Origin: Gammaproteobacteria bacterium
Lineage (GTDB): Bacteria > Pseudomonadota > Gammaproteobacteria > Steroidobacterales > Steroidobacteraceae
Direction: 5' to 3'
Assembly (NCBI GenBank): GCA_029865465.1
Contig: JAOUGW010000006.1
Span: forward strand, 1 to 36,125
DNA: 36,125 nt
Both the position numbers and the translations under genes were made by a program. Position 1 is the first letter of the stretch; the number at the start of each line of letters is the position of its first letter. This document shows, in pieces, positions 1-36,125 of this stretch. The notes below the pieces were generated by a model. That model was not told the origin of the DNA. It did no database searches and saw nothing but the letters and a program-made list of their open reading frames with translations.

Positions 1-1104
1 TGGACCGAGACGCAGAAAGGCATCGTGCTGTCCGCGTTCTTCGTCGGCTACCTGCTGCTGATGGCTGTGACCGGCGCACTCGCGAACCGCTACGGTGGTT
101 GGCTGGTCCTCGGCGTCGCGGTGCTCTGGTGGTCGGCATGGACGGCTCTCACCCCGCCTGCCGCGATGATGTCGCTAGGCGCGCTGATCGCGGCTCGCAT
201 CGCGCTCGGGCTCGGCGAAGCTGCCGTGTTCCCAGCCTCCATGAACATGATCTCGCGCTGGGTGCCGCCGGAGCGCAGGTCGCGCGCGACCGCGCTCATC
301 ATCAGCGCGATCTCGCTCGGAACGGTGTTCGCATTGCCCGCCACGGGCTGGCTGGTGCGCGAATACGGTTGGGCTCTGCCCTTCTACCTGTTCGGGGCCA
401 TCGGACTGGTCTGGTACGCAGCATGGCACTTCCTTGCCCGCGACGACGCTCCTGCGAGTTCGTCGGTAGCGTCGTCGCAGACCGCCCGTCGCGCCATACC
501 GTGGGGGCAGCTGCTGCGGTTGCCGGCCGTATGGGCCATCATCGTGAGCCACTTCGCCAGCAACTGGGGTCTGTATGTCCTGCTCGCGTGGCTGCCGACC
601 TACTTCAAGAGCACGTTCGGCGTCTCGCTTGCCAGCGCCGGCGTCCTGTCCGCCGCACCGTGGCTGGTCAACTTCGTCGCGGCGAACCTGGCCGGCGCGT
701 GGGCGGATCGGTTGCTGCGGGACGGACGCAGCGCCGGCTACGTCCGCAAGCTGATGCAGACCATCGCGCTCGGTGGCAGTGCCGTCTTCGTGTTGCTGCT
801 CACGCAGGCGACGACGCCGCTGGCGGCCGTGCTGATCATGTGCTGCGCGACGGGCACCGCGGCGTGCGCGATGTCGGGCTTCGCCCCGAACTGCTTTGAC
901 ATCGCCCCGAAGTACGCCGACGTCATCTGGGGCATCAGCAACACGTTCGCCACGCTGCCAGGCATCATTGGCATCTACGTCACGGGCTGGCTCGTCGATC
1001 GCACAGGTACGTTCGGCGCGCCGTTCGTGCTCACCGCGGCGGTGTCGCTGTTCGGCGCGGTCTTCTACCTGGTCTTCGGGTCGGGCCGTCGGCACCTCGG
1101 CTGA
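1..1104 (+). CDS. MFS transporter, anion:cation symporter-like (5' end missing)
   Basis: The frame is open from base 1, so the N-terminus lies outside the window; 367 residues remain. It begins WTETQKGIVLSAFFVGYLL, which resembles the end of TM1 and the start of TM2 in ACS-family (SLC17/VGLUT-like) major facilitator proteins. It continues with the LANRYGG loop between TM2 and TM3 and RIALGLGEAAVFPASMNMIS in TM4. About ten hydrophobic segments are visible, with a polar central loop near residues 140-165 that separates the two six-helix halves. The family moves organic anions such as hexuronates or tartrate-like acids with H+ or Na+ across the inner membrane. The substrate cannot be told from sequence. 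It converges on the tRNA operon, and I see no strong terminator between them. Confidence 0.85.
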   Translation, partial: WTETQKGIVLSAFFVGYLLLMAVTGALANRYGGWLVLGVAVLWWSAWTALTPPAAMMSLGALIAARIALGLGEAAVFPASMNMISRWVPPERRSRATALIISAISLGTVFALPATGWLVREYGWALPFYLFGAIGLVWYAAWHFLARDDAPASSSVASSQTARRAIPWGQLLRLPAVWAIIVSHFASNWGLYVLLAWLPTYFKSTFGVSLASAGVLSAAPWLVNFVAANLAGAWADRLLRDGRSAGYVRKLMQTIALGGSAVFVLLLTQATTPLAAVLIMCCATGTAACAMSGFAPNCFDIAPKYADVIWGISNTFATLPGIIGIYVTGWLVDRTGTFGAPFVLTAAVSLFGAVFYLVFGSGRRHLG

Positions 1105-1132
1105 AAGGCGCGGAAGGCGTGCGAGCTTGAAA

Positions 1133-1208
1133 TGGTGGGCCGTGTAGGATTCGAACCTACGACCTACTGATTAAGAGTCAGCAGCTCTACCAACTGAGCT
1201 AACGGCCC
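1133..1208 (-). tRNA. tRNA-Lys (anticodon CTT)
   Basis: The minus strand folds into a full 76-nt cloverleaf. The acceptor stem GGGCCGT pairs with ACGGCCC, the D-arm is present, the anticodon loop CTCTTAA gives anticodon CTT (reads AAG), the T-loop is TTCGAAT, and the 3' CCA is encoded. It is the last of four tRNAs on one strand and is probably cut from a common precursor. Confidence 0.97.
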
Positions 1209-1224
1209 ATCCTGGGATGGTGAG

Positions 1225-1301
1225 TGGGGTGGACGATGGGGCTCGAACCCACGACCGCCGGGACCACAACCCGGAGCTCTACCAGCTGAGCTACGTCCAC
1301 C
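1225..1301 (-). tRNA. tRNA-His (anticodon GTG)
   Basis: The minus strand gives a cloverleaf with acceptor GTGGACG/CGTCCAC and anticodon loop TTGTGGT (anticodon GTG). Discriminator C73 and an encoded CCA are present. The base before position 1 is G, so the extra G-1 that marks tRNA-His is encoded and can pair with C73, as is usual in bacteria. It is third in the Pro-Arg-His-Lys operon. Confidence 0.97.
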
Positions 1302-1360
1302 ATCGTCCGACGGAAAAAATCCAAACCACGATCTCGACAAACCTGCGCCACCCAGCGTGG

Positions 1361-1437
1361 TGGCGCGCCCGGCAGGACTCGAACCTGCGACCCTCGGCTT
1401 AGAAGGCCGATGCTCTATCCGGCTGAGCTACGGGCGC
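1361..1437 (-). tRNA. tRNA-Arg (anticodon TCT)
   Basis: A 77-nt minus-strand cloverleaf has acceptor GCGCCCG/CGGGCGC, discriminator G and an encoded CCA. The anticodon loop CTTCTAA sits on stem TCGGC/GCCGA and gives anticodon TCT, which reads the rare AGA codon. It is second in the tRNA operon. Confidence 0.97.
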
Positions 1438-1465
1438 ATGCAAGCAGCAGATCGCATCATCCGAG

Positions 1466-1542
1466 TGGTCGGGGCAGAGGGATTCGAACCCCCGACCCTC
1501 TGCTCCCAAAGCAGATGCGCTACCAGACTGCGCCATGCCCCG
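1466..1542 (-). tRNA. tRNA-Pro (anticodon TGG)
   Basis: A 77-nt minus-strand cloverleaf has acceptor CGGGGCA/TGCCCCG, discriminator A and an encoded CCA. The anticodon loop TTTGGGA sits on stem TCTGC/GCAGA and gives anticodon TGG. It is first in the operon, about 70 nt downstream of the promoter at 1614-1642. Confidence 0.97.
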
Positions 1543-1613
1543 CCATGCTCGACTGATCGTCGCCAGGCCGCTTCCGACGCTGCCGTCGACCGCGGACCCG
1601 CACGGGAGCGCGA

Positions 1614-1642
1614 ATCATACGGACCGACCCCCACAGCGTCAA
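1614..1642 (-). promoter_or_regulatory. sigma70 promoter of the tRNA operon
   Basis: The minus strand reads TTGACG, then a 17-nt spacer, then TATGAT. Each box has one mismatch to the sigma70 consensus, and the spacing is ideal. A GC-rich stretch follows the -10 box, like the discriminator of stringently controlled stable-RNA promoters. It points straight at the tRNA-Pro gene. Confidence 0.75.
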
Positions 1643-1685
1643 TTTAGGAATGCGTCCGTCGGGTGACGCGCGCCGCTCGGCACCG

Positions 1686-1703
1686 GGGAATCGGGCGATT
1701 CCC
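1686..1703. other. small perfect hairpin downstream of the Hsp20 gene
   Basis: GGGAATC and GATTCCC form a 7-bp perfect inverted repeat around a 4-nt loop, about 50 nt past the Hsp20 stop. There is no T-run on either side, so it is not a standard intrinsic terminator. It may stop transcription weakly or protect the 3' end of the message. Confidence 0.3.
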
Positions 1704-1751
1704 GCGGTACGACCGGCGTTTTCCAGCGCCAGCCACCCGTGCCGGGCGAAC

Positions 1752-2252
1752 TCAGGCCGCTGACGCGACCCCGATTTCCTGCTTAAGCTGCGCGGCCTTT
1801 GGCGCCACGATCTTCAGCAGGCCGTTCCTGAACTTGGCCGTCACCTTGTCGACGTTGATCTCCGCGTCGAACTCGACGCGTCGATAGACGTCGTTGCTGC
1901 TGAACTGCGACCAGGCCACCTTGCCCTTTTCGGCGTGCTCCTCCTTCGTCGCGGCATGGACGATGAGCTCGCGCGGCGTGGCGGACACCGAGACCTCGCC
2001 CGGCTCGAACCCTGCCAGGGCGACCTGCATGACGTATTCCTTGTCGTCCTCGGTCAGTTCGCTCGCGGCCCAGCAGATTTCCCGCTCTGCGGCCAGCCAG
2101 TCGTCGAGCGCATGACCCTCCCCCTCTCCGCGCCCCGAGAACAATGCAAACGCCCGGTCGCGAATTCGGGCCATGACCTTTTCGACGTCCCGGAAGATCG
2201 GCAGCTTGCGATCCTCGGGCTGTTTCACCTTCTGCACTCGTATTTCCTGCAT
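1752..2252 (-). CDS. Hsp20/alpha-crystallin small heat-shock protein with DUF2934-like N-terminus
   Basis: The protein has 166 residues. The C-terminal part (about 70-160) looks like an alpha-crystallin domain: [19 protein letters not shown], then ELIVHA, then the strand-rich [25 protein letters not shown], which matches the conserved A-x-x-x-n-G-v-L region. Such proteins hold unfolding proteins in the cytoplasm without ATP. Residues about 25-60 ([10 protein letters not shown]...[11 protein letters not shown]) resemble the short DUF2934 motif. The start is set at 2252 because GAGGAG lies 6 nt before that ATG; the ATG at 2258 abuts the same site directly. A typical C-terminal I-x-I motif is not evident. 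Confidence 0.85.
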
Positions 2253-2347
2253 TGCCATCTCCTCAGCAGAGTCACCGGAAACTCCTTCCGCCGCGCAAGC
2301 CCGGGCGGACCATGCCCGCCTGCGGGCGACACGGGCCACCAGGAAAA

Positions 2348-2376
2348 AACATATCGAATTGCGCCGGCCGTGAAAA
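2348..2376 (-). promoter_or_regulatory. possible sigma70 promoter of the Hsp20 gene
   Basis: The minus strand reads TTTTCA, a 17-nt spacer, then TATGTT, about 95 nt before the chosen Hsp20 start. Both boxes are imperfect. I found no clear sigma32 pair (CTTGAA ... CCCCAT) in the 240-nt gap shared with folD, which is mildly surprising for a heat-shock gene. Confidence 0.35.
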
Positions 2377-2492
2377 TTCGCACTTATGCCTGCAGCGGAC
2401 GCGTTGCACGGAATGAATCACGCCCGGATGGGCGACACCCGCGGCCGGCTCTGCGAAAACCGAACATCGAAGCGGTTCCCACGAGCGTGCCG

Positions 2493-3365
2493 ATGTCAGC
2501 CACCGAATCCGGCGCCAGAGGCATAGATGGCAAGGCCATCGCCCGCGACATCAAGCGCGAGGTCCGCGTAGCGACCGACCGACTGGCGGCCAGGGGCCTG
2601 CGCCGTCCGGGCCTGGCGGTGATCCTTGTGGGCGACAACCCGGCGTCGCACGTGTACGTCCGCAACAAGCGGCTCGCCTGTGAGGAAAGCGGAATCGTTT
2701 CGTCCAGTCACGACCTGGCGCACTCCACGACCGAGACGGAACTGCTCTCCTTGATCGAGCAACTGAATGCCGACGACACGATCGACGGCATCCTCGTGCA
2801 GGTGCCGCTGCCGGACCACATCGACGAGCGCCACATCATCGAAGCGATCGACCCTGCCAGGGACGTCGACGGCTTTCACCCCTTCAACGTCGGGCGGCTC
2901 ATGCTGCGACACCCGCTGGTCCGGCCCTGCACGCCTTACGGTGTCGTCCGGCTGCTCGAAAAGTCCGGTATTTCCGCCAAGGGCCAGCACTGCGTCGTAG
3001 TTGGTGCGTCGAACATCGTCGGGCGCCCGATGGCACTGGAACTGCTGCTCTCCGGCGCGACCGTCACGGTGTGCCATCGCTTCACGAAGAACCTCGAGCA
3101 GCACGTCGACATGGGCGACATTCTGGTCGCAGCGGTCGGCAAGCCCGGTATCGTGCGGGGCGAATGGGTTAAGGCCGGTGCGGTCGTGATCGACGTCGGC
3201 ATCAATCGCCGGCCGACCGGCAAGCTCGTTGGCGACGTCGAGTTCGAAGTCGCCCGACAGCGCGCGTCCTGCATCACGCCCGTGCCGGGCGGCGTCGGTC
3301 CGATGACCGTCGCGATGCTGATGAAGAACACGCTGGAATCGGCGCTTCAGCGCATCAAGCACTGA
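2493..3365 (+). CDS. folD: bifunctional 5,10-methylene-THF dehydrogenase / methenyl-THF cyclohydrolase
   Basis: FolD interconverts methylene-, methenyl- and 10-formyl-tetrahydrofolate in the cytosol with NADP+, supplying purine and formyl-Met synthesis. The 290-residue length fits the family. Visible marks are [17 protein letters not shown] with the catalytic Tyr and Lys, the [12 protein letters not shown] signature, [23 protein letters not shown], the nucleotide-binding [14 protein letters not shown], and the C-terminal [18 protein letters not shown] signature. The frame stays open far upstream, but similarity to the family begins only after the ATG at 2493. No strong ribosome binding site is visible there, so the start is a little uncertain. 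A two-hairpin element lies between this gene and convergent cysS. Confidence 0.96.
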
Positions 3366-3413
3366 CGGAACCCGCTTCAGCGAGAGTTGCCCGTCAGGCT
3401 GGGTGGACTGCTT

Positions 3414-3548
3414 GCGCCGTGCGACCTTTTCCGCCTTGGCGGACCAGTCGCCCAGGCGCCCCGTCTCACAAGCGACCGATCCGGGGCCTTCCCCCGAGCG
3501 CGTATCTGCCTTTCCAAGCTCGGGGGAAGGCCCCGGATCGGTCGCTTG
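3414..3548 (+). repeat. two-hairpin variable-stem element, copy A
   Basis: Module 1 (3414-3459, 46 nt) has outer pairs GCGCC/GGCGC, then GTGCGAC/GTCGCCCA flanks, and an inner hairpin around CCGCC/GGCGG. After 9 nt comes module 2 (3469-3548, 80 nt): two 31-nt arms (3469-3499 and 3518-3548) that are perfect reverse complements around an 18-nt loop region containing TATCTGCCTTTC. The same layout with different stem sequence recurs at 25029-25158 (minus) and 34385-34516 (plus). It lies between the stops of folD and cysS, with module 2 nearer cysS. The function is unknown. It could act as a bidirectional terminator, a structured RNA or a non-autonomous mobile repeat. Confidence 0.85.
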
Positions 3549-3551
3549 CAA

Positions 3552-3606
3552 ACAGCGCGTGTCTGTCTCTTGCGAGCGCGACAGGACGTGCCGGACGGAA
3601 CGCCCG
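3552..3606 (+). repeat. decayed half copy of the module 2 loop and right arm
   Basis: Directly after copy A, GCGCGTGTCTGTCTCTTGCG resembles the conserved loop core, with TGTCTGTCTCTT in place of TGTCTGCCTTTC. It is followed by GACGGAACGCC, which resembles the outer end of other right arms. There is no matching left arm. A cleaner half copy sits in the same relative place beside copy D (34524-34574). Confidence 0.4.
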
Positions 3607-3611
3607 GGCGC

Positions 3612-5081
3612 TCAACCCCGCCGCCAGAGCGTGCGGCCGCCCGGCTGGTCCTCCAACTGCACGCCGCTCGACGCCAGCAGGTCGCGGATCCGGTCCGATT
3701 CCTTGAAGTCCTTCGACTTACGCGCCGCGGCACGCTCGTCGATCAGGCGCTCGATATCGGCGTCGGAGAGCGCTGGCGTTATCGAGCCCGTCCCGGACGC
3801 CTCTATCATGGGGAGTGTCGAACCCCCTGGTCCCTCCCCGGCCGCCGCCATCTTCCTCGCCGCCTGCTTGCGCAGGAACACTTCCGGTTCGCGCCCAAGC
3901 AACCCCAGCCGCGCACCTAGCGCACGCATCTCCGCCGCCAGCCCCGCCGCCTTGTCGAGATCGCCGGCCGCCTTGGCCGTGTTGACCTCGCGCGCAAGCG
4001 CCTGCAGTTCCGACACTGCGATCGGCGTATTGAAATCGTCGTCCATTGCCGCGACGAACCGCTCGGAGGCCTTCGTCGGCGCCTGCAATGCGACGACCGG
4101 CACGCCACGCAGCGACGTGTACAAGCGCTCGAGCGCCGCATCCGCCTGCGCCAGGCTGTCGGGCGTGTAATTGATCGGACCGCGGTACTGGCTGTTCACC
4201 ATGAAGTAGCGCACGACCTCCGGGTCGCGCACCCACTCCAGCACTTCGCGCACCGTGAAGAAGTTGCCCAGCGACTTCGACATCTTCTCGTCGTCGACGC
4301 GCACGAAGCCGTTGTGCATCCAGACGTTCACGAACGGTGAGTCGCAAGCCGCGCAGGTCTGCGCGATCTCGTTCTCGTGGTGCGGGAACTTGAGGTCCAT
4401 GCCGCCGCCGTGGATGTCGAAGTGCGGGCCCAGGATGTCGACCGACATCGCCGAGCACTCGATGTGCCAGCCCGGCCGCCCCGGACCCCACGGCGACTCC
4501 CACGCGGGCTCACCCGCCTTTGCTGCTTTCCACAGCACGAAATCGAGCGGATCGCGCTTGGCCTCGTCGACTTCGATGCGCGCGCCCGCCCGCAGGTCGG
4601 CCAGGCGTTTGCCCGACAGCCGCCCGTACGTCTCGAACTTGGCGACGGCGTAGTACACGTCGCCGTTGCTGGCCGCATAGGCGTAGCCCTTGTCCACCAG
4701 CGTCTGCACCATCGCGACGATCTGCGCGACGAACTCGGTCGCACGCGGCTCGCGATCGCCCAGGCGCACGCCGAGCGCCGCGCAGTCTTCCTGGTAGGCC
4801 TTGATGAAGCGCTCGGTGAGTGCCTGCATCGGCTCGCCGTTGGCTTGCGCGCGCTGGATGATCTTGTCGTCGATGTCCGTGATGTTGCGGACGAACGTGA
4901 CGTCGTAGCCCGATGCCTCGAGATGGCGGCGCACGACGTCGAACACGATCAGCATCCGCGCGTGACCGAGATGGCAGTAGTCGTAGACCGTGATGCCGCA
5001 GACGTACATGCGGACCTTGCCGGGCTCGAGCGGCTTGAAGACTTCCTTGCGGCCCGTCAGCGAGTTGTGGATCTGCAGCAT
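3612..5081 (-). CDS. cysS: cysteinyl-tRNA synthetase
   Basis: This class I synthetase charges tRNA-Cys with cysteine. The 489-residue protein shows [10 protein letters not shown] with zinc-binding Cys28, the HIGH-type motif HLGH at 37-40, the WHIECSAM and HHENEIAQ segments that carry the other zinc ligands, and KMSKSLGNF. The C-terminus ([25 protein letters not shown] ... TLWRRG) is typical. Compared with the E. coli enzyme (about 461 aa), there is an extra Gly/Ser-rich stretch of some 20-25 residues near 400-425. The start at 5081 is chosen because [10 protein letters not shown] matches the family start and GAGGG lies 5-6 nt upstream. Earlier in-frame starts fall inside a palindrome. Confidence 0.96.
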
Positions 5082-5096
5082 GTATCCCTCGTAATT

Positions 5097-5136
5097 GGGG
5101 ACGCTCACCTATTTCCAGAAATAGGTGAGCGTCCCC
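5097..5136. repeat. REP-like perfect 18-bp palindrome
   Basis: GGGGACGCTCACCTATTT and its exact reverse complement flank the 4-nt loop CCAG. The sequence resembles REP/BIME palindromes tied to RAYT (Y1 REP) transposases, from memory. It lies between the gltX stop and the cysS ribosome binding site on the minus strand, so the hairpin would form in the message about 15 nt before the cysS start. No transposase is in the window. Confidence 0.8.
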
Positions 5137-5142
5137 TGTTTT

Positions 5143-6564
5143 CTACTTTCCTGCGAGTGCCTGCGCCCGTTCGAGCCGGCCGAGGACACGGGCATTGCCC
5201 ATCAGGCCGACCAGCGGCGCGAGCTCGGGTCCGTGCGTTGCACCGGTCAGCGCGGAGCGCAGCGGCATGAAGAGTCTTGCGCCCTTGCGACCCGTCGCGT
5301 CGGCAATGGCGCGCGTCCAGCCCTTGAAGTCGCCGGCATTCGTGGCGAGCAGGCTGCCGGCGCTGACGAAGAAGTCAGGCCCCGCCTCCGTGATCTGCGC
5401 CTTCGCATCCGCGGACACCGGCACTGAATCGTGGACAACCACGCCTACGAGTTCGTCCACTTCGGCAGGAAACAGGACATTGCCCTTCACCACGGCGACG
5501 AACGCGCTGCGTTCCTCGCCGGCCTGCAGCGCATCGAGGTGCCCGCCGAGCCACTGCTCGATCTGCGCATCGGTCGAATGCGTCACGGCTTCGCGTTGCC
5601 AGTGCCGCAACTGCGCCTCGTCGAAGCGCGCCGCGGAATGGCTGGTGCGAGCGAGGTCGAAGTGCGACGCGAGCTGATCCATCGCGAGCCAGCCGTCGTG
5701 GCCGCAGGCATGACCTAGCCGGATCAGGTAGTTGCAGATCGCATCCGGCAGGTATCCCTGCGCGCGCAGGTCGGTCAGGCTGGCAGCACCCTCGCGCTTC
5801 GACAATGGCGTGCCACTGGGTGCCAGCACGAGCGGCAAGTGACCGTACTCCGGCAGCGGCATGCCAAGGGCTTCGAGCAGCAAGAGCTGGCGCGGGGTGT
5901 TGGCCAGGTGGTCGTCGCCCCTCAATACGAGCGTGATGCCCATCGCGGAGTCGTCCACTGCGTTGCCGAGGAAGAACGACACGCTGCCGTCGGCGCGGCG
6001 GATCACGAAGTCGCCGATGTCGTCGGACTGGAATCGCTGCGGACCGTGGATGCGGTCCACGAATTCCACGGTGCGATGGTCCGGCACGCGGAAGCGGATC
6101 GCCGGCGCCGCGCCGGAGTCGATGCGTCGCTGCACGTCGACCGCACTCAGGCCCGCGCAGGTGCGCGCGTACCGCGGTGGCCTGCCCGAAGCCAGCTGCA
6201 CCTTGCGCGACAATTGCAGTTCTTCGGGCGAACAGAAGCACGGGTACGTCTGGCCACCTGCCTCGAGCTTCGCCAGGGCCTCGGCGTAGATGGAACCGCG
6301 CTCGCTCTGCCGGTAAGGACCGTGCGGGCCGCCCACGCCCGGACCTTCGTCCCAGGTGATGCCCAGCCAGCGGAGGTCATCGAGCTGCCGCTCGAGCAGT
6401 GCGTCCTGGCTGCGGCCGGCATCGGTATCTTCGACGCGCAGCACGAAATGGCCGCCCGACGCGCGCGCAGCCAGCCAGCTGAACAGCGCCGTGCGGGCGT
6501 TGCCCAGGTGCAGCGCGCCCGTGGGGCTCGGCGCGAAACGCGTGATCAGGGCGGTGGCAGGCAT
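5143..6564 (-). CDS. gltX: glutamyl-tRNA synthetase (GltX2-like type)
   Basis: This class I synthetase attaches glutamate to tRNA-Glu, and in some lineages to tRNA-Gln. The 473-residue protein starts RFAPSPTGALHLGNARTALF, with the HIGH-type motif HLGN. It has LRVEDTDAGRS and a YPCFCSPEEL ... RTC segment that resembles the zinc-binding region. DIGDFVIRRADGSVSFFLGN, LRGDDHLANTPRQ and a KMSKS equivalent, PLSKREG, follow. These favour GluRS over GlnRS. It resembles the second GluRS type (GltX2) that I recall from some gammaproteobacteria, and it occupies the place where glnS stands in Pseudomonas (lpxH-ppiB-glnS-cysS-folD). It is followed at 62 nt by cysS on the same strand. Confidence 0.92.
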   Translation of the reverse strand: MPATALITRFAPSPTGALHLGNARTALFSWLAARASGGHFVLRVEDTDAGRSQDALLERQLDDLRWLGITWDEGPGVGGPHGPYRQSERGSIYAEALAKLEAGGQTYPCFCSPEELQLSRKVQLASGRPPRYARTCAGLSAVDVQRRIDSGAAPAIRFRVPDHRTVEFVDRIHGPQRFQSDDIGDFVIRRADGSVSFFLGNAVDDSAMGITLVLRGDDHLANTPRQLLLLEALGMPLPEYGHLPLVLAPSGTPLSKREGAASLTDLRAQGYLPDAICNYLIRLGHACGHDGWLAMDQLASHFDLARTSHSAARFDEAQLRHWQREAVTHSTDAQIEQWLGGHLDALQAGEERSAFVAVVKGNVLFPAEVDELVGVVVHDSVPVSADAKAQITEAGPDFFVSAGSLLATNAGDFKGWTRAIADATGRKGARLFMPLRSALTGATHGPELAPLVGLMGNARVLGRLERAQALAGK

Positions 6565-6673
6565 GGCCGCGCATCTTACCGGATCGGGTGGATCGTCTCC
6601 GCGTCGGACGCTGGCCCGTGGGCCCCGGGACGCTTACCATCCGCGCAGTCCTTGTCGCAGACCGGGTGCCTAG

Positions 6674-7288
6674 ATGTCCTTGAGCATTTCGACGTTCTCG
6701 CGGGTCTTCCTGCCCCTGCTGCTTGCCACGGGGCTGTCCACGCCCGCGTGGTCGCAGGACGCGGTCCCGGCCGGACCGCAGCGGGTCCTTTTCGAGACGA
6801 CGATGGGCACCTTTACGATCGAGGTCGACCCGGTGCGCGCGCCGCTCACCGCCGCGAGTTTCCTGCAATACGCCCGCGACCAGCATTACGACGGCACGAT
6901 CTTCCATCGGGTCATCGGCAACTTCGTGATCCAGGGCGGCGGGTACCTGCCGGACGGCGCCGAGAAACCGGTCCGCGGCGGCGTGCCCAATGAAAGCGGC
7001 AACGGTCTCAGCAATCGGCGGGGCACTGTCGCCCTGGCGCGCACCGGCGACCCGCACAGCGGCACGTCCCAGTTCTACGTCAACGTGGCCGACAACATCG
7101 CGCTCGACCCGTCCCCCTCGCGCTGGGGTTACGCGGTCTTTGGACGCGTGGTCGAAGGCATGGATGTCGTCGACCGGATCGCCAGCGTTGCGACCGGATC
7201 GCGCGTCACGTTCGAGGAAGACACGCCGCTGCAACCGGTCGTCATCACGACGGCCCGCGTCGTCGGCGAGGCTGCCACGCCCAAGTGA
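6674..7288 (+). CDS. periplasmic cyclophilin-type peptidyl-prolyl cis-trans isomerase
   Basis: The 204-residue protein has a signal peptide (about 1-27: basic start, LPLLLATGLSTPAWSQ), so it should act in the periplasm like PpiA. The cyclophilin fold follows, with FHRVIGNFVIQGGG carrying the active-site Arg and Phe/Gln cluster. GTVALARTGDPHSGTSQFYV and GYAVFGRVVEGMDVVDRIA follow. It lacks the Trp-containing cyclosporin-binding loop of eukaryotic cyclophilins, as is common for bacterial forms. Its last codon overlaps the lpxH start, which suggests translational coupling. It is transcribed away from gltX. Confidence 0.93.
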   Translation: MSLSISTFSRVFLPLLLATGLSTPAWSQDAVPAGPQRVLFETTMGTFTIEVDPVRAPLTAASFLQYARDQHYDGTIFHRVIGNFVIQGGGYLPDGAEKPVRGGVPNESGNGLSNRRGTVALARTGDPHSGTSQFYVNVADNIALDPSPSRWGYAVFGRVVEGMDVVDRIASVATGSRVTFEEDTPLQPVVITTARVVGEAATPK

Positions 7289-8028
7289 ACGCCGACCGCC
7301 GCAAGACGTTGCTGATCTCGGACCTGCACCTCGATCCATCAGCACCCGGGATCGCGCGCCAGTTCGTCGACTTCCTGCGCGGCGAGGCGCGCGCAGCACG
7401 CGCGCTCTACATCCTGGGCGACCTGTTCGAAGCCTGGCTCGGCGACGACGATCCCGATCCGGCCGCGCGTGCCATCGTCGCGGAGTTGCGCGCACTGCAC
7501 GATGCGGGTGTACCGACGTATTTCATGCACGGCAACCGCGATTTCCTCATTGGCTCGCGCTTCGCCGCCGAGACCGGCTGCACCCTGCTCGACGATGGCA
7601 CGGTCGTCGATCTGCACGGCGAGCGCGTGCTGCTGATGCACGGCGACGTGCTCTGCACCGCCGACACGAGCTATCAGCGCCTGCGTCGGATCCTGCGCAA
7701 TCCCGTCACCCTGTTCGTGCTGCGACACCTCGGCCTCGAGTCGCGGCGCAAGCTGGGCCGGAAACTGCGGGCGGGCAGCCAGATGCACGTGGGAGCAACC
7801 GCGGCCGCGATCATGGACGTCACGCCGTCCGAAGTCGTGGACTCGCTGCGGCATGCGCGCGTCAGCACACTGGTGCATGGGCACACCCACCGCCCGGCGA
7901 TCCATCTGCTTGAGGTGGACGGCAGGCCGGCGCGCCGCATCGTGCTCGGCGACTGGTACACGCAAGGGAGCGTGCTCGAGTGGCGCGACGATGGCGTGGA
8001 GCTCCGCGCGCTGCCGCGCGGGAAGTGA
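7285..8028 (+). CDS. lpxH: UDP-2,3-diacylglucosamine diphosphatase (lipid A synthesis)
   Basis: LpxH hydrolyses UDP-2,3-diacylglucosamine to lipid X and UMP at the inner face of the cytoplasmic membrane. The 247-residue protein has the calcineurin-like metal motifs in order: SDLHL (13-15), GDLFEAWLGDD, HGNRDFL, LMHGD and HGHTHRP. The start is GTG in a GTGA overlap with the stop of the preceding cyclophilin gene; no in-frame ATG fits better. The stop codon falls inside the first unit of a heptamer repeat array. Confidence 0.95.
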   Translation: MNADRRKTLLISDLHLDPSAPGIARQFVDFLRGEARAARALYILGDLFEAWLGDDDPDPAARAIVAELRALHDAGVPTYFMHGNRDFLIGSRFAAETGCTLLDDGTVVDLHGERVLLMHGDVLCTADTSYQRLRRILRNPVTLFVLRHLGLESRRKLGRKLRAGSQMHVGATAAAIMDVTPSEVVDSLRHARVSTLVHGHTHRPAIHLLEVDGRPARRIVLGDWYTQGSVLEWRDDGVELRALPRGK

Positions 8029-8083
8029 GTAGTGATTAGTGATTAGTGATTAGTGATTAGTGATTAGTGAGTAGTGATTAGTC
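8024..8083 (+). repeat. heptamer tandem repeat (AGTGATT)n
   Basis: Eight 7-bp units run end to end: one AGTGAGT, five AGTGATT, one AGTGAGT and one AGTGATT, ending AGTC. The lpxH stop TGA is part of the first unit. An inverted array lies 40 nt further on, so the pair can form a long hairpin between two convergent genes. Confidence 0.95.
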
Positions 8084-8123
8084 AGAGGAGCGCCTGCAGC
8101 ATCGGCGACCAGCTTAACCTCCG

Positions 8124-8154
8124 ACTACTCACTACTCACTAATCACTAATCACT
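8124..8154 (-). repeat. heptamer tandem repeat, inverted copy
   Basis: The plus strand reads ACTACTC twice, then ACTAATC twice, then ACTT. This is the reverse complement of the AGTGAGT/AGTGATT units at 8024-8083. The MiaE-like gene's TAG stop (8146-8148) lies inside it. Together the two arrays could act as a bidirectional terminator, though there is no T-run. Confidence 0.92.
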
Positions 8155-8742
8155 TCCTCCCGGCGTGCCCGAATGGAACCGGAACTCCGTGTCCGGCGCC
8201 ACGGCCAGCTCCGCTTCGACAGCTGCCAGCTGACGCAGACGTTCCCGCGCACCCTCGCCACGCTTGTCCGCCAGGCGCAGGTAGAGGCCGGCGTGGCGGG
8301 ACTCGGCCGCCGCCAGCGACGCGTAGAACGGGCCGAGGGGTTCGCCGAGCAGCGGGATCAAGCCGATGAAGCGCTCGTGCGAGCGCGCTTCGATCAACGC
8401 GCCGATGAGCAGCAGGTCCATCCGGCGCTCGTGTTCCGTGCGGCGCAGCGCCTTGCGCAGGCCCTCGGCATAGCGTGACGGGCTCAGGCGCCGGAACGGC
8501 ACCTGCAGCGCCGCAAGCTGCTGCTGCACCAGTTCGAAATGCCGCAGCTCCTCGCGTGCCAGGCGCGACATGCGGTCAGCCAGCTCGAAGTCCTCGGGGT
8601 AGGAGAACATCAGGGCAAGCGCCGTCGACGCGGCCTTCTTCTCGCAATTCGCGTGATCGAGCAGCAGGTCCTGCCAGCGCTGCACGGCGAGCCGGAACCA
8701 GCGCGGATCGGTCGTCGACTGCAGCACGGCGGGAACGCTCAA
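8146..8742 (-). CDS. miaE: MiaE-type tRNA-(ms2io6A37) hydroxylase
   Basis: MiaE is a diiron enzyme that hydroxylates the isopentenyl group of ms2i6A at tRNA position 37. The characteristic segments are present: LLLDHANCEKKAASTAL, EELRHFELV, EARSHERF and AAESRHAGLY. They supply the Glu and ExxH iron ligands of the ferritin-like four-helix bundle. I set the start at TTG 8742 because family similarity begins a few residues later and the upstream frame overlaps the kinase gene; GTG at 8727 is the alternative. The length is then 198 residues, close to the family. It follows the kinase gene by 10 nt on the same strand. Confidence 0.85.
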   Translation of the reverse strand: MSVPAVLQSTTDPRWFRLAVQRWQDLLLDHANCEKKAASTALALMFSYPEDFELADRMSRLAREELRHFELVQQQLAALQVPFRRLSPSRYAEGLRKALRRTEHERRMDLLLIGALIEARSHERFIGLIPLLGEPLGPFYASLAAAESRHAGLYLRLADKRGEGARERLRQLAAVEAELAVAPDTEFRFHSGTPGGSD

Positions 8743-8752
8743 CGGCGAAAGC

Positions 8753-10003
8753 TCAGGCTGCCGCGCTCTTGAGCAGTTCGTCGATGTTCGCCACGATTGC
8801 GTCGGCCGAAGGCAGGCGATCGGCCGGCTTCTTTGCCAGCAATCCATCGAGCAGCGGCTGCAGGTACGCGAGGTTCTGCGGCAGGCGCGGGACCGGCGCG
8901 TTGGCGTGCATGTAGATCACGGCGAGCGGCGTTTCCGCGCTGTACGGCTTCTCGCCGGTCAGCATTTCGTACAGGACCACGCCGAGACTGTAGAGGTCGC
9001 TGCGCACGTCGAGCGGCAGGCCATGCCCCTGCTCGGGGCTCATGTAGTGCGGCGTGCCGAAGATCGTGCCGATGCCCGTGATGTCGCTTTCCAGGCTCAG
9101 CTGCCGCGCAAGGCCAAAATCGATGAAGGCCGCCGAACCGTCCTCGCGCAGCAGCAGGTTGCCCGGCTTGACGTCGCGATGCAGGACGCCGACTTCGTGC
9201 AGCGCGCTGAGCGCCGCCGCCATCTGCCGTACGTAACCCAACGCCTGCGCTGGCTCGAGACGCTCACGCATGCGCGAGCGCAGGTCGCCGCCCGGGAAGA
9301 ACTCCATGGCGAGGTAGAGATGATCGTCCGCGACGCCGATGTCGTAGATGCGCGCGATGTTCGGATGCCGCAGGTGCGCCACGAGGTCGAATTCGCGCAG
9401 GAAACGATCGAACGTCGTGCTGCCTTCGACGATATCCGGCACCTGCCGGAAGATCTTGAGGACGCGCTGCTCGCCGGTGCGCACGTTTTCGGCGAGGAAG
9501 ACGCTCGACGAACCGCCGACGGCGAGGCGGCGCAGGCAGCGATGGCCGCGGATGCGCACCGAGCCGAAGCGATCGGGCGGACTCTGTTCGAGCGCCGCAC
9601 GTGAGGTCTCCGCCAGCACGTTGCGACGACTGGCCAGCGCCGTCCGCAGCGCGCCGCACAGGTCCGCGTGCTCGAAGTCCGTGCGCGTCAGCACGGCCAG
9701 CGCGCCCACGGACCTTGCCTTGTCCCCGACTGCGCCGGCGCCGCCGGGCGCGAAGTAGACAATGGGCGGAAAGCCGGGCCGGTCGGTCAGGTCCTCGAGC
9801 CATTCCAGGCCACGCGCGTCCTGCACGTCGTGGTCGAGCAGCACGACGTCGTAGGCGACGCCGGTGAATCCCGGGGGCAGGCGTCCGCGCGTGGCCGGCT
9901 CGTATTCGGCCGGCAACGCATCGCGCCATTCGAGCGTGACGTGATGCGCGAGCAGCTGCCGGTAGTCGGCACGGTCGCTCACGATCAATGCCCGCAACGT
10001 CAT
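8753..10003 (-). CDS. receiver-like domain fused to Hanks-type Ser/Thr protein kinase
   Basis: The 416-residue protein has no membrane segment. Residues 1-125 look like a response-regulator receiver: LRALIVSD, VVLLDHD with candidate phosphoacceptor Asp57, PPIVYFAPGG, then VLTRTDF where the usual invariant Lys is Arg or Thr. The kinase domain (about 150-405) has the Gly-rich loop VGGSSSVFLAE, VLKIF with the catalytic Lys, HRDVKPGNLLL, DFGLA, GTPHYMSPEQ and DLYSLGVVLYEMLTGEKP. All catalytic residues seem intact. It starts in an ATGA overlap with the glycerate kinase gene and is followed at 10 nt by miaE, so the three are likely cotranscribed. The input signal and targets are unknown. Confidence 0.92.
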   Translation of the reverse strand: MTLRALIVSDRADYRQLLAHHVTLEWRDALPAEYEPATRGRLPPGFTGVAYDVVLLDHDVQDARGLEWLEDLTDRPGFPPIVYFAPGGAGAVGDKARSVGALAVLTRTDFEHADLCGALRTALASRRNVLAETSRAALEQSPPDRFGSVRIRGHRCLRRLAVGGSSSVFLAENVRTGEQRVLKIFRQVPDIVEGSTTFDRFLREFDLVAHLRHPNIARIYDIGVADDHLYLAMEFFPGGDLRSRMRERLEPAQALGYVRQMAAALSALHEVGVLHRDVKPGNLLLREDGSAAFIDFGLARQLSLESDITGIGTIFGTPHYMSPEQGHGLPLDVRSDLYSLGVVLYEMLTGEKPYSAETPLAVIYMHANAPVPRLPQNLAYLQPLLDGLLAKKPADRLPSADAIVANIDELLKSAAA

Positions 10004-11256
10004 CGACGTCCTCCCAACCTCAAGCCCAGGACCAGATCGCCGACGTTCGTCAGCGTGGGTCCAGTATGCAGCAGATCACCCGCCGCCTCGAGAAAAGTAC
10101 CGGAATCCGCGCATGCGAGCGAGACGGCGGGATCGCAGCCCGCGTCGCGTCCGCGCTGGCACGTCTCGTCGTCGACCAGCGCACCCGCATCATCGGAAGC
10201 GCCATCGATGCCGTCGGTGCCGGCGGCGAGCAGGCTCGACTCGTGCAGCCCGCGGCGTTCGAGTTCGAGCGCGGCAGCAAGCGCCAGGTGCTGGTTCCGG
10301 CCGCCGCGACCCGGCTGCGCGGGCAAGCGCACCGTGGATTCACCGCCTCGGACCTGCACGATACCGGCGGGATGCCGCGCGAGCGACGCGACGAAGCGGG
10401 CACCGAGTTCGGCTGCATCTCCGTCGATGCGAGCGCGCACCGCGCGTGCCTTCAGGCCTTGTGCGCGTGCCGCTGCCGCAGCAGCGTGACAGGCGGACCT
10501 TAGCGATGCCACGATTCGCACCGGCACCGCGGGCACGCCTGCGATGGTCTTCGGGCTCGGATGGAGTCGATCCAGAAGATCGCGCAGCTCCGGTGGCAGC
10601 GCCGCAGTGCAAGGCTCGTCTGCACCTTCATCGGGGAACGCATGCAACAGTCCGGAACCGATGACGCGCGGATCGTCGCCGGGCACGTCGGAAATCATCA
10701 GGGCCTGCGTTCGCCGGCCGCGCGCGATGCACGCGAGGCCACCGCCCTTCAATCTCGAGATGCGTCGGCGCACGGCGTTGACCCGCGCGATGGACGCCCC
10801 CGATTGCAGCGCCCAGCGATTCAATGCCTGCAGATCGGCGAGGCTGGCGCCGGGAACGAGCCAGTCGACGAGGCTCGAGGCGCCGCCGGAAACGAGGAAC
10901 AGCACCTGCGCTTCCGCATCGAGTCCCGTCACGAAGTCGGCGACCAGCTGGCCTGCGGCGAGGCTCGCCTCGTCGGGCAAGGGGTGCGATCCGCAGGTGA
11001 CGTGCAGGCCGTGTGTGGCGGGATCGAAGCCGGCCGGCAGGTGCCCGACCGGGACGACGATCACGCCGCCGGCAATCTGCGAGCCGAGCGCAGCGATCGC
11101 ACCTTGCGCCATTGCTGCAGCAGCCTTGCCGACTGCCACCACGTGCCACCGACCCTGCAGCGGTTGCCGGGCGAGTTCCCGCTGCACGGCCCGCCGTGCG
11201 TCGACGGCGACGAGCGCGGCTCGATAACAATCGAGGAGGATCCTGCGCGGCGTCAC
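10000..11256 (-). CDS. glycerate 2-kinase, MOFRL family
   Basis: The 418-residue protein belongs to the GckA/TtuD type, which phosphorylates D-glycerate to 2-phosphoglycerate in glyoxylate, serine or tartrate breakdown. The N-terminal part has VVAVGKAAAAMAQGA, HPLPDEAS and VLFLVSGGASSL. NAVRRRISRLKGGGLA, MISDVPGDDPRVIGSG and the C-terminal MOFRL segment (GRGGRNQHLALA, LAAGTDGIDGASDDAGALVD, DSGTFL, TGPTLTNVGDL) follow. The start is GTG; I see no nearby ATG. Its stop overlaps the start of the kinase fusion by 4 nt. Confidence 0.92.
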   Translation of the reverse strand: MTPRRILLDCYRAALVAVDARRAVQRELARQPLQGRWHVVAVGKAAAAMAQGAIAALGSQIAGGVIVVPVGHLPAGFDPATHGLHVTCGSHPLPDEASLAAGQLVADFVTGLDAEAQVLFLVSGGASSLVDWLVPGASLADLQALNRWALQSGASIARVNAVRRRISRLKGGGLACIARGRRTQALMISDVPGDDPRVIGSGLLHAFPDEGADEPCTAALPPELRDLLDRLHPSPKTIAGVPAVPVRIVASLRSACHAAAAAARAQGLKARAVRARIDGDAAELGARFVASLARHPAGIVQVRGGESTVRLPAQPGRGGRNQHLALAAALELERRGLHESSLLAAGTDGIDGASDDAGALVDDETCQRGRDAGCDPAVSLACADSGTFLEAAGDLLHTGPTLTNVGDLVLGLRLGGRR

Positions 11257-11313
11257 GCGTCGCTCAACCGGCCGCCCTTTCCCACCGTCGGCGGAAGCGG
11301 GGCAGAAGACGCT

Positions 11314-12825
11314 TCAGACGACGGCCTTCAGCACGCCCGAAGCGGCGGTGCCGGTGTTGCGCGTCTGCTTCGCCAGATCCGATCGCTCGCGCTGCAGCCG
11401 CTCGAGGTACTCCGGCGTGATGTCGCCCGTGACGTACTCGCCCGAGAAGCACGACGTGTCGAACTGGCTCACGCCCGAATCGTGGTGGCGCACGGCCTTC
11501 ACGAGGTCGTCGAGGTCCTGGTAGATCAGCCAGTCCGCCCCGATCAGCCTGGCCACTTCGTCCTCGGTGCGGCCGGCCGCGACGAGTTCGGAAGCCGCCG
11601 GCATGTCGATGCCGTAGACGTTCGGGTAACGCACCGGCGGCGCGGCCGAGGCGAAATACACCTTGCTGGCGCCCGCTTCGCGCGCGATCTCGATGATCTG
11701 CGCCGAGGTGGTGCCGCGCACGATCGAGTCGTCGACCAGCAGCACGTTCTTGCCGCGGAACTCGAGGTCGATCGCGTTCAACTTGTTGCGCACCGATTTC
11801 TTGCGCTGGCCCTGCTCCGGCATGATGAAGGTGCGGCCGATGTAGCGGTTCTTGATGAACCCTTCGCGGTACTTCACGCCGAGGATCTGCGCGACCTGCA
11901 TCGCGCTCGTGCGGCTGGTGTCGGGGATCGGGATCACGACGTCGATGTCGTGGCGCGGGCGCGTGCGGCGGATCTTGTCCGCCAGCAGTTCGCCCATGCG
12001 CAGGCGCGCCTTGTAGACCGAGATGTTGTCGATGATCGAATCGGGCCGCGCAAAGTACACGTACTCGAAGATGCACGGCGTGTGACGCACGGGGCTGCCG
12101 CACTGCTTCGTGTGCAGGCGGCCGGTCTCGTCGATGTAGACGGCCTCGCCCGGACCCACGTCGCGCATCAGTTCGAACCCGCTCTGGTCGAGCGCGACGC
12201 TTTCCGACGCGATCATGTGCTCGCGGCCGCGCGCCGTATCGCGCTTGCCGATGACCAGGGGGCGGATGCCGTGCGGATCGCGGAAGCCGATCACGCCGTG
12301 GCCGAGGATCATTGCGACGACGGCGTAGCCGCCCTGGATCCGGCGGAACGTGGCGCTGATCGCGGCGAAGATGTCGGCAGCAGAGGCGCTCGTCGTGCCG
12401 AAACGCTGCAGCTCGCTCGCGAGCACGTTGAGCAGCACTTCGGAGTCGGATGAGGTGTTGAGGTGCCGGCGGTCCTCGCGCATCAACACGTCCGCGAGCT
12501 GCCGGGCGTTGGTGAGGTTGCCGTTGTGCGCGAGGCAGATGCCATACGGCGCATTGACGTAGAACGGCTGCGCCTCGTCGGAACTGTCGCAACCCGCCGT
12601 CGGGTAGCGCACGTGGCCGATGCCGATGTTGCCCTTCAGCTGCAGCATGTGGCGCTGCTGGAACACGTCACGCACGAGACCCACGTCCTTGCGCAGGTAC
12701 AGCGCGCCGTCGTGCTCCGTCATGATGCCCGCCGCATCCTGCCCGCGATGCTGCAGGACGGTGAGCGCGTCGTAGATCTGCTGGTTGACCGGGGTGAAAC
12801 CTACGATACCGACGATGCCACACAT
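11314..12825 (-). CDS. purF: amidophosphoribosyltransferase
   Basis: PurF makes 5-phosphoribosylamine from PRPP and glutamine, the first step of purine synthesis. The 503-residue protein begins MCGIVGIVG, so Cys2 becomes the N-terminal nucleophile after Met removal without a long propeptide. The glutaminase domain (1-230) shows [12 protein letters not shown] and GHVRYPTAG. The phosphoribosyltransferase domain has [24 protein letters not shown] and the PRPP loop [14 protein letters not shown]. The C-terminus contains [20 protein letters not shown] precedes the ATG by 7 nt. It follows cvpA by 10 nt, the usual gammaproteobacterial pair. Confidence 0.97.
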
Positions 12826-12835
12826 GGTTGCGCCC

Positions 12836-13342
12836 TCAGGTACTCGACTCGGCGGCGTCTTCGATGACCTGGCGCCCGGTTTCGACGTAGCCTTGCAGCA
12901 CCGAGGCCATCTCGACGCCCACTGGAATCAACCGGGACTCTTTCCACCACGATTCGTCCTGCATCTGCGCAGCCTGCGCGAGCATGACGGCGAAGCCGAC
13001 GATCACGGCGCCGCGGACCAGGCCGAACACCCCGCCCAGGGTGCGATCGAGGCCGAGCGTGAGCCCTGAGCGCTGCACGAGGTAGCCGAGCAGGCTGCCG
13101 ATGATCCAAGCCGCCAGCACCGCTGCCAGCAGCAGGATGATCCGGGCAACCCAGACCTGGAGGTCAGTGCCCGTGAGTGAGCCGCCCAGGTAGGGCTGCA
13201 CGGCAGGCGCGTAGCGCCACGCAAGCCAGAGGCCGACGAGCCAGCCGAGCAGCGCCACGGATTCGCGCAGGAATCCGCGGATTATTCCGAAAAGCAGGGA
13301 AATCACGACGATGGCGATGAGGCTGTAGTCGACGGTCGTCAT
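12836..13342 (-). CDS. cvpA: CvpA family inner-membrane protein
   Basis: The 168-residue protein has four hydrophobic segments (about 6-25, 31-50, 66-90, 103-122), including the conserved GIIRGFLRE between the first two and [10 protein letters not shown] before the last. CvpA was named for colicin V production; its exact role in the envelope is unclear. Position directly upstream of purF is conserved in gammaproteobacteria. A TGCTAGAAT extended -10 box lies about 40 nt upstream, so cvpA-purF may have its own promoter behind the SPOR gene. Confidence 0.93.
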
Positions 13343-13381
13343 GCGGCCGGATGCGTCCTGGCAACGGAATTGAAGGAGCGA

Positions 13382-13391
13382 ATTCTAGCAG
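13382..13391 (-). promoter_or_regulatory. extended -10 promoter element upstream of cvpA
   Basis: The minus strand reads CTGCTAGAATTCGC, an extended -10 box (TG-N-TAGAAT) with no clear -35 box. It lies between the SPOR gene stop and cvpA. The identical 14-nt sequence occurs upstream of parE at 34308-34321, which supports use as a promoter. Confidence 0.5.
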
Positions 13392-13400
13392 AGGGGGGCA

Positions 13401-14033
13401 TCAGCCGCCGGCGACGACGGATACCGGCAGGCCGCGCGCCTTGAGCCTCGCGGCGAGCTTGTCTGCGGCCGTCCGGTCGGGCACCGGCCCGACCCGGACC
13501 CGATGCAAGGTCTTGCCGGACTTGGACAGCGGCGCGATGTATGCCGGCATGCCGTCGGCCTTGAGGTCGTTGACGAGCTTTCGGGCCGTCGTTTCGGAAC
13601 CGAACGCCCCCACCTGCACCGCGAACGAGCCTTTGGCCGGAGCGGCCGGCTGCGCCGCCGGTTCGATCGGGGCGGGCCTGGCCTCGGGTTCCCGCACTGA
13701 CGGCGGCGGCGCCGCTTCCTGCTTGGCCGCAGGCTGGCCCGCAGGCACCGGCGTGGATTGCGCCTCGGTCACCGGCGCAGACGAATCGACGGGCGGTAAC
13801 GCTGGAGCAGGGGCTGGTACCGGCACGGTGTCCGGACGGGGCTCGAGCCTGGCGCCCTCCGCCACCGCCCCGCCGAGGTCGATGGTGACGGTGCGGGTGT
13901 TCTTCGCGCCGCCCGCCGTCGTTCCGCCGGCTGCATAATCCTTCGGGCCCGAGAGCAGTTCGGGCACCAGCGCGACCGCCAGCAACACGAGGATGCTGGC
14001 TCCGATCAGCCTCGCCTTCAGGGGTTCTTCCAT
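13401..14033 (-). CDS. SPOR-domain membrane protein (DedD-like)
   Basis: The 210-residue protein has a short cytoplasmic start (MEEPLKARLIG), one TM helix (about 10-28), a long Pro/Ala-rich periplasmic linker, and a C-terminal SPOR domain of about 75 residues (GSFAVQVGAFGSETTARKL ... RVRVGPVPDRTAADKL). SPOR domains bind glycan strands lacking stem peptides at the division septum. In E. coli the folC-dedD-cvpA-purF order is the same, so DedD is the likely counterpart. The start at 14033 is favoured by family similarity; the frame extends upstream into folC. Confidence 0.88.
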   Translation of the reverse strand: MEEPLKARLIGASILVLLAVALVPELLSGPKDYAAGGTTAGGAKNTRTVTIDLGGAVAEGARLEPRPDTVPVPAPAPALPPVDSSAPVTEAQSTPVPAGQPAAKQEAAPPPSVREPEARPAPIEPAAQPAAPAKGSFAVQVGAFGSETTARKLVNDLKADGMPAYIAPLSKSGKTLHRVRVGPVPDRTAADKLAARLKARGLPVSVVAGG

Positions 14034-14043
14034 CGCGCCAGGA

Positions 14044-15333
14044 TTATAGGGGAATGCGCAAGGCCGCGAGCGCCGGACCGACGGTGTGGAAAGAACCGAA
14101 TACGACGATACGATCGCCCGCCCGCGCAACCCCGGCGGCTCGTAGCATCGCCTCGGTCACCGTGCCTGCCGGCTGCAGGTGGACGCCCGCGGCGCCTGCC
14201 CTGCGGCTGAGTTCATCGGCGTCAATCGCGCGCGGGCCTTCCGGCGCAGACGCAAACCACTGGTCGATGGACCCGCGCAGAACTCCGATGACGCCGGGCA
14301 CATCCTTGTCGCCGAGCATGCCGCAGACGGCGAGCGTGCGGCCCGTCACCGGCAGCGCGCGCAGGTTGGCCGCCAGCGTCGCCGCTGCAGCCGGGTTGTG
14401 GGCCACATCGAGCAGCCACTCGAACCCGCGTGCATCCGGCACGCGCTGGAAACGCCCGGGCAACCGCGCGGACTGCAGGCCCCGGACGATCGCAGCGCGC
14501 GACAACGGCAGGCGGTTCCGTAACTGATGCAGCGCCATCAGCGCCGTCGCGGCGTTAGCAACCTGGATCGGTCCCGGCAGCGATGGCAACGGCAGCGCGG
14601 CCAGTTCCACACGACCGCCGACGGTGAAGTCCCAACCGGCCGCTCCGACCGCGCGGCCGTCGAAGTCGGTGCCCCGCACCTCGAGCGGCGCGCCGATCTC
14701 GCGCGCGCGTTCACGCACGGACTGGGGCGGGTCGGGCATGCCAAACACGGCCGGCCGCCCCGCACGGAAGATGCCGGCCTTTTCCCGACCAATGGCCTCT
14801 TCGTCGGGGCCCAGCCAGTCCATGTGGTCGAGACCGATCGAGACCACGACGGCTACGTCGGGATCGACGACGTTGACGGAGTCGAGCCGGCCGCCGAGAC
14901 CGACTTCGAGCAGGACGACGTCGGGTCCCGCGGTCTCGAAGATCAGCAGTGCCGCGAGCGTGTTGAACTCGAAGAAGGTGAGCGAGTCGGGCCCGAGCGC
15001 GTCGGCCGCGCGCTCGAAGGCCGCAATGAGCGAGGCCTCGGACACCATCTCCCCGCCGATGCGGATGCGCTCGCGATAATCGAGCAGGTGCGGCGAGGTA
15101 AAGGTGGCGACGCGATAGCCCTGCGCACGCAGTACCGCATCGAGCAGCGCGACGCAGGAACCCTTGCCGTTGGTGCCGCCCACCGTGATGACGGGCGCGC
15201 GTGGCCTCGCCCAGCCGGTGCGCGCCAGGACATTCGAGATCCGCCGCAGGCCGAGTTCGATGGTCGCCGGATGCAGTTGCTGCTGCCAGTCGAGCCAGTC
15301 GTCGAGACGCTCGAAGCGCGGTCTGGCAGGCAT
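14044..15333 (-). CDS. folC: folylpolyglutamate / dihydrofolate synthase
   Basis: FolC joins glutamate to dihydropteroate and extends folate polyglutamate tails, using ATP. The 429-residue protein shows GLRRISNVLARTG, the P-loop VITVGGTNGKGSCVALLD, TFTSPHLLDYRERI, FEFNTLAALLIF, LLEVGLGGRLDSVNVVDPDV with SIGLDHMDWLG, and the second-domain LLDVAHNPAAA and VFGSFHTVGPAL. The start at 15333 follows the accD stop by 11 nt; a longer open frame reaches back into accD but shows no family similarity there. Confidence 0.95.
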   Translation of the reverse strand: MPARPRFERLDDWLDWQQQLHPATIELGLRRISNVLARTGWARPRAPVITVGGTNGKGSCVALLDAVLRAQGYRVATFTSPHLLDYRERIRIGGEMVSEASLIAAFERAADALGPDSLTFFEFNTLAALLIFETAGPDVVLLEVGLGGRLDSVNVVDPDVAVVVSIGLDHMDWLGPDEEAIGREKAGIFRAGRPAVFGMPDPPQSVRERAREIGAPLEVRGTDFDGRAVGAAGWDFTVGGRVELAALPLPSLPGPIQVANAATALMALHQLRNRLPLSRAAIVRGLQSARLPGRFQRVPDARGFEWLLDVAHNPAAAATLAANLRALPVTGRTLAVCGMLGDKDVPGVIGVLRGSIDQWFASAPEGPRAIDADELSRRAGAAGVHLQPAGTVTEAMLRAAGVARAGDRIVVFGSFHTVGPALAALRIPL

Positions 15334-15344
15334 CGCGGGACGGG

Positions 15345-16232
15345 TCAGGGCGACGGGTTCGTTTCGTCCGCGCGCAGGAGCGGCGGCCGCCCAAGCATCA
15401 TTGCGAGCAGCGTCGCGAGGCGGTCCCGCAGGTCGCGACGGTCGACGATGAGGTCGATTGCGCCGTGCTCGAGCAGGAACTCGCTGCGCTGGAAGCCCTC
15501 CGGCAGCGTCTCGCGCACGGTCTGCTCGATCACGCGGGGCCCGGCAAACCCGATCAGCGCGCGCGGTTCGGCGATGTTGAGGTCCCCGAGCATCGCGAGG
15601 CTCGCCGACACGCCGCCCGTGGTCGGGTCCGTGAGCACCGAGATGTACGGCAGCTTCGCCTGCGCCATGCGCGACAGCACCGCACTGGTCTTGCTCATCT
15701 GCAGCAGCGACAGCAGTCCTTCCTGCATGCGCGCGCCGCCACTCGAAGAGAAGCAGATCAGCGGCAGGTTGTTGGCGAGGCAGTGTTCGGCGCCGCGCGT
15801 GAAGCGCTCGCCGACGACTGAACCCATCGAGCCGCCAAGGAAGCGGAACTCGAACGCGCACGCGACGACCTCGATGCCATGCAGCGCTCCGGCCATCACG
15901 ATCATCGCGTCCTTCTCGCCCACCAGCTTCTGCGCCGCGGTCAGGCGGTCGCGGTACTTCTTGCTGTCGCGGAACTTGAGCGGGTCCTCCGGTTCGACTT
16001 CATTCGCAAGCTCGCGCCCGGTGCCTAGGTCGAGGAAGCCCATGAGCCGGTCACGCGCCTCGATGCGCATGTGGTGGGCGCACTTGGGGCACACGTGCAG
16101 GTTGCGCTCGAGCTCGGCGCGGTAGAGCACCGCGTCGCACGCCGGGCACTTGATCCACAGCCCTTCCGGGACCGACCGCGAGCGGCGTTCCGTCTTGATG
16201 CGCGAGGGAATGATCTTTTCGAACCAGGTCAC
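15345..16232 (-). CDS. accD: acetyl-CoA carboxylase carboxyltransferase subunit beta
   Basis: AccD and AccA move CO2 from carboxybiotin to acetyl-CoA, giving malonyl-CoA for fatty acid synthesis. The 295-residue protein has the N-terminal zinc ribbon with Cys29, Cys32, Cys48 and Cys51. The carboxyltransferase core follows, with [49 protein letters not shown] and [15 protein letters not shown]. The start is GTG in a GTGA overlap with the truA stop. In Xanthomonas, as I recall it, trpFBA lie between truA and accD; here nothing does. Confidence 0.96.
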
Positions 16233-17023
16233 GACGCGGCTCCCGTGGGCGGCCGGCGGAGTCTACCCGAAGGCAGCCCGAATCCGGCGGGGTAGTCGGC
16301 GCCGACGAAATACAGGCCGTCGGGCGGTGCCGTCGGACCGGCCTCGCGACGGTCGCGCCCCTGCAGGACTGCCGCCAGCCACTGGGCGGTACGTTCGCCG
16401 CGGCCCACCAGGATCAGGCTGCCGGCGATGTTGCGGACCATGTGGTGCAGGAACGCGTTGGCTCGCACCCGGATGTCGACGTAAGGCCCGTCTCTAGCGA
16501 CCGACAGCTCCATGACCTCGCGCATCGGGGTTGGCGACTGGCATTCGGACGCGCGGAATGCGGAAAAGTCGTGGTGTCCCACCAGCTCCTGCCCCGCTTC
16601 GTGCATGCTCGCGACGTCGAGTTCCTGCCGGATCCAGCAGACGCGCCGCCGCTCGAGCGCCGGGCGCGTGCGCCGATCGAGCACGCGATAGTGGTAACGC
16701 CGCGCCGATGCATGGTGGCGCGCATGAAAATCGCCGGGTACGACGTGGGCCCAGAGCACGGAGATCTCCGCTGCGACGTTGGCGTTCGTGCCGAGCATCC
16801 ACGCGTGCAGGGGTCGCTCTGCCGTCGTGTCGAAGTGCGCCACCATCTCGAGCGCGTGCACGCCGGCGTCGGTGCGACCGGCAGCGGTGAGCTCGACAGG
16901 ATGGTCCGCGACCTGCGCCAGCGCGCGCTGCAGGTCGCCCTGCACGCTGCGCGCGTGCGACTGGAACTGCCAGCCGGCGAACGCCGAGCCGTCGTACTCG
17001 ATGCCGAGTGCCAGACGCGGCAC
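16229..17023 (-). CDS. truA: tRNA pseudouridine(38-40) synthase
   Basis: TruA isomerises uridines 38-40 in the anticodon arm of many tRNAs. The 264-residue protein has the start [15 protein letters not shown] and the catalytic motif [11 protein letters not shown] with Asp52. [33 protein letters not shown] and [15 protein letters not shown] follow, all in family order. The start codon is GTG. It follows fimV by 11 nt and overlaps accD by 4 nt, so the block is probably one transcript. Confidence 0.96.
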
Positions 17024-17034
17024 GAGCCTGCCCG

Positions 17035-19680
17035 TCAGGGCAGGCTGGCGATCAGCCGCTCTGCTTCCTGGCGCTGCGTCGAACTGCCTTCCTGCAGCAC
17101 CTCGTCGAGGATGCTGCGGGCGCCTTCCGGGTCACCCATGTCGATGTACGCACGCGCCAGGTCGAGCTTGGTGCCGACCTCGCTCATCGTCGCCGGCTCG
17201 CCGCCCAGGTCGTAGTCGACGTTGCCTGCGACGCTTTCGCTCAGTGCCGTCACGTCGAGCGCAGTCAGTTCACTCGTCGCATCGAGCACAGGCAGTTCGC
17301 CCGTCGCCGCCGACAGGTCGACGACGCCCTCGATCGCCTCATCGGCCGGCAGCATCGCCGTGTCGTCGATCATGTGCATCAGCGCCGTCGAACTGAGCAG
17401 GTCGGTGTCTTCGTCGCGCCGGCTCTTGTTTCTGCCCACCATCGCGGTTTCGACGGTGTCGCCGTCGGCACGCTTGCGCGCATCACTGGCCTCGTCCGCG
17501 TCGAGCGACTCGAGCTCACGCAGCGTATCCAGATCGAGGCCGAGTCGATCGACCGTGACTTCCTGCGTATCCCCGGACGTATCGTCGGCGCGGCTCATGC
17601 GCGGCATCTCGATCGTCGGCAGCACGGCGGATTCGTCAGTGCCGCGGGCGGGTTCGTCGAGAACGAAGTCGAGGCCCGATCGGTCGATCGGTGCAATCCC
17701 GGTGCCCGACTCCGTCAGGTCCATGTCGGGACCGGCCGAATCGCCGGCCTGAATCGTCATGTCGAGCGTGGCGGTCGCCCCGTGCAGCTCCATGTCGAGC
17801 GAATCCGACGCGGAAGAAGTCGGGCTGCCCGCAAACAGCGCGTCGCCCGGCGCGATCTGCTTGCCCATGATCAGGACCTTGTCCCATTCGCCGGCCGGCG
17901 CATCCGCGCGCGTCTGGTCGAGGTCGCGGGCCAGGTCGAGGAACCGGTCCTTGTTGCCCCAGACGAAATAGATCTCGAGCAGCTTCAGCTTGAGGTCGCG
18001 GCGCTGCGGCTCGCGCTTCATCGCGAGCTGCACGAGGTCCGCCGCCTGGTCGTACAAGCCGTACGCCATGTGGAAGTCGGCTTCAGCCAGCGGATCGCCC
18101 GATTCCATGCTCGCCGGGCCGTCCCCCGACAACGTGTCCTCGACCGTGACGACCTTGCGGCTCGGCTCGGGTGCGCGTGCTGCAGACGCCGCGGCAGCGC
18201 CAGATGCTGCGATGGCGGCACCGCGTCCAGTGCTTTCGCCGCCACCCCGCTCCTCGACGAGGATGTCCGCTTCGCGCGAACGTGGCGTGTACCTCGGTCC
18301 GGAGCCACGAGTGTCGCGAGAACCGAGCGCCTCTTCGAGCGATTCTTCGGCGCTGCCACGTTCGCGGCGCAGGCGCTGGATCAGGAAGGCGCCAAGCCCC
18401 GCGGCCAGCAGGGCGAGCAGCACCCACCAGTAGTCGGTGAGGCGCTCCAGCAGGCTCGGCTGCGGCGGCTCGACGATTTTCTTCTTCTTCGCCTTCTTCG
18501 GCTGTTCGGGCTTCGCCGGCTCTGCGGTTGGCGCCTCCTCGGGCGCGGCTGCCGTAGCGCCTGGTTCGGTCGGAGCGACGCCAGCAGGCGGGGCCGTCCC
18601 CTCCGCGGGCACGGGCGCGCCGCCCTGCAGTGTCGCCAGTTCGGCGTTGCGCACTTCCAGCAGGCGCTTGGCTTCCGCGAGTTCACCCTCGAGCTGCTTG
18701 ACGCGCGCTTCGAGGTCGCTCGATGCTGCGGCCGGCGTTCCAGTCGTCGCAGCGGGTGTCGCAACCGCAGGTCTGGTGGACGTCGACGGCGCTGTCGTGC
18801 CCTGCTCCGGCGTAACGAGGCGGAGCGTACCGGCTTCGTTTGCAGCGGCAGCGCCCGTGCCATCGCGCCAGGCATCGTACTGCCGTGCCACTTCGGCCGA
18901 AGCGTCGCTCGCCGACACGGAACTGATCTGGTTCGCGTCCGGAATGCGCAGCAGGCTGCCGGATCGCAGGACGTTGATGTTGCCGTCAAACGCCTCAGGA
19001 TTGCTCTGGAAAATGGCGACCATCGCCCGATTGACGTTCGAGCGCGATCCCGGGTTCGCCGCACTCGCGATTTTCCAGAGCGTGTCGTGGTTACGCACCC
19101 GGTAGGTGCTGCCCGGCTCGATGCTTGGGACCGCTGCAGGCGCGGGCGAGCTGGCGGGGCCAGAGTCGCGAGCGGATTCGGTCGTCATGTCGGCGACCGG
19201 AGCCGCAGAACGCGTGCTGGTGGCGCCACCCGAACTGACTCGGGGTGCCGCTGCGACAGGTCCGCCGGCCACCGGGCCCGGCGCGTAGACGGGCGGGTCG
19301 AGCAACACGGTGTATTCACGGAGCAACCGGCCGCGCGGCCAGTTGGCCTCCACCAGGAGTGTCACAAAGGGTTCGGTGACCGGCCGGGGCGAGGTGACGC
19401 GCAGGACGTCCCTGCCGTCGGCGCCCTTGGCGACGCGGAAGTTGAAATCGGCCAGGTACGCAGGACGGTCGAGACCATAGCGCACGAACGTCTCGTTGGA
19501 AGCGAGCGCGGCTCGCAGCGCCCCGAGGTCCTCCTGGGTTGGCGAGACGAGTTCGATTTCAGCGTCAAAAGGCTGATTCAGTGCGGAATTCAGCTTGATT
19601 TCGCCCAGGCCGAGCGCGCAGAGGGCGCCCGGTGCCAGCAACGCGCTCATGAGCAGGACGCGGCGTACAGCAGTCTTCAT
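17035..19680 (-). CDS. fimV: FimV-like pilus/polarity hub protein
   Basis: The 881-residue protein has a signal peptide (1-22), then the FimV N-terminal domain (LGLGEIKLNSALNQPFDAEI). A LysM domain (about 191-247: YRVRNHDTLWKIASAAN ... LLRIPD), a coiled coil (about 325-355), a Pro/Ala/Glu-rich linker and one TM helix (YWWVLLALLAAGLGAFLI) follow. The long acidic cytoplasmic tail has TPR-like helices (MAYGLYDQAADLVQLAMKREP) and ends in the conserved FimV C-terminal domain (TKLDLARAYIDMGDPEGARSILDEVL). In Pseudomonas FimV assembles the type IV pilus secretin and raises cAMP. Start at 19680 puts the signal peptide first; a longer frame upstream has no similarity. truA follows at 11 nt. Confidence 0.92.
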   Translation of the reverse strand: MKTAVRRVLLMSALLAPGALCALGLGEIKLNSALNQPFDAEIELVSPTQEDLGALRAALASNETFVRYGLDRPAYLADFNFRVAKGADGRDVLRVTSPRPVTEPFVTLLVEANWPRGRLLREYTVLLDPPVYAPGPVAGGPVAAAPRVSSGGATSTRSAAPVADMTTESARDSGPASSPAPAAVPSIEPGSTYRVRNHDTLWKIASAANPGSRSNVNRAMVAIFQSNPEAFDGNINVLRSGSLLRIPDANQISSVSASDASAEVARQYDAWRDGTGAAAANEAGTLRLVTPEQGTTAPSTSTRPAVATPAATTGTPAAASSDLEARVKQLEGELAEAKRLLEVRNAELATLQGGAPVPAEGTAPPAGVAPTEPGATAAAPEEAPTAEPAKPEQPKKAKKKKIVEPPQPSLLERLTDYWWVLLALLAAGLGAFLIQRLRRERGSAEESLEEALGSRDTRGSGPRYTPRSREADILVEERGGGESTGRGAAIAASGAAAASAARAPEPSRKVVTVEDTLSGDGPASMESGDPLAEADFHMAYGLYDQAADLVQLAMKREPQRRDLKLKLLEIYFVWGNKDRFLDLARDLDQTRADAPAGEWDKVLIMGKQIAPGDALFAGSPTSSASDSLDMELHGATATLDMTIQAGDSAGPDMDLTESGTGIAPIDRSGLDFVLDEPARGTDESAVLPTIEMPRMSRADDTSGDTQEVTVDRLGLDLDTLRELESLDADEASDARKRADGDTVETAMVGRNKSRRDEDTDLLSSTALMHMIDDTAMLPADEAIEGVVDLSAATGELPVLDATSELTALDVTALSESVAGNVDYDLGGEPATMSEVGTKLDLARAYIDMGDPEGARSILDEVLQEGSSTQRQEAERLIASLP

Positions 19681-19770
19681 CGAGTCTCCCACCGATTGCG
19701 AATCGTGGCTCGGTCGCGGCGGCAGGCCACGGGTCCGTCGGGTTCGCGGTTCGACAAACAATTGAACATA

Positions 19771-19800
19771 ACTATATCCCACGGCCCCGCCCGCACCCAA
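19771..19800 (-). promoter_or_regulatory. possible sigma70 promoter of fimV
   Basis: In the 218-nt gap between aroC and fimV the minus strand reads TTGGGT, an 18-nt GC-rich spacer, then TATAGT, followed by an AT-rich stretch. The leader to the fimV start would be about 85 nt. The boxes are imperfect and the call rests on sequence alone. Confidence 0.35.
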
Positions 19801-19898
19801 CAAGACCGCGGCTGCAGGCGCCTTTGTAGCCTTTTGGTCCGACGATTGCCGGACATGCTCCACATTTCCGTGGCGTCCCCAACCGGGGCGCCATGCAC

Positions 19899-20984
19899 TC
19901 AGGTTATCACCGGCGTGGTCGACCGGACGTCGGCATTCTGGGCCCGGTGCCGCAGGTAGTGATCGGCCAGCACGAGCGCGAGCATCGCCTCGGCAATGGG
20001 CACGGCCCGGATCCCGACGCAGGGGTCGTGGCGGCCCGTGGTGACGACCTCGACGGGTTGCCCCGCGACGTCGATCGAGCGTCCTGGCTTGACGATGCTC
20101 GAGGTCGGCTTGACCGCCATGCTGACGAGCACGTCCTGGCCCGACGAGATGCCCCCCAACGTGCCACCGGCCTCGTTCGACAGGAAGCCCCGCGGCGTCA
20201 TTTCGTCGCGGTGCTGCGAACCGCGCTGCTCGACACTGGCGAAGCCTGCGCCGATCTCCACTCCTTTGACGGCATTGATGCTCATCATCGCGTGCGCCAG
20301 GTCGGCATCCAGCCGGTCGAACACGGGTTCGCCGAGGCCTGGCGGCACGCCGGTGGCCACGACATTGACGCGGGCCCCGATCGAATCACCGTCGCGACGC
20401 AGCGCGTCGATCATGGCTTCGAGGTCTGGCACTCGCGCGGGCTCGGCACAGAAGAAAGGGTTGGCGTCGATGGCGGCACGATCGAGCATGGCGAGCCTGA
20501 TCGGGCCCATCTGCGCCAGGTAGCCGAAGATGTCGATGCCCTTCGTGGCAAGGAATCTGCGTGCGATGGCGCCGGCCGCCACGCGCATCACCGTTTCGCG
20601 CGCCGACGAGCGGCCGCCGCCGCGGTAATCGCGCAGGCCGTATTTCTGCTGGTACGTGTAATCGGCGTGGCCCGGCCGGAACCGGTCCTTGATCTTGTCG
20701 TAATCGTAGGAGCGCTGGTCGGTGTTTTCGACCAGCAGCCCGATCGGCGTCCCCGTGGTCACCCCCGCAAAGACGCCCGAAAGGATGCGCACGCGGTCCG
20801 GTTCGCGACGCTGGCTGGTGTACCTGGAGGTGCCCGAGCGGCGCCGCTCGACGTCACGCTGGATGTCATCCTCCGCGAGGGGCAGTCCCGGCGGGCAGCC
20901 GTCGACGATGCAGCCGAGCGCAGGACCGTGGCTTTCGCCGAAGGTCGTCACCGTGAACAGCGTCCCGAAAGTATTGCCCGACAT
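19899..20984 (-). CDS. aroC: chorismate synthase
   Basis: AroC makes chorismate from EPSP with reduced FMN, the last shared step of aromatic synthesis. The 361-residue protein has the signatures [72 protein letters not shown] and the C-terminal [17 protein letters not shown]. It starts 2 nt after the prmB stop, so the two are coupled. Confidence 0.97.
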
Positions 20985-20986
20985 GC

Positions 20987-21925
20987 CTAACCCGCCCCGG
21001 AAAGCTCACGACGGTGCCTGTGGAGGTCGTCTTTCGTCAACAGGAAGACTCCCCCGCCGCCGTGCTCCAACTCGAGCCACAGGAAGGGCACGCCCGGATA
21101 AGCCCGCTGCAGCCGCTCGTCACTGTCGCCCACTTCTACGACCAGGATGCCACCCGGCGCGAGATGCGCATCGGCATCGCGGAGGATTCGGCGCACGACG
21201 TCGAGCCCATCGCCACCGGCCCGCAAGGCCATGTCCGGCTCGTGCAGGTACTCGCCCGGGAGCGCGTCCATTTCCGCATCGCTGACGTAGGGCGGGTTCG
21301 AGACGATCAGGTCGTAGACGGCGTCGCCCAGCGGCTCGAACAGATCGCCCAGGTGCAGATGCAGGCGCGCGCCGACGCCATGACGCCGCACGTTGCGGGC
21401 CGCTACTGCGAGCGCGTCGGGAGAGAGTTCCACGGCATCAACTTGGGCCTGCGGGAAGCGCAGCGCGCACGCGATGGCAATGCAACCCGAGCCGGTACCG
21501 AGATCGACGACCCGCCGCACGCGACCGGCCTCGATCCACGGCGCAAAGCCCCTGGCGATCAGCTCGGCGAAGGGCGAACGCGGCACGATGACCCGCTCGT
21601 CGACTTCGAATTCGTGTCCGGCGAACCACATGCGACCCATCAGGTATGCGACCGGGACACGGCGGCGCAGCCGTTCAGCGAACAGGCCGAGCACCTGGTC
21701 GACCCGCGGCTTGGCGGGCCTGGTCGCGTACGCAGCCTTGGCAGCGGCATGATCGAGTCCGAGCGCATGGAAGACGAGTGCCGCCGCGTCGTCCCGCGCA
21801 TCCGCAGTGCCGTGCCCGTAGGCGAGGCCGGCGGCGTCGAACTCCCGCGCGCCAAAACGGATCAGCTGCGCGACGGTGGGCGCGGCTGGCGGCCTGCGGG
21901 TGAACGGGCTCAGGGTCGTCGGCAT
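20987..21925 (-). CDS. prmB: 50S ribosomal protein L3 N(5)-glutamine methyltransferase
   Basis: PrmB methylates a glutamine of ribosomal protein L3 using SAM. The 312-residue protein has an N-terminal helical domain and [30 protein letters not shown]. The Rossmann core follows, with [14 protein letters not shown] for SAM binding and the catalytic [19 protein letters not shown]. The DAEM and [12 protein letters not shown] context fits PrmB better than PrmC. The start at 21925 gives the expected length. A short 32-nt gap separates it from the divergent Sco1-like gene. Confidence 0.92.
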
Positions 21926-21957
21926 GGTCGCTGCGGTCCTGTGGGATAATCGGTGCG

Positions 21958-22602
21958 ATGACCAACCGCCTTCCACTGCGAATCGTACTGGCCGCCATTG
22001 TAGCGTTTGCGCTCGGGCTGATACTCGCTCGCGTGTTCGTCACGCTGCGGGAGGTGCCGGTGCCGGCGACTGAAAACGCGACGATCCTGCCACAGCCGCG
22101 CGAATTGCCCCCGCTCGACCTCGTCGACCAGGACAATCGCCCGCTGCCGCGTGCCTTTCTGCGCGAGCGCTGGACGCTCGTGTTCTTCGGCTTCACGCAG
22201 TGTCCGGACGTGTGCCCCACGACGCTCGCGACGCTTGCGCAGTTGAAGAAGCAGCTCGCCGACCTGCCAGCGGGGCAACAACCGCGCGTGCTGCTGGTGA
22301 GCGTGGACCCGGAGCGGGACACACCCGCCATCCTCAAGCCATACGTCACTTTCTTCGACCCGTCCTTCATGGGCGCGACGGGAACGCTCGCGGCGACCAC
22401 GCAGGCCGCAACGGCGTTCTCGGTTCCTTTCGCGAAGGTGCCGTTGCCCGGCGGCGGCTACACGATGGACCACGGCGCCGGGTTGTTCGTCGTCTCGCCG
22501 GCGGGCGCGCTCGCTGCTTATTCGTCGCCGCCGCTCGATGTCACCGTACTGGCCCGCGATTACCGCAAGGTCGTGCAGTATTTCGAGGATTCGCGCCGAT
22601 GA
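21958..22602 (+). CDS. SCO1/SenC family copper chaperone
   Basis: The 214-residue protein is anchored by one N-terminal helix (about 8-28) with a periplasmic thioredoxin-like domain. The copper ligands are visible: CPDVC at 82-86 inside FFGFTQCPDVCPTTL, and a His in YTMDHGAG near residue 173. SVDPERDTP is also typical. Such proteins deliver copper to the CuA site of cytochrome c oxidase. Its stop overlaps the psd start by 4 nt (ATGA). A GATAAT hexamer lies 12 nt before the ATG and may be a -10 box giving a nearly leaderless message. Confidence 0.92.
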   Translation: MTNRLPLRIVLAAIVAFALGLILARVFVTLREVPVPATENATILPQPRELPPLDLVDQDNRPLPRAFLRERWTLVFFGFTQCPDVCPTTLATLAQLKKQLADLPAGQQPRVLLVSVDPERDTPAILKPYVTFFDPSFMGATGTLAATTQAATAFSVPFAKVPLPGGGYTMDHGAGLFVVSPAGALAAYSSPPLDVTVLARDYRKVVQYFEDSRR

Positions 22603-23477
22603 CCGTCGAGATCGAGCGCTCGGGCAGCGACGAGCTGTTCACGCTGCTGCAGAAGATCCTGCCGCAGCACCTGCTCTCGCGCGGCATGCATGCCCTGGCG
22701 CGCAGCCGCCAGCCGGTGGTGCGCAACCTCATCCTGCGCGTGGTGCTGCGCTCCTACCCGCAGATCGACATGCGCGAGGCGTTGCAGCCCGATCCGTTCA
22801 CCTACGAGTCGTTCAACGCCTTTTTTACGCGCGAGCTGCGACCCGGCACCCGTCCGATCGCCACCGAAGCCCACGTGCTCGTGTCGCCGGTCGATGGCAC
22901 CGTGAGCCAGCTCGGCCGCACGGATGCTGGCGCGCTGCTGCAGGCCAAGGGCATGCGGTACACCTGCGAAGGCTTGCTGGCAGACGCGCCGGCTGCGGCA
23001 CGCTACCACGGTGGCAGTTTCGCCTGCCTTTACCTGGCGCCGTACAACTATCACCGCATCCACATGCCATGCGACGCAGTCCTGCGCGCCACGCGCTACG
23101 TGCCGGGACAGCTTTTCAGCGTGAATGCCGCGACAGCGCGCACGGTGCCCGATCTATTCGCTCGCAACGAACGCGTGGTCTGCGATTTCGACACCGATGA
23201 CGGCCCGCTCTGCCTGGTGCTGGTGGGTGCGCTCTTCGTCGCCAGCATCGAGACCGTGTTCGCAGGCGAGATCAACCCGCCGCCCAGCCGCGGCGGCAAG
23301 GTGCGCGTGATCGAGTCGGGCGTCGGCCGCAGGTTCAGGCGCGGGGAGGAACTCGGCCGCTTCAACATGGGCTCGACCGTGATCGTGCTCACTGGCGCAG
23401 CCGCCGCGTTTGCGCCGCGCGTCGAGGCCGGCGAGCCAGTCCGGCTCGGCCAGGTACTCGCGCGAGTCGGTGCATGA
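22599..23477 (+). CDS. psd: phosphatidylserine decarboxylase proenzyme
   Basis: Psd converts phosphatidylserine to phosphatidylethanolamine at the inner membrane. The proenzyme cuts itself before a Ser, which becomes the pyruvoyl group. The 292-residue protein has [40 protein letters not shown] and [10 protein letters not shown]. The cleavage motif reads MGST (in FNMGSTVIV), where LGST is more common. The Ser and Gly are intact. The gene overlaps its neighbours by 4 nt at both ends; adjacency to epmA is common in gammaproteobacteria. Confidence 0.95.
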
Positions 23478-24466
23478 CGCCGGGCGCTGCGGCGGCCGCC
23501 GAGTGGCGGCCCACCGCCGATCTCGCGCGCTTGCGGCTGCGCGCCGATCTGCTGGCGCGCATTCGCACGTATTTCGCAGCGTCTGGGGTGCTTGAAGTCG
23601 AAACGCCCGCGCTCGTGCGCGCGGCCGTGACGGACGTGCACCTGGAATCGCTGCGAGTTGCAGACGACGCAACACAGGGCGCCACGGCTGGCTACCTGCA
23701 GACCTCGCCCGAGTACGCGATGAAGCGGTTGCTCTGCGCCGGGGCGCCGGACATCTACCAGGTCTGCAAGGTGTTCCGCGCTGGTGAGCGCGGCGGCCGG
23801 CACAACCCTGAGTTCACGATGCTCGAATGGTATCGGCACGGGCTCGACCACCACGCACTGATGCGCGACGTCGAAGCCTTGATCCGGCATGTGCTCGGAC
23901 CCTTTCGGACATTCGCAGCGAGCGAATCGATCACCTACTGCGGCGCTTTCCAACGGCGCCTGGGGCTCGATCCGCTGCGTGCGCCGGTCGCTGCGCTCGT
24001 GTCTGCCATCGAGCGCGCGGGCACTGCCGTGCCTGACTCCATGCGCGCAGGCGTCGCACGTGACGACGTGCTGGATCTCGCAATGGGCACCGTCGTGGCG
24101 GAGTCGTTTGCGCCGGACCGGCTCACGTTCCTCTACGATTTTCCTGCGAGCCAGGCGGCACTGGCGCAGATCCGCGGCGACGTCGCGTCGCGCTTCGAGA
24201 CGTTCTGGGGTCCGCTCGAACTCGCGAATGGCTTCCACGAACTCGGCTCGGCACCGGAACAGGCCGCAAGATTTTCGGCGGACCTGGCGCGCCGTCGCGA
24301 CCACGGGCAGCCCGTCCGCGAGGTGGACCGTTTTTTCCTGGACGCGCTCGCCGCCGGACTGCCGCCCTGCGCCGGCGTGGCACTCGGCTTCGACCGGCTC
24401 GTGATGGTCGCTGCCCAGGCCGGGCGCATCGACGATGTGCTCGCGTTCCCTTACGAAAGAGCCTGA
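23474..24466 (+). CDS. epmA: elongation factor P--(R)-beta-lysine ligase
   Basis: EpmA is a truncated class II lysyl-tRNA synthetase that attaches (R)-beta-lysine to EF-P Lys34. The 330-residue protein lacks the anticodon-binding domain and shows the class II motifs: [59 protein letters not shown] and [11 protein letters not shown]. The target, EF-P with Lys34, is encoded at 26272-26841. The third partner, lysine 2,3-aminomutase EpmB, is not in the window. Confidence 0.95.
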
Positions 24467-24499
24467 CGGCCCCGCCGTTCAGCCCCCCGGAGCGCGACG

Positions 24500-25006
24500 A
24501 TGCATGCCCTGAACGATGACCTCCGTTCCCTCGCCAAGCCGGCGCTGTACGAGGAACTCGAGCTGCGCCTGCGCGGGTTGCTCATGGGCGAATCGAACCT
24601 GATCGCCTGCGCCGCGAACATGTCGTCGCTGCTTTACTGGAGCCTGCCCGACCTGAACTGGGCGGGGTTCTACCTGCTCGATGAGGCGTCGGGAGACCTC
24701 CTCGTCGGGCCGTTCCAGGGCAAGCCTGCCTGCGTGCGTATCCCGCTCGACCGGGGCGTCTGCGGTGCGTGCGCGTCGCAGCGCCGCACGCTGGTCGTCA
24801 AGGACGTGCACGCGTTCCCGGGGCACATCGCCTGCGACTCGGCTTCGAACTCCGAGGCGGTGGTGCCGATCGTGCTGGCCGGCGACCGGCTGCTCGGCGT
24901 GCTCGATCTCGACAGCCCGATCGTGAATCGCTTTGACGACGATGACGCGCGGGGGCTGGAACGGCTCGTCGCTGTTCTCGTGGCTGCGGTTGCGGCCACG
25001 AAGTGA
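24500..25006 (+). CDS. msrC: free methionine-(R)-sulfoxide reductase (GAF domain)
   Basis: The 168-residue single GAF-domain protein should reduce free L-methionine-(R)-sulfoxide, using thioredoxin. The three functional cysteines are at 78, 88 and 112 (KPACVRI, GVCGAC, HIACDSASNSE), with the same 10- and 24-residue spacing as Cys84/94/118 of the E. coli enzyme. WAGFYLLD, VVKDVHAFPGHIACDSAS and LGVLDLDSP also fit. GGAG lies 7 nt before the ATG. A two-hairpin element starts 22 nt after the stop. Confidence 0.93.
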   Translation: MHALNDDLRSLAKPALYEELELRLRGLLMGESNLIACAANMSSLLYWSLPDLNWAGFYLLDEASGDLLVGPFQGKPACVRIPLDRGVCGACASQRRTLVVKDVHAFPGHIACDSASNSEAVVPIVLAGDRLLGVLDLDSPIVNRFDDDDARGLERLVAVLVAAVAATK

Positions 25007-25028
25007 CCAGGGGCGGACGGTCGGTGAT

Positions 25029-25158
25029 GGCGTTCGTTCCGGGTCTTTTCCGGCCGAGCGGAAAGGCAGACACGCTCGCCCGGAAAAGACCCGGAACGAA
25101 CGCCTGATCGACCGCGCCTGAGCGAATTCCCGTCAAGGCCCGGGAACTCGCACGGCGC
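25029..25158 (-). repeat. two-hairpin variable-stem element, copy C
   Basis: On the minus strand, module 1 (25158-25114, 45 nt) has outer GCGCC/GGCGC, then GCGA/TCGC, then variable arms around GTTCCCG/CGGGAAT. A 9-nt spacer leads to module 2 (25104-25029, 76 nt). Its outer 25-nt arms are perfect reverse complements; one C/C mismatch and six more pairs close the 12-nt loop TGTCTGCCTTTC, which is identical to that of copy D. The arm sequence differs from copies A and D. It lies just after the msrC stop, antisense to msrC, with module 2 nearest the stop. Confidence 0.85.
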
Positions 25159-25159
25159 A

Positions 25160-25180
25160 TGTAACGTCAATGCGGTTACA
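25160..25180. promoter_or_regulatory. operator-like inverted repeat
   Basis: TGTAAC and GTTACA form a 6-bp inverted repeat with a 9-nt centre, right beside copy C. It has the size of a dimeric regulator site. No regulator gene is near, and it may be chance or part of the element's flank. Confidence 0.2.
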
Positions 25181-25472
25181 TCGCATGAACGTCTGCCGAC
25201 GATTCGCAATCGGCAATCCTCATGGCGAAGTCGCCAAGTCGTGTTGATGGGGCTCGTTCGGATACGTGCCGTACGCCAAACGCGGCCACTCGGCTTGATT
25301 CAGTCTAAGAAAAGAACCCGCTAGCGATTTCTCCGACTAGTTTGGAATCAGCAACGAGTGAATATGAAGCATCGCCGGCGGTCTGCCGGTTGCCCTCCGC
25401 GTTACGCCACGAAGGATCCAAGACCGCCTGGTTGCCGCAAGCAGTGCTTGACCCATCACAAAGGAGATGGTC
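25181..25472. other. intergenic stretch before the secreted protein gene
   Basis: This gap is less GC-rich than its surroundings. It holds small inverted repeats (TGCCGA/TCGGCA near 25194-25216; GGCGA/TCGCC near 25224-25235) and no convincing gene. A weak TTTGGA/TATGAA pair near 25340-25370 could serve the next gene. AAGGAG at 25461-25466 is its ribosome binding site. Confidence 0.3.
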
Positions 25473-26006
25473 ATGAAGGCAGGACTAAGTGGCTGGTTTC
25501 TGACAGCGATAGCCGGCGTGGTGATGCTCGGAGTCCCGGCACCTTCGGAGGCAGGTTCTGGCCAGGGATGCCAGTTCCAGGGCAGCTGGTTCGGATTCAA
25601 TTCAGTTTCTGGTTATGCAGACTGGATGAGTGCCGCCGGAGGCGCTGGGCATTTTGGAAACTACACCCTTGAAGTAGTCGTGGATGCCGCCACGCTCAAG
25701 GCGCTATTTCCTTTTGGGGAGCCAGAACGGCACTCGCTCTTCAGAGGAAATTGGCAGAGGGCAGACGGCAACACTTTCGAAATTACCGTCATCGCCATCG
25801 TCTACGACACGTCCGATCAACCCCTGGGTATCATGCAGATAAACGCTCGTGACACGCTTGATTCGACCTGCAACACGATGTACATCGAGCCCGAGTTGAA
25901 GCTTTACTTGGCAAACCAAGACCCATTTGAGGAAGACCCTTTCTTCGAAATGCCGTTGACGCACCACTACGGACATCGCATGAGCGTTGATCCGTATGCG
26001 GAGTAG
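25473..26006 (+). CDS. unrecognised secreted protein
   Basis: I do not recognise this family. The 177-residue protein has a clear signal peptide (MKAGLSGWFLTAIAGVVMLG ... SEA, cleavage after about 28). The mature part is acidic with two Cys (in GQGCQF and DSTCNT) that could form a disulfide, and has many beta-prone and aromatic segments (GSWFGFNSVSGYADWM, GNYTLEVVVD, SLFRGNWQRADGNTFEITVIAIVYD). The GSWFG ... LFRGNW ... FEITVIAIVYD pattern could suit a beta-barrel or beta-sandwich, but this is inference. AAGGAG lies 6 nt before the ATG at 25473. Codon use is visibly less GC-biased than neighbours, which suggests recent transfer or a fast-evolving gene. It has its own terminator. Confidence 0.75.
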   Translation: MKAGLSGWFLTAIAGVVMLGVPAPSEAGSGQGCQFQGSWFGFNSVSGYADWMSAAGGAGHFGNYTLEVVVDAATLKALFPFGEPERHSLFRGNWQRADGNTFEITVIAIVYDTSDQPLGIMQINARDTLDSTCNTMYIEPELKLYLANQDPFEEDPFFEMPLTHHYGHRMSVDPYAE

Positions 26007-26039
26007 GTACGCAACGTATTTCAGTCGACGGCTTACGGC

Positions 26040-26069
26040 AAACCCCGGCCCCGCGCCGGGGTTTCTCGT
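26040..26069 (+). terminator. rho-independent terminator of the secreted protein gene
   Basis: AAACCCCGGC and GCCGGGGTTT form a perfect 10-bp stem with loop CCCGC, followed by CTCGTT after the closing TTT. It lies 34 nt after the stop at 26006. Confidence 0.8.
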
Positions 26070-26170
26070 TCTGGCTCAAGTCCGTTCATGCCCGGTTTGC
26101 GACATCGGCGAATGATCGCTTTCCGCGGGAACTTGCGGCAGGAGCCAACGCGCTTCGGTGGCAGAACCAA

Positions 26171-26196
26171 TCAAAAAGGGCGCCCATGCGCTCTTT
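26171..26196 (-). terminator. probable rho-independent terminator of efp
   Basis: On the minus strand AAAGAGCGC pairs with GCGCCCTTT (one mismatch) around loop ATGG and runs into TTTTTGA. It lies about 75 nt past the efp stop, beyond a heptamer array. Confidence 0.5.
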
Positions 26197-26237
26197 CCAC
26201 TCTCAGCCAGGAGCGAAAGTTGGGGATGTCGTTCCGA

Positions 26238-26265
26238 CTAACCCCTATCCCCTAGCCCCTAACCC
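26238..26265. repeat. heptamer tandem repeat (CTAACCC)n
   Basis: Four 7-bp units CTAACCC, CTATCCC, CTAGCCC, CTAACCC are preceded by TTCCGA. They lie a few bases past the efp stop. The array matches, in the other orientation, the one at 34331-34358 and has the same unit length and CCGACTA cap as the arrays at 8024-8154. Confidence 0.85.
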
Positions 26266-26271
26266 CTCGTC

Positions 26272-26841
26272 TCAGCTCTTCGCGCGGCTCAAGTACTCCG
26301 AGGTCCGCGTGTCGACGCGGATGACTTCGCCTTCGTTCAGGAACAGCGGCACGCGCACCACGGCGCCTGTCTCGAGCTTCGCCGGCTTCTGGCCACCCGT
26401 CGCGGTGTCGCCGCGCACGCCCGGGTCCGTCTCGACGATCTTGAGTTCGACGTGGGCGGGGGCAACCACCGACAGCGGCACGCCGTTCCAGAGCATGACC
26501 GTGCACATCGTGCCGTCCTTGAGCCACATCGCGGCGTCGCCCATGGCTTCCTTGCCCGCAGTGTGCTGCTCGAAGTTGTCGGGGACCATGAAGTGCCAGA
26601 AACTGCCGTCGCTGTAGAGGTACTGCATCTCCGATTCCTGGATGTCCGCGCTCTCGACGGTGTCGCCGGACCGGAAACTGCGCTCGAGCGTGCGGCCCGA
26701 CTTCAGGTTGCGGATGCGCACGCGGTTGAACGCCTGGCCCTTCCCGGGCTTCACGAATTCGTTCTCCACGATCACGTACGGGTCGCCGTCGATCATGATC
26801 TTGAGACCGGACTTGAATTCGTTCGTGCTGTAGGTGGACAT
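26272..26841 (-). CDS. efp: elongation factor P
   Basis: EF-P enters the ribosomal E site and relieves stalling at polyproline. The 189-residue protein has the KOW-like domain I with the loop [13 protein letters not shown], where Lys34 sits at the tip; this is the residue that EpmA (23474-24466) modifies. The two OB domains follow, with DGSFWHFM and the C-terminal [28 protein letters not shown] signature. The start at 26841 matches the family; an upstream in-frame extension has no similarity. Confidence 0.97.
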
Positions 26842-26923
26842 GGATGTGCTGCGCTTGGGCTGGGGCGGTAGGACCGGGAGCGGCAGGCACCGGCGGTAAC
26901 GGGCTGCCTGCGGCAAGCCGCGC

Positions 26924-26953
26924 ATGATACCTGCAACCCTGCTCTGCCGTCAC
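26924..26953 (-). promoter_or_regulatory. possible sigma70 promoter of efp
   Basis: The minus strand reads GTGACG, an 18-nt spacer, then TATCAT, about 80 nt before the efp start. It lies in the 258-nt gap shared with the divergent FimX-like gene. Confidence 0.45.
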
Positions 26954-27001
26954 CCAGGTGCGAGGCGCTGCCTCGAAGACAATGCTGCCACCTGCGTCAC
27001 G

Positions 27002-27029
27002 TTAGGCGCGCAAACCCCGATGCTATGAT
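27002..27029 (+). promoter_or_regulatory. possible extended -10 promoter of the FimX-like gene
   Basis: TTAGGC, a 16-nt spacer ending TGC, then TATGAT. The TG two bases... one base removed from TATGAT makes an extended -10 box. The leader to the TTG start at 27100 would be about 65 nt. Confidence 0.45.
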
Positions 27030-27099
27030 CCCCGCGGATTTGACAGTACACGTGCGCGGGGGCCCGGTCGGCCCGGTCCGTGCCTAACAGGGTACGAAA

Positions 27100-29148
27100 T
27101 TGGGCGAAATCAGCGCCATTCCAGTAGTCGTCCTGTCGCGGCAGCAGGACCCCGTCGAGATCATCAACAGCACCCTGCGCAACGCCGGCCAGGCGGTTCA
27201 CTGCACCTGGGTGCGGGAACTCAGCGACCTCGCCGATGCGCTCGGCACGCCCGATCCGCCGCAGCTGCTGTTCTTCTGCGTCTCCGATTCGGACGAACTC
27301 GAGAGCGCAATGGCGCAGCGCACCCGCCTCGCTCCGCGCGTGCCGGCCCTCGTGGTGCGCGATTCGCTCACCGAAGCCGACCTCGTTCGTGGCCTCGAGC
27401 TCGGTGCCGCCGACGTCGTGACGCTGACTGCCAGCGGCCGGTTGCAGGCCGTCGCCACGCGCGAACTCGACGCCGCGCGCCTGGACAATGCTCTCAATGG
27501 CACGCTCGCGTCCGCCCGCCAGTACCGCGACCAGATGCGCGCGTTCATGACCGGCTCGACCGATGCGATCGCGCACGCGCAGGAAGGCATCGTCGTGGAC
27601 GTCAATCCCGCCTGGAGCGAACTCTTCGGACACGCGGATCCGAGCGACCTGCTCGGGCAGCCGCTCATGGACATGTTCGACGCCCGCAGCCATGCGGCCC
27701 TCAAGGGCGCGCTCGTCGCCGCGACGCAGGGTCGCTGGGCCGGCCATGCATTGAGCGTGATAGCGCTGCAGCCCGCAGGCGGCTCGCAACCGCTCGAACT
27801 GAGCTTCGAACGCTTTGAGTTCGAAGGCGAACCAGCCGTGCGCCTGCGTGTCGCCACGCAGAAGCGCGACCTCGAGTCGCTGGCCAACCAGCTCGAGCAG
27901 GCCATGCGCCTCGACTCGCGCACCGGACTCCTGCGTCGCGCCGCGTTCATCGAATCGGCTCAGGCGCGCGCGGCGCAGCCGCTCAAGGCCGGACTGCGCG
28001 CGGTTGCTTACCTGGCTCCGGACAGCTTCGACAACGTCGAGCTCGAACTCGGCCCCATCGTGGCCGAGGAAGTGCTGGACGCGCTGTCGCGCCGCGTGCA
28101 GGAACAACTGCAACCCGGCGACCTCGCGAGCCGCGTCGCGCCGCACGGCATCGCGCTGCTCATCGAGCGCGGCAACCCCCGCGACCAGGAAGCCTGGCTG
28201 GCGAAGCTGCGCGAGCGCATCGCGGCAGAACCGTTGCGGAACGGCCAGGCAGCCGTCGAGCTCACGTGCAGCATTGGTTCGGCGCCACTGCATGGCCATG
28301 GCGGCCCGCTGCACAAGGCGCTCGAGACCGCGATCGCTGCACAGCGCCTGGCCGCGGGCGCCGGCGGCGATCGCTGTCTGCACCGGGAGCAGGCGGGCGC
28401 CAGGCCTGCGATCGACGAGGCCGATCGCGCGTGGGCGAACCAGATCAAGGCCGCGCTGATGGCGAACCGGTTCCGGCTCGTGCAGCAGCCAATTGCGAAC
28501 CTCGTCGGCGAAGACCGGCCGATGTTCGACCTGCTGGTGCGTATGCTCGACGAATCCGGGCAGGAAGTCCTGCCGACGGAGTTCCTCGCCGCGGCTGAAC
28601 GCACCGACCTGATGAAGAACATCGACCGCTGGATCGTCGGCGCCGCCATGTCTTTCTGCGCTGCGAAGCAGCCCCACCGGGTCTTCGTGCGTCTCTCCCG
28701 CGATTCGATGCATGACCAGACGCTCGGCACCTGGCTGCAGCAGCAACTGAAGGCGTCCGGCGTCGCGCCCAGCCGCATGGTCTTCGAGATCACCGAAGAA
28801 ATGGCGCACGACAAGCCGCGCGAGGCGCGCTCGCTGCAAGGCCTGCTCTCGGCGCTCGGCGTCGAATTCGCCGTCGAGCACTTCGGCGCCTCCGGCGATG
28901 CCGCCGCGCTGCTGCGGCGCCTGCCCGTCAATTACGTCAAGATCGACGGCGCCTTGATGCAAGGCCTCGCCAACGACCGCCGTCTGCAGGAACGCGTGAA
29001 AGCGCTGGTCGACGTGGCGCGCGAATACGGCGTGACGACGATCGCCGAACGCGTCGAGGACGCGAACACGATGGCCGTGCTGTGGCAGCTCGGCATCGAG
29101 TTCATCCAGGGCTATTTCGTGAACAGCCCGGAACAGGTCGTAATGTGA
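27100..29148 (+). CDS. FimX-like protein: receiver-like, PAS, degenerate GGDEF and EAL domains
   Basis: The 682-residue protein has a receiver-like domain (1-130), PAS (about 145-245: GIVVDVNPAWSELFGHADPSDLLGQ), a GGDEF domain without the signature (about 255-420) and an EAL domain (about 435-680). EAL reads DLLVRM instead of EAL-R, FEITE is kept, DDFG reads EHFG, and AEGVE reads AERVE; QGYF is kept. So neither c-di-GMP synthesis nor hydrolysis is expected, but binding remains possible, as in Pseudomonas and Xanthomonas FimX (about 690 aa), which controls type IV pilus assembly. An in-frame stop at 27085-27087 leaves TTG 27100 as the first start, with AGGG upstream. Confidence 0.83.
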   Translation: MGEISAIPVVVLSRQQDPVEIINSTLRNAGQAVHCTWVRELSDLADALGTPDPPQLLFFCVSDSDELESAMAQRTRLAPRVPALVVRDSLTEADLVRGLELGAADVVTLTASGRLQAVATRELDAARLDNALNGTLASARQYRDQMRAFMTGSTDAIAHAQEGIVVDVNPAWSELFGHADPSDLLGQPLMDMFDARSHAALKGALVAATQGRWAGHALSVIALQPAGGSQPLELSFERFEFEGEPAVRLRVATQKRDLESLANQLEQAMRLDSRTGLLRRAAFIESAQARAAQPLKAGLRAVAYLAPDSFDNVELELGPIVAEEVLDALSRRVQEQLQPGDLASRVAPHGIALLIERGNPRDQEAWLAKLRERIAAEPLRNGQAAVELTCSIGSAPLHGHGGPLHKALETAIAAQRLAAGAGGDRCLHREQAGARPAIDEADRAWANQIKAALMANRFRLVQQPIANLVGEDRPMFDLLVRMLDESGQEVLPTEFLAAAERTDLMKNIDRWIVGAAMSFCAAKQPHRVFVRLSRDSMHDQTLGTWLQQQLKASGVAPSRMVFEITEEMAHDKPREARSLQGLLSALGVEFAVEHFGASGDAAALLRRLPVNYVKIDGALMQGLANDRRLQERVKALVDVAREYGVTTIAERVEDANTMAVLWQLGIEFIQGYFVNSPEQVVM

Positions 29149-29280
29149 GGAAGGGGCCCGGGGTCCGGGACTGGCAGGACTCCGCGACCAGGTCATCATT
29201 CGTTCCCCGCGCGTCCGCGTTCCTCGCAATCCCCCGGCGACGGCACGCATCATCGGCCGCAAGCCGCTAGACTACGTGCG

Positions 29281-30033
29281 ATGACATCTGAGGTAATGAT
29301 CCTTGCAGCCGCGTTCTTCTGCCTCGCGGCTCTGTACAGCAGCGTGGGACACGCGGGCGCATCGGGTTACCTCGCGACGATGGCGTTGCTGGGCGTCGCG
29401 CCCGCCACCATGCGACCCACCGCGCTCGCACTCAACCTGATCGTTGCGACATTGACGACCTACCGGTTCTGGCGCGCCGGCTGGACCCGTTGGGACCAGC
29501 TGCTGCCGTTCGCGATCGCATCGGTGCCGCTCGCATACTTCGGCGGACGGATGCAGGTATCCGTGACGGGCTACCGTACGTTGGTAGGTATCGTCCTGCT
29601 GTGCTCCGCAGCCGTCCTGGCCTGGCGCGCGCGCGGCGGTGCATCGACGCCCGTGGAGCGACCCCTGCAGATACCTCTGGTTGCCGCGGTTGGCAGCGGC
29701 GCGACGATCGGGCTGCTGTCGGGGCTCACAGGCACCGGGGGCGGCATCTTCTTGAGCCCGCTGCTGCTGCTCGCGGGCTGGGCGGGGCCACGCGGTGCAG
29801 CGGGGCTCGCCGCGCCTTTTATTTGCCTGAATTCTCTGGCAGGCCTGATCGGCGTGCAGTGGGGCGCCAACTCGCTGCCTGCCGCCATGCCTTTGCTCAT
29901 CGCCTCTGTGCTCGCTGGAGGCTGGATTGGCACGGCACTGGGATTGCAGCGACTGCCGACTCGTGGCCTGTTGTGGGCGCTGGCGGCCGTATTGCTGGTT
30001 GCCGGCGGCAAACTGCTGCTGCCGGCACACTAG
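29281..30033 (+). CDS. TauE/SafE (TSUP) family membrane permease
   Basis: The 250-residue protein has about eight hydrophobic segments and the two TSUP repeats: SSVGHAGASGYLATMALLGV near the start and SGLTGTGGGIFLSPLLLLAG in the second half. The family exports or takes up sulfite, sulfoacetate and other small organosulfur anions. The substrate here is unknown and no sulfur genes are adjacent. The 132-nt gap before it holds only a weak TAGACT box 7 nt ahead of the ATG. It converges on parC with a 33-nt gap. Confidence 0.88.
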   Translation: MTSEVMILAAAFFCLAALYSSVGHAGASGYLATMALLGVAPATMRPTALALNLIVATLTTYRFWRAGWTRWDQLLPFAIASVPLAYFGGRMQVSVTGYRTLVGIVLLCSAAVLAWRARGGASTPVERPLQIPLVAAVGSGATIGLLSGLTGTGGGIFLSPLLLLAGWAGPRGAAGLAAPFICLNSLAGLIGVQWGANSLPAAMPLLIASVLAGGWIGTALGLQRLPTRGLLWALAAVLLVAGGKLLLPAH

Positions 30034-30066
30034 ATCGCCTGCGGTGCTCCGCCATCCCGCCGACCC

Positions 30067-32334
30067 CTACTCGACTTCGAGGCCTTCCGCCTTGCGCCAG
30101 CCCCGCGGCAACACCGCGCCGCGCTGTCCGCGTTCGCCGCGGTACGCCGTGAGATCCCTGTAGGACAAGCCCATCGTACGGTCGCCGCACAGCACCTTCA
30201 GCGTCTGGCCCGGCGCGACGGCTGCGATTGCGAGCAATGTCTCGGGCTCGACCAGCGACTTCCTGGTCGAGATGCCGAAGATCTTGTTGCCCTTGCCGCG
30301 CGGCAGTTCGGGCAGGTCGGCCACCGGGAACGCCAGCAGGCGCCCTTCCGAATTGACCGCAGCGAGCAACGGCTCGGCGCCCGGCGGCACGATTGCTGGC
30401 GCGATCGCCGCGTAGCCGTCCGGCACGTTGAGCACGGCCTTGCCCGCGCGATTGCGGCTGTGCAGGTCTTCGAGCCTGACGACGAAGCCATAGCCCGCGC
30501 TGCTCGCGAGCACCCAGCGATCCTCGGGCTCACCGATGAGCACGCCGGGGAACGTCGCGCCGTCGGGCGGATCGAGACGACCCGACAGCGGCTCACCTTG
30601 TCCGCGCGCTGACGGCAACGTGTGCGCCAGCAGGCTGTACGCGCGACCCGTACTGTCGAGGAAGACGGCCTGTTGCGTGCTGCGGCCCCTGGCGCACGCG
30701 CGGTACTCATCGCCCGTCTTGTACGAGAGCGTGCGCGGGTCGATCTCGTGCCCCTTGGCCGCGCGCACCCAGCCGCTCTTCGACAGCACCACCGTGGTCG
30801 GCTCGCTCGCGACGAGTTCGGTCTCGTCGATCGCCTGCGCGGCGGCACGTGCCACCAGCTTGCTGCGGCGGTCATCGCCGTATTTCAGGGCGTCCGCCTG
30901 GATCTCGTCGCGCACCAGCTTCTTGAGCCTGGCCTTGCTGCCGAGCAGCTTTTCGAGGCCGTCGCGCTCCTTGGCGAGCTCGCCCTGCTCGCCGCGGATC
31001 TTCATCTCCTCGAGCCGCGCGAGATGGCGCAACTTCGTATCGAGGATGGCCTCGGCCTGTGCCTCGGAGAGCTGGAACCGCGCGATCAACGCCGCCTTCG
31101 GGTCGTCCTCGGTGCGGACGATGCGGATGACCTCGTCGAGGTTCAGGTACGCGATCAGCAGGCCGTCGAGGATGTGCAGCCGCGCGTTGACCTTCTCGAG
31201 CCGGTACTGCAACCGGCGCGTCACCGTGTCGACGCGGAACGACAGCCATTCTTCGAGCAGCGCGCGCAGCCCCATCACGCGCGGCCGGCCGTCGCGCGCG
31301 ATGACGTTCAGGTTGACGCGGTAGGTGCGCTCGAGATCCGTTGTCGCAAACAGATGCGCCATGACCTGTTCGGTGTCGACACGGTTGGAACGCGGCGTGA
31401 TGACGAGGCGCGTCGGGTGCTCGTGATCCGACTCGTCGCGCAGGTCCTCGATCATCGGCAGTTTCTTCGCCCGCATCTGCACCGCGATCTGCTCGAGCAC
31501 CTTCGCGCCGGAGACCTGGTGCGGCAGCTCCGTCACGATGATTTCGCCGTCTTCCAGCTCGAACCGGGCGCGCGCCCGGAAGGTGCCGTTGCCGGTCTCG
31601 TAGATCTTCTGCAATTCTTCGCGTGGGGTGATGATCTCCGCACCCGTCGGGAAATCCGGGCCGAGCACGTGCTCGCAGAGCTGCGCGGTCGTCGCCTTAG
31701 GCTCGTCGAGCAGGCGGATGCAGGCGGCCGCGACTTCGCGCAGGTTGTGCGGCGGAATGTCGGTGGACATGCCCACCGCGATGCCCATCGCTCCGTTCAA
31801 CAGCAGGTTGGGCAACCGCGCGGGCAGCAGGCAGGGCTCGTCGAGCGAACCGTCGAAGTTGGGCTGCCAGTCCACCGTGCCCTGGCCCAGCTCCGACAGC
31901 AGGACCTCGGCGTAGCGCGAGAGCTTCGACTCGGTGTACCGCATCGCGGCGAACGACTTCGGATCGTCCGGCGAACCGAAGTTGCCCTGCCCGTCCACGA
32001 TCGGGTAACGGTACGAGAACGGCTGTGCCATCAGCACCATGGCCTCGTAGCAGGCCGAGTCGCCGTGCGGGTGGAACTTGCCGATCACGTCGCCGACCGT
32101 GCGGGCCGACTTCTTGGGCTTGGCGGTGGCGGCGAGACCGAGCTCGCTCATCGCGTAGATGATGCGGCGCTGCACGGGCTTCAGGCCGTCGCCGACGTGT
32201 GGCAGCGCGCGATCGAGAATCACGTACATCGAGTACTCGAGGTAGGCGCGCTCCGTGAACGTGCGCAGCGGCTGGCGCTCGACGCCCTCGAAATCGAGGG
32301 TCGCGGTCATATCGGTGTCCTTGCTCTTGCTCAT
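30067..32334 (-). CDS. parC: DNA topoisomerase IV subunit A
   Basis: ParC cuts and rejoins DNA so that ParE can drive decatenation of daughter chromosomes. The 755-residue protein begins with [36 protein letters not shown]. The quinolone-determining region reads [12 protein letters not shown], with the sensitive-type Ser and Glu, and the catalytic Tyr sits in AAMRYTES. The C-terminal pinwheel domain follows from about residue 490. The 755-aa length is the ParC rather than the GyrA size. ATG 32334 overlaps the parE stop by 4 nt; ATG 32310 is an alternative start. Confidence 0.96.
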
Positions 32335-34265
32335 CGCTGCTCTGCCGCCACCGCGTCGAGCGCCTCGATGGGCGCCACGACGCTGGCCAGGTTGCCTTTC
32401 GTCTCCAGCCAGTCACGACGGTCCGCCGCGCGCTTCTTGGCGAGCAGCATGTCCATGAGCTGGTCGGCGTTGTCCGCGGCGTCGACCGTGAGCTGGACCA
32501 GCCGGCGCGTCTCGCGCGCCATCGTGGTCTCGCGCAGCTGCAGCGGGTTCATTTCACCGAGGCCCTTGAAGCGCGTGACCGACGGCTTCGCGCGTGGGTT
32601 CTCGGTGCGGATGCGCTCGAGGATGCCGTTGCGTTCCGCGTCGTCGAGCGCGTACTCGACGTTCTTGCCGTAGTCGATGCGATAGAGCGGCGGCATCGCC
32701 ACGTAGACGTGCCCCGCGAGCACCAGCGGCCGGAAGTGCCGCAGGAACAGCGCGCAGAGCAGCGTGGCGATGTGCAAGCCGTCGGAGTCGGCGTCCGCGA
32801 GGATGCAGACCTTGCCATAGCGCAGGTCGACGATGTTGTCCGAGCCGGGCTCGACACCGATCGCAACGGTGATGTCGTGCACTTCCTGCGACGACAGCAC
32901 GTCGGCTGCCTCGACTTCCCAGGTGTTCAGGATCTTGCCGCGCAGCGGCATCACCGCCTGGAACTCGCGATCGCGCGCCTGCTTGGCGGAGCCGCCTGCC
33001 GAGTCGCCCTCGACGAGGAACAGCTCGGCGCGCTGCGGGTCCTGGCTGCTGCAGTCAGCGAGTTTCCCGGGCAGCGCCGGCCCGGCCACGACGCGCTTGC
33101 GCGCGATCTTCTGGCTCGCCTTCAGCCGCGTCTGCGCATTGACGATCGCGAGCTGGGCGATCTTCTCGCCCGCCTCCGGGTGCTGGCTCAGCCACAACCC
33201 GAAGTGGTCCTTGACGATGCCCGAGACGAACGCGGCCGGCTCGCGGGACGACAGGCGCTCCTTGGTCTGCCCGGCGAACTGCGGGTCGCGCATCTTCATC
33301 GAAAGCACGTAGCTGGTGTCGTCCCAGACGTCCTCGGGCGAGAGCTTCAGGCCGCGTGGCAGCAGGTTGCGGAACTCGCAGAACTCACGCACCGCTTCGG
33401 TCAGGCCAAGGCGAAAGCCGTTGACGTGCGTGCCGCCCTGCGCGGTCGGGATCAGGTTGACGTAGCTCTCCTCGAACCGCGTGCCGCCGTCCGTGCGCCA
33501 GACCACTGCCCAGTCGACCCCTTCCTGCTCGCCCTCGACCTTGCCGACGAACGGTTCGTCCGGCAGCCATTCGGTGGACTCCAGTGACTCGCGCAGGTAC
33601 TGCGACAGTCCTTCGCTGTAGATCCACTCTTCCTTCTCGCCGGTCTTCTCGACGTTGAAGCGAACGCGCAGGCCCGGGCACAGCACGGCCTTGGCCTTGA
33701 GCACGTGCTTCAACTTCGGCAGCGCGAAATCGGGGCTGTCGAAATAGGAGGTGTCCGGCCAGAAGCGGACCGTGGTGCCAGTGTTGCCCTTGCCGACCTC
33801 GCCGACGACCTCGAGCCTGGAGTGCACCTTCCCGTTCTTGAACGAGATGTTGTATTCCTTGCCGCCGCGGCGAACCCAGCACTCGAGGTGTTTCGAGAGC
33901 GCGTTGACCACCGAGACGCCCACGCCGTGCAGGCCGCCCGAGAACTTGTAGCCGGAATCGGCCGAGAACTTGCCGCCCGCGTGCAGCCGGGTGAGGATCA
34001 GCTCGACGCCGCTCACCTTCTCTTTCGGGTGGATGTCCACCGGCATGCCGCGACCGTCGTCGACGACCTCGAGCGACCCGTCCTTGTAGAGGGTCACGTC
34101 GATCCTGCTGCAATGGCCCGCCAGTGCTTCGTCGACGCTGTTGTCGACGACTTCGTGCGCGAGGTGGTTGGGCCGACTGGTGTCGGTGTACATGCCCGGG
34201 CGTCGCCGGACGGGCTCGAGTCCGCTCAGGACTTCGATGTCTTGAGCGGTGTAGGACTGGCTCAT
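32331..34265 (-). CDS. parE: DNA topoisomerase IV subunit B
   Basis: ParE is the ATPase subunit of topoisomerase IV. The 644-residue protein shows the GHKL motifs [27 protein letters not shown] and [14 protein letters not shown]. The Toprim segment follows, with [20 protein letters not shown] and DADSDG, and PLRGKILN lies between them. The size and lack of a GyrB-specific insertion favour ParE. The parE-parC order with a 4-nt overlap supports joint expression. A TGCTAGAAT extended -10 box lies about 50 nt upstream. Confidence 0.96.
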
Positions 34266-34311
34266 TCTTGGATCGGTCCGCGGGCTCGCGTGGGTGGTGC
34301 AAAGCGCGCGA

Positions 34312-34321
34312 ATTCTAGCAG
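34312..34321 (-). promoter_or_regulatory. extended -10 promoter element upstream of parE
   Basis: The minus strand reads CTGCTAGAATTCGC, identical over 14 nt to the sequence upstream of cvpA (13378-13391). No clear -35 box is seen; the heptamer array occupies that region. Confidence 0.5.
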
Positions 34322-34330
34322 CTGAGGAAG

Positions 34331-34358
34331 GGGTTAGGGGTTAGGGGATGGGGGCTAG
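34331..34358. repeat. heptamer tandem repeat (GGGTTAG)n
   Basis: Four 7-bp units GGGTTAG, GGGTTAG, GGGATGG, GGGCTAG are followed by TCGGAAT. On the minus strand this is CCGACTAGCCC..., matching the array near efp (26238-26265). It sits between the parE promoter box and the two-hairpin element. Confidence 0.85.
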
Positions 34359-34384
34359 TCGGAATGGCCCCGTTCCGGCTGCTT

Positions 34385-34516
34385 GCGCCGTGCGAGTGCT
34401 TGCGCTCTGGCAAGCACTCGCCCAGGCGCCGTCTCGCAAGCGGCCGATCCAGTCGATCTTCCCGAGCGCGTGTCTGCCTTTCCGCGCTCGGGAAGATCGA
34501 CTGGATCGGCCGCCTG
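34385..34516 (+). repeat. two-hairpin variable-stem element, copy D
   Basis: Module 1 (34385-34429, 45 nt) has outer GCGCC/GGCGC and a 10-bp stem CGAGTGCTTG/CAAGCACTCG. A 7-nt spacer follows. Module 2 (34437-34516, 80 nt) has 34-nt arms with one mismatch, near the outer end, around the 12-nt loop TGTCTGCCTTTC. Outside the variable stems, the flank CTGCTTGCGCCGTGCGA and CGCCCAGGCGCC match copy A exactly. It lies in the 325-nt gap between the DUF3501 gene stop and parE, with module 2 nearer the stop and antisense to both genes. Confidence 0.85.
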
Positions 34517-34523
34517 TCACGGT

Positions 34524-34574
34524 GGCGTGTCTGCCTTTCCGCTCGCGGGGAAAGAACCCTGAACGAGCGCCTGC
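34524..34574 (+). repeat. half copy of module 2 (loop and right arm only)
   Basis: Just after copy D, GGCGTGTCTGCCTTTCCGCTCG repeats the conserved core, and the following bases resemble the right arm of copy C (GGGGAAAGAACCC...GAACGAGCGCC against GGAAAAGACCC...GAACGAACGCC). There is no left arm, so no long hairpin forms here. Confidence 0.7.
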
Positions 34575-34590
34575 GATCTCTTCCTCACCC

Positions 34591-35205
34591 CTAGGCGAGA
34601 TCCGCTACCAGCGCGTCACGCACTTCCGGCGCGACCGGGTCCACGGCGTGCCGATAGTTCGCATGGTCGATACCGGCACTGACGGCTGCGCCGCCCTTCA
34701 CCGCCGCGACCATCGCGGGCGTCAGCTCGAAACGCACGAAATGCACGGCCGACGTCTTCTCGTCGTTCTCGCGCTCGAGGTCTTCGTCGGCAATCGCGTG
34801 CACCCGTTCGTGCCCTGCGACCTGCACCCAGCAGCGGTCCTCCACTCCCTTGAGCCGGGCGAGCGCGACCTTGCGCTCGTCCGCGTCCGGGTACTCGATC
34901 AGCAGCGTGGCTTTCCAGTTGCTGCCGTCCGGAATCAACGGGTTGTAGGCGCCAAGTTCGTCGGCAATGCCGGCGGACTCGAAGATCCGCTCGATGCGCA
35001 GCATCTCCTGCACCTGGTACTGCACGGTGAGCCGGTCTTCGAACAGGATCGTCGCGTTCGGGCCGACCTGCAGCGTACGGCGCTTCTTGTGCGCGAGCAC
35101 CTGGGGCCGGAACTGCGGACGTTGCCTAGAATACTGCTCGAGGCTGAACAGATCCGCGGGCGACAGCTTCTGGAATCCGCGCGCAGTCGTGGTGTCGGTC
35201 GTCAT
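34591..35205 (-). CDS. DUF3501 family protein
   Basis: The 204-residue protein has the DUF3501 signatures KLSPADLFSLEQYSRQR, VLAHKKRRTLQVGPNATILF, EDRLTVQYQVQEMLRIERIF and AYNPLIPDGSNWKATLLIEYPD, and then EKTSAVHFVRFEL. The function is unknown. From memory the family travels with CCG-domain Fe-S proteins and rubrerythrin-like proteins, and here it follows such a CCG protein by 27 nt. ATG 35205 has a GGGGTGG stretch 8 nt upstream and is preferred to GTG 35217. Confidence 0.88.
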   Translation of the reverse strand: MTTDTTTARGFQKLSPADLFSLEQYSRQRPQFRPQVLAHKKRRTLQVGPNATILFEDRLTVQYQVQEMLRIERIFESAGIADELGAYNPLIPDGSNWKATLLIEYPDADERKVALARLKGVEDRCWVQVAGHERVHAIADEDLERENDEKTSAVHFVRFELTPAMVAAVKGGAAVSAGIDHANYRHAVDPVAPEVRDALVADLA

Positions 35206-35232
35206 TGTCGTTGCCACCCCGAATTTCCGGTG

Positions 35233-36125
35233 TCAGAGGCCGTACGCGATGCGCAGCAGCCTGAGCGGATGCGTCGGCGGTTTCGGATCGGCGCCGAGCC
35301 CGGATTCAATCTGGTGCCCGGCCATCGGGCAGTCGCTCGCGTAATAGTCAGGCGCGGCGTTCTTGACCTTGCTGAAAACCGGCTTGCCGATCCTCATCGA
35401 GGTCTCGCGGTATTCCTTCTTCACGCCGTAGGTGCCGTTGTGACCCGAGCAGCGTTCGATCGGCTCGATCTCGGTACCGGGAATCAACTGCAGCACGTCA
35501 CGCGTCTTGAGCCCGAGGTTCTGCACGCGCAGGTGACACGGCACGTGGTAGCTGACCCTGCCCAGCGGTCTTGCGAAATCCGTGCGCAGGAGCCCTGCCT
35601 TGTGGCGCAGCGCGAGGTATTCGAACGGATCGAACATCGCGGCCCGCACCTGCTGCACCTGCTCGTCCTCGGGGAACAGCAGCGGCAGTTCCTGCTTGAA
35701 CATCAAGGCGCACGACGGGACCGGCGCGACCAGGTCGTAGCCCTGCTCCACCATCGCAGCCAGCGCCGGGACATTCACTTCCTTGGCACGCTGGATCGAC
35801 TCGAGGTCGCCGAGTTCGAGCTTCGGCATGCCGCAGCACTTCTCCTGCGGCACGACGGTGACCGGGATGCCGTTGTGGCGGAACACCCTGGCGAGATCGT
35901 CATCGATGTCCGGTTCGTTGCGGTTGCAGTAGCACGTCGCGAACAGCGCGACCTTGCCCCGCGTTTCCGTCGTGGACTTGACCACGATCGTGTCTGGCCT
36001 GTGTCCCCGCGCGACGCGCGTGCGGCCTGACGTGCTGTGGTAATCAGGAATCGGCGCTTCGGGGTGCACGCCGAGCGTCTTGTCGAGCAGGCGGCGGCCG
36101 AACGCCGTGCCATTCACCTTGTTGA
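35233..36125 (-). CDS. CCG-domain (heterodisulfide reductase B/GlpC-like) Fe-S protein, 5' end missing
   Basis: The frame runs to the window edge, so the N-terminus, likely holding a 4Fe-4S ferredoxin domain in the full-length family, is absent. About 297 codons remain. Two Cys-rich CCG repeats are visible: ATCYCNRNEPD ... VPQEKCCGMPKLELGD, and VSYHVPCHLRVQNLG ... IERCSGHNGTYGVK, with SDCPMAGHQIESG at the end. In the second repeat the CCG reads CSG. Such domains bind iron-sulfur clusters in GlpC, LutA and HdrB electron-transfer proteins. The partner DUF3501 gene follows on the same strand. Confidence 0.88.
   Translation of the reverse strand, partial: NKVNGTAFGRRLLDKTLGVHPEAPIPDYHSTSGRTRVARGHRPDTIVVKSTTETRGKVALFATCYCNRNEPDIDDDLARVFRHNGIPVTVVPQEKCCGMPKLELGDLESIQRAKEVNVPALAAMVEQGYDLVAPVPSCALMFKQELPLLFPEDEQVQQVRAAMFDPFEYLALRHKAGLLRTDFARPLGRVSYHVPCHLRVQNLGLKTRDVLQLIPGTEIEPIERCSGHNGTYGVKKEYRETSMRIGKPVFSKVKNAAPDYYASDCPMAGHQIESGLGADPKPPTHPLRLLRIAYGL

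Follow-up and report, generated by a model that had tools for sequence, protein, structure and literature searches.

The window analysed here, a stretch of 36,125 nucleotides (contig JAOUGW010000006.1 of the Steroidobacteraceae assembly GCA_029865465.1), carries three copies of a two-hairpin element that belongs to a large repeat family. In this family the frame of the first, smaller hairpin (hairpin 1) and the loop of the second (hairpin 2) are nearly constant, and the hairpin 2 stem is about 30 bp long. On balance we think it probable, if far from certain, that we are dealing with a palindromic repeat, dispersed and non-coding, that is about 140 bp long, REP-like in character and seen in our searches in one genus only. 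Its arms would be kept equal mainly by copying at the DNA level, with some selection for the folding of one strand, and its copies would spread by recombination or transposition. How long a perfect stem lasts is an open question in the evolution of RNA and genomes, and this family provides a natural case. A single genome contains about 60 stems, sister species supply orthologues, the asymmetric loop marks flips and the flanks serve as a control for rate; with these, selection and arm copying can be separated by comparative or passage sequencing. It is also a repeat family that can be recognized by its loop and architecture though its arms share little sequence.

Element A lies on the plus strand, with hairpin 1 at 3414..3459 (from sequence and fold) and hairpin 2 at 3469..3548 (from pairing and fold). 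Element B is on the minus strand, with hairpin 1 at 25114..25158 and hairpin 2 at 25029..25104, the latter assigned from sequence, pairing and fold. Element C, again on the plus strand, has hairpin 1 at 34385..34429 and hairpin 2 at 34437..34516; its hairpins and hairpin 1 of B were assigned on the same grounds as those of A. A first-pass annotation had proposed a shared architecture for these three loci, and it was right about their places, strands and hairpin order. Hairpin 1 is closed by GCGCC/GGCGC in all three; spacers of 9, 9 and 7 nt in A, B and C lead to hairpin 2, within the annotated range of 7-9; and all 31 of 31 stem pairs in hairpin 2 of A are Watson-Crick. The annotated 12-nt loop of hairpin 2 holds for B and C. 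In A the loop as folded has 18 nt (GCGTATCTGCCTTTCCAA), because the two bases flanking the 14-base loop motif on either side are unpaired. Motif search places that conserved motif at 3502..3515 (plus strand) in A, as the variant GTATCTGCCTTTCC, and, as GTGTCTGCCTTTCC, at 25060..25073 (minus strand) in B and 34470..34483 (plus strand) in C. With up to two mismatches it occurs four times in the window, compared with 0.20 expected. The minimum-energy folds of A, B and C lie 10 to 12 SD below those of dinucleotide shuffles, and none of the 200 shuffles made for each folds as well. Rfam models gave only tRNAs over threshold in the window; three sister loci and one window element drew sub-threshold matches only, mostly to microRNA hairpin models. 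Titles and the opening lines of abstracts yielded no description of the two-hairpin architecture, which does not prove that none exists.

How widespread is the family? Exact copies of the loop, GTRTCTGCCTTTCC, number 67 in the genome that holds the window (the host genome), 79 in the related genome G007 (JAABQQ01) and 48 in G004 (JAPLSF01). The reversed loop, used as a control, occurs in none of the three. The exact loop is absent from the six other genomes of the genus and has a single match in one further genome elsewhere (60 genomes searched, host included). Among named genomes a 20-base pattern found 46 stretches, all in G007 or G004 except one in JAOUJD01; the flanks of that copy agree with a single G007 site over 2,740 bp (78%) and over 272 bp (88%). 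Among the places listed, and with identical surroundings merged, we collected 65 of the 67 copies in the host genome, 64 of the 79 in G007 and 48 of the 48 in G004. Stems of at least 24 positions are present in 143 of these 177 copies, which we call full copies and use for the stem counts; most of the 34 left out are half units or are truncated at contig ends. Hairpin 1 could be recognized in 63 of the 143 (at most three substitutions in 20 conserved bases).

In such a collection the loop is constant because it was the search term. The covariance model R1 was therefore trained on 24 copies in which the stem is full and hairpin 1 evenly spaced. When 150 of 3,857 candidates in the host genome were scored, R1 gave at least 101 matches, which reduce to at least 62 distinct places after opposite-strand matches on the same palindrome are removed. 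Six of the 62 lack the exact loop. The further copies on which the first-pass annotation had staked its reading thus exist in number. Among 118 relatives (host included) R1 matched eight genomes, all within the genus, or eight of its nine members; G003 is the sole genus genome without a match, at no more than 27 candidates scored per genome. Across 369 genomes of the class, with at most eight candidates scored in each, only the host genome matched. Because these range searches used stricter filters and few scored candidates, weak or diverged families elsewhere could escape them. The genomes of the genus are fragmented MAGs, and their genes were called with a home-made caller.

In sister species the architecture is unchanged: stems of hairpin 2 mostly have 24-31 positions, and loop variants such as ATGTCTTCTTC appear. 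Two stretches of G006 (L220:1170-2290 and L219:840-1720) hold tandem arrays of the element whose units measure about 250 bp and have copies of hairpin 1 to either side of hairpin 2. At L240:1502-1781 in G008, a 33-bp perfect palindrome of another kind replaces the inner stem of hairpin 1, giving a hairpin inside a hairpin. An origin in plasmids or phages was considered and set aside, as element C has no plasmid match and element B no phage match. Viral contigs were likewise rejected as carriers: at least 120 viral stretches contain the exact 14-base loop, but the stem scores of those listed do not exceed 9.7, whereas a value near 30 would be expected of a full stem of 30 pairs. These loops are therefore chance matches.

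Pairing within each stem is close to complete while the paired bases vary. Standard pairs fill 95.6% of the cells of the ungapped alignment A1, compared with 76.0% in shuffles, and sliding the partner by one column lowers pairing to 42-43%. The covariation that the first-pass annotation called for proved strong in a larger alignment of 24 copies: 34 of 46 pairs change on both sides (21.2 in shuffles), and there are 206 cells with two-sided changes, where shuffles give 58.6 (SD 5.9). In the 143 full copies, whose hairpin-2 arms are about 30 bp long, 6.15% of positions are non-Watson-Crick within a copy, and arms of different copies differ at 41.8%. Arms paired across different copies are 58.2% Watson-Crick; as the copies were chosen for a long stem, this cross-copy value is the fair control. 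Watson-Crick pairs make up 85-100% at stem positions 3 to 30, and most of these positions show three or four pair types; the length of the stem is near-constant. Derivation of the arms from host sequence at each site was ruled out, because arms share a subfamily consensus between loci. So was a basal stem joining the ends of the element: complementarity of an element's own flanks averages 5.24, which is not above the 5.40 of exchanged flanks (n = 62).

Comparison of orthologous sites shows how the stems change: the two arms change together, the loop can flip in place and the whole hairpin can differ. Three genomes yielded 67 reciprocal orthologue pairs, not all independent; in 42 of them both members carry a full hairpin. 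Across these 42, a new Watson-Crick pair arose by change of both partners at 177 stem positions, and 81 positions changed in one partner only; independent change of the arms would give about 71 two-sided changes. The 177 comprise 94 transitions and 83 transversions, and transversions have no route through G-U. Twelve pairs with at least nine changes in an arm supply 109 of the 177, and arms that differ so much make replacement of the hairpin likely there. The 30 milder pairs contain 68 two-sided Watson-Crick changes (38 transitions and 30 transversions) and 47 one-sided changes. When G004_170 is compared with G007_93, the hairpins 1 are alike and the right flanks agree at 95.5% over 556 bp, but the hairpins 2 are unlike. 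Transitions make up 0.53 of all compensated changes and 0.40 of changes in flanking non-coding DNA (p = 0.007). Compensated changes are not significantly clustered in blocks (15 adjacent pairs, compared with 13.1 at random and a random maximum of 19). Over 27 site pairs the arms differ at 17.5%, adjoining non-coding DNA at 15.8% and the gene end at 9.1%. A rate so close to that of the neighboring non-coding DNA rules out hypervariable arms; what remains is near-neutral drift with both arms in step.

By one counting rule, two loops (L155 and L188) are flipped relative to hairpin 1 and 90 are normal; the count has three more rows, made up of L155 read a second time, a weak match to hairpin 1 in L158 and a half unit in tandem within the window. 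L188 aligns with its normally oriented orthologue L016 over 1,087 bp at 90.6%, and the flip falls inside this alignment. For L155, no orthologue spanning the element was found among the stretches examined. L059:490-660 holds two tandem units which, by eye, have a right arm in common, the left arm of the second unit being unmatched; this arrangement points to copying at the DNA level.

A second loop-like motif follows 44 of 141 full copies and lies exactly 57 nt on in 31 of them, compared with 2 for shuffled flanks; in the half units that we read, the right arm is present and the left arm is missing. Two occur in the window, both on the plus strand. One, at 34527..34570 (from sequence and motif search), has an exact loop motif and a right arm without a left arm, and lies 57 nt on from the loop of element C; its fold is not clearly better than that of shuffles (z -1.46). 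The other, at 3559..3604 after element A, was recognized by eye as a degenerate half unit, a loop-like motif with a right arm of another subtype, and by eye has a counterpart in L199. Half units would fit an exchange at the loop, a tentative account. One proposal, which we consider unlikely, is that the constant loop is the cutting or joining site of a single-strand recombinase that swaps hairpins as folded cassettes at existing elements. Such swaps would leave half units 57 nt downstream, loop to loop, and the arms would be free to vary because recognition would depend only on the sequence of the loop and on one strand being folded.

Where do the copies lie relative to genes? A called gene on each side, and none across, is found for 106 of the 143 full copies; the other 37 were set aside, 9 of them lying within a called frame. 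Sixty-seven of the 106 lie between convergent gene ends, 25 have hairpin 2 towards a stop and hairpin 1 towards a start, 12 have the reverse arrangement and 2 lie between starts; 104 of the 106 adjoin at least one gene 3' end. In convergent gene pairs hairpin 2 is closer to its own stop in 53 of 67, and where a stop faces hairpin 2 the loop centre is at a median of 103.5 nt from it. Of 34 cases of neighboring full copies less than 500 bp apart, 33 show the order minus-plus, with hairpin 1 inward and hairpin 2 outward. Single copies with both flanking genes called number 54 (36 convergent, 14 with hairpin 2 towards a stop and hairpin 1 towards a start, and 4 reverse); the 52 paired copies divide into 31, 11 and 8, with 2 between starts. 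Two of the four reverse single copies are the flipped-loop copies L155 and L188, so both obey the rule when oriented by hairpin 1.

The two strands of the stem are not equivalent. On the strand that reads from hairpin 1 to hairpin 2, mismatches are G-T in 98 cases, A-C in 30 and of other kinds in 80; after collapse into 47 clusters the counts are 74, 28 and 67 (p = 5.9e-6). Relative to the gene whose stop lies towards hairpin 2, this favored strand is the antisense one. G-T exceeds A-C by 20 to 6 where the left gene runs away from the element and by 63 to 19 where it runs towards it. With no visible dependence on the direction of the left gene, the bias argues less for folding in either neighbor's mRNA than for folding of the hairpin-1-to-hairpin-2 strand as DNA or as an RNA of its own, or for strand-biased mutation.

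These positions behind genes fit one role put forward in the first-pass annotation, a structured 3'-UTR RNA. Two hairpins in the transcript would end transcription or protect its 3' end, and selection for RNA pairing alone would produce the covariation. The distance from the facing stop, the strong pairing and near-constant stem length, the preference of one strand for G-T over A-C, and the modest enrichment of transitions, as stepwise selection through G-U would give, all agree with such an RNA. So does the tendency of stem-loops in general to cluster at 3' ends, described in passages of PMC1590033. Other results tell against it. Transversions account for 83 of 177 compensated changes, and for 30 of 68 at the milder sites; the favored strand is the antisense strand of the gene that ends towards hairpin 2, and the bias is similar whichever way the left gene runs; a loop in flipped orientation is tolerated. 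Nor was a T run after a G+C-rich hairpin called at the three window sites, either in a scan that allowed loops of 3-8 or by eye, so that the bidirectional terminator also suggested in the annotation is not supported there in its T-tract form. We regard a 3'-end RNA as a possible but doubtful account of the family. The same passages of PMC1590033 describe repeat families whose members form stem-loops close to coding regions, in some families with a preference for 3' ends. The Bor, Ype and Efa families resemble the present one in this respect, but as described there they share sequence, whereas here the arms are locus-specific and the loop and hairpin-1 frame are mainly what is shared.

Could the element instead be a true REP or REPIN family, moved by a RAYT transposase that is missing from the incomplete genomes? 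REP, BIME and REPIN sequences are short, GC-rich, intergenic, high-copy palindromes with inverted doublets, tandem arrays and compensatory changes, in the descriptions given in parts of PMC2817692 and PMC3116915. High-copy intergenic palindromes and inverted doublets (the 33 of 34 close neighbors) were looked for and found here, G006 has tandem arrays, and the compensatory changes recall those described in REPIN spacers (PMC3116915). The GT(A/G)G head that precedes a REP palindrome (PMC2817692) is missing: it stands before hairpin 1 in 0 of 63 copies and before hairpin 2 in 6 of 141, where shuffles give 12. The constant loop with a variable stem, and two different hairpins in fixed order, also set the family apart. 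A RAYT gene would be expected to lie between two inverted copies. A Y1 gene is present in six of the nine genus genomes, but none is flanked by elements in the stretches examined, the genomes being incomplete and some stretches short. The host genome's one Y1 gene has unrelated ends; those of five sister genomes are unflanked, apart from a weak hairpin-1-like match without hairpin 2 in L195; and no Y1 was found in the element-rich G004 (85% complete) and G007 (78% complete). No flanked RAYT was found, and we judge this origin quite unlikely. In L054:1345-2380, repeats of the GTAACACCGGCACC type stand at each end of a Y1 transposase gene. Y2 transposase and reverse-transcriptase genes were rejected as movers, since no loop motif lies beside those examined; a hairpin-1-like match near such genes at G007:C60 is, by eye, gene sequence without hairpin 2.

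An attC-like site, which an integron-type integrase would move in folded single-stranded form, is in our estimate very improbable. The position of attC sites at gene ends, their strand preference and their variable stems are all features that the two-hairpin element resembles, and the host genome has a full-length integron-integrase match (TIGR02249, 456 bits, G000:C14). The core pair of attC, GTTRRRY with RYYYAAC, is absent from the flanks of all 141 copies; as shuffled flanks also give 0, this shows only that the core is absent. The integrase stretch has neither the loop motif nor an attC core, TIGR02249 has no match over the cut-off in G006 or G007 and falls just under it in G004, and the copies are dispersed, not arranged in cassette arrays. 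At L392:181-1170 there is a full-length integron-integrase match with no attC cores in the stretch examined; the frames beside it look, as far as we can judge, like ribosomal proteins. The double-hairpin elements of mitochondrial genomes are small mobile elements made of two hairpins. They resemble the present family in having two hairpins and differ in the genomes that carry them.

What evidence, then, favors arm copying at the DNA level as the main force? The first-pass annotation had left the choice between selection for structure and copying of one arm from the other; both have left marks, and we judge those of copying the stronger. Simple compensatory selection through G-U predicts mostly transitions. 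Transversions in nearly half of the compensated changes, flips and copied-looking arms are what template switching would be expected to produce. Of the features of template switching, compensated changes that include transversions are present, as is loop inversion; block clustering was not seen. Selection on folding may still play a part, given the mild excess of transitions and the strand bias. Template switching has been proposed for RNA stems, with compensatory change of several bases without G-U intermediates, in PMC8794818, and the abstract of PMC8604942 names arm homogenization and spacer inversion. Those cases share with ours compensatory change without G-U, arm homogenization and inversion; they concern single RNA genes, whereas here a dispersed repeat places many stems in one genome.

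Under arm copying, one arm would be rewritten from the other by template switching in replication or by hairpin-templated repair, which would also account for the loop flips. A weaker second force may be selection for folding of the strand that carries hairpin 1 and then hairpin 2, as G-T mismatches outnumber A-C on it. Copies would spread and replace one another by some step of recombination or transposition. They might persist behind genes because insertion elsewhere is harmful, a stable hairpin after the stop being tolerated or even useful to the transcript's 3' end. Movement as folded single-stranded DNA, another suggestion of the annotation, is still compatible with the data, but no mobilizing enzyme was found to go with it. 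We found no excision, insertion footprint or target duplication, no clean empty site with a target duplication among the stretches examined, and no cellular role for the two-hairpin element.

At two orthologous sites, folD-cysS and parE (gene names that we assume), sister species carry other palindromes or short spacers. By eye, L200, L201, L203, L211 and L212 have such other palindromes; one type has a constant centre, GGGACGCC...TTTACGGCGTCCC, with outer stems that are locus-specific but self-complementary, and is perhaps a second family of the same behavior. Two further repeats occur in the window. A perfect 19-bp palindrome, GGGGACGCTCACCTATTTC, lies at 5097-5136, at the start of the minus-strand frame 3612-5108, and is unlike the two-hairpin family. 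At 8021-8157, directly past a reading frame that ends at 8028, an array of AGTGATT-like repeats faces its own inverted copy.
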